Below are positions 1 to 64,000 of a DNA stretch of 64,000 nt, piece after piece. The notes under the pieces are model-generated. The model saw only the letters and a program-made list of their open reading frames with translations, ran no database searches and was not told where the DNA came from. The position numbers were made by a program, and so were the translations under genes. The number at the start of each line of letters is the position of its first letter. Positions within the stretch are counted from its first letter, which is position 1. This DNA comes from Muribaculaceae bacterium (lineage in GTDB: Bacteria; Bacteroidota; Bacteroidia; Bacteroidales; Muribaculaceae), in NCBI GenBank assembly GCA_022510385.1, contig JAFLTQ010000013.1, positions 1-64,000 of the forward strand, read 5' to 3'.

Positions 1-458
1 CGATGCAAATATAATAAAAAATGTTAATGTATGGGGCTATTATGAATAAAATCCGGAGAATTATTGATGTATCGGATATGTACCTTTCTTATTTTTATAT
101 GTAATTTATAAGTATAATCTTAGAAAAAGTACGTTCAGGAAATTCGTTTGGTAAGCTGATACATATTGGCTCTCATTAGTTCCAAGATTCTATCATGATA
201 TTCCCTGTTCTGGTTATGTTTCCCAAGGCATGGTACGATTTTAAGAGTTTCAAGACTGACCTCGATTGTTTCAAGAGGCTTCCTATTAATTTCCGCAGAC
301 AGTATAATGGATTTTGGCTTATTGTAATGCATAATTTGTTCGGTTGACACACTGGTTGACACAAAAGTTATGTAAACACGATAATTTCAACCATCCCATA
401 AATAAAAAAATCAGATAATCTTGGCAGAGACTATCTGATTATTAAAGATTTAGATTTG

Positions 459-531
459 AGCGATAAACGGGATTCGAACCCGCGACCCTCAGCTTGGGAA
501 GCTGATGCTCTACCAACTGAGCTATTATCGC
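459..531 (-). tRNA. tRNA-Gly(CCC)
   Basis: Reverse complement gives acceptor stem GCGATAA/TTATCGC, anticodon arm TCAGC-TTCCCAA-GCTGA and T arm GCGGGTTCGAATCCCGT. Confidence 0.93.
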
Positions 532-538
532 ATTTGAT

Positions 539-571
539 TTTGCAAATTTAAGTAGACTTTTTTTAATTTTG
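539..571 (+). promoter_or_regulatory. Bacteroidetes-type promoter (TTTG ... TAATTTTG)
   Basis: -33 TTTG at 539-542 and -7 TAATTTTG at 564-571, about 30 bp before the ATG at 600. Confidence 0.5.
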
Positions 572-599
572 CATATCTTTCCATAAAAAAAATTGAAGT

Positions 600-1394
600 A
601 TGTCACAACAGCAGTATCCCGAACAACAATATTATATGGTTGTAGATGAGAAATCCACGGGTCCTTTAACGTTTGAAGAAGTAAGAAATCACCCGGCTCT
701 GACCCCTCACACTTTGGTTTGGAAACCGGGAATAGATAATTGGATTGCAGCACAAAATCTGCCGGAATTTGAAGAGGTCTTCATTGAGCAACAGAATTCT
801 CAACATCAGACTCCTCCCGATTTTAATCTTGAAACTTCTCAAGATAATAGTCACGCCTACAATCATTTCGCCAATAATCCGCAATATCGGCCTGACCATA
901 GCTACGAACAAAACAGACAGACCTATAATCCTAACCAATATCAGCAAAATTCATATCAACAACAGAATCCTTACCAACAACAAAATCCTTATCAACAGCA
1001 GAATCAATATCAACAACAGAATCAATATCAACAACAGAATCAATATCAGCAACAGAATCAATATCAGCAGAATCCCTATCAACAACCATATCAGGATCCA
1101 CGCTACAACCGATATCAGAACGGTTACAGACCATCCATACATACCAATTGGTTGCCCTGGGCTATTGTTGCTACGGTAGTGGGATTATGTACGTCGTGTA
1201 TCGGCGCAATCTTCGGAATTGTAGGGATTATTCAGGCTAACCGCGCAAACAGATTTTATGCTCAAGGATACGAACCGGAAGGTGACTCTGCTAATGGAAA
1301 TGCAAAGACTATGACTATCATAGGTCTGATTTTTGCAGGAATCGGTATTATGGCCTGGGCCTTCTTGGGTAATACTCTTTCCTCTTTAAATTAA
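600..1394 (+). CDS. GYF_2-domain protein with Q/N/Y repeat linker and C-terminal CD225/dispanin-like two-helix membrane region
   Basis: N-terminus YYMVVDEKSTGPLTFEEVRNHPALTPHTLVWKPGIDNWIAAQ is GYF_2-like. C-terminus WLPWAIVATVVGLCTSCIGAIFGIVGIIQANRANRFYAQG resembles CD225. Confidence 0.8.
   Translation: MSQQQYPEQQYYMVVDEKSTGPLTFEEVRNHPALTPHTLVWKPGIDNWIAAQNLPEFEEVFIEQQNSQHQTPPDFNLETSQDNSHAYNHFANNPQYRPDHSYEQNRQTYNPNQYQQNSYQQQNPYQQQNPYQQQNQYQQQNQYQQQNQYQQQNQYQQNPYQQPYQDPRYNRYQNGYRPSIHTNWLPWAIVATVVGLCTSCIGAIFGIVGIIQANRANRFYAQGYEPEGDSANGNAKTMTIIGLIFAGIGIMAWAFLGNTLSSLN
944..1085 (+). repeat. In-frame ~18 bp tandem repeat (caatatcaacaacagaat) encoding QYQQQN units
   Basis: Direct reading of DNA and protein repeats (YQQQNPYQQQNQYQQQN...). 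Confidence 0.85.
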
Positions 1395-1406
1395 TGACTG
1401 CAAAAA

Positions 1407-1994
1407 ATGGCAGATAAATATTATGCAATGCTCGATGGAGAGCGGAAGGGTCCATTCTCTCTTGAGGAATTGCCCGGAGCGGGAGTAAGACCATCCACCT
1501 ATATATGGTGTAAAGGGATGCCCGACTGGCAGAAGGCTGAGGAGAATGCAGATGTGTGCAGACTTTTCCGTAATCATCTTTATGATATCATGCATCCCGG
1601 CGCGAATGGTGATAATTTGCCCCAATCTGTTGAAGATGACAGATGGAAGGTGGCAAAGGATACTCCTCACGAGGGCCCGTATCCTTCAAGATTTGATCAT
1701 TATCTGCAACAAACGGGGAATGACCCTTTGCCAACTCTTGAGGATATAGATGCAAGAAAGGATAAGTCAGTACCCCCGGTTTCCATGATCGGATATGCAT
1801 GGCTTGTCACATTCTTCTGCTGTATCCCTACAGGAATAGTTGCGCTTGTATATGCATATAAAAGCCGACGGGCCTGGAATGAGGGGAAAAATACGGAGTC
1901 GCACGAATATTGCCGGAGCGCGAAGATGTGGACAGGGATTTCCCTATTTTTAGGACTTATAGGTTACGGCCTGTTCCTCGCTTTGTCTATGTGA
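1407..1994 (+). CDS. GYF_2-domain protein with C-terminal CD225-like membrane region
   Basis: KYYAMLDGERKGPFSLEELPGAGVRPSTYIWCKGMPDWQKAEE plus WLVTFFCCIPTGIVALVYAYKSRRAWNEG...A..W.GISLFLGLIG. Confidence 0.78.
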   Translation: MADKYYAMLDGERKGPFSLEELPGAGVRPSTYIWCKGMPDWQKAEENADVCRLFRNHLYDIMHPGANGDNLPQSVEDDRWKVAKDTPHEGPYPSRFDHYLQQTGNDPLPTLEDIDARKDKSVPPVSMIGYAWLVTFFCCIPTGIVALVYAYKSRRAWNEGKNTESHEYCRSAKMWTGISLFLGLIGYGLFLALSM

Positions 1995-2014
1995 CCCGAT
2001 ATCCCTACATTAAA

Positions 2015-2056
2015 CTAAAGAGGGTATGCCAATTTTTCTTGACATACCCTCTTTAG
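2015..2056. terminator. Bidirectional terminator hairpin between convergent genes
   Basis: Perfect 14 bp arms CTAAAGAGGGTATG/CATACCCTCTTTAG. Confidence 0.85.
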
Positions 2057-2086
2057 CTTATTTACCCTTCGTAAATAATCTGGGAA

Positions 2087-5000
2087 TCAATCCCTTCCGT
2101 GACAATTTTTATATTTCTTGCCGCTGCCGCAAGGACATGGCTCGTTACGACCCACTTTCGGCATAGCCTTTATTGGAGCCACGGGACCTTGACGTCGGCT
2201 GACTCCCTGTCCGGCAGCTCTTTGAGCAGCCTCTCCCGGATATTGCTCACGGGTTGTGCTGTAGTTTGCATATGGATTATTAGCCGGTGAGGAACTGCTA
2301 TATAAGCTCCTGATACGTTGCTGGCTTGCAAGCTGAACAGCCTCTTTCTGCTTGACTTGTTGTGCAAGAGCAGCTGCTTCAGCTGCTTTTGCCTCATTAT
2401 AATCAGGGACCGCGAGACGTCCTCTCATCAGAGTGGCAACTGCCTTGGAGTTCATCTCCCAAAGCATTTTCTTCCATAATTCATATGCTTCCAGCTTATA
2501 GATCACGAGCGGGTCTTTCTGTTCATATGAAGCGTTCTGAACAGATTTGCGGAGCTCGTCCATTTCACGCAATTGCTCTTGCCATGACTTGTCGATAGAA
2601 GAGAGTAGTACCGTCTTTTCCCATGCCTTTGTGAGAGGTTTGCATCCGTTTTCGTATGCCTCCTGAATATCACAACGGATATTGAAGACACGACGTCCAT
2701 CGGTCACAGGAATACCGACTTGACCTGTAGCCTGACGCTCTTCCACAAACTCCTTGATATAAGGATAGGCTCCTTCTATCATTTTCTGTTTGTTGCGCTC
2801 ATAGGTGCGCATAGCCTCTTCAGCCAACTTGTCGGCTATCTCTGCAGAGTCAAGCTTATTGTATTGTTCCTCTGTGAAGGGCACCTCAATAGCAAGATTT
2901 TTCAAAACATCCTCTTCAAATTCGGGGAATCCGTTTTCATATCCACGGTTTGCAAGAGTTTCTGCGGTTTCATAAATCATGTTGGCAATGTCTGTGCCAA
3001 TACGTTCACCTTTCAGCGCATTCTGCCTTCTGCCATAAACGCCCTTTCTCTGAGCATTCATTACGTCATCATACTCCACGAGGCGCTTACGGATTCCGAA
3101 GTTATTCTCTTCGACTCGTTTCTGAGCATTCTCAATGGAACGGGTCACCATCTTGCTTTCAATCATGTCGCCCTCTTCGAATCCGAGACGATCGAGAGTT
3201 TTCACAACTCTTTCATTAGCGAACAGACGCATCACAGTGTCTTCAAATGAAACGAAGAAAACTGATGAGCCGGGGTCGCCTTGACGACCTGAACGACCGC
3301 GGAGCTGCCTGTCGACACGGCGTGATTCATGCCTTTCTGTGCCGATTATAGCCAAACCTCCGGCCTCCTTGACTTCCGGTGTGAGCTTGATGTCTGTTCC
3401 ACGACCTGCCATATTGGTAGCGATCGTCACGGTTCCTGTTTTACCGGCATGAGCCACAATCTCCGCCTCCTTCTGGTGTTGCTTTGCGTTCAATACCTGA
3501 TGAGGAATCTTGCGCAGCTGAAGCATCTTCGAGAGTAATTCCGATATCTCTACAGAGGTGGTGCCGACCAAAACCGGACGCCCCTGTTTCACCATCTCCT
3601 CGACTTCTGCAATCACTGCTGCATATTTCTCTTTCTTGGTGCGGTAAACCCTGTCGTTCTGGTCATTTCTGATAACGGGTCGGTTGGTGGGAATCTCTGT
3701 AACTTCCAGCTTATATATATCATAAAACTCACCGGCTTCTGTCATAGCCGTACCGGTCATACCGGCCAATTTACGATACATACGGAAATAATTCTGGAGA
3801 GTGATGGTGGCGTAGGTTTGGGTAGCTGCCTCCACTTTCACACCCTCTTTTGCCTCTATAGCCTGATGGAGACCGTCGCTATAGCGCCTTCCCTCCATGA
3901 TACGTCCGGTCTGTTCATCAACGATCTTGATCTTGTTGTCGTCGATCACATATTCCACATCCTTATCGAAAAGGGTGTAAGCTTTCAAAAGCTGATTGAC
4001 GGTGTGTACACGTTCAGACTTTATTGAGTAGTTTTGAAGCAATTCATCTTTTTTCTGCTGCTTTTCCTCTTTGGAGCTGTTTTCTTCACCTTCTACGGCT
4101 GAAAGCTGTGAAGCGATGTCAGGAAGGATGAAGAATTCCGGGTCTTGGGTAGTGCCGGTCAATACTTCGATACCCTTATCCGTTAATTCTATACTGTGGT
4201 TCTTCTCATCAATCACAAAATAGAGAGGTTCCACGGCAATAGGCATCTCCCGGTTATTATCGGCCATATATCGGGCCTCTATCTTGAGCATCAGCTGTTT
4301 AATACCATCTTCACTCAGATAGCGAATGAGAGGATTATGTTTCGGCAGTCCTTTGTAGGCACGGAAAAGTGCAAGGCCACCCTCTTCGGTGAGCTCCTTA
4401 TTGTTGCTCGCGATTCCTTTTGATATCTTATCTTTTGCTTCCAAAAGAAGGTTTTGCACGAGTTTCCTTTGTGCGTTGACCACCTTTTCAACATTCGGTT
4501 TGAATTCGATAAACATTTGGTCATCACCTTTCGGCACCGGACCCGATATAATCAAAGGGGTACGGGCGTCATCGATGAGCACAGAGTCAACCTCATCCAC
4601 AATTGCATAATAGTGCTCGTCTCTCTGCACAAGGTCGGAAGTCTGGATTGCCATATTGTCGCGCAGATAGTCGAAACCGAATTCATTGTTGGTTCCGAAT
4701 GTAATGTCGCAACGATAGGCTTTGCGTCTCTCTTCTGAATTCGGTTCGGTCTTGTCAATACAATTGACGCTGAGACCATGGAACTGATAGAGCGGACCCA
4801 TCCATTCGGAGTCACGTTTTGCAAGATAATCATTTACGGTGACAACATGGACCCCTTCGCCTGTCAGGGCGTTAAGGAACACGGGGAGTGTGGCCACAAG
4901 AGTTTTACCTTCACCGGTAGCCATTTCTGCAATATTGTTTGAAGCCTTGTCGCCGTTTAGAATGCCATGAAGCACCATACCGCCTATTAACTGCACATCG

Positions 5001-5521
5001 TAATGTACCATGTCCCATGTGATCTGGTTGCCGCCTGCCATCCATGAATTCCGATAGACAGCCTTATCACCTTCTATGGTGATGAAATCCTTACCGCTGC
5101 CGGCAAGTTCTCTGTCGAAATCATTGGCTGTAACCTCCACGAGTTCATTCTCTTTGAGCCTGCGGGCTGTCTCTTTTACTACTGCAAAGACCTCCGGGAG
5201 CACTTCGTCGAGACGGCGTGCATACATCTTGAATTTCTCCTCGCGCAATTCATCGATTTTCTTCCAGTAAGGTTCGCGTTTGTCGTAATCGAGAGTTTCC
5301 AATTCTTTGCGAAGGTCGGCCATCTCATCTTCATATTCCTTGGCCTCTCCGCGGATTGAATCGCGGATCACGTCGATACGCTTGCGAAGGTCGTCGTTGC
5401 TGATATCTTTTATTTGTTCACTTATAGGGTTTATCTCCTTTTCAAGGCGATTCCACAACGGACGCACTGCACGCTCGCTTTGGTCGCCGAATATTTTCTT
5501 TAAAAAATTTCCTAAAGCCAT
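2087..5521 (-). CDS. secA: Preprotein translocase subunit SecA
   Basis: 1144 aa with [57 protein letters not shown] and C-terminal zinc motif [20 protein letters not shown]. Confidence 0.98.
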
Positions 5522-5583
5522 GGTAGGGTTATTGGAGTTGTTAAGTTTTTAAGTTGTTAAGATGTTAGAAATTACTACAAATT

Positions 5584-7164
5584 TCAGTCCAATTTAATCG
5601 GTTTTGCGTTAGAAGAGTTCGGAGGCCTGATTTTAAGTGCTCCCGCTATAGTCGGAGCTATTTCTACAGCCTCTACGGGTTTCTCGATTATTTGGGATTT
5701 TATGTTCTGCCCCATAATAAAAGCAGGGGCCAAGTATGCGTCTGTTTTATGTTCTTTTTCAATTTGAGGGAAACGCGTGTCGTCGATAACTTTCCAACCC
5801 GGATTGAAAAGCAAGTAAATATCTCCCGAAGTTTTAGGATCAACAGATTCCCTCATAGCCTCGAGCTGCGAGATTGCCGGGCTCATCAATTCCGATATTG
5901 TGAAAGCATCGGCAACACCGCTCATTCTGACCAAGAAATCCTTAGCCTCTTGAGCTACAGTGTTAACATCAAGGTTTTTCTCTTCAAGTGTCGGTTTGGA
6001 AAGATAAATTTGATTGTCAACAAAAGAATCGATGAAAGCTCCGTTGCCATATTTTGCTGCGAGATAAGCATTTAGCAATGATGTGGCTCGTTTTACAGAG
6101 AAAGTGCCGCCGGGTAGACGATATTTTGCATTGTCAATGGCCGGTTCTGTGAAATAACCGGTTGAGACGAGATAAACCAGGATATTATCTTTCCCTACTT
6201 GCTTGTCTAAGGTGCTGAAAAGTTTTTCAAGGTCCTTATCAAGCCTGAGATAAGCATCCTGCAGTTCATAACGGTATGATTCGCTGTTTAGATTCGTAAA
6301 AGGAGCGAGAGTGTACGCGATGTTGAGCACATCAGTCGTTTCCCGGTCTTTCCCGAGATTAAGTTCTGAAATATACTCGGTTGCAGCTTGAGTGATATCA
6401 GAATTTATGTAGGGTGAATGTTTGTAGAGATTAAAGACATCCCGGTCGGATCTGGGGAATGTGTAACGGAACCCATCTTTTATCTGTTGGGAATCCACTT
6501 GTGGATAAGGCTCTGACTTTCTTAATGGCTCCCATTTCATGGTGTCGAGCCTTGAAATTAGAGGAGAGTTGTAATTCCTGTTTTGCAGGATAGCCGGCGG
6601 ATTGGAATAGAAGGTAGTCGACGACCATCTGCCTGTTTCATCATTAATCCAGAATGCCGAATTCCCGGTGTGGCCGGCTAAAATGATTGCCTGCGCCGGA
6701 TCCGGAGCAATACTGTGTATTCTCCCTTTGCCTGAAGTCTCGACACTCAATTCATCAGTCAGTGTAGTGACTCGCAATGAAGCCGGAGAATATGTTTCGT
6801 TTGTGAAGTTTCCTATGAATGTTTCATCCTGAAAGACAGGACGTAGGGATTTTGTGGCCGGGTCGTAGATAAAAGCACCGGTAACCCCGTTTTGTCTGGG
6901 ATAAGCTCCCGTCTGGATAATTGCTGAAGAGCTTGCTGCATCTCCCGGCTCAACATTGAAATCCAAGTCTTTGATGAATAGTCCGTTATCCATCAAGCGT
7001 CTGAATCCTCCCGTTGAGAACATATCGCGCAGGTTTTCAAGATAATCAGTGCGCAACTGATCAACCATAATACCCACAAGTAGTTTGGGACGTGAATCGC
7101 CGGCCGGATAGATTCCCTGAATTCCGGCTAAACCTACTGCGACTGATGTGAGCAGACGTTTCAT
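5584..7164 (-). CDS. Alkaline phosphatase/phosphodiesterase-superfamily protein (PafA/NPP-like)
   Basis: RPKLLVGIMVDQLRTDYLENL and GDAASSSAIIQTGAYPRQNGVTG resemble nucleotide pyrophosphatase/alkaline phosphatase proteins. Confidence 0.82.
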   Translation of the reverse strand: MKRLLTSVAVGLAGIQGIYPAGDSRPKLLVGIMVDQLRTDYLENLRDMFSTGGFRRLMDNGLFIKDLDFNVEPGDAASSSAIIQTGAYPRQNGVTGAFIYDPATKSLRPVFQDETFIGNFTNETYSPASLRVTTLTDELSVETSGKGRIHSIAPDPAQAIILAGHTGNSAFWINDETGRWSSTTFYSNPPAILQNRNYNSPLISRLDTMKWEPLRKSEPYPQVDSQQIKDGFRYTFPRSDRDVFNLYKHSPYINSDITQAATEYISELNLGKDRETTDVLNIAYTLAPFTNLNSESYRYELQDAYLRLDKDLEKLFSTLDKQVGKDNILVYLVSTGYFTEPAIDNAKYRLPGGTFSVKRATSLLNAYLAAKYGNGAFIDSFVDNQIYLSKPTLEEKNLDVNTVAQEAKDFLVRMSGVADAFTISELMSPAISQLEAMRESVDPKTSGDIYLLFNPGWKVIDDTRFPQIEKEHKTDAYLAPAFIMGQNIKSQIIEKPVEAVEIAPTIAGALKIRPPNSSNAKPIKLD

Positions 7165-8372
7165 CTTCTTTTATAACTTGATTTATTGTTGATTATTGCG
7201 TAAGCGGCTGCCAATCCGAGAGTGGAGAGAAGAAGTGGGAAGAATGCCGGATTTAGGCTTTGGCTTATGAATGGGGAAGATATGAGTAAAATGCTACATG
7301 CCACGATGTTATAACAAGCCATGACGAATCCTGCCTTTTTGATTGATCGTATCAAAATAGCCAGAGGTAGAAGGAATTGGAAAGGATTTAGCCAAAAAAT
7401 TAATACGTTGGGATTTGTGGATTCATGTTCTGATATGAAGACGAGAAAAGCCACGATGCACCCGGCCAACCCGAGTAATGTAAACCAGGCGACATAGATG
7501 CCTTTGGTGAGCATTCCTCTGATAATATTGGTAGCAACGATCCACCCGATAAAAATGGTGAGTAGCCACGCCCAGAAGAGAGGGGAGAGCCACCATGGGG
7601 TGGGAGGGAGAACTGCATCTGGAGATCCTGCATTCAAGATGCGCGTGGCCTTGACAACAGGGCGACCATCTTGAAACCTTGATTTTCCGATAGTCTCCAT
7701 CAATTCCACCGGCACGAACATCTCTTCACGTGAGCCGATATTTTGGTCGAGTCCGGAACCCAAGGCTAAGTCAATTCCAAACTGGTACCATGGATAACCA
7801 TGGTGATAAGCTCGCATCGCGTTACGGTAGGTGCCGAATTTTGCGCTGTCGGGGATTATAAGGTTGCCGGAGTCTGTTGAATCTATCTGATTGAGAATCC
7901 GTGTGCTACAGTTATCTTTGATATAATTGTAGCGATAGACGGCATTTTCCGGTTCTACAGATTTGCGAAGCATCGACAGCATCTTGTCGCGTTGCTTAGG
8001 GGTAAGGTTAAGATCCTGTTCCACCACCTTACGATGCGTTTGGATATATTCGGGCATAAACCACGCAAAAGGGTAGGAGGCACCCTTATAGTCGGTGGCT
8101 CCTTTCACAAAACGATAGACAAAATTAGGTTGGTTGAAATCGAATATACCATAATTCCAAACCGAGTCAATGCCCTCTCCTCTCACTCGAATGGCAGAAT
8201 GGCCGCAAAGCTCGTATATATCGGCCCCCGGATAACAAGTGATGAGAGAAATGACTGTGTCATTTCTCCCCGGAGTTTGAGCGGCTGATGGCTGGAAACC
8301 GCAAAGTAGCCAAAACACCACGATGACTATTGTCGTAGCCATGGTGGTGCCTTTTTCTCTTAATATTCGCAT
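7161..8372 (-). CDS. DUF4105-type membrane protein
   Basis: [54 protein letters not shown] and DNCSTRIL motifs followed by TM helices. Confidence 0.78.
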
Positions 8373-9745
8373 GCTTTGGGATAACGCGGGAAAGGAATTA
8401 CATCACGGATATTCTGCATACCGGTAACAAATTGCACAAGGCGCTCAAAGCCCAGTCCGAAACCGCTATGAGGCACTGTGCCATATTTACGGGTATCAAG
8501 ATACCATTCCATACCTTCGAGTCCCATCTCTTCGATACGGCCAATTAGCTTCTCATAATTCTCTTCTCGCTGGCTTCCACCGATAATCTCTCCGATCTTT
8601 GGGAACAGTACGTCCATTGCTCTAACTGTCTTCCCATCGTCGTTGAGTTTCATATAGAAAGCCTTGATTTCCTTGGGATAATCAGTAAGAATCACCGGTT
8701 TCTTGAAATGTTCCTCCACTAAATAACGTTCATGTTCCGAAGCGAGGTCTACACCCCAATGTACGGGGAATTCGAATTTCTTACCGCTCTCTTCGAGAAT
8801 CTTGATTCCCTCGGTGTATGGGAGTCTGACAAAGTCATTGTTAACCACAAACTTCAAACGGTCAATAAGATCATGGTCGAAATGGTCGTTGAGGAATTTT
8901 ATATCGTCATAGCAATGCTCGAGGGCATAATTAATGCAATACTTGATAAATTCCTCTGCGAGGTCCATGTTGTCTTCTATCTCATAGAAGGCCATTTCCG
9001 GCTCAATCATCCAGAATTCCGAGAGATGGCGTGGAGTGTTTGAATTTTCGGCGCGGAATGTGGGGCCGAAGGTATATATCAAACCGAGAGCGGTGGCTCC
9101 CAATTCTCCTTCGAGTTGGCCTGAGACTGTGAGGCTTGCCATCTTGCCGAAGAAATCTTTTGAATAATCGATCGAACCATCCTCATTTTTTGGAAGCTCG
9201 TTGAGGGGAAGGGTTGTCACCTGGAATTGTGCACCGGCTCCCTCGCAATCCGAGGCGGTGATGAGGGGAGTATGGAAATAGAAGAACCCCTTGTCATTGA
9301 AGAATTTATGGATGGCATAAGCGAGGGCATGGCGTATGCGCATCACAGCTCCGAAGGTGTTTGTGCGCGGACGCAGATGTGCTTTTTCTCTAAGGAATTC
9401 CATCGTGTGTCCCTTCTTTTGAAGCGGATAGTCAGCCGGAGCTGTTCCATATATTTCGAGTTTGTCGGCTTGTACTTCTACGCTCTGGCCTGCTCCTTGA
9501 GATGCCACGAGGTTCCCCTTTACATGGATGCTCGATCCGGTGGTGATATTCTTGAGGCTTTCCTCCGGGAATTTCTCGAGGTCGAAAACAATCTGAAGGT
9601 TATTTATGGTGCTACCATCGTTGAGGGCTACAAACTGCACGTTTTTGTTTCCACGACGGGTCCTTACCCAGCCTTTTACGTCAACTTCTTTGCCGGCAAG
9701 GTTTTCACCCTCTTTCAGAATCTCTTTTATAGTCAGTTTTTTCAT
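8360..9745 (-). CDS. asnS: Asparaginyl-tRNA synthetase
   Basis: Class II synthetase with OB fold ([21 protein letters not shown]) and [29 protein letters not shown]. Start taken as [10 protein letters not shown]. Confidence 0.95.
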
Positions 9746-9764
9746 TTCGGATAAATTTCTTCTA

Positions 9765-11261
9765 TCATTCAAATCTGCCTGTTCTTAAGGCTGTCACTTC
9801 CTCCTGGGTAAGGTATCTCCATCTGCCGCGAGGAAGATTTTTCTTGGTAAGACCGGCGAAATAGACGCGGTCGAGTTTGGTGACACGGTAGCCGAGATGT
9901 TCAAAAATTCTACGCACAATTCTGTTACGTCCGCTATGAATCTCGATTCCGGCTTGATTCTTGTCTGTTTCGCTCACATAACTGATGGCATCGGCGTGGA
10001 TTTCACCGTCGGGAAGCTCTATTCCGTCGGCAATCCGTTGCATATCCTCTTCGGAGATATCCTTGTCAGTCCAAACGTGATAGATTTTTTTCTTCACGAA
10101 TTTTGGATGAGTTAGTTTTGAGGCAAGGTCTCCGTCATTTGTCAGCAACAAGACGCCGGTAGTGTTCCTGTCAAGACGTCCCACGGGATAGATTCTCTCT
10201 TTGCAGGCATTCTTCACGATGTCGAGCACAGTGATTCTTCCGTTAGGGTCATCGCTTGTGGTGACGCAATCTTTCGGTTTGTTGAGCAAGACGTAGCATT
10301 TTCTTTCGGGCACAACTACCTTCTCATCGAATTCCACTACATCGTCACGTTTGATCTTGGTGCCTAATTCTGTGGTCACTTCGCCGTTTACTTTCACAAG
10401 CCCTTTTGAGATATACTCGTCGGCTTCCCTGCGAGAGCAAATTCCGGCATTCGCCATGTATTTGTTAAGTCTCACCTCTTCATTCGGATCGATATCATCA
10501 ATTATATAATCGATCTGTTTAGGGCGAGGTGTAAATTTCATATTATTACCTGCTTTACGGTAACCTCCCTGATTATATCCTCCTTGATTGTAGCCACCAT
10601 GATTATATCCTCCCTGTCGGTTTTGATAACCTCCCTGATTCCGGTTATAACCTTGATTGTAGCCCCCTTGACGGGTCTGATAACCTCCCTGATTATTTTG
10701 ATTGTGACCCTGGTTATATCCACCCTGATTGTAACCACCCTGGTTATAGCCGCCCTGACGGTTTTGGTAGTTACCTTGATTGTTTCTGTTATAACCCTGA
10801 TTATAACCTCGTTGGTTATAATTGCCCTGACGATTCTGATAGCCCCCTTGGCGATTCTGATAGTTGTTGTAATTTGGGCGCTGATAATTCTGGCGGGGCT
10901 GATAGACGCCCTGGCGTGGCTGATAAACCTCTACAGGTTGGTCGTTTGACGTATTCTCTACATCATTGCCATGGTCTGATAACTCATTATTCTGTTGAGC
11001 TCCCGGATAGGGTTGATAACCTTGATAGTTTTGATAACCCTGGTTTCGTTGATAACCCTGCTTCCCATTCTGATAATTACCTTGGAATCTGTTGTGGAAG
11101 CCTTGGCGTTGCTGATAGTTTTGACGCTGCGGGTCGTTTCTCTTCTCGTCGTTAGGATAGTTTACTTTTTCGTAACGAGTTTCTTCATTGCCCTCCTCAT
11201 TAAAACCGGCAGGAGGTACGCTCCCTATTCTGGGGCGTTTCGGTTTCTTTTCTGAATCCAT
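9765..11261 (-). CDS. RsuA/RluB-family pseudouridine synthase with long low-complexity N-terminal extension
   Basis: S4 domain [22 protein letters not shown] and catalytic [21 protein letters not shown], preceded by ~240 aa Q/N/G/Y-rich repeats. Confidence 0.9.
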
Positions 11262-11403
11262 AATATTTAAAAAATCTCATATCCCCTCACGGGGTTAAAC
11301 ATTATTGTGCCTTCAAGGCATCTTTTCTCGTAGTGTTTAGTTATTAATTATATTTTTAGTTGTATTTTTAGTTATATTTTTAGTTGTAGCTTTTTTAGCC
11401 GTT

Positions 11404-11632
11404 ATTGTAAGTTGTTATTACTACTTACTTTTTACTTCTTACTTATTACTTATTATTTATTGTTTATTGTTTATATCTCCTTCTGTTACCTTAACCGCGG
11501 CGGACGCGACAGGTCGCGTCCCTACAGAAGCTTCTTACTTTTTACTCATTACTCATTACTCATTACTCATTACTCATTACTTATTACTCATTACTTATTA
11601 CTCATTACTTATTACTCATTACTTCTCTACTT
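11404..11632 (-). repeat. AT-rich short tandem repeats (TAATGAG/TAATAAG units on minus strand) flanking a palindromic element
   Basis: Repeated ttactcattactcattactcatt / ttattactcattac units. Confidence 0.9.
11479..11530 (+). repeat. GC-rich REP-like palindromic element, copy A
   Basis: GGACGCGAC-AG-GTCGCGTCC perfect inverted repeat in a ~50 bp block also found at 23077-23128. Confidence 0.85.
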
Positions 11633-12198
11633 CTCTTGTCGAGTTCTTTTGAGATACTTTCAAAGATATGGCTGATTTCACGATTCCCGTCAATTGCCAC
11701 ATATTTATTTAGCTTTTTATAGTGGTCGCGTAGGGGAGAGGTTTGATTGTGATAAACCTTCAGGCGCTTTTTGATTGTCTCTTCATTATCATCTGTGCGT
11801 CCCGTCATCTTGCCCCTGTTGATCATTCTCTTCACGAGTTCATCGTCGGGCACTTCAAGACCTACAACAGCATGAAGTTCTTTACCTCTCTTTCCGAGAA
11901 GCTCATTGAGGGCCTCAGCCTGTGGGATAGTTCTCGGAAAGCCATCGAAGATAACCCCCGGCTTATCTTTGGCCTCATTTTCGATTACATCATCGAGAAT
12001 CTGAATCATCAGGTCATCGGGAATCAGTTGCCCTTCGTCGATATATGATTTAGCAATCTTCCCCAATTCGGTTTCTCTTTTGATATGATCACGAAGAACG
12101 TCACCTGTAGAGATGTGATGCAGGCCATATTTTTCGATTAATTTTTCACTTTGAGTCCCTTTGCCTGAACCCGGACCGCCAAAAAGCACAATATTCAT
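11605..12198 (-). CDS. adk: Adenylate kinase
   Basis: MNIVLFGGPGSGKGTQSEKLIEKYGLHHISTGDVLRD, DGFPRT, GRTDDNEETIKKRL. Confidence 0.96.
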   Translation of the reverse strand: MNIVLFGGPGSGKGTQSEKLIEKYGLHHISTGDVLRDHIKRETELGKIAKSYIDEGQLIPDDLMIQILDDVIENEAKDKPGVIFDGFPRTIPQAEALNELLGKRGKELHAVVGLEVPDDELVKRMINRGKMTGRTDDNEETIKKRLKVYHNQTSPLRDHYKKLNKYVAIDGNREISHIFESISKELDKRSREVMSNK

Positions 12199-12213
12199 TT
12201 TCTTTGTTTAAAT

Positions 12214-12246
12214 ATGGAGTTTTGAGTTTTGAGTTTTGAGTTAAGT
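12214..12246. repeat. Short tandem repeat (gagttttgagtttt...)
   Basis: Four consecutive gagtttt-like units. Confidence 0.8.
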
Positions 12247-12254
12247 TACTTCTT

Positions 12255-12545
12255 TTATGTTTTCGAAATCGAATATTTGAGAGAACGAATCATTGAATTT
12301 ATTTCTCTGACTTCTCTTATATAATCATTGATTTCCCTAAAATCTCCAAATTCCAATTCCTGACATAATATTAACTGGGTTTCAATTTCTCCACAAGAAC
12401 CTCTTGCTGCTCTTTTTATTTGATCAATTAATCTAAATTTCTCATCTTCCGGTAATTGTTTAGTAAACTTATATAGTGTTTTTACAAGGTTTATAGACCT
12501 CTGCCAAACTAATAAATTTTTAAAATCACTATATTTTATTTCCAA
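12255..12545 (-). pseudogene. Four-helix-bundle (S23/IVS-encoded) family protein, apparently with an internal deletion
   Basis: FKNLLVWQRSINLVKTLYKFTKQLPEDEKFRLIDQIKRAARGSCGEIETQLILCQEL; the usual VSIPSNIAEG... segment is absent. Confidence 0.6.
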
Positions 12546-12591
12546 AATATAACAACTTCTCTATAATCTTTACCAATGTAAAATCTTAATC

Positions 12592-12643
12592 TCTCACAAC
12601 TCCCAACTCACAACTTACAACTTACAACTCACAACTCTCAACT
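12592..12643. repeat. Short tandem repeat (acaactc/acaactt units)
   Basis: ctcacaactcccaactcacaacttacaacttacaactcacaactctcaac. Confidence 0.85.
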
Positions 12644-13195
12644 ATGTATATAGATATCTTTGAGGTTGCGGGCCTTTCCGTCAAGATCGAGGCCATATCC
12701 GATTATGAATTTCGATGGTATAGAGAATGCGATATAATCAGGGTTGAATCCGGTGCGGGAACTTTCAGGCTTATGTAGCAAGGTTACGAATCTTACTGAA
12801 GCAGGGTTTCTTTTCTTGAGGTCTTTCACCATCAGGTTAGCTGTAATCCCGGTGTCGACTATATCCTCTATTATAACCACATCTTTACCCTCGATATCTT
12901 CGTTAAGGCCATAAATTTGCTTTACGTTGCCGGTAGTGCCAGTGCCTTCGTAGCTTTTATATCTCACGAAAGCGATGGGAGCTTCATTGAGACCTGTTTC
13001 CCTGATAAGGTCGGCAGCGAAAATAAAAGCGCCGTTAAGAACACAAACAAATAAAGGGGATTTCCCCTCTAAATCACGGCGCAACTCTTGCGCCACACGT
13101 TTCACTTCGCGTTTTATATCCTCCTCTTTCAGGAAGGGGACGAACGAAAGGCCATCTATTTTTACCTTTTCTTCCATATCGACGCTATGCTCCAT
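12638..13195 (-). CDS. hpt: Hypoxanthine phosphoribosyltransferase
   Basis: [17 protein letters not shown] and [42 protein letters not shown]-binding motif. Confidence 0.92.
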
Positions 13196-13377
13196 CTAAT
13201 TGGCTGTTATAGAGTTTCTCTCTGAAATCTACGACTTCTGATCGGATTGGTATAGTTTGACTACAAAATTACTAAAAAAGTGTTTAAAAAGCAACAACCG
13301 GAAGAGATTGATTGGGATTTTTTAAGTCTATTTTTAGGGTTGAGAATGGAGTATTAGACTTCCATTAATAAAGTAAT

Positions 13378-13404
13378 GAGGGCGAACCTTAAAGGCTCGC
13401 CCTC
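13378..13404 (-). terminator. Terminator-like hairpin downstream of the OmpA gene
   Basis: GAGGGCGA...TCGCCCTC with an inner CCTTAAAGG palindrome. Confidence 0.55.
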
Positions 13405-13440
13405 GTTTGAAGGAATTTATGGATTATATTCCAAAGAATA

Positions 13441-14592
13441 TTACTCAGCGATACAGATAGCAACGCGGTTTTGAACTGCGTCAGGATAAGGCTGATACAT
13501 GTCTTCGCCCATGCTCTTAACGATCATACGTGAAGCGGGGATGTAGTATTTCTCTTGAAGAGCTTTAGCAACAGCCTGGCTTCTTTGAGCGGAAAGACGA
13601 AGGTTGTAAGCCATAGAACCTGTACCCTTGTCAGCGTAACCTGTGATAGTTACAGTTGCATCCGGGTGGCTTTGGAGGTATTCAGCAACCTGAGCTACTT
13701 TCTCCATCTCTTGAGGACGGATCACGTATTGGTTGATGAGGAAGAATACGTCACGACGCAATACTTCTTTCTCCACTTTCTTTTCTTCTACCTGAACAGG
13801 CACTTCTACGATCTTTTCTACTACTTTCTCAACGATAACAGGTTCCTGAACCGGTTCTTCAATCACGCGAGTGTTTACGTTGTATTTCGGGCCGAAGCTC
13901 CAACCTACACCGAGAAGAGCGTTGAAATACCAGTCGGTATTGTCATAATGTTTTGAGTTGTAGTTATCGTTTACGATGTTAGCCATAAGCTCGAGACCGA
14001 TTTGAACGCGTGAGCTAACATTGAAATTAAGAGCGCAACCGAACTGGCTGAGGAATCTCCATTTACCGCCGCCCCATGCATTGAGACCTATACCGTCGCC
14101 GTAAGCGTCAGCGATAGATGCCTGAAGCTTCTGTGCATCTTTATTATGCCATGCATAGTTAACACCGAAACCTGCAAGAAGGTCTACTTCACAAAGACGT
14201 GTCGGGTTGTAGCCACCGATAAGGTTGGTGAGGTCAACAACTGCATCAAGTGTAGGAGCTACATAGTTCCATTTGTAGTAAGCAGTCTTTCCACCGTTCC
14301 AGAGATTTTCTACTGATGCATAAGGATTGATGGCGATTGCTCCACGGCTTGCCCATGCATTAACTGCAAGACGCATACCGATGTAAGGGTTGAACTTATA
14401 GCCGGCAGCTAATTGAGCGTTTCCGCTAAGGAGCTTGCCAAACTTGCCTTCACCAAGAGTTTCCTGACCTCCGATTTGGGCCTGCATAAACCAATGAGGT
14501 TTGAATACATATTCAGTGACTGTCTCCTGTGCGTTAGCGCACACACCTGCGAACAGGAGAGTAGCAGTCAGAAAAATTTTATTTAACTTCAT
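13441..14592 (-). CDS. OmpA-family outer membrane protein
   Basis: Signal peptide; C-terminal VTITGYADKGTGSMAYNLRLSAQRSQAVAKAL OmpA-like peptidoglycan-binding domain. Confidence 0.9.
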   Translation of the reverse strand: MKLNKIFLTATLLFAGVCANAQETVTEYVFKPHWFMQAQIGGQETLGEGKFGKLLSGNAQLAAGYKFNPYIGMRLAVNAWASRGAIAINPYASVENLWNGGKTAYYKWNYVAPTLDAVVDLTNLIGGYNPTRLCEVDLLAGFGVNYAWHNKDAQKLQASIADAYGDGIGLNAWGGGKWRFLSQFGCALNFNVSSRVQIGLELMANIVNDNYNSKHYDNTDWYFNALLGVGWSFGPKYNVNTRVIEEPVQEPVIVEKVVEKIVEVPVQVEEKKVEKEVLRRDVFFLINQYVIRPQEMEKVAQVAEYLQSHPDATVTITGYADKGTGSMAYNLRLSAQRSQAVAKALQEKYYIPASRMIVKSMGEDMYQPYPDAVQNRVAICIAE

Positions 14593-14631
14593 TTCCTAAT
14601 TTTTTTACAGTTTTACTAAACTACTCTCTAA

Positions 14632-16689
14632 TTATTTCACTTTTACGTAATAGTTCTGCATTGAGCAAACACCATGGTAGTCAACTGCCATATAGGTAAC
14701 AGTGAGAGTTTGGCCTGATTTAGCACTTGCAGGAAGAGCTACAGTTACATAGTCAGTGTCTCCTGAAAGCACTGTATTCAAGTCGCCTGTGTTGTCAGCA
14801 GCTGTAGCAGGAACGCCATCGATAGCTGTGATAGCAACATACTTCTTGTAAGCCGGAACGATGAGTTCGCCGTTGTATGAAGTAAGGAACATATCGAATG
14901 CACCACCAGCAACGATACCGTCTGTAGCAAGAGTAGACATGCCGGCTACACCACCGTCAACTGTCTCATAGAGAGCGCAGATCTGGAAGTATTTAGCAGG
15001 ATCTGAGATAACATCATTAATCCTGTTGGCAAATCTGTTGTAGTAGTCGATAAGTGACTGAAGTCTGTTGATCTTGGAGTCACTTGAGTAATCTTTAACC
15101 TTAGCCTGAAGTCTCTTTAACTGATCGTTAATTGTACCGATTGACTTGTTGATGCTGTCGATAACAGTGTTGATTTGTTTCTGTGAATCGTTACCTAATG
15201 ATTCAAGAAGGTCAGCTAAGAATGCATCCAAAGAACCCGGTTCCGGATCAGCAATACCGCTTGAACTGTATGAAAGTTCTGCTGTACCAATCTTTTCTCC
15301 ATTTTCATCATAGACTACAACTTCGATTGTGCCACCTTCTCCTGTATATTTGAACTCAACTTTAACAGGTTCAACCAAGTCGATGTCAGAGATCAAATCA
15401 TCAAGTTCATCGTTGATCTTCTTGATATAGTCTGAGAGCGGTGAGTTGAATGTAGGAAGCTGAGGATTGCCATCGAAACGATCTTTGATCTTGTTAGCAA
15501 GAGTCACACCGTTTGCATATGAGAGCGGATGAGCAACGATTGCTGCATAGTCATAACCGGTCTTATAAGTGTTGGCAGTTTCTGACTCTGTGAATTTAAC
15601 TTCGTCACCATCAAGCTCATAACCACCATCAGCCAAAGCAGTAGCCTCTTGTTCTTTCCATGATACTTCGAGTGCAAGAGCCGGAACTTTATTATTGACT
15701 GCATCAAGGAGAACTTTACCCAATGAAGCGATGTCAGCAAGGTCTTTGTTGCTCAAGAAGTTTTCGAAAGCATCTTTAACACTGCTCTTGTCAAATGCCA
15801 AGTAGAGATCCTCATAGTTTGACTCTGTAGCAGTAGCGCTCAAAGTATAAACACCGGGAACAGCAGCCTTAGTGCCGAATTTAATAGCCTCATCGTTTTC
15901 TCCGGGCTCATATTTAGCAAGTGCAAGTTCTTTATTAGCGCTGCTCAATACGGTTTCGCCGAGAGAGTTAACGAAATTATAGGTGTAAACCTTATCGTCA
16001 GAGAAGTCAACATCAGACGGGTTGATAGTAACGAGGGCGCCACCTAAGTTGCCTAACTCAACAGAACCGAGAGAAACAGGATCTGAGAAACCTTTAGATA
16101 AAGATTGAGCAGAGGCAATAGCGTTGATTGTGCTTAGAGCAGCCTCATCGTAACCCCATGCGATGTCTGAAGCATCAACTGCCGGGAAGTTTACGGAACC
16201 GTTGCTCGGTTTGAATTCGTAAGTAGCGAAAATTGTGCTGTTGATTCCAAGCGGAGTTGACAAGCCACCGAAAGCCGGGTTAACAACATGGCTAACTTCT
16301 ACAGAAGCGGGACGCATGTTGATGTTGTCGATGTTCGCAAGGTTAACTTGGATCTGTTGGAACCACTCTTCGCCCGGGAAGATTTCCTGGAAGAGGTAGT
16401 CATAAAGACCCTGAATGTAAGGTTCGAGTACATCCCAGTGATTGCCTGCAGGACCTTCCTTGATCATTTCCCAGATTTTGTCAAGATCTTGGTCGTCGAG
16501 CCAAGCTTGAAGATTGCTCTTGAAAGTATCATCTGTGAGATCACGGATAGCGTCCAATTGGTCTTGGAGGCTGATCTGGCCTACGAGGACGTCGTTTCTG
16601 AAGTCCTCATCCTTACAAGAAGTGAATGTTCCGACTCCACCGGCGGCTACAGCGAGCACCAGCAAGCCGTTGAGTAATTTTCTATTCAT
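14632..16689 (-). CDS. Putative surface lipoprotein of unknown function
   Basis: N-terminus MNRKLLNGLLVLAVAAGGVGTFTSCKDED has a lipobox-like Cys; 685 aa. Confidence 0.6.
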   Translation of the reverse strand: MNRKLLNGLLVLAVAAGGVGTFTSCKDEDFRNDVLVGQISLQDQLDAIRDLTDDTFKSNLQAWLDDQDLDKIWEMIKEGPAGNHWDVLEPYIQGLYDYLFQEIFPGEEWFQQIQVNLANIDNINMRPASVEVSHVVNPAFGGLSTPLGINSTIFATYEFKPSNGSVNFPAVDASDIAWGYDEAALSTINAIASAQSLSKGFSDPVSLGSVELGNLGGALVTINPSDVDFSDDKVYTYNFVNSLGETVLSSANKELALAKYEPGENDEAIKFGTKAAVPGVYTLSATATESNYEDLYLAFDKSSVKDAFENFLSNKDLADIASLGKVLLDAVNNKVPALALEVSWKEQEATALADGGYELDGDEVKFTESETANTYKTGYDYAAIVAHPLSYANGVTLANKIKDRFDGNPQLPTFNSPLSDYIKKINDELDDLISDIDLVEPVKVEFKYTGEGGTIEVVVYDENGEKIGTAELSYSSSGIADPEPGSLDAFLADLLESLGNDSQKQINTVIDSINKSIGTINDQLKRLQAKVKDYSSDSKINRLQSLIDYYNRFANRINDVISDPAKYFQICALYETVDGGVAGMSTLATDGIVAGGAFDMFLTSYNGELIVPAYKKYVAITAIDGVPATAADNTGDLNTVLSGDTDYVTVALPASAKSGQTLTVTYMAVDYHGVCSMQNYYVKVK

Positions 16690-17158
16690 TCCTTTTGTGT
16701 TTAGATTTAGTTGATATTATTGTTTTGTTTTGTGTGCTTATTGAGGCTTGTTTAATATGCATGGTGTTAAAATGCAAACTTTAAAGCAAGCCAAATCCCC
16801 CCATTCCTACGGTCGGGAGGCAAGTGCGTAATCGCTTGATTATTTGACAAAAAGCTTTAAAACCCATCGATTTTTTACCTAAGAACCTGTTGGATTTGGG
16901 TACAAATTTAAAACTCTTTAAGTTTTTATGCAAATAATTTCAAAAAAAATTAGAGTTATATTAAAAAATAATTATGAAAGCCCTCTGTTTGTAAGGCATA
17001 GGCTCGAATCTGCCAATAATTTAACGATAATAAAAAACAATTTGGGTAATAATGCGGATAATCATATTTAATTAAAACTTTATTTACTTTTTTATTGTTT
17101 TATTTGTAACCAAGGTTAAATAACCCGATACACAACTTACAACAAGCCAAACCCTCTG

Positions 17159-18985
17159 ATGAAATTTATAGATTCCGGAGAAGGAAAAGTTCCTCTGCTT
17201 TCAGCTTTGGCTATCCTGGCCATTTCTCTGACTGTGAACCTGCCCGGTCTCGCAATTTCTCCGGTCTTGGGCCGGCTTAAAGATGTGTTCCATTCAACGG
17301 CAATAGAGGCTCAGCTCCTCAATGTATTGCCAAATCTGCTCACCATACCTTTTATCCTTGGAGCAGGAAAAATCTGCACTCCCAAAAATCAGTTGACGGT
17401 ACTGTCAATCGGACTTGCCATATTCACAGCCACAGGTATTGCATATTTCTTTGCAAAGTCGATGATTGTGCTTATTATTTTGAGTTGTATCCTCGGTGTC
17501 GGTATAGGTCTGGTGATACCTCTTGCTGCAAGCCTAATTTCACAAAATTTCTCCGGTAAGCCACGCGGAATGATGCTGGGAGTGAAGTCGGGACTCTCCA
17601 ATCTATCATTAATTATTGCTACTTTATATGTAGGATGGATTGCCACACGCAACTGGCACTGGGCTTTCGCTGCTTATTTTATACCTGTGATTCCTTTGGT
17701 GATGGTGCCTTTTATTAAAAGTAAATTCATCAATCAACAGCGGGAAGTGCCCCAGATTACACTCTCCTCATCCGATGTAGAGTCGCAAAATTTCCATTTT
17801 AGGGGGAAAGAGGCAAAAAATATGTTATGGTTTGCCTTGATAATCTATTTCATACTCTCTTATGGGGCCTTGGTCTTCTCATATTATCTACCCTTCACTA
17901 TGGAAGCCTACGGGATGTCGACAGGACATGTGGGTGTTGCAACCTCTATGTTCTATCTGGCAGCCACCCTTGCAGGGTTTGGCCTTTCCAAAGTGATCAA
18001 GGCTACTGGGATATGGACTTTCCAACTCGGGATGATTGTCGTTGCCCTCTCTCTGCTTGGAGTGGGGTTCATACATTCTTTCGCTTCATATATAATAGGA
18101 ACATTCATGCTTGGGCTTGGATATGGTGTGATTCAGCCTATACTTTATGATAAAACTTCCTATTTCGCTCCCACTGATGCAAAAGCCACCGAATATTTTG
18201 CACTCTTGTTGACCAGCAGTTATGTCGCTCTCTCCTGTATCCCGTTTATAGTGGAATTCTTCGGTACCTTTATCAAAGGTAACACCGATCCCTCCTTTCC
18301 TTTCATACTTAACGGCGTGATAATGTCGATTATGGCAATTGTCGTTGTGGTGAAACATAAGAATTTTGTGGTTCAAGCCGGTGTGATACCGCAGGGAGAG
18401 GGAATTGTCAAGCAACCCTCTTCGGTGCTTACTCCGGGTGACCGTTATGTCAAGTCAGCCATTGTAGGCACCAGGCAAGATGCTGCTCTCAGTAACGAGT
18501 CTATAGCTCTTGAGTCGGAAGCTCCCGTGGGAGTGCCTATGGGCATAATCCCAAACACTGCCACTCCAACCACACCTTCTGCAGCTATCACTTCCTCGGC
18601 TACACCATCTCATTTATCCCCCTCTCCGGGAACTTCAGCCAATGAGGAACACGTGGTGTCTGCTACATCTCCCGAGCCTGTGATAGAAACCATTTCAACT
18701 GCACCCATTACCCCGACATCTGAATCCGCTAAGATAATGCAGGCTGCGGAAGCTTCTTTGGCAGACGCTAAGGATTCTCTTCAGAAGATGCGTAAGCAGC
18801 AGGCAGAATTGCTTAAAGCTCAGGCACAACAGCTCGAAGATAAGGCTCAAGAGCTTCATGAGGATGCCCTTCAGCTTCTCGACGAAGCCGAGGCCCTCGA
18901 TCCTCCCTCCCAAAATTCTTCAATCACCTCTAACAACTCAATCTCTAACAACTCAACAACTAACAACTCAACAACTAACAAATAA
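17159..18985 (+). CDS. MFS transporter with ~200 aa C-terminal linker/coiled-coil extension
   Basis: Twelve-TM-like hydrophobic profile, then a P/S/T-rich linker and SLADAKDSLQKMRKQQAELLKAQAQQLEDKAQELHEDALQLLDEAEALD. Confidence 0.82.
   Translation: MKFIDSGEGKVPLLSALAILAISLTVNLPGLAISPVLGRLKDVFHSTAIEAQLLNVLPNLLTIPFILGAGKICTPKNQLTVLSIGLAIFTATGIAYFFAKSMIVLIILSCILGVGIGLVIPLAASLISQNFSGKPRGMMLGVKSGLSNLSLIIATLYVGWIATRNWHWAFAAYFIPVIPLVMVPFIKSKFINQQREVPQITLSSSDVESQNFHFRGKEAKNMLWFALIIYFILSYGALVFSYYLPFTMEAYGMSTGHVGVATSMFYLAATLAGFGLSKVIKATGIWTFQLGMIVVALSLLGVGFIHSFASYIIGTFMLGLGYGVIQPILYDKTSYFAPTDAKATEYFALLLTSSYVALSCIPFIVEFFGTFIKGNTDPSFPFILNGVIMSIMAIVVVVKHKNFVVQAGVIPQGEGIVKQPSSVLTPGDRYVKSAIVGTRQDAALSNESIALESEAPVGVPMGIIPNTATPTTPSAAITSSATPSHLSPSPGTSANEEHVVSATSPEPVIETISTAPITPTSESAKIMQAAEASLADAKDSLQKMRKQQAELLKAQAQQLEDKAQELHEDALQLLDEAEALDPPSQNSSITSNNSISNNSTTNNSTTNK
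18930..18985 (+). repeat. Tandem repeat (aacaactcaacaacta) within the 3' end of the MFS gene
   Basis: Encodes the C-terminal ISNNSTTNNSTTNK. Confidence 0.8.
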
Positions 18986-19007
18986 TAACTATAAAAAAAC
19001 ATTGCCA

Positions 19008-20351
19008 ATGAAAAAAATTCTACTTATTCCGGCAGCTCTACTTCTTACATCTGCTGCCTACGCGCAAGATGACACCAAGTTCATCACCACGGAAAACAAC
19101 ATCGAAGTCTTTAATATCATGATGGAGAATGCTCCTCAGAATCCTAATATCAAGGATGTTTCGAGGTTCACTCTTGTGGGAAAAGACTCGAAATTCTATC
19201 TCGGTATGGGTGCCAACGTAAAGATGGTGGGTGATTTCGACTGGGGTGCTCCTATCACAAACCCCAACCTCTTCGCTCCGTCGGCTATTTCTGCAGCCGA
19301 TCCGGGCAATAAGGGTCAAACCACTTTCTCAATAGGCCAATCAAATCTCTATTGGAACTTTGTGGCCCTCCCGGGTTCCAAAAATCAGGTGGGACTCTTC
19401 TTTGACATCAATTTCCTGGGATCTACAAGTAAACCGGTTATCGCCATCCACCATGCCTATTTGAAATATCGCGGGTTCACAGCCGGTTATATTGTTTCCA
19501 CATTCACCGACATTCAGGCTGACCCGGTGGCTATCGACTTTGCAGGCCCGAATGCTATCACATTTATACGTCATCCGAACATCTATTACACAGCTAAGTT
19601 CGGTAAAGATAAAATGTGGTCAGCTCAGATAGGTTTGGATATGCCGCTTGCCGAGCAATCAGATTTCAAGGAGGGTAAATATGAACATGGTAAGTTTAAC
19701 GACAATTCAAACGGAAAAGTCTATAACCCCTTCACTACTGATGGGACCACAACACAATTTGTGCATCAACGTATGCCCGACATTCCGCTCTTCATCCAGA
19801 GAGACTGGTGTGGACATAAAGGATGGTTCCGTGTTTCTGCTATCTTCCGCGACCTTCAGTATCGCGACCTCGTTGCCGATAAAGGAAAAGGTAAGAATCG
19901 CGGTGAATTCGGCTGGGGTATCAAGGCAAGCGGAAAAACTCCTATCGTAGGGGGTCTCTCTCTTACATGGCAGGGAGTTTACGGTAAAGGTGTGGCAAGT
20001 TATATTCAGGATCTAACCGGAGAAGGACTCGACCTTGTGCCCGTAAACAATGTAAATGGTAAACTGACTACAGTTCCTACATGGGGAGCCTATGGTACTC
20101 TTCAATACAACTTCGGGAAATGTGCGCTCTGGAATTTCACATACTCACATGTTAGGGCATATGCTAAAGATTTTGGCGGTGACTGGGGCGGTATGTATAA
20201 ATATGGACAATATCTTACAAGCAACCTCATTTTCAATGTCAGCAGTTTCGCACAAGTTGGCGTTGAATATCTTTGGGGACGTCGCATGAACTATAATAGG
20301 GAACAAGCTCACGATAATCGTATCATGCTGATGTTCAATCTGTCAATTTAA
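19008..20351 (+). CDS. DcaP-like outer membrane porin
   Basis: Start taken at MKKILLIPAALLLTSAAYAQ. Beta-rich protein with SRFTLVGKDSKFYLGMGANVKMVGDFDWGAP and a C-terminal aromatic-rich strand. Confidence 0.72.
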   Translation: MKKILLIPAALLLTSAAYAQDDTKFITTENNIEVFNIMMENAPQNPNIKDVSRFTLVGKDSKFYLGMGANVKMVGDFDWGAPITNPNLFAPSAISAADPGNKGQTTFSIGQSNLYWNFVALPGSKNQVGLFFDINFLGSTSKPVIAIHHAYLKYRGFTAGYIVSTFTDIQADPVAIDFAGPNAITFIRHPNIYYTAKFGKDKMWSAQIGLDMPLAEQSDFKEGKYEHGKFNDNSNGKVYNPFTTDGTTTQFVHQRMPDIPLFIQRDWCGHKGWFRVSAIFRDLQYRDLVADKGKGKNRGEFGWGIKASGKTPIVGGLSLTWQGVYGKGVASYIQDLTGEGLDLVPVNNVNGKLTTVPTWGAYGTLQYNFGKCALWNFTYSHVRAYAKDFGGDWGGMYKYGQYLTSNLIFNVSSFAQVGVEYLWGRRMNYNREQAHDNRIMLMFNLSI

Positions 20352-20379
20352 TAATTCCGGGCTTATCCTTAGAAATAAG

Positions 20380-20408
20380 TTGCGTCGATTCCTCAGGGGT
20401 CGACGCAA
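20380..20408 (+). terminator. Intrinsic terminator
   Basis: TTGCGTCGA...TCGACGCAA followed by TTATTTTTGTT. Confidence 0.8.
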
Positions 20409-20441
20409 TTATTTTTGTTAGAGTTGTTAGTGCCTTTTTTT

Positions 20442-21368
20442 TCAGATGTGGTGACGTGGGAACATTTTGCGTACCGAGAGAATCACCTTATCAATCCGCT
20501 TGTCATTAATAACTATGAGAGTTGCAATCACGATGAGGCATCCTCCGATAATTTCAACTGTAGAGATCGGCTGATGCAGAAAGAAAACGCTGAGAAGCAC
20601 TGCTGAAACGGGTTCTAAGGAGCCGAGAATTGCGGTAGGAGTCGACCCGATCAGTTGTATGGCGGCAGTTGTGCACGCCAGTGAGAGAAGTGTGGGTATT
20701 ACGGCAAGGGCAAGCAGATTAAACCATTGATGCCCATATTGCGGAAATGTGATGGGATTCCCAAGCCCTATATTGGCTATAAAAAGGAGGGATCCCCAAA
20801 GAAGCACATAAAAAAGGAGTTTGGTGGTGGGAATCACCTTGATGCGTTTTGAAACATTTACAAATACGATATATAAGGCATAGGTTAGTGCTGAAAGCAT
20901 CACCAAGAGGCACCCGAAAGGGGAGAGGGTAATCCCTCCCGTGGGTTTTACAAGAAGGAATAACCCTATGAACATTATGAGAAGGCAGATATAAAGTGAG
21001 GGTCCGTTTTTCTCCTTGAAAAAGAACATCATAATTATAGCCACCATCACCGGATAGACGAAGAGAAGAGTTGAGGCAATTCCTGAGTTCATGTAGTTAT
21101 AGCTCTCGAAAAGAGTCAATGACGACAGAGCCATCAGAATACCAAGAATAAAAGTCTGGCCGATTACATTTCTCGGGATGCCGAAAGGAATTCTCCTTAT
21201 TCCCATAAGAAAAGCAAGCAAAGGAAGCCCCAGAATATAGCGGAAGAGGAGGACAGTATTAGGATTCATCCCCTCTTCATATAAAGGTACGGCAAAGGCC
21301 GGGTTTGTGCCATAAGCAGCAGCTGCCAGGGCAGCCAGGAAATAACCCTTGATGCCTGAAAATGTCAT
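20442..21368 (-). CDS. EamA/DMT-family transporter
   Basis: Ten hydrophobic helices, GSLEPVSAVLLSVFFLHQPISTVEIIGGCLIV. Start taken as MTFSGIKGYF, since the longer ORF overlaps the upstream gene. Confidence 0.85.
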   Translation of the reverse strand: MTFSGIKGYFLAALAAAAYGTNPAFAVPLYEEGMNPNTVLLFRYILGLPLLAFLMGIRRIPFGIPRNVIGQTFILGILMALSSLTLFESYNYMNSGIASTLLFVYPVMVAIIMMFFFKEKNGPSLYICLLIMFIGLFLLVKPTGGITLSPFGCLLVMLSALTYALYIVFVNVSKRIKVIPTTKLLFYVLLWGSLLFIANIGLGNPITFPQYGHQWFNLLALAVIPTLLSLACTTAAIQLIGSTPTAILGSLEPVSAVLLSVFFLHQPISTVEIIGGCLIVIATLIVINDKRIDKVILSVRKMFPRHHI

Positions 21369-21432
21369 ATTGCCATCAAAAAAACAGAGACTCATCCCTT
21401 TGTTAACAATGGATGAAAGGGAAAAATAGGTT

Positions 21433-22968
21433 TTATTTCCTGAAGAATTTGAGGGAGTCTTTGCCGGAAATAGCAACATAGATTCCTTTCCCGAGGTCTG
21501 AAACATCTATTGATCCTACTCCTTGAGCAACGATACGACCGGAAAGATCTACAATCTTGATAGCTTCAGAGGCAGCACTGACAATTGAAAATCCGTCGTA
21601 TCGGAGATTGGAATCAGTGACAGTAATAGTATTTATTGAGGATGTGCCATCCGAGAAAGAGACATATTGATATTGCAGATTCAGAGTGATGTGAAGTTTG
21701 CCACCTTTCCATTGCGGAATCACCCAGCTTGCATTATTCCCATATTCAAAAGGAACATTATTGTTGATTGAAATTGTGACGTTCTTACCGTTAGAGCCTG
21801 CCGGTCCGACAAGAATGTTGGAGCCGTTATTGACAGATGATGTGAATTGGAAAGAAAGGTTTGATTGAGCCGGAATGTCGAAGATGCCGGTGTAATTGTA
21901 ATCATCTTGAGGCTGCAGGATGTATTGACCGTTTCCTGCAGAGAATTGTTCCGGCTGTACCGGGAGATTTGCTTCAAATTCGGCTGTTGTGACACATTTG
22001 AATTCAGCAGGGGCCCCGGCAGGAACTTTCAGATAAGCAGTGTTACGTGGGATACGTCCGTTGGGCAAAGATTTTGCAGTGACAAATCCGAGTGATCCAT
22101 CAGAACATACTCCAAGCACCCTCATCGTAGATGAATTATAGGTGACGTAATTTTTATATTCCGAGTCTGAATAATTGAAATAGACCCCGGATAGAGAATT
22201 GTCAGGGAGAGCATCCTGGGATGAGAGGAGTTGCATTTTATTGTCAGCTGCCTTAGAACCTGCACATTGGATGATTACAGGACTTGCAGCAGGGACACCC
22301 CCTGTGATTTCAATCATCTCTGCCATTCCGAAACCTACACGTCCGATATAATAGGCTTTTACATTAGAGGAATTCGGCTTATAGGCAAAAGATGTGAAGA
22401 GAGTGGTGTATTGTTTGCCCCCTACTGTCAAGGTGGGCACTGTTCCGAAATAATTGTCGGTATTATTTACCGGTATGATCTCCCATTTGGCATAGTTTGC
22501 AAGCTGGCCTTCCGGGTCGCGGGATATAGCAGCCTTTCCGGTTGGAGAAGTCTTATTGGCCCTACCGTCGCTTATATAAGCTGTTGTTCCGCTCTTGGTG
22601 CCATAAATTCTGTAAAGAGCCTGACCATCGGCTGTGCCGTCTTGCATGATGTTGATGGGTATATCCGTTAGGGATTGCAGGCTTGTTCCTTGAGCCGCTA
22701 CATCATATTGGTATCTGGTTATATTTTTAAGATATATGATGGAACCCGGGTCAAAGAGGATAGAATCTGTGTTGTTGGAAAGATAGAAAGCGTGCAGGTT
22801 GGCAGCAAATGCATGTATGTCGACCGAACCTTGATTATCTATAAGAGAAGCCCAACGTTGGGACCCATAATTTTTTACTCTGTAGTAACCGTTGCCATTG
22901 ATATTGGCGAAAGCCGGAATAGTGAGGATTGAGATAACGCAAATAAAAAGTAATTTTTTCATAAACAT
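21433..22968 (-). CDS. Secreted protein of unknown function with C-terminal sorting-domain-like segment
   Basis: Signal peptide MKKLLFICVISILTIPAFA; C-terminus IKIVDLSGRIVAQGVGSIDVSDLGKGIYVAISGKDSLKFFRK resembles a T9SS-type sorting domain. Confidence 0.6.
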   Translation of the reverse strand: MFMKKLLFICVISILTIPAFANINGNGYYRVKNYGSQRWASLIDNQGSVDIHAFAANLHAFYLSNNTDSILFDPGSIIYLKNITRYQYDVAAQGTSLQSLTDIPINIMQDGTADGQALYRIYGTKSGTTAYISDGRANKTSPTGKAAISRDPEGQLANYAKWEIIPVNNTDNYFGTVPTLTVGGKQYTTLFTSFAYKPNSSNVKAYYIGRVGFGMAEMIEITGGVPAASPVIIQCAGSKAADNKMQLLSSQDALPDNSLSGVYFNYSDSEYKNYVTYNSSTMRVLGVCSDGSLGFVTAKSLPNGRIPRNTAYLKVPAGAPAEFKCVTTAEFEANLPVQPEQFSAGNGQYILQPQDDYNYTGIFDIPAQSNLSFQFTSSVNNGSNILVGPAGSNGKNVTISINNNVPFEYGNNASWVIPQWKGGKLHITLNLQYQYVSFSDGTSSINTITVTDSNLRYDGFSIVSAASEAIKIVDLSGRIVAQGVGSIDVSDLGKGIYVAISGKDSLKFFRK

Positions 22969-23032
22969 AATTCCCCTTTTAAAAAAGCAACTGCAAAGTT
23001 AAAAATAAAATAGTAAAGAAACAAGAAGAGGG

Positions 23033-23172
23033 AGTAAGAAGTAATGAGTAATGAGTAATAAGTAATAAGTAGAAACTTTCTGTAGGGACGCGACCTGTCG
23101 CGTCCGCCGCGGTTAAGGTAACAGAAGGATATATAAACAATAAGTAATGAGTAATAAGTAATAAGTAAGAAA
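23033..23172 (+). repeat. TAATGAG/TAATAAG short tandem repeats flanking palindromic element copy B
   Basis: gtaatgagtaatgagtaataagtaataag... on both sides of 23077-23128. Confidence 0.9.
23077..23128 (-). repeat. GC-rich REP-like palindromic element, copy B (inverse orientation to copy A)
   Basis: ctgtaGGGACGCGACCTGTCGCGTCCgccgcggttaaggtaacag is the reverse complement of copy A. Confidence 0.85.
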
Positions 23173-23180
23173 GAATTTGA

Positions 23181-23230
23181 TTCTGTGGGGATGAGAGCTG
23201 TTGCATCCGCCGCGCTTAAGGTAGCGGGAG
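23181..23230 (-). repeat. Diverged REP-like element, copy C
   Basis: ttctgtggggatgagagctgttgcatccgccgcgcttaaggtagcgg aligns with copy B with substitutions. Confidence 0.7.
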
Positions 23231-23268
23231 GGTGAAATGGAAAAATCAAAGGAAAATGAATTGTAAAA

Positions 23269-23300
23269 TTTGGCAATAAGGATAAGATGATATAATTTTG
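23269..23300 (+). promoter_or_regulatory. Bacteroidetes-type promoter
   Basis: TTTG at 23269-23272, TAATTTTG at 23293-23300, 20 bp spacer, ~40 bp before the ferredoxin ATG. Confidence 0.65.
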
Positions 23301-23339
23301 CGTTAAGAAATAACCCAAAACTAAAACTAAAAGAGAATT

Positions 23340-23510
23340 ATGGCTTACGTTATTAACGACAATTGCATAGCCTGCGGGACATGCATCTCAGTTTGCCCGG
23401 TAGAGGCAATCAGCGAGGGGGATATCTATCACATTGATCCGGATACCTGTATCGACTGCGGTAGCTGTGCAGAAGTTTGCCCGAATGACGCAATTCATCC
23501 GGGAGAATGA
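23340..23510 (+). CDS. 2x[4Fe-4S] ferredoxin (56 aa, below the ORF-track cutoff)
   Basis: MAYVINDNCIACGTCISVCPVEAISEGDIYHIDPDTCIDCGSCAEVCPNDAIHPGE, two CxxCxxCxxxCP motifs. Confidence 0.95.
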   Translation: MAYVINDNCIACGTCISVCPVEAISEGDIYHIDPDTCIDCGSCAEVCPNDAIHPGE

Positions 23511-23523
23511 AAAAAGATGGTGG

Positions 23524-23547
23524 GCCGCCAAGAGGCGGCTCTCTTTT
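23524..23547 (+). terminator. Intrinsic terminator after ferredoxin
   Basis: GCCGCC-AAGA-GGCGGC then TCTCTTTTT. Confidence 0.75.
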
Positions 23548-23567
23548 TAAAAAGTAATCACCGAGAT

Positions 23568-24014
23568 ATGGATCGTATAAAAGTAAAGGTAATTAACCGG
23601 AGTCATCATGATTTGCCGGAATATGGCACATTCGAGGCTGCCGGAATGGATGTGAGAGCTTTTCTTCCTTTGGGTCCGGTGGTGCTCAAACCCCTGCAAA
23701 GGGCTTTGATTCCAACCGGTTTATACATTCAATTGCCTCAGGGCTATGAATGTCAGATCCGCCCGCGCTCCGGTCTGGCTCTTAAACACGGGATATCTAT
23801 AGTCAATACTCCGGGAACGGTAGATGCTGATTACCGCGGGGAAATCGGAATTATACTCATCAATCTGGGGCAGGAGGATTTCACGGTGAATGATGGCGAA
23901 AGAATCTGTCAAATGGTCATTACACGTTATAGCCATGTAAGTTGGGAACCGGTGAAGGAGCTTGACCATACGGTGAGAGAGAAAGGAGGCTTCGGGCACA
24001 CCGGAACGGAATAA
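23568..24014 (+). CDS. dut: dUTP diphosphatase
   Basis: [45 protein letters not shown] motifs. Start taken at [12 protein letters not shown]. Confidence 0.94.
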
Positions 24015-24039
24015 AGTAGGAATCGATAAACAAAAGAGG

Positions 24040-25779
24040 TTGAGGAAGAAAAGCAGGATAGCTGTTATAATGATGCTGGCACTCGCTATTGCCGGCGGCC
24101 ATCGGTATGTCTCTGCCAAAGAAGCGGTAAATAATTCGGATCGGCAAAAGATGTCACTTCGTGATAAAGCCCGTTATTATTTCCTGCAAGGAAGCATAGA
24201 GGTGTCGCAACAGAATACTGACCGAGCATACGAGTATTTCAAGAAAGCTTATGAAATCGATCCTGATTTTCAAGATGCTGCTTTCACTTACGGGAGTCAA
24301 CGACTTTTTGTCAGAACAGATACGCTCCAAAGTGAGGATGAAATATTCCGCAGTCTGAAAATGATGCAAGGGTATGTTGATATCAACCCCAAAGATTTAT
24401 ATGCGACTCAAGTTTACGGTTATTTAGCCACAGCCCTCGATACGGTTGAAGAATCTGTGAGGGTTTATGAAAACACTTATAATCTCTTGCCCAAAGAAAC
24501 ACATTTACTCCAAATGCTTGCCGACTCATATATGAGGCGAATGGACACCAAAAAAGCATTAGAGAGTCTTGAGAAATATGAAGGAATAGAGGGGAAAAGC
24601 AAGGATGTGAGTTTGAAAAAAATCACTATTCTTCTCGCTGCCAAAGATACTATGGAGGCAAAGAGGGAAGTGGAAAGACTTATAAGATCCAATCCTCGTG
24701 ATCCTTATAGTCTGATAATGAAAGGAAATTTGTATGAGGTGACCGGAGATAAGGATTCGGTCATTAAGGCTTATAAGGAAGCGGAGGCGTTGGCGCCCGA
24801 TAATGGTAACGTCAAGATGAGTCTGGCACAATATTATCGATCAATCGGGGATAGCGTCATGCTCGACAATAAGATGTATGAGGCTTTGCTGTCGGAGGAT
24901 TTTGAGCTGGAAGACAAATTGGGAATTTTGGGAGAATACTTGCAGAAATTATTGGACGAAGAGGGAGATAGGACGCGTGGCGATCATCTTTTCTCAGTGC
25001 TTCAGTCACAATATCCCCATGAGCCTCAGGTGCTTGAAATGTCTGCTCGATATTCCGGAGCTAAGGGAGATTATGCGAGAGCAGCCGAAGAGATACGGTA
25101 TGCCATAGATATGGATCCGACTAATGAGACGTATTGGCTGATGCTTATGAGTTATCAGCTGACCGACCAAAAATATGCTGATGCTGTTGAATCATACGAA
25201 GAGGCGGAGAAGGTTATGGAGCCGACCCTGCGTATGAAGAATCTTTATGGTTCTTCAGCTTCGATGCTTGATGATAAAGAAAAAGCCGAAAAGATATTGC
25301 AAAACCTGATTGACGATATAAGTCCTGAATTACGTCAAGGACAAGACATGGGAGAGAAAGATTCAGTGAGACGAAGTCTTGATTATGACGGTTTGCAATG
25401 GGTGAGTTCCCTATATTGCATGTTGGGAGATCTGCATTATAAATCCGGTGAACCTGAGAAGGCTTTTGAAGAGTATGAAACCTCCCTCTATTTCCTGTCA
25501 GACAATCCTTTGACTCTTAATAATTATGCCTATTTCCTGAGTGAGGAGGATAAGGATCTTGAGAAGGCACAGAAAATGAGCCGGAGAGTGTTGGAATTGG
25601 TAGAGAATAATCCTACATATTTGGATACTTACGCCTGGATTTTGTATAAGTTGGGAGAATATAAGGAGGCGCTCGAATATATAGAATTAGCCTTGGATCT
25701 TGCCCGGGAACAGGGAGATGACAATGATGAGTATCAGAAACATTATGAGGCTATAAAGGAGAAAATCACTGAAGAATAA
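24040..25779 (+). CDS. TPR-repeat protein
   Basis: Multiple TPR motifs (YEYFKKAYEIDPDFQDAAF; AAEEIRYAIDMDPTNETYW; YLDTYAWILYKLGEYKEALEYIELAL). Confidence 0.85.
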   Translation: MRKKSRIAVIMMLALAIAGGHRYVSAKEAVNNSDRQKMSLRDKARYYFLQGSIEVSQQNTDRAYEYFKKAYEIDPDFQDAAFTYGSQRLFVRTDTLQSEDEIFRSLKMMQGYVDINPKDLYATQVYGYLATALDTVEESVRVYENTYNLLPKETHLLQMLADSYMRRMDTKKALESLEKYEGIEGKSKDVSLKKITILLAAKDTMEAKREVERLIRSNPRDPYSLIMKGNLYEVTGDKDSVIKAYKEAEALAPDNGNVKMSLAQYYRSIGDSVMLDNKMYEALLSEDFELEDKLGILGEYLQKLLDEEGDRTRGDHLFSVLQSQYPHEPQVLEMSARYSGAKGDYARAAEEIRYAIDMDPTNETYWLMLMSYQLTDQKYADAVESYEEAEKVMEPTLRMKNLYGSSASMLDDKEKAEKILQNLIDDISPELRQGQDMGEKDSVRRSLDYDGLQWVSSLYCMLGDLHYKSGEPEKAFEEYETSLYFLSDNPLTLNNYAYFLSEEDKDLEKAQKMSRRVLELVENNPTYLDTYAWILYKLGEYKEALEYIELALDLAREQGDDNDEYQKHYEAIKEKITEE

Positions 25780-27355
25780 GCCATTCCTGCGGATTAAGTT
25801 TCTGACGGTTTTTCCATACTTCGAAATGTATTATTGAATGAGATGTGTCATTATCCGCAGAGGATAATTGGCCGAGCAATGTTCCCGCTTCAATTTCATC
25901 CCCATTTTTTACAGAGGGGGAAAGGATGTTGCCATAAACGGTATAGAAATTTCCGTGATTCACAATCACTACAGTATTATATCCCGGCAACCGATAAACG
26001 CCGGACACTTGACCTTTATAGACGGCACGTGCCGAAGCTCCAGGATCCGTTTCTGCATCAATCCCCGGATTATCAAACTCTACATCAGGGAGTTCAGGAT
26101 GAGTCTGTCGGCCGAAACGGGAAGTAATATAAAAACTTCCGTTGACGGGAAGTGGTAATTTCCCCTTCATTACCTGAAATCCTGAGTTAGAGGCGTCGTT
26201 GCCCCGAGGTGCTCTTTTCCGGGCGTTTGCATATTCAGCGGAATTGGAACCGGAGGAGCCTTTTGAAGATTTTGAGGAAGAATTATTCTTAGAAGTGGAA
26301 GAATTAGATTTTGTGGATTTCCCTTTTGATTTAGATGTGGAAGATGACGCTGCTTCTGATGCATTGGCTGCATCAGCAAGAGTATTCTCACCTGATTTTC
26401 GACGAGCCTCTTCTGCCGCTTTACGTTGCTCTTCGGCAGCTTTACGTTGCTCTTCGGCAGCTTTACGTTGCTCTTCGGCAATTAATTGCGATATCATGTT
26501 ATCGAGTTCGCGTGCCTCAGCCTGTTTCCTTTGGAGATGGGCTTGAAGAGCTTTCCCGTTTTCTTTCAAACGGGAAATAATTGTCTGTTGTTCAGCTTGC
26601 TGAATGGCAAGACGTTTTTTAGCCGCCGTCTGTTCCGCAAGGTTTTTTTCTTGGAGGCTTTTAGCTGCTGAAAGCTCTTTTCTTTGAGTTTCAAGCAACT
26701 TGATATTTTCATTAATCTCCGTAGTACGACGGGTTCTCCATGCTGAAAATTCCCGCAGATATCTCATTCTACGCAGAGCCTGATTGAAATTTTTAGATGA
26801 AAAGATAAAGGCGAGGGTGCTTTTATTTTTGCTCGAGCTACGCATTTTCTTCACTGCCTTAAGATATTCGTCGCGAAGGAGTGAGAGATGGCTCTCATTG
26901 CTTTGAATACTCTTTTCCAAAGATTCTATTTGAGAATTTAAAGAGTGGAGAGTGACGGTCAAATCATTAACCCGCTTGGTAGTAGCCTCAATCTGAAGAT
27001 CAATCTTTCCTAACTGAGCAAGATTTTCTTTTACTTTTGCATCATTTTCTCTGATTTCCGCCTCTGTAAGTTGAATCTCCTTTTTAGTTTCAGCCTGTTT
27101 CTTCTTGGCTTCACCTGATGTTTTGGGAGTTGATTTGGTTACAGATTTTTTTGACTGAGAATTTGTAGTCTTGACAGGAGTTTTTTTCTTGGCCGGTTGA
27201 GTTTTTCTTTTTGTTTGGGAAGATTTTTGAGACCGTGGTAAAGATATGGATATATGAGCGGAGTTTGTCTCTAAACCGCTACCATAAAGAAGATTCCCCT
27301 CCATCAAGAGAGAAAATATCAACAGAAGGCGAAGGAGGAAAGAGGGGAATTTCAT
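25766..27355 (-). CDS. M23-family peptidase / EnvC-like murein hydrolase activator
   Basis: Signal peptide, long coiled coils, C-terminal SRFGRQTHPELPDVEFDNPGIDAETDPGASARAVYKGQVSGVYRLPGYNTVVIVNHGNFYTVYGNI. Confidence 0.88.
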   Translation of the reverse strand: MKFPSFLLRLLLIFSLLMEGNLLYGSGLETNSAHISISLPRSQKSSQTKRKTQPAKKKTPVKTTNSQSKKSVTKSTPKTSGEAKKKQAETKKEIQLTEAEIRENDAKVKENLAQLGKIDLQIEATTKRVNDLTVTLHSLNSQIESLEKSIQSNESHLSLLRDEYLKAVKKMRSSSKNKSTLAFIFSSKNFNQALRRMRYLREFSAWRTRRTTEINENIKLLETQRKELSAAKSLQEKNLAEQTAAKKRLAIQQAEQQTIISRLKENGKALQAHLQRKQAEARELDNMISQLIAEEQRKAAEEQRKAAEEQRKAAEEARRKSGENTLADAANASEAASSSTSKSKGKSTKSNSSTSKNNSSSKSSKGSSGSNSAEYANARKRAPRGNDASNSGFQVMKGKLPLPVNGSFYITSRFGRQTHPELPDVEFDNPGIDAETDPGASARAVYKGQVSGVYRLPGYNTVVIVNHGNFYTVYGNILSPSVKNGDEIEAGTLLGQLSSADNDTSHSIIHFEVWKNRQKLNPQEWLILQ

Positions 27356-28236
27356 TAGAAAGATCTCAGGAATTCTGAAAGTGTTTGTTGACGGTATTTA
27401 CGGAGATCGATACCCTTGGGTTGGTTTCCGCTCCATTTTGGCTCGTTAAGCTGCAAGGCCATATTTATATTGCGTTGTCCTGCGGTATAGGAAAAATCTA
27501 TGTCATAACCTTGCAATTTATATGTGTAAGTTATATCCAACTCGATATCGGGCCGTGAAGAGGGGAGAAGGATAATCATCAAAGGATTAAAGAATCCATC
27601 CACCACAAAACCATAGGTTACATCCGGTAGTAAAGCCTCTCCTTTAGGGATGACATTGAGTTGATTATCCTCTTCGTAAATATCTATGACGTTATCAAGT
27701 TCCGTTTCGTAAATATCGATTCCCGGCAGGAAAAAACGAGCAAGGAGCAAGTCTTGTATTTCGGGAATTCCGAGATTGCCATATCCGACACCGTTTAATC
27801 CTTCCTTATATCCCTCCTTAAAGAATGTTTTTTTCATTTTATTGATGCAACAGATAGAATCTGAATCAATTTCAATACGAAGAACCTCACCTACAAACGG
27901 AGCATGTGCAGAAATATTGATAATGGAATCACGCTGCATGAATATTTTGAGAGATGGAGATAATGGGAGTCCTTCCATCTTAAGTTTCCCCTGAATTGAT
28001 GCGATTTCCCAAGGTTCATAATCGGGCAAAGAGATGATAGAATCAGCGAGCTCTTCGGCTTGAATTCCGATTGCCACGCTATCCACCTCTTCGACGGGCT
28101 CACCCATGAATTCATTCAAGTTTTCTTCTTGTGGCTCATTTGCTATAATCGAATCTGTAACAGTGTCCAAGGTATCGACTTGAGCGAGTATTGGAAGGGT
28201 AAGAAAAAAGAAAAGAAATATAAAAAAAGTTCTCAT
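27355..28236 (-). CDS. DUF4292-type lipid-binding-like envelope protein
   Basis: Signal peptide; position next to M23/TPR/dut and the sequence pattern match the DUF4292 family. Confidence 0.7.
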   Translation of the reverse strand: MRTFFIFLFFFLTLPILAQVDTLDTVTDSIIANEPQEENLNEFMGEPVEEVDSVAIGIQAEELADSIISLPDYEPWEIASIQGKLKMEGLPLSPSLKIFMQRDSIINISAHAPFVGEVLRIEIDSDSICCINKMKKTFFKEGYKEGLNGVGYGNLGIPEIQDLLLARFFLPGIDIYETELDNVIDIYEEDNQLNVIPKGEALLPDVTYGFVVDGFFNPLMIILLPSSRPDIELDITYTYKLQGYDIDFSYTAGQRNINMALQLNEPKWSGNQPKGIDLRKYRQQTLSEFLRSF

Positions 28237-28245
28237 TAGTATAAT

Positions 28246-29451
28246 TCAATTGTCTTCGAAGAAACGAGGGAAATTAACGATGAAGACATCAGGCGACATT
28301 AAAACCTCTTTATGGGAGATGATATCGCTGAGTTTGATTTCGCCGACTATATAATTCACTTCATCCGAGTAATATCGCTCCTGAATTGATGTGAAAGGCA
28401 AAAGTTTGGTCACGTCAGTAGATGAGAATCTTACATAGACTTTAAGAAAGATATCGGTAGTATAACTTGGAGTGTCAATGTAAGACATCTTTTTATATCC
28501 ATAGCGATATCCATGATGATAAGCCACAACATCCGACAGAATAGATGAGGCAGTGGGAAGGGAACCTGCACCTTTACCGAACATGAATTGCCGGTCGTAA
28601 CATTCCCCCCTGATCACCACTCCGTTGTATTCATCATCTACGCTGTAGATATAACGGGACTTAGACACGAATTCCGGCATCACGAACATGGTGAACTGGG
28701 ATTCGGATATCTTAACCACTTGGGCCACAAGTTTGATTTTCACCCTCTTTTCACGGGCATAATTGATGTCAAAGTCGGAAATATGTGATATGCCATATAC
28801 AAAGATATCATTCGGCTCAACATAGACGCCGAGAGCATGAACGGTAATGATTATGAGTTTGTAAAGAGAATCGAAGCCCTCGATATCGAAAGAAGGATCT
28901 ACTTCTGCAAAACCTAACTCGATAGCGGTTTTGAGGGCATTTTCATATTTCTCGTCATGGTCGAACACTCGCGAGAGAATATAGTTGGATGAACCGTTAA
29001 GAATTCCTTTAACTTCTGTGAGAAGGTCATTGTCATAATATTCTTCCAAATTCCTGATTACGGGAATCGAGCCGCAAGAAGAGGCATCATAGAGAAGGGA
29101 GGCTCCATGTTCATGCTGAAGCCTTATTAGCTCCGGAAGATGGCGTGCAATCATGGTTTTACTTCCGCTCACTACCGATATTCCTCTTTTGAGGGCTTCG
29201 GATACAATCTCGAATGCTGCCTCCGGATCATTGATAACCTCTACTATAAGATTGATTTCGGGATCATTGAAAATTTCATGTCGGTTGTCAGTTAAAATCC
29301 CCGGTTCAACCTTTACATTACGTTTTTTGGAGCTGTTTTTTACGCATATCCTCTTAATTTCCGCATTTGCATTACGAGCCTTGGAAATTACTTTAACGAT
29401 GCCTTCCCCGACTACACCAAGACCGAAGAGGCCGACTTTTATATCTGCCAT
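28246..29451 (-). CDS. hom: Homoserine dehydrogenase
   Basis: VGLFGLGVVGEGIVKVI, SGSKTMIARHLPEL, GILNGSSNYILSRV, FAEVDPSFDIEGFDSLYKLIII. Confidence 0.93.
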   Translation of the reverse strand: MADIKVGLFGLGVVGEGIVKVISKARNANAEIKRICVKNSSKKRNVKVEPGILTDNRHEIFNDPEINLIVEVINDPEAAFEIVSEALKRGISVVSGSKTMIARHLPELIRLQHEHGASLLYDASSCGSIPVIRNLEEYYDNDLLTEVKGILNGSSNYILSRVFDHDEKYENALKTAIELGFAEVDPSFDIEGFDSLYKLIIITVHALGVYVEPNDIFVYGISHISDFDINYAREKRVKIKLVAQVVKISESQFTMFVMPEFVSKSRYIYSVDDEYNGVVIRGECYDRQFMFGKGAGSLPTASSILSDVVAYHHGYRYGYKKMSYIDTPSYTTDIFLKVYVRFSSTDVTKLLPFTSIQERYYSDEVNYIVGEIKLSDIISHKEVLMSPDVFIVNFPRFFEDN

Positions 29452-29455
29452 ATTA

Positions 29456-30514
29456 TTAATTTGTTGAGGAGACTGAAGAGAAAAAATTATTGATAATAGA
29501 GTTCAGTAGGGCATATTCCACAAGGAATCCGTCGTGCCCGAATTGTGAGGAGATTTCGCTATAAGTGGCATTTGGAATCATAGCAGCAAATTTCTTGATT
29601 ATTTCCGGCGGGAATATAATGTCGGTAGTAATTCCAACACATATCACCGGACAACTTATTTTGGAAAGAGCATCCGGAATGCAGACTCTTCCGCGTCCCA
29701 CATTATGAGTATCGAAAGAGTCAAGTATTGTCACATATGAATAAGCATCAAAACGCTTGACCAGCTTGTCGCCTTGATGCCGTTGGTAGGAACATGCCCG
29801 GTGGTATTCGGGCACTCCCTCTCTTTCATCTTCGGAAGGAGAGTCTTGCTGAGTTAAATCATACCCTTTCTGCCCCCTGTATGTAAGAAGACCTATAGCT
29901 CTTGCCGCGGCAAGTCCTGCTTGAGCCGCATCAGGACGCTTCTCCCCATAAGTACTGTCAGCGAAGATAGCCATTCTTTGAGTCTCGTCTATAGCGATGG
30001 CCCAAGGAGAGGCATAAACATCTGTGGCAATCAACACGAGGCTTTGGAACCTGTAAGGCTGCATTATCGCCCATTCAAGAGCCTGAAAACCACCGACAGA
30101 ACTCCCTATTAACGAGAAGATGGAGGAGAGACCAAGATGATCGGCAAGGAGAATGTGAGCCTTCACTATATCCCGGATAGTGAGTTTGGGAAAGTTATCA
30201 TACCAGGGTTCTCCGGTTGCGGGATTAACTGATAGAGGCCCTGTAGATCCGTAACAAGAGCCGATGATATTGGCACAAACTATGAAATATTTGTCAGGAT
30301 CAAGGAATCCTCCATCAACGACTGTGTTAGGCCACCAATCATCCACATCACTATTGGCTGTCAAAGCGTGGCAAACCCATATACAATTGGATTTCTCTGA
30401 ATCGAGTCTACCAAAAGTATGGTATGCTATGGTAAGGGAGGGGAGCACACCCCCTCTCTCAAGCTCGAAAGGATGAGGATAATTATATACTAAATATTTT
30501 CCTTTTTTCTCCAT
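29456..30514 (-). CDS. metX: Homoserine O-acetyltransferase
   Basis: Alpha/beta-hydrolase with CHALTANSD, IGSSVGGFQALEWA and the terminal SQFGHDGFLVE motif. Start taken at MEKKGKYLVY. Confidence 0.92.
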   Translation of the reverse strand: MEKKGKYLVYNYPHPFELERGGVLPSLTIAYHTFGRLDSEKSNCIWVCHALTANSDVDDWWPNTVVDGGFLDPDKYFIVCANIIGSCYGSTGPLSVNPATGEPWYDNFPKLTIRDIVKAHILLADHLGLSSIFSLIGSSVGGFQALEWAIMQPYRFQSLVLIATDVYASPWAIAIDETQRMAIFADSTYGEKRPDAAQAGLAAARAIGLLTYRGQKGYDLTQQDSPSEDEREGVPEYHRACSYQRHQGDKLVKRFDAYSYVTILDSFDTHNVGRGRVCIPDALSKISCPVICVGITTDIIFPPEIIKKFAAMIPNATYSEISSQFGHDGFLVEYALLNSIINNFFSSVSSTN

Positions 30515-30597
30515 AATTGATTGATGTTGCAAAATTAAATTTTCCGAGGTAATTTCACAAGAAATTTAGGGGTGTCAACAAAGACTTACCTACTTCA

Positions 30598-31800
30598 ATG
30601 CAAAAAGTTATGAAAAAAAGCACGAAAGCAATCCATACTCCTTATGAACGCAGGGATGCCTGGGATTCATTACAGATTCCGGTTTACAATAGCATGGCCT
30701 ACGAGTTTGACGATGCTGCATATATGTCGGAAGTTTTTAGCGGGAAAGTAATAGTTCCTGATTATTCTCGGGTTTTGAATCCAACGGTGATGCATTTTGA
30801 AGACCGTGTCAAGGCGTTGACCGACGCGAAGGAGGTCAGTGCATTTAATTCAGGGATGGCCGCTATTAGCGCCATGCTGATAAGTGTGGCGGAGGCAGGG
30901 AAAAATATTGTATCATCGCGCCACATGTTCGGAAATACCTATTTGTTGGTGACACGTACGTTGGCAAGACTCGGAGTTGAAGCACGCCTTGTAGATTTAT
31001 GCAATGCGGAGGAGGTGGAAAGTGTTGTTGATGAGAATACCTGCTGTATTTTCTTAGAGAGTGTAACCAACCCTCAAACGGAAGTTGCCGACACCAAGAT
31101 GCTAAGCCATATTGCAAAAAAATGGGGTTTCCCTCTGATAGCAGACACTACCATCATTCCTTTTACTGAATTTGATGGTAGAGCCATCGGGCTTGATTTT
31201 CAAGTGGTTTCTTCGACAAAATATATCTCGGGAGGAGCGACATGTATGGGAGGTCTGATTATCGATTATGGTAATTTCCCTGTGATTTCCGAGAGGATAA
31301 AGAAGGAGATGGTGTTTAATTTAGGAGGTTATTTGAATCCGCAAGCGGCTTATATGCAGGTGTTGGGATTGGAAACTTTAGGGGTTAGATACAAACGCCA
31401 GGCAGAGTCGGCTAAAGAGATAGCAGAATTTTTGGAAAGTCTGCCGGAGGTGAAAGGAGTAGGGTATATAGGACTGGAAAGTCACCCAGATCATAACCTT
31501 GCCAAGTCGTTATATGGAGAAACTGCCGGTGCTATGGTAACTTTTGAATTGAAGGATATCGAAGCTTGCTATGATTTCATCAACAGTCTCAAACTGCTAC
31601 ATAGGGCAACAAATCTGTTTGATAACCGATCCCTGGCAATTCATCCTTACAGCACTATATTCGCAACAATCTCAGATGAAGAGAAGCGGGAAATGGATGT
31701 GAAGCCTACAACTATCAGGCTCTCTATCGGATTGGAGGATACTGATGACCTGAAAGAGGATTTGTTACAAGCCATTAAAGGATCAGGGAACGGTAAATAA
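30598..31800 (+). CDS. Cys/Met-metabolism PLP-dependent enzyme (trans-sulfuration / O-acetylhomoserine sulfhydrylase-like)
   Basis: PDYSRVLNPTVMHFEDRVKALTDAKEVSAFNSGMAAISAML and PLP lysine region DFQVVSSTKYISGGATCMGG. Confidence 0.88.
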   Translation: MQKVMKKSTKAIHTPYERRDAWDSLQIPVYNSMAYEFDDAAYMSEVFSGKVIVPDYSRVLNPTVMHFEDRVKALTDAKEVSAFNSGMAAISAMLISVAEAGKNIVSSRHMFGNTYLLVTRTLARLGVEARLVDLCNAEEVESVVDENTCCIFLESVTNPQTEVADTKMLSHIAKKWGFPLIADTTIIPFTEFDGRAIGLDFQVVSSTKYISGGATCMGGLIIDYGNFPVISERIKKEMVFNLGGYLNPQAAYMQVLGLETLGVRYKRQAESAKEIAEFLESLPEVKGVGYIGLESHPDHNLAKSLYGETAGAMVTFELKDIEACYDFINSLKLLHRATNLFDNRSLAIHPYSTIFATISDEEKREMDVKPTTIRLSIGLEDTDDLKEDLLQAIKGSGNGK

Positions 31801-31802
31801 TT

Positions 31803-32984
31803 ATGGGAAAATATAATTTTGATGAAGAGATTGAGCGAAGAGGATCCGGAGCATTGAAAACCGACAGGCTTGAGGAACGCTTCGGACGTGGAGACCTTCT
31901 CGCGGCTTGGGTTGCTGATATGGATTTCGCAACTCCTCCATTTATAATTGATGCTTTAAGAAAAAGGCTCGAACATCCGATTTTCGGTTATGGAGTGGAA
32001 CCGGCTGAATATCGCCCTCTGATTATTGATTGGGAAAAACAACTTCATAATTGGGATATTGAGGCGGATTGGATCAGTTATATCCCGGGAATTGTGAAGG
32101 GAATCGGGATGGTGATAAATCTTTTCACAAAAAAGGGAGATGATGTCTTTATCCTGCCTCCCGTTTATCATCCCTTCAGAATCACCACCGAGCTAAACGG
32201 GAGGAGAGTGGTGAATATCCCCTTAATAGAGAATAAGGATGGGGAATATGACATAGATTTTGAATTGCTTAAGGATACTCCTACGAAAGGTGGAATTTTG
32301 ATATTCTCAAATCCTCATAATCCAGGAGGAAGGGTGTGGAAGAAATCTGAATTGGAGAATTTGGCCAAGATTTGTAAGGGGAAGGGCATTTTGGTTATCT
32401 CTGATGAGATTCATGCCGATATGACCTTATGGGGGAAAATGCATGTCCCGTTTATGACCGTCAATGCCGAGGCACGTGATAACAGCATAACTTTTTGTGC
32501 ACCCTCAAAAGTATTTAATATCCCCGGGATTGTCAGTTCTTTTGCAGTTGTTCCAAATAAGGAGATTAGAGAAAAATTCTATGGATGGCTACAGGCCAAT
32601 GAATTCAATGATGCTCCGGAATTTTCTTACGTGGCGACCTGTGCTGCCTATAAGCATGGAAGCGAATGGAGAGAGGAGATGTTGAAATATGTTGAAGGAA
32701 ATATCATTGCCGTAGAAGAATATTTCAAAAGAGAATTCCCCGCTATAAAAGCTTTGCGGCCTGATGCCTCATTCTTAGTATGGTTGGATTGCAGAGGGTT
32801 GGGACTCACTCAGAAAGAACTGGTCAATTTATTTGTAAATGAGGCACGAGTGGCTCTCAATGACGGAGCAATGTTTGGCAAAGAGGGAGAGGGGTTTATG
32901 CGACTGAATGTCGGAATGCCGCGTAAGAATTTGATGGAGATAGCTGAAAGAATTGTTAAGGCAGCTAAAAAAGTTAATAAATAA
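31803..32984 (+). CDS. MalY/PatB-family cystathionine beta-lyase / aminotransferase
   Basis: WVADMDFATPPFIIDAL, NPHNPGGRVWKKSEL, SDEIHADMTLWG, CAPSKVFNIPGI. Confidence 0.9.
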   Translation: MGKYNFDEEIERRGSGALKTDRLEERFGRGDLLAAWVADMDFATPPFIIDALRKRLEHPIFGYGVEPAEYRPLIIDWEKQLHNWDIEADWISYIPGIVKGIGMVINLFTKKGDDVFILPPVYHPFRITTELNGRRVVNIPLIENKDGEYDIDFELLKDTPTKGGILIFSNPHNPGGRVWKKSELENLAKICKGKGILVISDEIHADMTLWGKMHVPFMTVNAEARDNSITFCAPSKVFNIPGIVSSFAVVPNKEIREKFYGWLQANEFNDAPEFSYVATCAAYKHGSEWREEMLKYVEGNIIAVEEYFKREFPAIKALRPDASFLVWLDCRGLGLTQKELVNLFVNEARVALNDGAMFGKEGEGFMRLNVGMPRKNLMEIAERIVKAAKKVNK

Positions 32985-33010
32985 GTATAAAAGGCTATTG
33001 TTCAGTAAAA

Positions 33011-33041
33011 AAAAAGGATGTTCAATAAGAACATCCTTTTT
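33011..33041. terminator. Bidirectional intrinsic terminator
   Basis: AAAAAGGATGTTC-AATAA-GAACATCCTTTTT between convergent genes. Confidence 0.9.
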
Positions 33042-33107
33042 GATTGAATAACAAGTAAAAAGTAATAATAGTAATATTATAAGTAAGTAATTTTAGCCAT
33101 TCGGATA

Positions 33108-34388
33108 TTACCAGGCGAACATAGGGAAGCCGTTCATCATCTCATTTACTTCAGAACGCACTTTTGCTATCACTTCAGGATCGTCAGCATTCGTTAAAAC
33201 TTCATCAATGAGTTCGGCTATCTTTTCCATTAGATCTTCTTTAGCTCCACGGGTTGTGATCGCTGCAGTTCCGAAGCGTAACCCTGAAGTCAGGAAGGGG
33301 CTTCGAGAGTCATAAGGAACCATATTCTTGTTGGCTGTAATATCAGCATCTACGAGTACTCTTTCAGCTTTTTTACCGCTCATTTCCGGGAATTTCGGAC
33401 GAAGGTCTACAAGCATGGAATGGTTGTCTGTGCCGTCAGAAATGATTTTATATCCCCGTTTGATAAGCGCTTCTGCAAGAGCTCTGGAATTTTTTTGTAC
33501 TTGCTGAGCATACTCTTTCCACTCAGGTTGAAGAGCCTCTCCGAAAGCTACTGCCTTTGCGGCTATGACATGTTCGAGCGGACCACCTTGAGTTCCCGGG
33601 AAAACGGCTGAATCCAAAAGTGCAGACATCTTCTTGACCTCACCTTTAGGAGTTTTCTTTCCCCAGGGGTTGTCAAAATCCTTACCCATCAATATCATAC
33701 CCCCACGTGGGCCGCGAAGAGTCTTATGAGTGGTTGTAGTGACGATATGAGCATGTTTCAGAGGATTCTCGAGCAGTCCGGCAGCTATAAGCCCGGCCGG
33801 GTGGGCCATATCTACCATGAAAATCGCTCCAATTTCATCTGCAAGTTTGCGGATGCGAGCATAATCCCACTCGCGACTATATGCACTTGCACCGGCTATT
33901 ATTAATTTAGGTTTATGCTCACGAGCTTTCTGCTCCATCTCTTCATAATTGACAAGTCCGGTTTCGGGGTCAACAGAATAACTGATGGGATTGAATTGAA
34001 TACCTGAGAAGTTGACAGGGCTTCCATGGCTGAGATGGCCTCCATGGCTTAAATCCATACCCATGAAAGTGTCTCCCGGCTGCAAAACAGCCATAAAGAC
34101 AGCCATATTTGCTTGCGCTCCGCTATGCGGCTGCACATTGACCCATTCGGCATCAAAGAGTTTCTTTGCACGCTCAATAGCCAGGTTTTCCGCTTCGTCA
34201 ACTACTTGGCAACCGCCATAATAACGATGTCCGGGGTAACCTTCGGCATATTTATTTGTCAGACATGAGCCCATAGCTCGCATAACTTCATCGCTGACAA
34301 AGTTTTCACTCGCTATAAGCTCTATTCCTCTACGCTGGCGAAGATGTTCGCGATCTATTATATCAAAAACTTCGTTATCTCTTTGCAT
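33108..34388 (-). CDS. glyA: Serine hydroxymethyltransferase
   Basis: [52 protein letters not shown]. Confidence 0.98.
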
Positions 34389-34396
34389 ATAAAAGG

Positions 34397-34440
34397 TTAC
34401 AGTTTTTAGTTGTTAGTTTTTAGTTGTTAGATGTTAGATT
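34397..34440. repeat. Short tandem repeat (ttttagttgttag)
   Basis: agtttttagttgttagtttttagttgttagatgttag. Confidence 0.75.
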
Positions 34441-34458
34441 CGGAGTTATCAACTTTTT

Positions 34459-35760
34459 TTATCCGCCAAAGTTATCGTAATGAATTGATTCTTTTTCAAC
34501 TCCGAGATTATAGAGCATATTGTTGACTGCATTGCTCATAGGGCCCGGTCCACACATGTAATATTCTATATCTTCCGGATTCTCATGGTCTTTGAGATAT
34601 TTCTCATACATTACCTGATGAACGAATCCGGGAGTGTATTCAACGCCTGCAGCATCTGCAGCCGGGTCGGGACGGTCGAGAGCAAGATAGAATTTGAAAT
34701 TGGGGAATTCTTTCTCAAGAGCCAGAAAATCTTCAAGATAAAAGACTTCGTTCAGAGCTCGGGCGCCATAGAAATAGCTCATCTTCCTGTCGGTGCAATG
34801 GCGTGTCTTGGTCATCCACATGATTTGCGCTCTCAATGGGGCCATTCCGGCACCACCACCAACCCATATCATTTCGGCCTTTGAATTGATGATTGGATGG
34901 AAATCACCATACGGACCGCTCATCAAGACTTTGTCGCCGGGTTTTAAAGAGAAGATATAAGAAGAGGCAATTCCGGGAGGTACATCCATAAAACCTACTT
35001 GTGGTTTCGGTTTGAATGGGGGAGTGGCTATTCTCACTGTCAACATGAACCGATCTCCCTCTTCAGGATAATTTGCCATAGAATAGGCTCTGACGGTTTC
35101 TTCGGTATTTTTTGCCTTAAGGGAGAAGAGACCGAATTTTTCCCATGCCGGAAGATATTCTTCTCCTATAAGCGATTTATCGAAGTCCTTATCGTAATCC
35201 AGTTCATATTTTGGAATACGGATTTGAGAATATGAGCCGGGAATAAAATTCATATGTTCACCTTCGGGAAGCTGAACAATAAATTCTTTCATAAAGGTGG
35301 CGACATTCTTGTTGGAAATCACAACACATTCATACTCCTTGACATCCAGAGCTGCTTCATCGATCTCGATGTGCATGTCATTTTTAACTTTCACCTGACA
35401 TCCGAGTCGCCAGTGGTCTTTAATCTGCTTGCGTGTGAAATGTACGGCTTCAGTGGGGAGCATGTCTCCTCCACCTTCTGTGACTTGGAGTTTACATTGC
35501 CCGCAACTTCCCTTGCCTCCACAAGCAGATGAAAGATGGACTCCACCTTCGGAAAGAGTGGCCAGGAGGGTCTTGCCCGCTTGGGCCGGAAGCTCTTTTT
35601 TGCCTCCGTTGATAGTTATCATCACATCTCCACCTGCTACAAGCCATTTTTTTGCGAGCAGAAGAATGATAACGAGCACCAATACGATGGAAAGGAAAAT
35701 TAATGCGGCAACAACCACTCCGTTCCAATGAACCATATTGAGAATAGTCATAATTTTCAA
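34459..35760 (-). CDS. nqrF: Na+-translocating NADH:quinone reductase subunit F
   Basis: 2Fe-2S motif SSACGGKGSCGQCKLQV; FAD/NAD domains RAYSMANYPEE, GGGAGMAPLRAQIM. Confidence 0.97.
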   Translation of the reverse strand: MKIMTILNMVHWNGVVVAALIFLSIVLVLVIILLLAKKWLVAGGDVMITINGGKKELPAQAGKTLLATLSEGGVHLSSACGGKGSCGQCKLQVTEGGGDMLPTEAVHFTRKQIKDHWRLGCQVKVKNDMHIEIDEAALDVKEYECVVISNKNVATFMKEFIVQLPEGEHMNFIPGSYSQIRIPKYELDYDKDFDKSLIGEEYLPAWEKFGLFSLKAKNTEETVRAYSMANYPEEGDRFMLTVRIATPPFKPKPQVGFMDVPPGIASSYIFSLKPGDKVLMSGPYGDFHPIINSKAEMIWVGGGAGMAPLRAQIMWMTKTRHCTDRKMSYFYGARALNEVFYLEDFLALEKEFPNFKFYLALDRPDPAADAAGVEYTPGFVHQVMYEKYLKDHENPEDIEYYMCGPGPMSNAVNNMLYNLGVEKESIHYDNFGG

Positions 35761-35789
35761 CTATTTAAGAATCAGAATTTAAGTCTGTG

Positions 35790-36404
35790 TCAGATTTTTA
35801 TTCCAAGGAAACTCATGAATGCGATTCCCATTAATCCGGTAATTATAAAAGTGATTCCGATGCCACGCAGTGGAGCCGGGATCTGGCTGTAAGCAAGTCG
35901 TTCGCGGATAGCTGCCAGGCATGTTATGGCAAGCAACCAACCAACGCCGGAACCGGCGCCATAGACTGTAGCTGTCCATGGATTCGGAAAATCTCTCTGT
36001 TGCATGAAAAGCACTGCTCCCAGAATCGCACAGTTAACTGCTATAAGCGGGAGGAATATTCCAAGCGATGCATAGAGAGAAGGCGAATATTTTTCTATAA
36101 CCATCTCAACTATCTGAACCAAAGCTGCTATGACTGATATGAAGAGTATCAATCCAAGAAAGCTTAGGTCGGCATCCTGATAATGTTCGCCCAGCCAGGA
36201 TAGGGCCCCCGGAATCAGAATATATTGATTGATACACCATGTCACAGGTAAAGCAATGATTAGCACGAAACTCACTGCTATGCCCAGCCCAAAAGATGTC
36301 TTTACATTTTTTGATACCGCAAGGAATGAACACATCCCTAAGAAATATGCGAATATCATATTGTCGACAAAAATCGAGCGGATAAATATATTTAGGTTTT
36401 CCAT
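35790..36404 (-). CDS. nqrE: Na+-NQR subunit E
   Basis: Membrane protein with [27 protein letters not shown] and [16 protein letters not shown]. Confidence 0.96.
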
Positions 36405-36466
36405 TGAAATTCGAATATCGTTATGCGTTTTTCGTTTCTCGTTGTTTGTAGATAGCTTCGAAATGC

Positions 36467-37090
36467 TTATTTCTCTTGAAGATCTTTATTCATGGCACGA
36501 TGCACCCAAATAATACAAGCCACAGTGATAAGAGCCATCGGGGGAAGTATCATCATACCGTTGTTCTGATACCCGGCATCATACCACCATTGGGGTATAA
36601 CCTGATAGCCGAAAATAGAGCCTGAACCAAACAATTCCCTTATGAAGGCTACAATTATAAGAATAATTCCATATCCGAGGGCATTCCCAATCCCGTCGAG
36701 GAAAGCGGGCCATGGGCGGTTGCTCATTGCAAAGGCTTCCAGACGACCCATTATTATACAGTTTGTGATTATAAGACCTATAAACACAGAGAGCGCCTTT
36801 GAGACCTCGTAGTTCCATGCTTTTAGTACCTGATCGACTATAACAACCAATGCTGCGACTACAACCAATTGGACTATTATTCTTATTGAGTTGGGAATTG
36901 TGTTTCTCAATAGGGAGATGATAACATTGGCAAATGCCAATACCGCAGTCACTGATATTGTCATAACAACTGCCGGCTCAAGTTTGGCCGTGACAGCCAA
37001 TGCCGAACAAATACCTAAGACTTGAACTATGACAGGGTTATCCTTAGATAGAGGATTTACCAATGGAAGCCAAGTTTTGCTTATTTTCAT
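36467..37090 (-). CDS. nqrD: Na+-NQR subunit D
   Basis: [45 protein letters not shown]. Confidence 0.96.
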
Positions 37091-37127
37091 AATCTTTTTT
37101 TATAGATGTGAGTGAAAACAATTCTAT

Positions 37128-37940
37128 TTAAAGTTCTTGTGGTTGCAGTTGCAAACCCTCTGCATTATCTTCGTCTCCTTCAAAACCTTCAGGAACTACT
37201 GTGGCATTCCCTTCTTGAAGTACAACACTTTGAGTGTCGGCAAGATTTGCAAAGAATGCCATATAGGGCTCCAAAGAATTATAGAGCATTTTTTGCACTC
37301 CCTGACTTGTGATCGTGCCGCCACTGACAGCGTGAACCCATGCTTTGCCCTGTGGTTCTTTACCGGTCTTGACTACTGCGATTGAAGTGAAATCTCCTTT
37401 TGAATCAAAGATGTCTTTACCTTCAAATTGGTTTTGGAAAGCCGGTTTTTCAATTTCAGCTCCAAGACCCGGCGTTTCTCCTTGATGGCTGAAATAGGCT
37501 CCATATATGGTGTTGCCGTTGGCATCAAATGCTACATAGCCCCATATCGGCCCCCAGAGACCGGCACCATAAACCGGAACTATAAATTTGTTGCCGTCAG
37601 GTGTGGAACATTCATAAACCGGCAAAAGTCGTTCCTCCGCAGGTTTCTTTATTTCCAACGCCATGTTGATATCAAACGGATTCTCTGTATTGTTAACTCG
37701 GTCGCCGGTGAAATTTACAATATAACTCGACACTATATGCTCATTGAATAGCTCGGATATGGATTCTCCCTTTTGAGGAGAAATATGTACTGAGGCAAGA
37801 ATCTGTTTCTTGGTGTCGTTGGCTATATTCTCAAGTTGTTTGGGTCTTAAGGCCTGATAGACAACTGAAAGAACCACTCCCACCACAACGACAAGAACAA
37901 TCGAATAGATTATTGTATAGATATTGCTGTTTTTATTCAT
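37128..37940 (-). CDS. nqrC: Na+-NQR subunit C
   Basis: FMN-domain motif HAVSGGTITSQGV; GLWGPIWGYVAFD. Confidence 0.95.
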   Translation of the reverse strand: MNKNSNIYTIIYSIVLVVVVGVVLSVVYQALRPKQLENIANDTKKQILASVHISPQKGESISELFNEHIVSSYIVNFTGDRVNNTENPFDINMALEIKKPAEERLLPVYECSTPDGNKFIVPVYGAGLWGPIWGYVAFDANGNTIYGAYFSHQGETPGLGAEIEKPAFQNQFEGKDIFDSKGDFTSIAVVKTGKEPQGKAWVHAVSGGTITSQGVQKMLYNSLEPYMAFFANLADTQSVVLQEGNATVVPEGFEGDEDNAEGLQLQPQEL

Positions 37941-37952
37941 AGTGGTAGAAGT

Positions 37953-39137
37953 TTAAGAGACTATACGTTTCATTCGGCGATTGATATTTCCATTGACTAC
38001 GATATAGTCGATCAGAGGCGCGAAACAATTCATAAGAAGCACGGCGAGCATCGCTCCTTCCGGATATCCCGTATTATAGCAGCGAATAAGAATAGCCAAA
38101 GCTCCAATCAGGAAGCCATAGATGTATTTCCCGGCTTCTGTACGACAGGCTGTCACGGGATCTGTTGCCATAAATGTAACTGCAAATGCAAAACCTCCGA
38201 GGCTTAGCTGCTCCCAGGGAAGAAGGAAGGTCACCGGATATAGGTCGCTTGCAAAATGATGGGCTACAACTCCCATAAAGAAACCGCCGAAAACAGCTGA
38301 ACTTATAATTTTCCATGAGGCAATTCCTGTCAAAAGAAGTATAGCTAAACCTATCAGAATACAGAATGTAGAGGTTTCGCCCCATGATCCGGGATAAAAT
38401 CCGAAGAACATATCTGTAAAAGAGAGGGGATCTCCCACAACATTTAGAACTTGGGCATCTCCACCCGTGGAAGCGGCGAGCTGACCAAGTGGAGTTGCGC
38501 CTGAATACCCGTCTACAGCTGTCTGATTACCGAGAGAAACGAACACGTTGTCACCACTCATCTTTGACGGATATGCAAAGAAGAGGAAAGCACGGGTGAC
38601 AAGTGCTACATTCAGGAAGTTATATCCTGTGCCTCCAAATACTTCTTTCGCAAATATCACTGCAAATGCTACTGACACCGCAAGCATCCAGCACGGGGTG
38701 TCGACCGGGCAGATCATCGGGATAAGTATTCCTGAAACAAGGAATCCTTCCTGAATTTCATGTCCCCGAATCTGGGCAACTATAAACTCGATTCCGAGCC
38801 CTACAATATAGGCTGTCAAAATCTGTGGCAATACAGCAAAAAATCCATAGAAAAACATTCTGAAGAAGGCCCTGTCCGGGTCGCCGATTGCCATGTTGTG
38901 TTGCAACCCGATATTCCACATGCCGAAAAGAACACAGGGTAATAATGCTATTACGACTGTGATCATGGTGCGCTTGGAGTCGTTGGAATCATGGATATGG
39001 ACCCCGGAGCGCGATGTTTCGTTGGGAGTGAATAAGAAGGTGTAGAAACCATCAAAAACAGAATGGAGCTTGGAGAATTTCCCTCCTTTCTCGAATTGAG
39101 GCTTCACTTTATCAATTTTTTTCTTTAATCCTTTCAT
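37953..39137 (-). CDS. nqrB: Na+-NQR subunit B
   Basis: FMN attachment motif GYSGATPLG; multiple TM helices. Confidence 0.97.
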   Translation of the reverse strand: MKGLKKKIDKVKPQFEKGGKFSKLHSVFDGFYTFLFTPNETSRSGVHIHDSNDSKRTMITVVIALLPCVLFGMWNIGLQHNMAIGDPDRAFFRMFFYGFFAVLPQILTAYIVGLGIEFIVAQIRGHEIQEGFLVSGILIPMICPVDTPCWMLAVSVAFAVIFAKEVFGGTGYNFLNVALVTRAFLFFAYPSKMSGDNVFVSLGNQTAVDGYSGATPLGQLAASTGGDAQVLNVVGDPLSFTDMFFGFYPGSWGETSTFCILIGLAILLLTGIASWKIISSAVFGGFFMGVVAHHFASDLYPVTFLLPWEQLSLGGFAFAVTFMATDPVTACRTEAGKYIYGFLIGALAILIRCYNTGYPEGAMLAVLLMNCFAPLIDYIVVNGNINRRMKRIVS

Positions 39138-39209
39138 GGATGTAAGTGAGATTTATCTTATTTATAAGTTTTATCTTGCAACTTTTAAGTTTGATTTTTG
39201 GGAGTGATG

Positions 39210-40547
39210 TTATTCTAATTCTTTACGCAGATAATCAAGCCCCTCTCTAACAGTTTTTTGCAGCTCCTGTTTTGATGTGTCAACAAATTCAGGGAGAGCA
39301 AAATCTTCCGGAGCCACCTCATAGATGCCGAGTTTCTCCATGCGGTCAATATCCCTTGCTATGATTGCTTTGAGAAGATATTCCGGATAAATGTCAAAGG
39401 GGAAAACTTTATCATATTCACCGCTAAGGATCATAGCCCTCTGGCCTCCTTTTATTCTGGCATCGAAATTGAAAGGTTTTGACAATCCGCGGAGGAAAGC
39501 GGGGAATGTTCTTTTTACTGAGAATTTACCCGGATTCAAGGATGCCCAACCCATAAATTCGTCTGCATCATCTCCTTCCGCAATAACTGTGATCTGGCGG
39601 TAAGGGTAACGTAAAAAACCATCTTGGGATACTTTAACTCCGGTAAGCACATTTCCTGAAATGATACGTTTACCTTTATAATCTTCTACGTTCCCTTTAA
39701 GAATCCCTTCGATAGAGGCTCCGACGATGCTCTTTACAAGATGGGGATCTTTGACTTCAGGTCCGGTCACGGCTACCAAAGTTTCAAAATCGGCAATTCC
39801 TTCGGTAAGTTTGCCTATCCTTACTGCTGTACGCGCGTCGAGGGCCCAGACAGTTTCTCCCTTATTCACCGGTTTAATTGCTGCTATCTGTGTGCCTACA
39901 TTTCCGGCTGGATGAGGTCCTTCAAAAGATGTTACAACAGCAACCTTGGAATCTATATTTTGACCATAACGGATGTCGAGATAAACTTTCCCTTTTGTGA
40001 GAAGGGAGAGGGCTTTCAACCCTTTTTCCAACCATTCTTTATCGGCCTCTGTGATGATATTCCCTGCGAGTGGAGCGGTGTCGAAAGCTGTAACAAAAAT
40101 ATCACGAGGCTCTTTATCTGCTTCGGGCACAATGTCATAAGGACGTTGACGCATCATGGCCCATAATCCGGAACGTTGGAGTGCCTCCTTAAGTTGCACT
40201 GCATCTTCAGAGGGCTTTTCAAAGGGAGATCTGTCTCCTTTTGAATCTGAAGCTTTTGATTCAATACTTATAAAATTGATATGGCGCCTTTCTCCGCGGT
40301 TGATTTCTTTGATTTCTCCTCCAACGGGAGCTACGAGGCATATTTTACCTGATGCCTTGTCTTGAAACAATATATCGCCCGGTTTAACAGTGTCGCCGGC
40401 CTTTACTGCCGATTTCCAAACCACACCCGGGAAGTCATCAGGATAGATGGCGAATATATGAGAGGTAGTGTCAACACTTATTTTATCTGTAGGCTGCCCG
40501 AAAAGAGGGATATCCAAACCTTTCTTAATCTTTATTTTTTCTGGCAT
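39210..40547 (-). CDS. nqrA: Na+-NQR subunit A
   Basis: KIKKGLDIPLFGQPTDKI; HPAGNVGTQIAAIKPVNKGETVW; first gene of the nqrA-F order. Confidence 0.96.
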   Translation of the reverse strand: MPEKIKIKKGLDIPLFGQPTDKISVDTTSHIFAIYPDDFPGVVWKSAVKAGDTVKPGDILFQDKASGKICLVAPVGGEIKEINRGERRHINFISIESKASDSKGDRSPFEKPSEDAVQLKEALQRSGLWAMMRQRPYDIVPEADKEPRDIFVTAFDTAPLAGNIITEADKEWLEKGLKALSLLTKGKVYLDIRYGQNIDSKVAVVTSFEGPHPAGNVGTQIAAIKPVNKGETVWALDARTAVRIGKLTEGIADFETLVAVTGPEVKDPHLVKSIVGASIEGILKGNVEDYKGKRIISGNVLTGVKVSQDGFLRYPYRQITVIAEGDDADEFMGWASLNPGKFSVKRTFPAFLRGLSKPFNFDARIKGGQRAMILSGEYDKVFPFDIYPEYLLKAIIARDIDRMEKLGIYEVAPEDFALPEFVDTSKQELQKTVREGLDYLRKELE

Positions 40548-40802
40548 TTGGTGTTCGAGTTATAGTGGCAACTATAAATGATAGTTGGAGATTTTCGGTA
40601 TTTTGTATAATTCTAAATAAGTTATAGTGGGTTCTATTTTATGCAAATTTATAAATAATTTAGACTCTAAACAATAAAAAAATGATTATGGCTGAAAATA
40701 AATAAAACTGAGTTATCCTAACGTCGTTCCACCGGAATTTTGGAGACTTATAATATTAGTCATATCCTATTAATGAAACTCTAATCAATTGAGTTAAAAA
40801 AC

Positions 40803-40836
40803 AAGATGCGTTAAAATTTTCATTCTAACGCATCTT
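40803..40836 (-). terminator. Hairpin downstream of TPR gene
   Basis: AAGATGCGTTA...TAACGCATCTT, 11 bp perfect arms. Confidence 0.75.
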
Positions 40837-40865
40837 AAATTTATAATTGATAAACTTTCGTATAA

Positions 40866-42542
40866 TTACTTAGTCAAGCCTTCAACGAATTTTCTGTAAC
40901 CCTCATTGTTAGGATCAATTTCAAGGAATTTATTGAAATAGATGAGAGCGGTGTCAAGGTCTTTCTGATCGAGATAATAGTTGCCCATGTAGTTATACAT
41001 TTCTTTGGCATCTGAATTATATCTCGTTCTGTCTTGTTCCGGAAGAGCTTCGAAAATTGCAAGACCCTCTGTATATAAAGGCACTGCAGCTGAATTAACC
41101 TCTTCTGCCGGAGCGGTTTGCTTTGCAATATCACCCTTGATTTTTACAGGCTTGGGATATTGTTTGGTGATTGCAAGCGCCTTGTCGGCAGCATCATTTG
41201 ATTTCTGATAGAAACCGTTGGCCGCATCGATATCATTTTCACTACGTTTCTGCTCGCCGCCATAGAAAGCATAAGTTGCAAGCTGTAGGTAGTCGTTATA
41301 TCCCGGATTCTCGGAATTATCGATATAACCTTGGAAAGTGTCGGCTGCCTTTGCAAGATTCTGATCTTTCACGTAAACAAGAGCAAGCTGTTTATAGTAA
41401 TCACGATTGGTCGGGTCGTTTGATATAGCTTCATTGAGCAATTCTTCTGCTTCTCCCTGTTTGCCGTTGCTTGCAAGCTCATCGCTAATAAGGTTATAGT
41501 CGATAGGAGCGAATTTATTTTCCGGGTTTGCCTTGTGAGCAACTACGAGGGCCTCAGCAAGGGGCACGAGTTGATCTTTCAGATTCGGGAGCTGTGCAGC
41601 GTTCATAAATTGGAAACGTTGTGCAGTGAAATCATTAGGATTTTGCTTCAATAAATTGCTTGCGAAATCGTAACCGTCCTGATAATCTCCACCCACGAAG
41701 AGCAGATAAGAAAGCTGGTTTTCATCCTGCTTGAAGTGGTTGGGGTTGTTCACATATTTTCTATACTGATTAGATGCCTCCTTATATTGTTTTGCATTCA
41801 GATATGCCTTGGCAAGTTCCCTTTGACCTAAAGCAGACTCCGGGTTGACGCTCAAGAGGTTGTTGAGCATCTTGATTGCATACTGAGGATTGACATCAGT
41901 GAAAAGTTCTGCATATTTCACGTATGCCTCTGTTGCGTTAGGGTTATAAGTTGTTGCCATCTCATATTGGTTGCCTGCACCTCCGAAATCTTTAAGATCT
42001 TTTTTGCGGTCACCCTCAAAAAGATAAATGTCGGCGTTTGTATAGGCAGGACCCTGTTTGGGAGAATCCTTTTGAGCCTGAAGAACATTCTTGTCGATCT
42101 CTTTTGCATAAAGAGTGGGGTCGGCATTATAGTAAGCACGAGCAATTGCAATGTCGAGGGATGCTTTGTCATTCTTGTCTTTCCCTACACGGCTTTTTGC
42201 TTCTTTAAAATAATTTTCAGCCTCTTTTTTCTGACCGTTTTTTAGTGCAAGCTCTCCGAGTCCTACATAATTGTAAGCATATTCCGGATTTATTGAGACA
42301 CCCTTGTCAAAATGAGTTTTAGCCTCGGCACTATTCCCTTCTTGCAGAGAAATCAGACCAAGATAATATTCGCTTACAGACTTATCTGTGCCCGGATTAT
42401 TGTAGTTCCTCTGAAGCAATTCTTTTGCATTAGAGAATTGGTCGGCACGATAATATTCCATCCCCTCAACATGAGACTGTGCAAACGCTACAGGAGAAAA
42501 ACCGGCTATAAGCGCGGCGGCTAAATAATGTTTAAGCTTCAT
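40866..42542 (-). CDS. Exported TPR-repeat protein
   Basis: Signal peptide MKLKHYLAAALIAGFSPVAFAQ followed by many TPR motifs. Confidence 0.85.
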   Translation of the reverse strand: MKLKHYLAAALIAGFSPVAFAQSHVEGMEYYRADQFSNAKELLQRNYNNPGTDKSVSEYYLGLISLQEGNSAEAKTHFDKGVSINPEYAYNYVGLGELALKNGQKKEAENYFKEAKSRVGKDKNDKASLDIAIARAYYNADPTLYAKEIDKNVLQAQKDSPKQGPAYTNADIYLFEGDRKKDLKDFGGAGNQYEMATTYNPNATEAYVKYAELFTDVNPQYAIKMLNNLLSVNPESALGQRELAKAYLNAKQYKEASNQYRKYVNNPNHFKQDENQLSYLLFVGGDYQDGYDFASNLLKQNPNDFTAQRFQFMNAAQLPNLKDQLVPLAEALVVAHKANPENKFAPIDYNLISDELASNGKQGEAEELLNEAISNDPTNRDYYKQLALVYVKDQNLAKAADTFQGYIDNSENPGYNDYLQLATYAFYGGEQKRSENDIDAANGFYQKSNDAADKALAITKQYPKPVKIKGDIAKQTAPAEEVNSAAVPLYTEGLAIFEALPEQDRTRYNSDAKEMYNYMGNYYLDQKDLDTALIYFNKFLEIDPNNEGYRKFVEGLTK

Positions 42543-42877
42543 ATTTAGAGTTTTTATTGTTTTTAAATTCGACAACGACGGCCTGAGTCGGTTTAACGTC
42601 GCCTAAATGCAAAATTAATAAAAAACTTTTAAAGAAAGAGTTTAATTTAAAATAAATGAAAGAGTCTTTATAAAATGTTCACCAAAATCATTAAATCTTT
42701 ACAAAAATATTCTTAAAATTTGCTTTAAACAACCGATTGAAACATAGCGATTAATTGATTACTAATATAATGATGTATATTATAAATTCAGATTAAAATC
42801 TGTTTAATTCTAATAGAAGTAACTAATCCGATATCTAATTGAAAATGGTAATAAAATTCAAAATAAATAGAAAAATT

Positions 42878-42909
42878 TTTGCATAACAAAGAAAAATTTT
42901 TTAATTTTG
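42878..42909 (+). promoter_or_regulatory. Bacteroidetes-type promoter for the tRNA
   Basis: TTTG at 42878-42881, TAATTTTG at 42902-42909, 20 bp spacer, 16 bp before the mature tRNA 5' end. Confidence 0.7.
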
Positions 42910-42925
42910 CCATCGCAAAAAGCGG

Positions 42926-42999
42926 GGTCCCATAGCTCAGTTGGTTAGAGCACCTGACTCATAATCAGGGAGTCCTAGGTTCAAGCCCTAGTGGGACCA
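42926..42999 (+). tRNA. tRNA with CAT anticodon (elongator Met or Ile2; not resolvable by eye)
   Basis: Acceptor GGTCCCA/TGGGACC, anticodon arm CCTGA-CTCATAA-TCAGG, T arm CTAGGTTCAAGCCCTAG. Confidence 0.93.
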
Positions 43000-43000
43000 C

Positions 43001-43024
43001 AAAAAGCGAAGTATTTCGCTTTTT
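43001..43024 (+). terminator. Terminator after tRNA
   Basis: AAAAAGCGAA-GTAT-TTCGCTTTTT. Confidence 0.8.
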
Positions 43025-43072
43025 ATTTTATATTTAAATTTATTTGAACTGCAACTTCAAATTTTCCGAAGT

Positions 43073-44209
43073 ATGGGGACATATATTTATAGAGAGCTGA
43101 CACCAAGCGTAATAGAGGCAATGAAATATTTCCCTGTGGTTACAATTACAGGTCCAAGACAGTCTGGGAAGACATCTTTAAGCCGTCATATATGTCCTGA
43201 TTTTTCCTACGCTAACCTCGCTGACATATCACAAAGAGGGAAAGCGGCCAATGATCCAACCGGTTTTTTAAATGCTCTCGGAAGATTTGCTATTATTGAT
43301 GAAGTTCAGAATGTCCCTGATATCCTCTCAATGATTCAGGTTAGGGTCGATGAAGATCCGGAATGTCGCTACATTCTAACAGGTAGCAGTAACTTTTCAT
43401 TATTAGCAAAAGTTACTCAGAGCCTCGCCGGCAGGACTGCGGTTTTTACACTTTTACCATTTTCATTAAAGGAGATAAAATCCATAGAGGAAAATGAATC
43501 GATTGAAAAAATAATTATTGACGGTTTATATCCTCGGAAGATTGTTGATAACATCCCTGGCGAAATTTATTATTCAGGATATTATAACACTTACGTTGAA
43601 AGGGATTTGAGAGATTTATTACAAGTCAAGAATATTCTTTCTTTTGATAAGTTTATTAGGGTCCTTGCAGCCAGGATCGGGTCGGAATTCAATGCATCTT
43701 CGATTGCTCGTGAAGTAGGAGTTTCGTCACACACCATAAAAGAATGGATGTCAATCTTGACGACATCTTACATAGCTTTTGAATTAAGGCCATATTTCAA
43801 TAATATCTCAAAACAGTATTCCAAAATGCCTAAGGTATATTTTTATGATACCGGTTTGGCTTGTTATCTTCTTGAAATTGATACTCCGGAGACTTTACGT
43901 AAACATCAGATGCGTGGTCATCTCTTTGAAAACCTTGCTGTTTGCGAGCTTTTAAAGAAAAGATATAATGAAGGCAAGGACACCAGACTCTTTTTTTATC
44001 GTGATAAGGCCGGAACCGAAGTAGACATTGTAGAGCCACACGGCCTTGATCTCTCTATATATGAAGTAAAATATGGTGATACATTATATCCTGAGTTTCT
44101 GAGGAACATGAAAAAAGCATCCGAAATATTGAAGAATGTAAAAAGAAAAGTTTTAATCTATAATGGCAGGACCATGGGTGACTCCGTTATCAATATCCGT
44201 GATATATAG
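43073..44209 (+). CDS. AAA_14/DUF4143-type ATPase
   Basis: VVTITGPRQSGKTSLSRHICPDFSYANL, FAIIDEVQNVPDILSMIQVRVDE, YILTGSSNFSLLAKVTQSLAGRTAVFTLLPFS, C-terminal DUF4143-like YYRDKAGTEVDIV region. Confidence 0.9.
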   Translation: MGTYIYRELTPSVIEAMKYFPVVTITGPRQSGKTSLSRHICPDFSYANLADISQRGKAANDPTGFLNALGRFAIIDEVQNVPDILSMIQVRVDEDPECRYILTGSSNFSLLAKVTQSLAGRTAVFTLLPFSLKEIKSIEENESIEKIIIDGLYPRKIVDNIPGEIYYSGYYNTYVERDLRDLLQVKNILSFDKFIRVLAARIGSEFNASSIAREVGVSSHTIKEWMSILTTSYIAFELRPYFNNISKQYSKMPKVYFYDTGLACYLLEIDTPETLRKHQMRGHLFENLAVCELLKKRYNEGKDTRLFFYRDKAGTEVDIVEPHGLDLSIYEVKYGDTLYPEFLRNMKKASEILKNVKRKVLIYNGRTMGDSVINIRDI

Positions 44210-44449
44210 AAATAAGAAACCCAAGCCCGATGACTTGGGAACAGGAATCATTTGCATTATACGCTATTTGCTATGTAGAAAGACATTTTGAGTAGGTAAT
44301 TGGTTCTCAACAGAATTCTTTATATGACCGTTTATTCTTAGCCGGGTATGATCTCAAAGGAATTGTAGTTTAGGATGTCAAAAGAAAAGGCCATAATCCT
44401 GTGGGGTTTATCACAAAATTATGGACCTTATGACGGTTACGAAAAGACG

Positions 44450-45211
44450 TTATTTATCTATGGGAGTATAATTCTTGAAGAGGTGATTATATTCTTCATT
44501 GCTTGGGAAAATACGACTTGCTTGATCAAGAATTTCAGTATAAAGTTTAACAACCGCATCTGAAGACTGAGCTTCATAATCTTTCAGCACTAATGAATGA
44601 ACAAGATTTAGAAGTTCCCAGAGTTCTTTGGGTTTTAATGGGAGGATAACTTTTTTGAAGACTTTGGCTCTTTTAATATCAAATTGTTGTTTAACTTCTT
44701 CAATCTTTTCATCCTTGTTCTTTCCTGTAATCTTTCTACTTATTTCATGTGCTTTTTTGAATTTATCCCTATTCAAAAAGGTATCAGCTAATGATGCAAA
44801 AACATTACCCCCGTTTTCAAGGAGATTATTAATTTGTTTTTCTTCCTGATTATCTAACCGCTCTAAATCTTTCTTTAGTTTTTGTACCGAAGAAAGTTGT
44901 ACTTGTTGTTTGGTTTTTGATGTGTGAGAAGTAGAAACTTCTGATGTGGATGGTTCCGACTCTTTAATGGGGTCACGAGAAAGGGAGAAGGAAAGACCAT
45001 CTTCATTAATATCGTTTATGTCAGGAACGGAAGGAGTGTTAAAGGTACGAGATATTCTCCCTCCAGTAACTTTGTCAGCTACTTCAGTGACTGTATCGCC
45101 TACATCATCTATGATGTCTCCGGCCTTTTCGAAAAGGCTGTCTTTTACATCGCTAATTTTCTCTGAAATAGCATCTTTAATATCTTCGGTTATACCATCA
45201 AATAATCCCAT
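44450..45211 (-). CDS. Hypothetical protein with amphipathic N-terminal repeats
   Basis: MGLFDGITEDIKDAISEKISDVKDSLFEKAGDIIDDVGDTVTEVADKVTGG...; no family recognised. Confidence 0.6.
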   Translation of the reverse strand: MGLFDGITEDIKDAISEKISDVKDSLFEKAGDIIDDVGDTVTEVADKVTGGRISRTFNTPSVPDINDINEDGLSFSLSRDPIKESEPSTSEVSTSHTSKTKQQVQLSSVQKLKKDLERLDNQEEKQINNLLENGGNVFASLADTFLNRDKFKKAHEISRKITGKNKDEKIEEVKQQFDIKRAKVFKKVILPLKPKELWELLNLVHSLVLKDYEAQSSDAVVKLYTEILDQASRIFPSNEEYNHLFKNYTPIDK

Positions 45212-45674
45212 AGATTAGGTTTAGATAATCAGATTAGAAATTTTTACAAAATTACAAGAATTAAACGAATTAACTGTGGTTTCATAAAAAAAAATCATGG
45301 GTAAGTATACGGAAAATGCAACAAGCGCGGATTATTCTTTAACATAAAGATGATCTATAGAAATTTCGCCGGTTTACATAAAAGTCGTGTCGGAATGATA
45401 TGACATTACAGAGTTCAAAAATTAAGCCATGGGATTTTCAAATGGGAATATCGACAGGGTCACCAGAGTTAAGGAGGTGTCGACAGCGTTGGAGTTTCGT
45501 GTATATAAAAGAATAAAAAACGATTGATTTAGTACAATTTTCGGCACTATGCATGGTGTAGAACAATAACTCAACCTTGAGGTATCGTTGACTATAATAT
45601 AAAAAGTCTGTCTTCCTTAATTCAATCTAAAATTAAATTAATAATTTTGTGAAATAATTAGACGACTAAACTAT

Positions 45675-47648
45675 ATGGGTAGAACATCTTCATTATCTGA
45701 CATACCTTTTAATGAGTCTCTGAATGATTTCGGAACGGAACGTTACGTTAATGGCCTCATTAAATTTATTGAGAATTCCTCTGCTCCGATCACAATAGCA
45801 CTTCAAGGTGAATGGGGAAGTGGCAAAACTTCACTTATGAACCGCCTTGAAAGAGTATTGTGCACATATGAAGATTCTCAATTCGTAGGTATTGGAATTA
45901 ATACTTGGGAATATTCTATGTTGTCTTCTCCAGAAGAAACGGTGTTCAAAATTATTGAACGTCTTGTAAAAGAGCTATCTCAAAACGATGGCAACACAAA
46001 GAAGACATGGAATAAGTATTTGAAGAAGATAAAACATGCCACTTACAGAGGTCTTTATGAAGGCGTTAAAATGATTCCCGGCATGGCCATAGCCGTTGGT
46101 GCTGCGAATGTGCCTTCAGATTACAAGGATAAAGAAGAAATAGTGGAAGATATCACGCTCTCCGATCTGAGAGTATCTTTAGAGACTGCCGTGAATAATC
46201 TGATTGCCACAAAGAATAAAAAAGGTGTTATAGTGTTTGTAGATGACCTCGACCGCTTGAACCCACCGGTGGCCGTGGAAATACTTGAATTGTTGAAAAA
46301 CGTATTTACTCTCGACCATTGTATATTCATTTTGGCAATTGACTATGAAGTGGTTGTTAAAGGACTGGAACCGAAGTTCGGTAATCTCACAGACCATAAT
46401 GAACGAGAATTCAGGTCCTTCTTTGACAAGATTATTCAGGTTCCATTCTCTTTACCTGTCAATAATTACCGACCGATGGATTTCATTCTGAAATCGTTGG
46501 TGGATATTGGATACCTGAATGAATTTGATACCACCAATCCGAATGTACGGTCAATATTTACAACAATAGTGGAGTCTTCGGTAGGAAAGAATCCGCGCTC
46601 AATCAAAAGATTAATCAATACTCTTTCTCTGCTTGACTGTATAGATTCATGTGGCTCCACAAATAAGAAAGAAACATCCCTGGATGAAAAGATTTTGAAT
46701 TTCATCGTTGTTGCAATTCAGATCTGTTATCCTAAAATCTACAGGATGTTATCTCAGAAACCCGGCTTTACAACATGGGATGCCGCATTTGCTTCTAAAA
46801 TGGGCGTTTCTATGGATGATGAAGAAGACCAAGGAGCAGTAGTAGATGAAAGCAAAGAACAAGAAGTTCAATGGGAAGATATAATAGAACGTGTGTCGTC
46901 GACGGATGCTTTCTTATCTCAACATCTTAATGATGTGATAACCCTATTGAACTTAATATTGGAAGTGTTGAGTAAAACCAATCAGACTTCCCCAGAGCAG
47001 GTTTCGGAGAAGATGAAAAAGATTTTGGATAAATCTTCGGTCACTGGAATTAATTCCGGTTTAACTAATGAGAATTTTGACAAGAAAACCTTTATGGGTA
47101 AATTACATCAGAATATTATTAACCGGATTCAGGAATTGCGCCCTGACATAAAGAAATGGCAGCTTAAACGTAATACAGGAAACGGAGGTATATACATTTG
47201 GTATGATGATAAGAATTATATCAATACAACCTTTACTCCTTCTATAAATGCTAAAAACAAGATAACATTAAGATTGTGGTTACATCTTGAAATTAAGCGT
47301 CCCGATAGATTGAAGGGAAAGAGCTATGAAGAAATAATGCAAGAGAAGCCACTTGCGGATGCTCTCGCAAAATTAGATGAATTGATGGTTCCGCTGCTTG
47401 ATAAAAAAACATGGTTTTTCCATGGCAGAACATACGAAGATAATCCCACTTATTTCAAAAGTTATAGGGATGAATTACGGTATGTCATAGAAATGGGATG
47501 GTTGCCAAACCATGTGGCCAATAATCCCCAGTTTTGGGTGGATTTGGATAAGCCTTCCCATTTTGAGGAGCCACAAATTATTGATACCATTGCAAAAGTA
47601 TTAATTGCAAATCACGATTTCCGGAAACAACTCAAAGATTGGCAATAA
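45675..47648 (+). CDS. KAP-family P-loop NTPase
   Basis: FGTERYVNGLIKFIENSSAPITIALQGEWGSGKTSLMNRLE and VIVFVDDLDRLNPPVAVEILELLKNVFTLDHCIFILAIDYEVV. Confidence 0.9.
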   Translation: MGRTSSLSDIPFNESLNDFGTERYVNGLIKFIENSSAPITIALQGEWGSGKTSLMNRLERVLCTYEDSQFVGIGINTWEYSMLSSPEETVFKIIERLVKELSQNDGNTKKTWNKYLKKIKHATYRGLYEGVKMIPGMAIAVGAANVPSDYKDKEEIVEDITLSDLRVSLETAVNNLIATKNKKGVIVFVDDLDRLNPPVAVEILELLKNVFTLDHCIFILAIDYEVVVKGLEPKFGNLTDHNEREFRSFFDKIIQVPFSLPVNNYRPMDFILKSLVDIGYLNEFDTTNPNVRSIFTTIVESSVGKNPRSIKRLINTLSLLDCIDSCGSTNKKETSLDEKILNFIVVAIQICYPKIYRMLSQKPGFTTWDAAFASKMGVSMDDEEDQGAVVDESKEQEVQWEDIIERVSSTDAFLSQHLNDVITLLNLILEVLSKTNQTSPEQVSEKMKKILDKSSVTGINSGLTNENFDKKTFMGKLHQNIINRIQELRPDIKKWQLKRNTGNGGIYIWYDDKNYINTTFTPSINAKNKITLRLWLHLEIKRPDRLKGKSYEEIMQEKPLADALAKLDELMVPLLDKKTWFFHGRTYEDNPTYFKSYRDELRYVIEMGWLPNHVANNPQFWVDLDKPSHFEEPQIIDTIAKVLIANHDFRKQLKDWQ

Positions 47649-47652
47649 AGTC

Positions 47653-47684
47653 ACAACGGCATCACTTAATTGCGATGCCGTTGT
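47653..47684 (+). terminator. Hairpin just after the KAP gene
   Basis: ACAACGGCATC...GATGCCGTTGT, 11 bp perfect arms. Confidence 0.7.
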
Positions 47685-47823
47685 CAATTATATTTTACGA
47701 TATCAAAGTAGGTTCTACTGTCAATGGCCTTCCGGTCGAAGTCGGCACCCCCGACAAAGCCTTTCATTTGTAGGAGAAATGTCGTACTTTTGTAAAAAAT
47801 TAATGCTACAAAATCTTTTTAAT

Positions 47824-48783
47824 ATGCAAGAATTGACTAATGAGGAAATAACAGGCTTTTTAATTATTGGAGGCGGTTCTATATTACTATCATATATTTT
47901 GTTAAAGTTAAAAGATATTTTATGGATTCCATTAATTCTTTGGGGATTAGGTACTACTACTTGGTTTATTTATAATAAGGCGAATGTTGATGCTTTATGG
48001 TTTATGAATCTCGATCAAACTGGAGTATTTTTGGGTTCTTTAGGATGCCTACTCTTTGGTCTTTACATTGCAATACAAACATTTATGATGTTTGAATTAA
48101 CAGCCAAAGTTGCAGATGACAAAAGGAGTATGTTAATTATCCCCCTAATGGCGGTAATTGCCGGGGTAGTTTTGTGCTTAATAAAAGCAGAGTACATTGA
48201 TATCAGCATTTGGTGGATCTGGGGTCCTGCATTAGCTTTAGTAATCTCAATAGCCTTTGTATTTTTCAATGGAGGTATTGATGCAGATCAACTGGGTAGC
48301 ATTTTTGGAATAATACTTCTTTTAGGATGTACTTGTATGTATGTTTATACTTTCACAGACGTTATGGCAAATTCTGGAGCTACAATTTGTGGAATTATAT
48401 TCTTTTATTTCCTTTTCAGGAAAAGTGGTACAAAAGAATTAATGATGGGGTATAGTTATGATTCGCGTAACTATAAGCCAATAACAAGTTCTCTCTCCAC
48501 TGCTTCAAGTGTCTCTTCTGTAACAATGCCAACTGAATCTACAAAAGAAGCGGTTAGACCTTCAAGAGTACCAATGATGCTTATAACGTTTAAAGGCAAG
48601 TATTACCTAAATGGAATGAAGGTAATAAATAAAACTATTCGGTGTACGCAGGCTGAAGCAAGGCAATATACTACTTATATGTACGATGCCGATAGTGGCG
48701 AGGCATGGATAAAAGCTAACTATCCGGGCGCAGATATTACAAAGGGTTGGAGTCTTAACGTAAATATTAAAAAAGAACAATAA
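47824..48783 (+). CDS. Polytopic membrane protein with C-terminal soluble domain, unknown function
   Basis: Seven or more hydrophobic helices. Start taken at MQELTNEE; the longer ORF overlaps the KAP gene and its terminator hairpin. Confidence 0.65.
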   Translation: MQELTNEEITGFLIIGGGSILLSYILLKLKDILWIPLILWGLGTTTWFIYNKANVDALWFMNLDQTGVFLGSLGCLLFGLYIAIQTFMMFELTAKVADDKRSMLIIPLMAVIAGVVLCLIKAEYIDISIWWIWGPALALVISIAFVFFNGGIDADQLGSIFGIILLLGCTCMYVYTFTDVMANSGATICGIIFFYFLFRKSGTKELMMGYSYDSRNYKPITSSLSTASSVSSVTMPTESTKEAVRPSRVPMMLITFKGKYYLNGMKVINKTIRCTQAEARQYTTYMYDADSGEAWIKANYPGADITKGWSLNVNIKKEQ

Positions 48784-48887
48784 AAATGGATAAAGGAACG
48801 GGCTTCTATGGCCTCTATAGAGTTTAATTACAATTATTAAAGATAAGAGAGAACATTAAAAGATAATTAAAGATAACGGTCATGGTT

Positions 48888-48907
48888 TGACTCATAATAA
48901 GGGAGTC
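48888..48907 (+). repeat. Partial copy of the CAT-tRNA anticodon arm (19/20)
   Basis: tgactcataataagggagtc versus tRNA tgactcataatcagggagtc (42955-42974). Confidence 0.8.
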
Positions 48908-48974
48908 ATTTGAAGACGTATAAACACTCATATAAATTAAATTATTATAATTTATTCTTTTTTCCGGTATAATC

Positions 48975-49670
48975 TTATCTTTGGTTTCTTTTGAATTCTT
49001 CCAAACGAGGGATATCGTCATCTGTGAAACCGGCAAGCTCTATGGTTTCTTCCATGGAATAACCTTTGGCTAACATTCGTTTGGCGAACTCTACTTTTTC
49101 TTTCAATATTACATCAGCATTTTCGTTTTTTCTCTGACGGGTGATTGTATGCTTTAACTTTCCGAATACGAAATTGAACTCTAATGAAGTCTTGGTTTCC
49201 GTGGCTTGTAAATCCGGTATTATGAGATTCCCGAGAATCTCTCCTATCCTTACCATCCCTTTCTTTTTGAATTCATCAGAGTCGGAGTCATGCATCTCGA
49301 GCAAGGTTCTTTTCAGCTCCCTTACCTCAGCAAAAGTTTCAACTATTGCAATAGTAGTTTCCGTAGCTATCGGGCTTTTCAGGATAGTGGCTAGCATATA
49401 TAAGCCTTTTTCACTAAAGAGCTTAATTGAAGCATAAGAATGTTTTAGATTGAACTGGTGAAAATTTTTCACCAGTTGGTTTTTCTCCTCAGGTGAACTA
49501 ACTAAAATATAACCATCTGGAAATTTGGTGGGATTATTTTTAACGGCTCTATTTATATCCTTGGTTTCAACTCCATAAAGTTTTGCCACAAGAAAATCAG
49601 GAATTACTTCAGTATTCCTCAGAGAAATTATCATTCCCTTTACTTCTTCTATTTTTACTATATCTGCCAT
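48975..49670 (-). CDS. ORF6N-domain (KilA-N-associated) DNA-binding protein
   Basis: IISLRNTEVIPDFLVAKLYGVETKDINRAVKNNPTKFPDGYILV and SEKGLYMLATILKSPIATETTIAIVETFAEVRELKRTL. Confidence 0.85.
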   Translation of the reverse strand: MADIVKIEEVKGMIISLRNTEVIPDFLVAKLYGVETKDINRAVKNNPTKFPDGYILVSSPEEKNQLVKNFHQFNLKHSYASIKLFSEKGLYMLATILKSPIATETTIAIVETFAEVRELKRTLLEMHDSDSDEFKKKGMVRIGEILGNLIIPDLQATETKTSLEFNFVFGKLKHTITRQRKNENADVILKEKVEFAKRMLAKGYSMEETIELAGFTDDDIPRLEEFKRNQR

Positions 49671-49760
49671 AACTTTTTTTTATTTTGAAACCCTTTTCTC
49701 AAAAGCAACCTTCGGTTCTTCTACAATCTTAGATGATTACGCTAGATTATTCTTATCTTT

Positions 49761-50093
49761 CTATAATACCGAGTCGATTCTTGTTACTTTTGATAAGCGG
49801 GACATGAAATCCGGATTCATTCGGGCCTTCTGTTTATTATAAAGATTTTGAAGACGGATCCATATATCCGCATCAATCCCTAAAGCTGCTTCTAATAGCA
49901 GCGCGAATTCAATGTTCACGGATCGTTTCCCGTTAATAATCTCATTCAGAATTGATGGTTGCATCCCGATCTTTTCGGCGAGTTGCCTCTGAGTTATACC
50001 TCTTGATAAAATCTCGTCTTTAATATATTCTCCCGGATGTATAAGATTACTGGGAAACATATTCTCGGTTAGTCTATATTCTGCATTTGCCAT
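49761..50093 (-). CDS. higA: HigA-family antitoxin (HTH_XRE)
   Basis: IHPGEYIKDEILSRGITQRQLAEKIGMQPSILNEIINGKRSVNIEFALLLEAALGIDADIWIRLQNLYN. Confidence 0.92.
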   Translation of the reverse strand: MANAEYRLTENMFPSNLIHPGEYIKDEILSRGITQRQLAEKIGMQPSILNEIINGKRSVNIEFALLLEAALGIDADIWIRLQNLYNKQKARMNPDFMSRLSKVTRIDSVL

Positions 50094-50103
50094 AATTCTT
50101 TAT

Positions 50104-50421
50104 TTATTGATAATGATTAGACAATTCAATTATATGACATATTGTCAATATCGGATGTTCTTCGTTTAAAGTAACTGTAAATTCTATTCTATATTGATCA
50201 TTTACTTTTACTGAAGAAAGCCCTGCTTTATCTCCTTTTAAGACTTCATAATGTAAGGACTTGATCTGCCATAATGTTTCAATAGATTCCGCAGTTCTCA
50301 AAAAGTTTATCGCTTTCTGATAACCCTTGATGATTTGAGGCTGGTATCGATGCTTTTTATCATCTGATCTTCCTTCTGTATAAAGTTTGAGGAGATATTC
50401 ATTTTCAAAGGAAACTTCCAT
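50104..50421 (-). CDS. higB: HigB/RelE-family toxin
   Basis: SLHYEVLKGDKAGLSSVKVNDQYRIEFTV; directly upstream of higA. Confidence 0.88.
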   Translation of the reverse strand: MEVSFENEYLLKLYTEGRSDDKKHRYQPQIIKGYQKAINFLRTAESIETLWQIKSLHYEVLKGDKAGLSSVKVNDQYRIEFTVTLNEEHPILTICHIIELSNHYQ

Positions 50422-50590
50422 AACCAGATTATTTAAACAAAGATAATTATTCTTTATAAAATTCGCAAATATGAGAACAAATTATTCTTACTTTATTTAA
50501 TTGAGTTAATTTGCTTTATAAGTTTGAATCGGTTGATAGGAAATGAAAGATCATTTAAGACTTTTCAGTTGTTCGACATATTATATATAT

Positions 50591-50626
50591 AACGGCTTAA
50601 TGAACGGCTTTGTGAACGGTTTTTTC
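50591..50626 (+). repeat. Three 12 bp iteron-like tandem repeats
   Basis: AACGGCTTAATG / AACGGCTTTGTG / AACGGTTTTTTC. Confidence 0.7.
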
Positions 50627-50828
50627 TTTCTCTGGCTTTTCTCATTTTGTTGTCATTGAAAAGGACTTTTAGATAAGGTTAAAAAAATACCATTCAGTAG
50701 TACACGTCCTATATATGCATCGGGTGAATGAATTGAAAAGTAAACGTTTGGGAAGAAGTTCCTTTGAGATATTTTTCTATATAGTAAGTTGTCCTCAATG
50801 TTCAAGTAAAAATTTTAACGACTATAAT

Positions 50829-50860
50829 TTTGATGATACCGTCTATAAGAATTAATTTTG
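50829..50860 (+). promoter_or_regulatory. Bacteroidetes-type promoter for toxin-antitoxin pair
   Basis: TTTG at 50829-50832, TAATTTTG at 50853-50860, 20 bp spacer, 19 bp before the ATG at 50880. Confidence 0.65.
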
Positions 50861-50879
50861 TATTTTATAAAAAAGGTTA

Positions 50880-51112
50880 TGACTCAAATAATAGTAACAT
50901 TAGAACCGGGAGCAGACACATTCTTTCTTAAACGAGTCATTGATAACATGAAAGGAGTATTCAAAACTTCTGTGGAAGAGAATTCTAAATCTGTGACTAA
51001 TGAAAATAAAAGCAGTGAATGGCTTGAAAAGCTCCACCAAATTAAACGGGATATAAATCCTGATGTGATTGATATGAATGATGAAAGGACCAGATATCTA
51101 ATGTCAAAATGA
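50880..51112 (+). CDS. Putative antitoxin of a PIN-domain module
   Basis: 77 aa MTQIIVTLEPGADTFFLKRVIDNMKGVFKTSVEE...; overlaps the PIN gene by 4 bp. Confidence 0.75.
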
Positions 51113-51516
51113 AAAGATTATTTCTGGACACAAACTTCATTATAGATTATTTTGTAAGAGAGGATTTTAAAGGAGATTGTGAGAAACTCTTAGCCAATGG
51201 TTCTGAAAGAGGCTATATTTTTTGTGTCTCCTATCTTTCAATTGCAAACTTTGCTTTCATAATGAGGAAGGAATCAAAGGAGTTGCTTCTTTCACTAATA
51301 AAAAGAATATGCGAAATTTTTGAAGTAATTCCAAATAATAAAAATCAAATAGAAGTCTCCCTGTCAATTGAAGCAAAAGATTATGAAGACGTTTTGCAAT
51401 ATGTATCAGCAGTTGATGGGAACTGCGATTGTATAATTACGAGGAATGAAAAAGACTATAGTTTTTCAGAAATTCCGGTATTTCCTGCTACTGAATTTAT
51501 AAAGAAATATTTTTAA
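51109..51516 (+). CDS. PIN-domain toxin
   Basis: MKRLFLDTNFIIDYFVRED...; conserved late acidic region NCDCIITRNEKDY. Confidence 0.88.
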   Translation: MKRLFLDTNFIIDYFVREDFKGDCEKLLANGSERGYIFCVSYLSIANFAFIMRKESKELLLSLIKRICEIFEVIPNNKNQIEVSLSIEAKDYEDVLQYVSAVDGNCDCIITRNEKDYSFSEIPVFPATEFIKKYF

Positions 51517-51614
51517 AAGAATTTTTAAAAGACTACCTTGCACATTACCTTGTACAAGGAAATTAAGAGAACGTTAAATTGTTATTAATCAGTCGACTAT
51601 AATGGTTCCGGATT

Positions 51615-51634
51615 TGACTCATAATCAGGGAGTC
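51615..51634 (+). repeat. Partial copy of the CAT-tRNA anticodon arm (20/20)
   Basis: tgactcataatcagggagtc is identical to tRNA positions 42955-42974. Confidence 0.85.
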
Positions 51635-51698
51635 ATTTGAAGGCAGAATCTTTCCTATTTTTCAATTCCTCAACTTCCTCTTTACTTATTATAGAGAT

Positions 51699-52223
51699 TT
51701 ATTCTATTTTCTTTATAATTCGTGCAGGATTACCCGCGACAATGGTATCAGCCGGAACATCTTTTGTTACTACGGAAGCGGCCCCCACTACAGAATTATC
51801 ACCGATAGAAACTCCCGGCAATATCGTGGCTCCCGCTCCTACCCAGACTCTTTTACCGATATGTATTGGTTTACATGTTATAACATTCCTGTCATCAAGG
51901 TCATGGTTGTTTGAAATAAGCTGAACATTGGCTGCTATCTGAGTTTCATCGCCAATAGTTATGCCCCCTGCAGCCATCATGAGACACCCGTTCATTACGA
52001 TTACATTCTTTCCGATTTTAACTTCATGAAATCTTACTCCCGTTAAAGGTGCCATAACCCGGCTCCCTTCACCCATATCGGGAAAGATTTTTTTCATCCT
52101 TTCTTCATATTCCGGAGTAAAAGGCATTGTGGTGTTAAATAGAAAAACATCTTGTGCTTGTTCAGCTGCCAGTTGTAACTCTTCAGGGGTCTGTTTGGTC
52201 ACGTCTATTCTTTTTTCTTCCAT
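51699..52223 (-). CDS. LbH-fold sugar/maltose O-acetyltransferase-like protein
   Basis: Hexapeptide repeats ITIGDETQIAANVQLISNNHDLDDR, IGKRVWVGAGATILPGVSIGDNSVVGAASVVTKDVP. Confidence 0.9.
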   Translation of the reverse strand: MEEKRIDVTKQTPEELQLAAEQAQDVFLFNTTMPFTPEYEERMKKIFPDMGEGSRVMAPLTGVRFHEVKIGKNVIVMNGCLMMAAGGITIGDETQIAANVQLISNNHDLDDRNVITCKPIHIGKRVWVGAGATILPGVSIGDNSVVGAASVVTKDVPADTIVAGNPARIIKKIE

Positions 52224-52390
52224 TTCTGTATCCTTTTATGCTGCAAAAATACTTAATTCTCCATTAAAATAAATCAAGGATTAAATTTGATTTAACCTTA
52301 CACTCTCAAGATTTACAATATTCCCTGATTAAACTTTTCAATAAAAAATAACTCTAATAAATAAGAGATCACCAATAAAAACTTACGGCT

Positions 52391-52816
52391 ATGAAAACGA
52401 GAATCCTTACCGTATTATTTTTGAGTCTCTGCTGTATATGTGGAGCATTTAATGTAGAGGCACAGCCTCGTGCCCCTAAAGTTTCTCACAAATCAATGTT
52501 GATGCCACCTCCGCCGCCTGTTAAGGTCGTGAAGAAAATTCATACCCCAAGGATGTTTAATCCAATAGGCCATATTTACTCTTTCTCTATGCCGGGATAT
52601 AATATAATGTATAATTTCTCTCCCAACGGTAGAGTTTATAGAGAAGGCGATAAAATCGGTAATCCATACACCTTGAGAGGAAATATGATAACCGTCTACA
52701 GCAATCGGGTTCCTCAAAGGATTATTGGAACGGGTAAAATAAGCCGGGACGGCAGACACATAGAATGGTTGGAAACTTTAAACGGTGCAAAATATCGTTT
52801 AAGATTAATAGGATAA
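52391..52816 (+). CDS. Small secreted hypothetical protein
   Basis: Signal peptide MKTRILTVLFLSLCCICGAFNVEAQ, then a proline stretch and a short beta-rich domain. Confidence 0.6.
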   Translation: MKTRILTVLFLSLCCICGAFNVEAQPRAPKVSHKSMLMPPPPPVKVVKKIHTPRMFNPIGHIYSFSMPGYNIMYNFSPNGRVYREGDKIGNPYTLRGNMITVYSNRVPQRIIGTGKISRDGRHIEWLETLNGAKYRLRLIG

Positions 52817-52853
52817 TATAAGAAAACTTTACCGAGTTAGTTATATAAAGTTA

Positions 52854-52893
52854 CAAAAGAGGTGGCTAATTTTATTTAGGTCGCCTCTTTTTT
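52854..52893 (+). terminator. Intrinsic terminator
   Basis: AAAAGAGGTGGC...GTCGCCTCTTTTTTT with G-T pairs allowed. Confidence 0.75.
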
Positions 52894-53074
52894 TATATTC
52901 GTGATTTCCTTTGTTTTCATTATGTTTCGCATGGTAACGGATCATCCTTAAGGAATTGTGGACGTTAGATTTTATTAAACTAACTTTTTTGAGAAAATAG
53001 TTTTGGGCTCGGGATAGATGGCTCTGAGAACTTTAAAAGCCTTAAATCGTTATATTTATAAAAATCATCGGTTT

Positions 53075-54517
53075 ATGAAAAAGGATACAATTTACGGAGT
53101 GTTTAAGCAACGAGTAACTCAAAACCCAAACGGTCCCGTGGTGTTACAGGATGATACCACCATAACATTTTCGCAACTTGATAAAACTGTAGATGCGATT
53201 TTGGCTAAGTTTCAAGGTGAAAGACATGAGTTCATCGGTATTGTAATGCGTCATGGTTACCTCCAGGTAGCTGCAATGCTCGCTGTTTTAAAAAGCGGGG
53301 CTGCTTATATCCCTGCTGAACCATCTTTGCCATCCGACCGGATAAATTATATGATGAGAAATGCAGGCGTGAATCTTGTTATCGATGATGATTTTTGTAA
53401 AGATCTGATGCCTGATCCTCCGGAATTCCCTGATAAGAGCGAACCAAACGGATTAGCTTACGTGCTATACACCTCAGGCACAACCGGTAAGCCCAAAGGA
53501 GTGATGATCGAAAACCATTCCGTAGTGAATTATGCCGAGGCATTCAAGGAGGAAATGAAGATTGGTTCAGGAGACGTGATGCTTCAGTATTCTATTTGTT
53601 CATTCGATATTTTTGTAGAGGAAGTGTTTGCTACTATTCTCAACGGAGCAGCTCTTGCTATCCCTTCATATGAAGTGCATAACGGATCTTTGGAAGGACT
53701 AATGGATTTCTGTCGGCGACATAATGTAACGATTCTCGACGGATTCCCTTATCTTGTGGCTGATGTAAATCATAAACCGGAATTACTGCCCCCTTCGGTA
53801 AATCTTATAATCAGTGGAGGTGATGTGGTTAGGGACAATTATATCTCAAATCTGAAGAAGGCAAATGTCAGGATTTACAACACCTACGGTCCTTCGGAAA
53901 CCTGTGTTTGTTCAAATTATTTCAGAATAGATAATGCAGAAGCCCTTAGCGACGGCACTTTCTTGATAGGTAAGCCGGTGAAAGGAGTAGATGTGAAGAT
54001 TCTTAACGAAAAATTTGAAGAAGTACCTCTCGGAGAGACCGGCGAACTCTGTATTTTTGGTGAAGGAGTAGGGAGGGGGTACCTTGGTAATCCTCCCGAA
54101 CAGGTGAATTATGTAACACTTCCGGATGGCACTCGTTTCTATCGAAGCGGTGACTTGGGCTATCAGCTTGCTGACGGCAATATGGCTTTTCTCCACAGAC
54201 GCGATGATCAGGTGATGATACTTGGTCGTAGGGTAGAGCCGGAAGAGGTGGAAAACGTATTGAACGAATATACGGATATCGACCGCGGGATTGTAAGGGC
54301 TTTTAAAGATGAGGCAGGATTGCATTACCTTGTGGCATACATCGTTCCGGAGGTTGGTTTTTCCCTGACTTCACTAAAAGAATGGTTGAAATCAAAGCTT
54401 GCGGATTTCATGGTGCCGGAATTTTTTGTGGCATTACATAAAATCCCGGTAACCGACAGAGGTAAAGTCGATATGGATCAACTGCCTGTGGTGCTTAAGG
54501 AAGGAGAATACAAATGA
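53075..54517 (+). CDS. Stand-alone NRPS-type amino-acid adenylation (AMP-binding) enzyme
   Basis: LKSGAAYIPAEPSLPSDRINYM, LAYVLYTSGTTGKPKGVMIEN, IYNTYGPSETCVCSNY, GVGRGYLGNPPEQ, FYRSGDLGYQLADGNMAFLHRRDDQVMILGRRVEPEEVE. Start taken at MKKDTIYGVF. Confidence 0.92.
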   Translation: MKKDTIYGVFKQRVTQNPNGPVVLQDDTTITFSQLDKTVDAILAKFQGERHEFIGIVMRHGYLQVAAMLAVLKSGAAYIPAEPSLPSDRINYMMRNAGVNLVIDDDFCKDLMPDPPEFPDKSEPNGLAYVLYTSGTTGKPKGVMIENHSVVNYAEAFKEEMKIGSGDVMLQYSICSFDIFVEEVFATILNGAALAIPSYEVHNGSLEGLMDFCRRHNVTILDGFPYLVADVNHKPELLPPSVNLIISGGDVVRDNYISNLKKANVRIYNTYGPSETCVCSNYFRIDNAEALSDGTFLIGKPVKGVDVKILNEKFEEVPLGETGELCIFGEGVGRGYLGNPPEQVNYVTLPDGTRFYRSGDLGYQLADGNMAFLHRRDDQVMILGRRVEPEEVENVLNEYTDIDRGIVRAFKDEAGLHYLVAYIVPEVGFSLTSLKEWLKSKLADFMVPEFFVALHKIPVTDRGKVDMDQLPVVLKEGEYK

Positions 54518-54954
54518 TGGAAATCCGCAGAATAAAGGATATTGATGAGTTGCTCAAGTGGCGACGCGAGGTTATCTCAAATGTATTTGGTGAGGAAGCT
54601 TCTGAACAACTCATGGAAAGGAATGAAGAGTATTATCGGAGGCATATTGAAGATGGCACCCATCTCGCGTTTGTGGCTTTATCATCCGGCATAGAAGCCG
54701 GTTGCGGTGCGATATGTCTCACTGAAGAATTGCCCTCTCCCGATAATCCATCAGGTAAGTGTGCTTATCTGATGAATATTTATGTGAAGAGTGAATTCAG
54801 GGAAAAAGGTATCGCTCATGCATTGGTGACTCGACTTATTGAAGAAGCTAAAAATAGAAATTGTGGGAAAATATATCTTGAAACCACCGAAAGCGGCAGA
54901 CCTGTGTATGCCTCACTCGGCTTTCACGATCTTCCCGATATGATGAAATTATAG
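54514..54954 (+). CDS. GNAT-family N-acetyltransferase
   Basis: YLMNIYVKSEFREKGIAHALVTRLIEEAKNRNCGKIYLETTESGRPVYASLGF; overlaps the A-domain gene by 4 bp. Confidence 0.9.
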   Translation: MMEIRRIKDIDELLKWRREVISNVFGEEASEQLMERNEEYYRRHIEDGTHLAFVALSSGIEAGCGAICLTEELPSPDNPSGKCAYLMNIYVKSEFREKGIAHALVTRLIEEAKNRNCGKIYLETTESGRPVYASLGFHDLPDMMKL

Positions 54955-54959
54955 ATGGT

Positions 54960-55649
54960 ATGATAAGTAAAATAAATGTAAAAGGATACCTTTGTCACCT
55001 TGCACAGTTTCCCGGTGCCGATACAATAACCTATATGCTTTACCCGGCTTTAGCGCAGTTGGAAGATAAATGGGTGGAAAAAATGGCACTTGAGCACAAA
55101 ATAAACCTGGTAATGGTATATGTGCCGGCAGCCGACTGGAACAACGCTCTTACTCCTTGGCCTGAACCTCCGGAAGCTAAAGGATTTGATCCCTTTGGAG
55201 GGAAAGCACCTGAGTTTCTCGATTTTCTTCAAACAGAAATAATCCCGAGCATAGAATCTAAAATTAAGATTAGTTTCAGAGATTTGGTGGGAGTGTCGCT
55301 CGGAGGTCTTTTCACATTGTGGCAATGGATGATTTGCAATTCTTTCCGAAACATTGCCTCTCTTTCTGGGTCTTTTTGGTATGAAGGGTTTGTAGAATGG
55401 TTTGACGGTAAACTGGCTCCCTTTTCTGCTATGAAACAGAGTAAAGGTATGGCTTATTTTTTATTGGGCGAAGAAGAGCCTAAGGCTCACATTCAGGCAT
55501 ACCAAAGCGTGGGTGACAATACTTTGCATATAGTAGAAAAATTAAAGCAATCCGGTATCAATGTCACTTTTGAATGGGTGCCCGGTAATCATTTCAGCCG
55601 ACCCGTGCATAGAGCAGAAAAGGCTCTTGAAAAATTGTATCCCCTCTAA
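54960..55649 (+). CDS. Enterochelin-esterase-like alpha/beta hydrolase
   Basis: Nucleophile elbow GVSLGGLFTLW and C-terminal WVPGNHFSRPVHRAEKAL. Confidence 0.8.
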   Translation: MISKINVKGYLCHLAQFPGADTITYMLYPALAQLEDKWVEKMALEHKINLVMVYVPAADWNNALTPWPEPPEAKGFDPFGGKAPEFLDFLQTEIIPSIESKIKISFRDLVGVSLGGLFTLWQWMICNSFRNIASLSGSFWYEGFVEWFDGKLAPFSAMKQSKGMAYFLLGEEEPKAHIQAYQSVGDNTLHIVEKLKQSGINVTFEWVPGNHFSRPVHRAEKALEKLYPL

Positions 55650-55681
55650 TATGATGGAATGTTAGAAAGATGGAAAGTTAG

Positions 55682-55749
55682 AACGGGAAGGTTTTTTCAA
55701 AATCCTATTAATTATAACGGGAAGGATTTTTTTTCAAAATCCTATTAAA
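55682..55749 (+). repeat. Two tandem ~34 bp units with internal hairpin
   Basis: aacgggaaggttttttcaaaatcctattaattat / aacgggaaggattttttttcaaaatcctattaaaa. Confidence 0.8.
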
Positions 55750-55904
55750 AGAAAACTATAGGAAACCCTCTATCCCTTAATAACTGCTTTCAAGCAATTG
55801 TATATCTAATGACATTGATTATAGGCCCATGGCTTTCTTCAAGAAGCATCGCAATTTTTGATACCTCAATGTAAATAGTATTGCTATATTCCGGGAATGG
55901 GCTT

Positions 55905-56798
55905 TTAATCATCATCTATAGAGGGATCCGGTTCTTGTGCCCATTGTCTCTCGCGTTCACGTTCTGCCAGTTTCTTCCAGGAATCTATATGTTTAATTAT
56001 ATTTTGCCTCCTCTCTTCCGGAGTATCGGGAGGAAGATTTTCCAACCGGTCTTGGTAAAGATTTGCTATTGATTCAGCGGCAACCCAATCTCCAAATCCA
56101 TAGGCATCTTCCCAATACTTGCGTGCCAGACGGAATCCCTTTTCAGCGTCACAACCTATTCCTTCGGCATATAAAGCTCCCATTCTATATGAGTAATCAT
56201 GGGGATTGAAATTAACAGCTTCTTGAGTCCAATGGAAAATTTTTTCAGCAAGATCCTTAGTCCTATGTTCCTCCGGAATCACCATATCCACAAACCATTG
56301 GTCGTAATAATAGTCACTTAGTTTACATGCTGCTTCTCCCACCTCTTCACCTATGGCTTCATAATGTTCCACTGCCACTTCAGGATCTCCGCCTCGTGCC
56401 ATATCCATAAAAAAGTCACCCAACCAAAGATGGGCAACCTTAGACCACCTGCTATCTGTTTGACTACACCTTTCCATGAAGGTTTCAGCATCATAATGAT
56501 CATATTTCTGGCGCGGCCCTCCAAATTCCTGATCAGGAGTCTCCGCATTCTCACACATATGTCCTAATATGTATAGTGCGGTCCCTTCATTTTCCTTTGC
56601 TGCAGTTTCAGCATATTCAAATGCTTTTTCCAAATCCTGCTCAACGCCTATGCCGTCATAATACATCATTGCCAACAAACCGGTGCTTTCCGTGGAAACC
56701 GGTGCCTTCAGCACCAATTCTGCAGCTTTTGTATATGCATCAGGATCTTCATCTTCCAGTGCCAGAATATCATAAAATTCGTCAGACAGTCTTCCCAT
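55905..56798 (-). CDS. Sel1-repeat-like protein
   Basis: GLLAMMYYDGIGVEQDLEKAFEYAETAAKENEGTALYILGHMCE and YRMGALYAEGIGCDAEKGFRLARKYWEDAYGFGDWVA. Confidence 0.85.
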   Translation of the reverse strand: MGRLSDEFYDILALEDEDPDAYTKAAELVLKAPVSTESTGLLAMMYYDGIGVEQDLEKAFEYAETAAKENEGTALYILGHMCENAETPDQEFGGPRQKYDHYDAETFMERCSQTDSRWSKVAHLWLGDFFMDMARGGDPEVAVEHYEAIGEEVGEAACKLSDYYYDQWFVDMVIPEEHRTKDLAEKIFHWTQEAVNFNPHDYSYRMGALYAEGIGCDAEKGFRLARKYWEDAYGFGDWVAAESIANLYQDRLENLPPDTPEERRQNIIKHIDSWKKLAERERERQWAQEPDPSIDDD

Positions 56799-56812
56799 AA
56801 CCCTTGTAATAA

Positions 56813-57031
56813 TCAGTCAAACATAACTCGTGGATTCATAACAGCCGGCGATTTCCAATCAATACCATATTTTTCTTTAAGAATTCGTTTTTTTTCATAC
56901 CAATAAATATGGCAGAATCCCATACCTTTGGGTTTATCTTTTAGTAATTGATCCAATTCTTTTTCTACATATTTGATCACAGCTTTATATTCGGCTGTAT
57001 CTTCGATTGGATCATGTTTCAACGGGCTCAT
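56813..57031 (-). CDS. Small conserved-looking hypothetical protein
   Basis: 72 aa MSPLKHDPIEDTAEYKAVIKYVEKELDQLLKDKPKGMGFCHIYWYEKKRILKEKYGIDWKSPAVMNPRVMFD, embedded in the operon with a 20 bp overlap. Confidence 0.65.
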   Translation of the reverse strand: MSPLKHDPIEDTAEYKAVIKYVEKELDQLLKDKPKGMGFCHIYWYEKKRILKEKYGIDWKSPAVMNPRVMFD

Positions 57032-57776
57032 CTATTTTAATTGTTATAATGGTTATATTATCTCTTCCTCCCTCGTTCTTTGCAAGTTCTATCAATTTAT
57101 AAGGCTCAAAAAAGTTTTCTTCAATCATTTCATCGCTCACAAGATCACTCAAACCATCCGAACAAAACAGATAACTGTCTCCGGCTATCGGTTCATATAT
57201 TGAAATATCTGAAAAGAAATCTTTGGGCTCATTTCCTAAGAAATTGTAGATAAGGTTGCTCGGGGTCTCCGGATTCCCGGTGCGTTCACGTTCCGAATGA
57301 TCTGTAGAAAGTTGTTTTAGCACTCCGTTTCTCAATCTATAGCAACGGCTATCGCCAATATTAATGATAAAAAGACTTGTTTTATCAATTATAATACCCA
57401 CAAAGGTAGTGCCCATCTCTCTCAACTCAGGACGCAACTTTCCGGTTTCTAACACCAGATTATTAGCATTGACCGCCCATTGTTTTACTGCTTCTATGGT
57501 TTCACTATCTTCCTTCGGTAATCCTTTCTTGATAAAACTGCTGAAAGAACGGCAAACAATCTCGGAAGCAACCTCTCCACCTTCGTATCCTCCCATGCCG
57601 TCTGCAACGGCAAATGCAACTGCAGGATTTTCTTCAGAAAGATCAATTTCTCCCTTTGTCTCACCGTCACGGATAAGTTTCCCGGCCACATAGGCCATGT
57701 CTTCATTGTTTTTCCTGACACAACCTATATCGCTTATGGCAAAATATGATATTTTTTCTACGGAATTATCACTCAT
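57012..57776 (-). CDS. PP2C-family serine/threonine protein phosphatase
   Basis: AFAVADGMGGYEGGEVASEIVCRSF, LFIINIGDSRCYRLRNGVLKQLSTDHS, LFCSDGLSDLV, GGRDNITIITIKI. Confidence 0.95.
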   Translation of the reverse strand: MSDNSVEKISYFAISDIGCVRKNNEDMAYVAGKLIRDGETKGEIDLSEENPAVAFAVADGMGGYEGGEVASEIVCRSFSSFIKKGLPKEDSETIEAVKQWAVNANNLVLETGKLRPELREMGTTFVGIIIDKTSLFIINIGDSRCYRLRNGVLKQLSTDHSERERTGNPETPSNLIYNFLGNEPKDFFSDISIYEPIAGDSYLFCSDGLSDLVSDEMIEENFFEPYKLIELAKNEGGRDNITIITIKIDEPVET

Positions 57777-58324
57777 CCTACAATTACATCAAAGATATAT
57801 GTTCCAAGGTCTACAACATCTCCTTCCTGGAATTTCATCGGGGTGCCGGGTTGCAGCTCCACATCATTTATTAAAGTGCCATTTGTGCTTCCAAGATCTA
57901 CGATATACCAATCTCTACCTCGTTTCTCAAACTTTGCGTGCTTGCGCGAAATCAGATTACAATTTGAGAGAAGATGTTCATAAGGACTGTCGCTTCTACC
58001 GATTATGGCCTCATCTTGCGGTCGAAGTTGAATGTGCCCTTTCCTGGCTTTCAAAACTAAACCTATTCTTGCTATCCTGCCACCTACCGTGGTGTTACCA
58101 TAATCTACAAGATCCTCCTCTTCCTTAGTGGTTTTAACAGTAGTATCCGGTTTTTTCTCGACTTTCCCTTTTGATACCATAGGTTTCCCACACTCGGCAC
58201 AGAAATCATCAGTGCCAAGTGCCCCGCAATTCACACACTCAAGCAATTCAGCACCGCATTGGTCGCAGTATTTGCTGTCATCAGGTATCATTTCTCCGCA
58301 CGACGGACATTCTATCTCTTTCAT
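57773..58324 (-). CDS. Double zinc-ribbon FHA-domain protein
   Basis: CPSCGEMIPDDSKYCDQCG and CVNCGALGTDDFCAECG, then FHA motif IIGRSDSPYEHLLSNCNLISRKHAKFEKRGRDWYIVDLGSTNGTLIND. Confidence 0.95.
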   Translation of the reverse strand: MKEIECPSCGEMIPDDSKYCDQCGAELLECVNCGALGTDDFCAECGKPMVSKGKVEKKPDTTVKTTKEEEDLVDYGNTTVGGRIARIGLVLKARKGHIQLRPQDEAIIGRSDSPYEHLLSNCNLISRKHAKFEKRGRDWYIVDLGSTNGTLINDVELQPGTPMKFQEGDVVDLGTYIFDVIVG

Positions 58325-58338
58325 AATTATTCTGGCTC

Positions 58339-60894
58339 TTAATCAAACTTAGGTATATCGGCTGCCTCAATGGTGGTAAGTGAATCCGGATCTGCATCAA
58401 TAATGGAAGGGTCGTTGGCAATCCTGTTACCTTGCAATTCCACTACTGCATTAAGCAGATTGACTACCTCACGTGCATTCCCGAAATGCTGGCGTTTATT
58501 AGCCACCATTCCCTCAATATGTGCTTTTACTGCCTCTTCGGCCTCTTTTGTCAGATTGAACTTCCTCTTCTTGGCATTCATCATGAAGATTTCAAACAAT
58601 GCTTCGGCATCATAGTCTTCAATGTGGAAATTCTTGTTGAATCTACTCATAAGTCCGGGATTCCCTCTTCTCACGAGTTCTTGCATACGGTCTTTATAGC
58701 CGGCAATTACCACTACAAATTTACCCTTGTCATTCTCCATTCGGGTCATCAAGGCATCGAGGGCTTCATTGCCTGTATTGTTCATGCTTCCCGGGTGGGG
58801 GAGAAGGTTATAAGCCTCATCGATGAAGAGCACTCCTCCCATTGCCTCGTCAACTGCCTTATCCATGTTTTGGCCCGACGCGTTTACATAGCTTGAAAGA
58901 ATAGTCTTAGCCTCCCTCTCTATTACTTTATCTGTAGGTAAAACTCCGGCTGCATGGAGCACTTCTCCGAGGCGTTTTGCTATAGTAGTCTTGCCGGTTC
59001 CTGGATTACCGGTGAGGATAATGTTCACCGGCTGCAGTGCAGCGGCTCCGAGACCACGCTCCATCCTCATTCTGTTGACCATGGCAACGTTTGCGAGTTT
59101 TCTTATCTCTTCTTTAATATCCGTCATCCCTATAAGGTCGTCCATTGAAGAGATGACCTCGTCTACAGTCTTGGCTTGTTTTTCATTTCCGTTGATGTCG
59201 GCCATTGTAATTACAAATTCCTGACTCTTGTCAAAGCCTCCTTCTTTGATGGCTTTCTGCACTCTGGAGTTCTGAACCTTTATAGCCTTGTCTACAACAT
59301 TTCTCACATCCCTGGCGTTACCGAAATCTTTCTTGCGGCTCACATACATCTTTTCGAAGAATTTGTCGATCATCTTGTCGGCTTGCTCATCGAGAGTATA
59401 TCCTTGTGATTTAATCATTCTTCGTGCTATTTCCGTAAGTTCCGGTCCCTTATAGTCCCTGAAATCAATTGTTTCATTGAAACGTGATGATAATCCCGGG
59501 TTCGCATTCTCTATGAAATAATCCATCTCTCTGGGATAACCCGCAAGAATCACAACAAGTTTACCCTTACGGTCTTCCATATTCTTGAGCATAACCGTCA
59601 CTGCTTCATTGCCGAATTGATCATCAGAGCCGTTCCACATGTTATATGCTTCATCGATAAAGAGTATTCCACCCATCGCCTTGTCGAATGCGGCGTCTAC
59701 CATCGGGCCCGTATGTCCCACATACTGACCTCTTAAATCCTTGGGCGCTACCTCAATCAATTGGCCTGAGGTAAGAATTCCCATTGCACTGAGTGCATCA
59801 GCAAATACTCTCGCCATTGTGGTTTTGCCCGTACCGGGATTTCCCAAGAAAAGATAATGGTCTTTTAATTCATAGGTCTTATCCGGATGAAGTTTCTGGA
59901 AAGACTTGATGGAATCAACAATTCCGGTCATAGTCTTCTTGATTTCATCGACTCCTACAAATTTGTCGAATTCACCCATCACTTCATCCAAAGTCTTTGG
60001 AACATATTCTTTACCATCTATATCCTCCGGTAATATCTCTTTTGGAGTCTTACCTTTGCCACGCATTGTGGCTTTCATCACGATATCATTGGTTTTTGAG
60101 GAAGCCAAATGAGCATTGCCAAACTTTACTGAGTTTCTTCTTTCATAATTTATTACCCTCACAAGTTTATCATATGCCTCTTGAGTTAGTGGAAGTTTAA
60201 AATGCTCGAGTAGCATTGCTTCTGTAATATCAGCCACTTCCAATGCTGTCAATTCCTCAAGTTTTATATGTTTTGCAAAAAGATTCTTTATTTCAGGATT
60301 TCTTTCCACGAACGAAGCCATTTCCGGCCCTCCGGTCATAAGCACAATCATTTTATCGTCGGTATTCACCAATTTGTTTCTCATATTAGTGAATACATAA
60401 TGCAGTGGTGTCCCGACCAAATCATCTGAACCATCGGAGGGTAGCAATTTATCTGCATCATCCAGACTTAACATTTGCAATGGCTTTTCTGCAAGATTAA
60501 GTTGGTCAATGGATAATGAGGTATAAAAGTCCATCTCCTCTAATTTCACGATGCCCTTATTAAGAAAATAATCCTCTATAGCATCCCTGAAATGTGATTT
60601 TCCACTTCCTGTAGGCCCGGTTATAAGTATATTTGAATTTAAAGTATTCAACACCGACTTTCCTCTTTGTTTCATTAAGGCAAGGATAGTCGTAACAAAT
60701 TCTCTTATCTGTTCTTTCTTTTGATCAAGGCCTATGATTGCATCGAGATCATCCTTTTTCTCTCGTTTTATTTTCCTTCTACCTCCCTTTGCGACAGTAA
60801 TTTCTTCTACCACCGGAAGTTTTTCACCGCAGAAGCGACAAAAAATTGCTTCTTCACGGTTATCCTTGTTACATTTATCACACTTTTTCATCAT
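58339..60894 (-). CDS. Zinc-ribbon protein with three AAA modules, the last two CbxX/SpoVK-like
   Basis: CDKCNKDNREEAIFCRFCG; Walker A GPTGSGKS, GNPGTGKT, GNPGTGKT; Walker B LSLDDADKLL, GGILFIDEAYNMW, GGVLFIDEAYNLL. Confidence 0.93.
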   Translation of the reverse strand: MMKKCDKCNKDNREEAIFCRFCGEKLPVVEEITVAKGGRRKIKREKKDDLDAIIGLDQKKEQIREFVTTILALMKQRGKSVLNTLNSNILITGPTGSGKSHFRDAIEDYFLNKGIVKLEEMDFYTSLSIDQLNLAEKPLQMLSLDDADKLLPSDGSDDLVGTPLHYVFTNMRNKLVNTDDKMIVLMTGGPEMASFVERNPEIKNLFAKHIKLEELTALEVADITEAMLLEHFKLPLTQEAYDKLVRVINYERRNSVKFGNAHLASSKTNDIVMKATMRGKGKTPKEILPEDIDGKEYVPKTLDEVMGEFDKFVGVDEIKKTMTGIVDSIKSFQKLHPDKTYELKDHYLFLGNPGTGKTTMARVFADALSAMGILTSGQLIEVAPKDLRGQYVGHTGPMVDAAFDKAMGGILFIDEAYNMWNGSDDQFGNEAVTVMLKNMEDRKGKLVVILAGYPREMDYFIENANPGLSSRFNETIDFRDYKGPELTEIARRMIKSQGYTLDEQADKMIDKFFEKMYVSRKKDFGNARDVRNVVDKAIKVQNSRVQKAIKEGGFDKSQEFVITMADINGNEKQAKTVDEVISSMDDLIGMTDIKEEIRKLANVAMVNRMRMERGLGAAALQPVNIILTGNPGTGKTTIAKRLGEVLHAAGVLPTDKVIEREAKTILSSYVNASGQNMDKAVDEAMGGVLFIDEAYNLLPHPGSMNNTGNEALDALMTRMENDKGKFVVVIAGYKDRMQELVRRGNPGLMSRFNKNFHIEDYDAEALFEIFMMNAKKRKFNLTKEAEEAVKAHIEGMVANKRQHFGNAREVVNLLNAVVELQGNRIANDPSIIDADPDSLTTIEAADIPKFD

Positions 60895-61832
60895 CTAATA
60901 TGCGTTGTTTTTCCGTTTCGGTCTGTTCTGTAAGTACCCAACGGGCCTATATTTGTCACACTGCCATCGGCATTCTTAATGTCCATACCCCTAAATAGAT
61001 AAGCGGCTCCTATCATCAGACAGATTGAAAATAAGAAATTGATAACTACAAAAATTGCTGATATTACGGTTAATACCGTTCCAATAATAAGCAAAACAGT
61101 GATAATTGTATTTGCAGTTCCGTCAACACGTCCTACGAATCCATATAATTTATAAGAGAATATCATCAGGGCAGCCCCTAAAGAATAGGGTACCAGTAGG
61201 GGAGTAGCAATCCAATAACCCACATCATCCGGGTTCACCCACCACGTGGCATCCGTGCCTACTGAAATAGCGGCTCCTATTTCAAGTACTGAAATAACAC
61301 ATAAAGGAAGAACGAACGCCCATTTCATTAAAAATGTCACATTGGGGAAAACTCCGAGAGCAATGAGAATTGTACCGGATATAAAGGCACATAGAAGTGC
61401 CAGTAAGCCCGGTAAAGGGGTCCTGTAGAAATCACCAAGTTTCGTGTTACTTAGATAATTTCTTATTCCCAATCCTGATGTTAATTCTCCATTTTCATTA
61501 ACCGGTTTTAAATCTTTTTTGGGGAAAGGGTCAACATAAAATTTCCCTTCATGTTCAATTATAAAGGATTCTTGGCTAATATAAGGAGTGCCGGAATAGT
61601 TTAAGGATTTATCCGGCTTTATTTCGAATCCTCCTACTTCAATACCATTTTCGAGGTAAATATGTGGCTCCGATTTTATATATTTCCAGTTTTCACCTTC
61701 CCTTTCCACCGGAACAAATCTTGCCTTTCCGGCTTTGTTGGAGATAACATATCTCTGTGGCTCGTTATCTGCCAAGGAATATGAAATACCGGTGAGTAAT
61801 AAAATTATAAATAGAAAGTATTTCTTCATCAC
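60891..61832 (-). CDS. Membrane protein with signal peptide, unknown function
   Basis: Signal peptide MMKKYFLFIILLLTGISYSLA, soluble N-terminal region, several TM helices; 4 bp overlap with the AAA gene. Confidence 0.75.
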   Translation of the reverse strand: MMKKYFLFIILLLTGISYSLADNEPQRYVISNKAGKARFVPVEREGENWKYIKSEPHIYLENGIEVGGFEIKPDKSLNYSGTPYISQESFIIEHEGKFYVDPFPKKDLKPVNENGELTSGLGIRNYLSNTKLGDFYRTPLPGLLALLCAFISGTILIALGVFPNVTFLMKWAFVLPLCVISVLEIGAAISVGTDATWWVNPDDVGYWIATPLLVPYSLGAALMIFSYKLYGFVGRVDGTANTIITVLLIIGTVLTVISAIFVVINFLFSICLMIGAAYLFRGMDIKNADGSVTNIGPLGTYRTDRNGKTTHIR

Positions 61833-61845
61833 TAATAGATTATTA

Positions 61846-64000
61846 TTATTTCAGTGTGTCTTCTCCAAGTATATTACTTGAAGATGGTTTTTCCTCATTA
61901 ACTTCCTGAGGGGCATCTTCGATAATTATTTCCTCCGTAGGTTCTTCAATATTTACTACAGGCGCCTCTTTTTTCTTTGCCGGAGCTTGCTTTTGTGTTG
62001 AAGAAGAAGAGGTTGATTTTTGACCCTTGTCGGTATTTGTTAATGGGGTTTTCGTGAAAATCACTTCATTCGCTAAAGTTTTCCTGTCATAGTATAATCC
62101 TCTCCATTCCTTAGTTCTGGAATTATATTCCGCATCAAGATTTTGTTTGTTGTAAGATCCGGTTTTAACCATGAAACTAAAAGATTCCGGAATAGTGTCC
62201 TTTTTACTGCGCACCCATCCTATAGCAGGAACCGGAGCTTGATTACCTATCTTTATCGTACCATAGATATTTTTCCCATCCTCTATTGTATCAATTTGAC
62301 ATACTATTTTTGTGCCGGTTGGTATTTTGAATTCCCAAGTGCCGAGCACCCATTGACCGGCAACTACTTTTTCTTCTCCAACTCTACCATAAACCCATGA
62401 ATAATGGCCGCTCAACTCCGGTGTCGCAAAAAACCAGATAAGGAATATCATCCATACAGGTGCAGCCCAGAACCAACCCACCGAGGCCATACCACTACGG
62501 GTTGCCTTGTCATAACTTCTTTGCCTTTGAGAATAAAGAGTAAGTGCATTTTCAACGTTTTTCTCATCAGTATCTCTAAAAGTGAAATATAAGGCATCCA
62601 ACTGACGATACTCAAACATATTGCCCGAAATTACTTTACCTCCGGTATCTACCTTATCACGTCGGAACAGAGATGCAACAGAGAAAATTGCGCCACCCAA
62701 GACTAAAGCTCCAACAATGAAATATAATACTGAAGGGAACCAGGCAAAACCGGCCCACGCTATAGCTGCCACTATCAAACCACCGATCGCCCCTGGCAAC
62801 AAAGAGCCGAAGAAACCTTCAAACAAAATTCCGGCACATATTGCAATAGCTATGAAACAGATAAACCATGTAGCCAAGAAATTTCCGGAAATTGGATTGA
62901 CATCCGGTATTGCAAAAAACCATGACAATCCTAATATCATCAGGGTAGGTATACCGGCAAGTAGAAGGAAGAAAATTCTATTTCTTTTTACCTTCTTGTC
63001 GCTCTTTTCAAGTTTTTTAGAAGCCGAATCAATCTGTTTTATGGCCTTGTTATATCTCTGGGCATAATAATCTTTGGGATCTAACTTGCTTATAAATTCT
63101 ATATATTTGGCAGTCTCCTTTTCATAGGTGAACTTTTTGGATAGATCTAATTTTGGATTCTCTTGGAAGAAGACTGTTAACCAAGCGTCAAGCCATGCCA
63201 CGGGAGTGCCATCTCCGGTGGGCATTTCATTCTTATCACCTCCCAAAGCTTTGGCCACTACATCCTTAGGAAAATTTTTCAATTGGTCAGGTGAATCAAT
63301 CACTTTCCCATCCAAGGTATAAGTAGGTGCTTTCCCTAAAAAGCCGGCAACTGACTTATAGGCGCCTATCACTGTGTCATACGGACCCGCTTTCTGAATG
63401 TTTTCCTCATTTTCAACGTCCATACAATATCTGTTCCAATTCAGGAAGTTAAAATATGCTTCCCCACGGGCACGCAAATAGTCTCCGATATAACTTCCGT
63501 CCATATCTTCGAAGAATGCTACCAACATGCCGTCATCATCCTTTCCGGTCTGACAGTCTGTGAGTAAATCCGCCAGGTATTCTCCTACCTCTTGAATTGT
63601 ATAAACCCGTTTTTCCGAATCTTCATCCGTATTAAAATCAACATCTACATTGGGATCCAATTCATATAGAATTCTAAAAGGAGAGTCAGAATGATAATAA
63701 ATGGATTCTACATCATCATCGCTGCTGTCGATCAGTTTCCTTATTTTACCTGCCAATGCCGGGTCTCTATATGCCAACCATAAAATAAACCCCGGAGACT
63801 TAAGCATTGCCTCATTTGTGTCATTTACATAGCCACCATCTTCTTGTATGTAACCAAACAGTTCATCAATAGTTGTTGCAAATTCAAAAGTGCCGCGAAC
63901 TTCAACCGGTAGTGGCAGGTCGTTAAACTGCTCCGCAAGATAATAAGCTGCCAGATAGGCATTGAGATCATAGTCGCCGGTGTCGAAATTATCATCTATC
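61846..64000 (-). CDS. Large multi-TM protein, 5' end beyond the window
   Basis: The frame stays open upstream of the listed Met through 64000 (IDDNFDTGDYDLNAYLAAYYLAEQFNDLPLPVEVRGTFEFATTIDELFGYIQEDGGYVNDTNEA-MLKSP). TM pairs mid-protein, charged P/E/S-rich C-terminus. Confidence 0.75.
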   Translation of the reverse strand, partial: IDDNFDTGDYDLNAYLAAYYLAEQFNDLPLPVEVRGTFEFATTIDELFGYIQEDGGYVNDTNEAMLKSPGFILWLAYRDPALAGKIRKLIDSSDDDVESIYYHSDSPFRILYELDPNVDVDFNTDEDSEKRVYTIQEVGEYLADLLTDCQTGKDDDGMLVAFFEDMDGSYIGDYLRARGEAYFNFLNWNRYCMDVENEENIQKAGPYDTVIGAYKSVAGFLGKAPTYTLDGKVIDSPDQLKNFPKDVVAKALGGDKNEMPTGDGTPVAWLDAWLTVFFQENPKLDLSKKFTYEKETAKYIEFISKLDPKDYYAQRYNKAIKQIDSASKKLEKSDKKVKRNRIFFLLLAGIPTLMILGLSWFFAIPDVNPISGNFLATWFICFIAIAICAGILFEGFFGSLLPGAIGGLIVAAIAWAGFAWFPSVLYFIVGALVLGGAIFSVASLFRRDKVDTGGKVISGNMFEYRQLDALYFTFRDTDEKNVENALTLYSQRQRSYDKATRSGMASVGWFWAAPVWMIFLIWFFATPELSGHYSWVYGRVGEEKVVAGQWVLGTWEFKIPTGTKIVCQIDTIEDGKNIYGTIKIGNQAPVPAIGWVRSKKDTIPESFSFMVKTGSYNKQNLDAEYNSRTKEWRGLYYDRKTLANEVIFTKTPLTNTDKGQKSTSSSSTQKQAPAKKKEAPVVNIEEPTEEIIIEDAPQEVNEEKPSSSNILGEDTLK

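Follow-up and report, generated by a model that had tools for sequence, protein, structure and literature searches.

A Bacteroidota gene cassette in which a threonine motif common to kinase tail and FHA reader suggests a phosphorylation-switched AAA machine

To our knowledge, few bacterial Ser/Thr kinases have a known trigger or output, and the literature searched offered little on Ser/Thr kinase signaling in Bacteroidota. One end of the window (the whole 64,000-nucleotide stretch of DNA analyzed here, which comes from a Bacteroidales bacterium of the gut) raises this question in a concrete form: what do a PP2C phosphatase, an FHA protein, a multi-AAA protein, and membrane proteins do together, and where is the kinase that such a set would seem to call for? 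An earlier note had described these genes as a tight run on the minus strand, had read them as a membrane-associated machine gated by phosphothreonine, and had suggested that a kinase might lie beyond position 64000. The tight run is borne out by the gene coordinates, and the kinase by a catalytic domain at 64477-65172 with intact HRD, DFG, and APE motifs.

Organization of the Locus

All of the window genes between 55905 and 64000 lie on the minus strand, and the reading frame from 61846 is still open at the window edge. The overlaps reported earlier as 4-20 bp are exactly 20 nt (57012-57031), 4 nt (57773-57776), and 4 nt (60891-60894), with the remaining intergenic gaps of the run measuring 13-25 nt. 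Past 64000 the operon extends through a zinc-ribbon gene, a second membrane protein gene, and a small reading frame with one transmembrane (TM) segment. Its genes are as follows.

55905..56798, minus strand: SEL1-repeat protein, 297 aa, accessory (Pfam Sel1, 33.5 bits against a cut-off of 30.7; in 11 of 37 loci)
56813..57031, minus strand: P72, 72 aa, accessory (alignment and fold of a long form)
57012..57776, minus strand: PP2C-type Ser/Thr phosphatase, 254 aa, core (PF13672, PP2C_2, 57.5 bits)
57773..58324, minus strand: double zinc ribbon plus FHA adaptor, 183 aa, core (PF00498, 58.9 bits; DZR, 36.6)
58339..60894, minus strand: zinc ribbon plus three AAA modules of the SpoVK/CbbX/EccA class, 851 aa, core (Pfam AAA and AAA_lid_6)
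60891..61832, minus strand: MEM313, accessory membrane protein (hydropathy; in 8 loci)
61846..65724 (window part 61846..64000), minus strand: receptor-like Ser/Thr kinase, 1292 aa, core (Pfam Pkinase)
65741-66649, minus strand, outside the window: zinc-ribbon protein, 302 aa, core
66675-67934, minus strand, outside the window: MEM419, membrane protein of 419 aa
67956-68129, minus strand, outside the window: one-TM reading frame, 57 residues

A response regulator and histidine kinase pair (68219-70738) was considered as part of the system and mostly rejected: a probable terminator hairpin lies between it and the operon, it accompanies the cassette in three loci only, and other genomes of the genus have the pair but not the operon. 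A scan with a Bacteroidales promoter pattern gave one match, at chance level.

The Receptor-like Kinase

Of the two membrane proteins described in the earlier note, MEM313 is indeed a separate gene. The other, at 61846-64000, does not stand alone; its reading frame continues to 65724 into an N-terminal half that bears the Pkinase domain (86 bits in one search, 82.6 in another), so that the supposed membrane protein amounts to the last 717 aa of a kinase of 1292 aa, and the missing kinase is present and fused to it. The portion within the window comprises a helical region, about five TM segments, and a C-terminal β domain. A structure search with the helical and β regions returned no PDB match at E<1e-3 from a poor model (pLDDT 61, 10 sequences). 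The catalytic Lys, HRD, DFG, and APE residues are invariant or nearly so among 12 homologues. The N terminus is a tail of tandem threonine repeats, encoded here by a 51-bp repeat array at 65428-65667, outside the window. The sequence of the repeat is specific to each clade, with the types HATGRA/HSTGRA, DKTLKP, STVRP/TIRP, SGTQRP, and DKT[IV]R represented.

Conservation of the Core and Variation of Accessory Genes

The order zinc-ribbon protein, kinase, multi-AAA protein, zinc-ribbon FHA protein, and PP2C recurs in some 18 complete loci, always with the five genes on a single strand, and spans at least six Bacteroidota families. The genes co-occur in fixed order across the phylum, so the refuting case named in the earlier note, a neighborhood analysis without co-occurrence, fails. 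In L151 and L152 the FHA gene is not accompanied by a PP2C gene.

Around this core the accessory genes vary among loci and include SEL1, the P72-domain protein, the two membrane proteins, DUF1963, and SUKH. P72, which has no Pfam match, is by alignment a stand-alone version of the C-terminal 70-aa domain of helical proteins of 265-271 aa that occupy the same place in other loci. The fold predicted for the long form consists of TPR-like helices (pLDDT 72) and has no PDB match at E<1e-3. By hydropathy, MEM313 has a signal peptide-like N terminus, an extracytoplasmic domain, and three or four TM segments; nothing in it scores above a Pfam cut-off. The phosphatase carries DGMGG, GDSR, and SDGLSD motifs and scores 151 bits, below the cut-off, against the NCBIfam Stp1/IreP model.

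The Multi-AAA Protein

The AAA protein has three, four, or five modules depending on the locus. In the three-module form encoded here, Walker A motifs occur at residues 93, 351, and 629, and a canonical Walker B is found in modules 2 and 3 only. Among solved proteins, CbbX and EccA1 are nearest to it in sequence. The score against the NCBIfam SpoVK model TIGR02881 (451.4 bits, above the cut-off of 422.95) is spread over three stretches of the 851 aa, and with three Walker A modules and a zinc ribbon the protein is not of the single-module SpoVK form (model length 261). The EccA model gives 378.7 bits, below its cut-off of 466.65, though three stretches match. Full-length relatives (E<1e-150) occur only in genomes with the kinase gene adjoining (7/7).

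A Threonine Motif Common to Kinase Tail and Adaptor

The phosphothreonine-binding residues of the FHA domain (GR, S..H, and the Asn of GSTNGT) are invariant among 13 homologues, and its closest solved relatives include GarA/OdhI and Bdellovibrio DgcB. Between the zinc ribbons and the FHA domain of the adaptor lies the motif NTTVGGR (residues 77-83), and in many loci the FHA protein likewise bears, outside the FHA domain, the tail motif of its own kinase. When a motif model derived from the kinase tail alone was ranked against the 179-333 threonine sites of each locus, the site in the FHA protein came first in L040, L092, L093, and L094, and in three of five held-out loci (L140, L141, and L147); it failed in the other two, ranking 30/231 in L148 and 45/248 in L151. 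The FHA proteins of L053 and L054 lack the shared motif, although their kinases have repeats.

In the type-A loci the pattern [DNHG][KNT]T[IV]G..R, which was composed after both the kinase and FHA sequences had been seen, is confined to the kinase N terminus and the FHA linker among 79,376 aa of predicted reading frames. In these loci the model derived from the repeats does not pick out the FHA linker, except in L040; where it fails, the linker instead resembles the first N-terminal motif of the kinase. As a genome-wide DNA pattern the type-A motif is uninformative, with 53 matches versus 93 in a reversed control.

FHA domains usually read the +3 position. In the shared motif the conserved positions are -1, +1, and +2 instead, so that it may reflect the preference of the kinase rather than FHA binding.

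A Proposed Mechanism and Its Alternatives

At the level of sequence, the occurrence of one threonine motif in both kinase tail and reader suggests a phosphorylation-switched machine, and we put at about even the chance that the cassette is a membrane-bound phosphothreonine switch controlling an AAA remodeling machine. In such a switch, the receptor-like kinase would use its TM region and extracytoplasmic domains to sense an envelope signal, probably assisted by MEM313 and MEM419, and would autophosphorylate the threonines repeated in its own N-terminal tail as well as phosphorylate the same motif in the zinc-ribbon FHA protein. The FHA domain could then dock in trans on the phosphothreonines of the multivalent tail, and could also bind in cis, or FHA to FHA, via its own motif, with PP2C reversing the marks. 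Through assembly mediated by zinc ribbons, the assembled or released FHA complex would engage the zinc-ribbon multi-AAA ATPase, which may remodel a putative client near the membrane. More tentatively, this may represent a previously undescribed, Bacteroidota-wide type of envelope signaling, in which a receptor kinase provides a multivalent phosphothreonine platform for a motif-bearing adaptor, whose recruitment switches a machine of 3-5 AAA modules on or off, the motif having diversified jointly in kinase and adaptor. If so, that joint diversification would insulate parallel systems from one another.

The repeats might instead be autophosphorylation sites that only tune kinase activity, with the FHA domain reading a different partner, in which case the shared motif would reflect substrate preference. 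The conserved positions suit kinase specificity, and the motif-free adaptors of L053 and L054 also favor this view, but a fixed adjacency of FHA and kinase genes together with a multivalent tail is what a docking platform would need, and we regard tuning alone as unlikely. A role as accessory to a secretion system with its structural genes at another place in the genome, either in the threonine phosphorylation pathway of the type VI system (T6SS) or in a T7SS/EccA-like system, would account for a kinase, FHA, and PP2C triad like that of PpkA-Fha-PppA (PMC5995506) and for the resemblance of the AAA modules to EccA and EccA1. This role seems very unlikely: the EccA score falls short of its cut-off, VipB (PF05943) gives no match in the 98%-complete genome (a divergent Bacteroidales T6SS could escape that model), no T6SS or other secretion genes recur beside the 37 loci, and ESX components are found neither among the Pfam and NCBIfam matches of the operon nor among those recurrent neighbors.

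Also doubtful is a phosphorylation-based defense or toxin-antitoxin module, in which kinase or AAA activity would be harmful if unleashed, PP2C would restrain it, and an invader would trigger it. There is precedent in the prophage-borne kinase-kinase-phosphatase (KKP) module, where a kinase/phosphatase set can act in such a manner (PMC11341870), and the distribution is patchy, with the cassette in only 2-7% of genomes, with counts of 8/393 genomes for the order and 8/396 for the phylum, and with two deeply diverged clades within one genus; the presence in some loci of accessory families like SUKH and DUF1963 would fit as well. Against this, the cassette has neither a nuclease nor any other obvious effector domain, and the PADLOC 2.0 anti-phage models give no system-specific match, only generic kinase and AAA cross-hits. 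Nor do the searches point to a phage, prophage, or plasmid origin: 50,697 phage records gave no match, a scan of viral contigs turned up no relative, and the kinase mid-region found no counterpart in plasmids; the plasmid matches to the AAA protein, at 29-34% identity, seem to be generic proteins of the CbxX type. Conserved housekeeping-type neighbors flank the cassette in one family, which suggests vertical inheritance there.

Significance

For the phosphothreonine switch proposed here, one gene cluster of fixed order supplies the sensor, the reader, the eraser, and the likely output motor. Because the probable phosphosites can be read as repeats common to kinase and reader, a phosphoproteomic or peptide-binding experiment can be designed directly. 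We know of few clients for AAA proteins of the SpoVK/CbbX/EccA class, so that a regulator linked to such a protein genetically would be of help in the search for more.

Comparison with Known Systems

The view that this is not a named system such as the T6SS pathway or T7SS holds, as the full locus has no match in PADLOC, NCBIfam, or the literature searched, where no published name for it was found. GAP1-N2 GTPase conflict systems, an actinobacterial theme, combine a kinase bearing a zinc ribbon or TM helices with an adjoining PP2C (PMC7159879), but their GTPase, GAP1, and vWA proteins are not found here. KKP likewise brings a kinase, a PP2C, and an FHA domain together; its layout, however, is a PP2C followed by two small kinases that carry CSD and FHA fusions, with no AAA protein mentioned, whereas this cassette has one kinase and places the FHA domain on a separate zinc-ribbon protein.

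The AAA modules with AAA_lid_6 resemble those of CbbX, SpoVK, and EccA, but three to five of them stand in one chain behind a zinc ribbon, the first with a non-canonical Walker B. As in the GarA/OdhI and DgcB switches, a threonine motif lies outside the FHA domain; in those switches the FHA domain binds that motif after its phosphorylation (for Bdellovibrio DgcB, PMC6733907). Unlike the small GarA/OdhI form with its N-terminal ETT motif, the adaptor has N-terminal zinc ribbons and a different motif, which is repeated in the kinase tail, and its locus has no metabolic enzyme or GGDEF partner.

The T6SS threonine phosphorylation pathway also encodes a Ser/Thr kinase, an FHA protein, and a PP2C phosphatase together, and in the PpkA-Fha1-PppA pathway of Pseudomonas aeruginosa Thr-362 of the FHA protein is itself a phosphorylation site (PMC5995506). 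The present cassette differs in that it comes without T6SS genes, its FHA protein carries zinc ribbons, its kinase has a threonine-repeat tail and a long helical region, and its fixed partner is a multi-AAA ATPase.

Completion of the operon past the window edge

Re-reading of contig G000:C5 (74,796 bases, the window being its first 64,000; genome 2.72 Mb, 98% complete) reproduced all of the minus-strand genes and overlaps described in the earlier note. The kinase that the note had placed, as a possibility, beyond 64000 is found there once the contig is extended, and same-strand genes continue beyond it (locus L004, contig 60000-74796).

Genes at and past the window edge
61846-65724, minus strand: Ser/Thr kinase, 1292 aa; ORF crosses the window edge
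After the kinase ORF, past the window edge, minus strand: zinc-ribbon protein ZNR302, 302 aa
After the zinc-ribbon gene, past the window edge, minus strand: membrane protein, 419 aa
After the 419-aa membrane protein, minus strand: one-TM ORF, 57 residues, closely similar to an ORF at the same place in locus L038

Past the one-TM ORF, an 89-nt gap contains a GC-rich hairpin and then a T-rich stretch, beyond which lie a LuxR-type response regulator and a TPR histidine kinase (contig 68219-70738, outside the window). This pair occurs without the operon in 5 other genomes of the genus (L113-L117), and in L113 (genome G027) a SEL1-family gene directly follows it, as though the intervening cassette were absent. 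A few kb away from the operon are two toxin-antitoxin-like pairs recognized by eye, one HigB/HigA-like and one a small protein with a PIN-like partner (49761-50421, 50858-51516). Elsewhere in the genome are two more Ser/Thr kinase genes (C45:40098-40622 and C34:107133-107528; 368 and 259 aa) with no surrounding cassette.

Domains of the encoded proteins

The kinase matches Pkinase at 82-86 bits, and its lysine, HRD, DFG, and APE positions are invariant or almost so among 12 homologues, two sequences of the genus's diverged form (type B) having DWG. Residues 917-1100 include about five hydrophobic segments. The AlphaFold model, poor overall (pLDDT 61), has a confident helical-repeat region between kinase domain and membrane segments and an eight-strand domain past the last of these, which would be extracytoplasmic if the segments are odd in number. 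The FHA protein combines a double zinc ribbon with an FHA domain retaining all phosphothreonine-binding residues, and the PP2C protein has its catalytic motifs. The small protein P72 corresponds to the detached C-terminal domain of a 265-271-aa protein occupying the same place in other loci.

In the AAA protein (851 aa) an N-terminal zinc ribbon precedes three Walker A motifs, the first module being without a canonical Walker B; relatives have four Walker A motifs at ~1110 aa or five at ~1390 aa. Expansion is by whole modules, from three to four to five, in otherwise equivalent loci (L050, L075, L077, L091-L094). CbbX proteins remodel protein complexes, and, judged by family, the AAA protein should do likewise.

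Conservation of gene order and distribution

Conservation of gene order, which the earlier note had proposed checking, was examined in 37 loci, mostly MAG contigs. The string zinc ribbon, kinase, AAA, FHA, PP2C occurs in the window and 17 others (L040, L042, L044, L045, L050, which has an extra AAA fragment, L053, L054, L075, L077, L092, L093, L094, L140, L141, L146, L147, and L148). In some loci of the window's form (type A), the membrane protein MEM313 sits between kinase and AAA genes. The remainder show contig-end cuts, an inserted gene (L078, L090, L091), or a missing member: PP2C in L151 and L152, zinc ribbon and PP2C in L142; L038 stops after FHA. Upstream of the kinase, a very large ORF replaces the zinc-ribbon gene in L142 (356-5173; 1605 aa) and L143 (2756-6433; at least 1225 aa). 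The kinase profile also finds Bacteroidales kinase/PP2C clusters with no recognized FHA or AAA neighbors (L079 9782-17377, L080 8764-13569), possibly a separate kinase-phosphatase system.

In searches spanning some 1,300 genomes from a single phylum, the kinase profile matched 8 of 393 genomes of the order, 8 of 396 in a phylum sample, and 11 of 151, 6 of 80, and 3 of 79 in three families. The window's genus holds two deeply different forms, type A (window, G040) and type B (G001, G012, G042, G050); AAA identity is 94% between the window and G040 and about 40% between types. Type A is nearer (67-70%) to cassettes in MAGs whose record titles name Bacteroides and Prevotellaceae than to type B, the other form in its own genus, which suggests that the cassette has moved horizontally or been lost repeatedly. 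In G025 and G008 the left flank (AMP-ligase/GNAT/esterase) stands without the operon.

A threonine motif shared by kinase tail and FHA protein

At its N-terminus the kinase has a low-complexity tail built from tandem units, mostly with one threonine each. In the window's operon a 51-bp repeat in 4.7 copies encodes DVHSTGRASGRGGNQEA, with DKTIGGRR ahead of it; units elsewhere include HATGRA (two to three copies), DKTLKPD-like (seven), STVRP/TIRP, SGTQRP, and [DE]KT[IV]R. Outside their FHA domains, the FHA proteins have counterparts of these units: NTTVGGR/DKTIGGR in the type-A linker, ATIRP in the L147 linker, HSTGKG in L040 (HATGKA in its kinase), and, near the C-terminal end, DKTVRI (L093), EKTVRI (L094), and DATVRV (L092). 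Those of L053 and L054 are without the kinase-tail motif. The acidic tail of the L050 PP2C (14464-15381), of ~50 residues, ends in IDKTKR, which resembles its own kinase's DKTLKP repeat and may be a further phosphosite.

With motif models trained, for each locus, solely on that kinase's own tail, an FHA-protein site ranked first in 4 of 14 scored loci and, in a second set fetched afterwards, in 3 of 5 (FHA share of threonine sites about 3-7%), counts that are not independent because the loci are related. Both second-set failures have tails with just two weak repeats. The type-A shared pattern occurs in kinase and FHA protein only, among 79,376 aa, a descriptive result because it was composed after viewing both proteins.

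Proposed mechanism

Read most simply, these sequences would encode a circuit of writer, reader, and eraser built around an ATPase. Its kinase would phosphorylate its own tail as well as the adaptor, which would dock via its FHA domain, and PP2C would erase the phosphorylation. Both halves of such a switch have precedents, as the FHA protein is a kinase substrate in the T6SS pathway (PMC5995506) and Bdellovibrio DgcB has its own phosphorylated tail bound by its FHA domain (PMC6733907). Zinc ribbons occur on all three soluble partners (AAA, FHA, ZNR302) and may hold them together.

Comparison with known systems

The earlier note recognized no named system, T6SS TPP and T7SS included, and this stands: membership in the T6SS pathway, EccA/T7SS, KKP, GarA/OdhI, and PADLOC systems was rejected. 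The gene set was not found described in the open-licence papers searched, so a name published in a subscription journal may have escaped notice. The operon is best rated as a putative Ser/Thr kinase-FHA-PP2C circuit, a known kind, in which the fixed partner and the self-encoded phosphosite array appear to be new.
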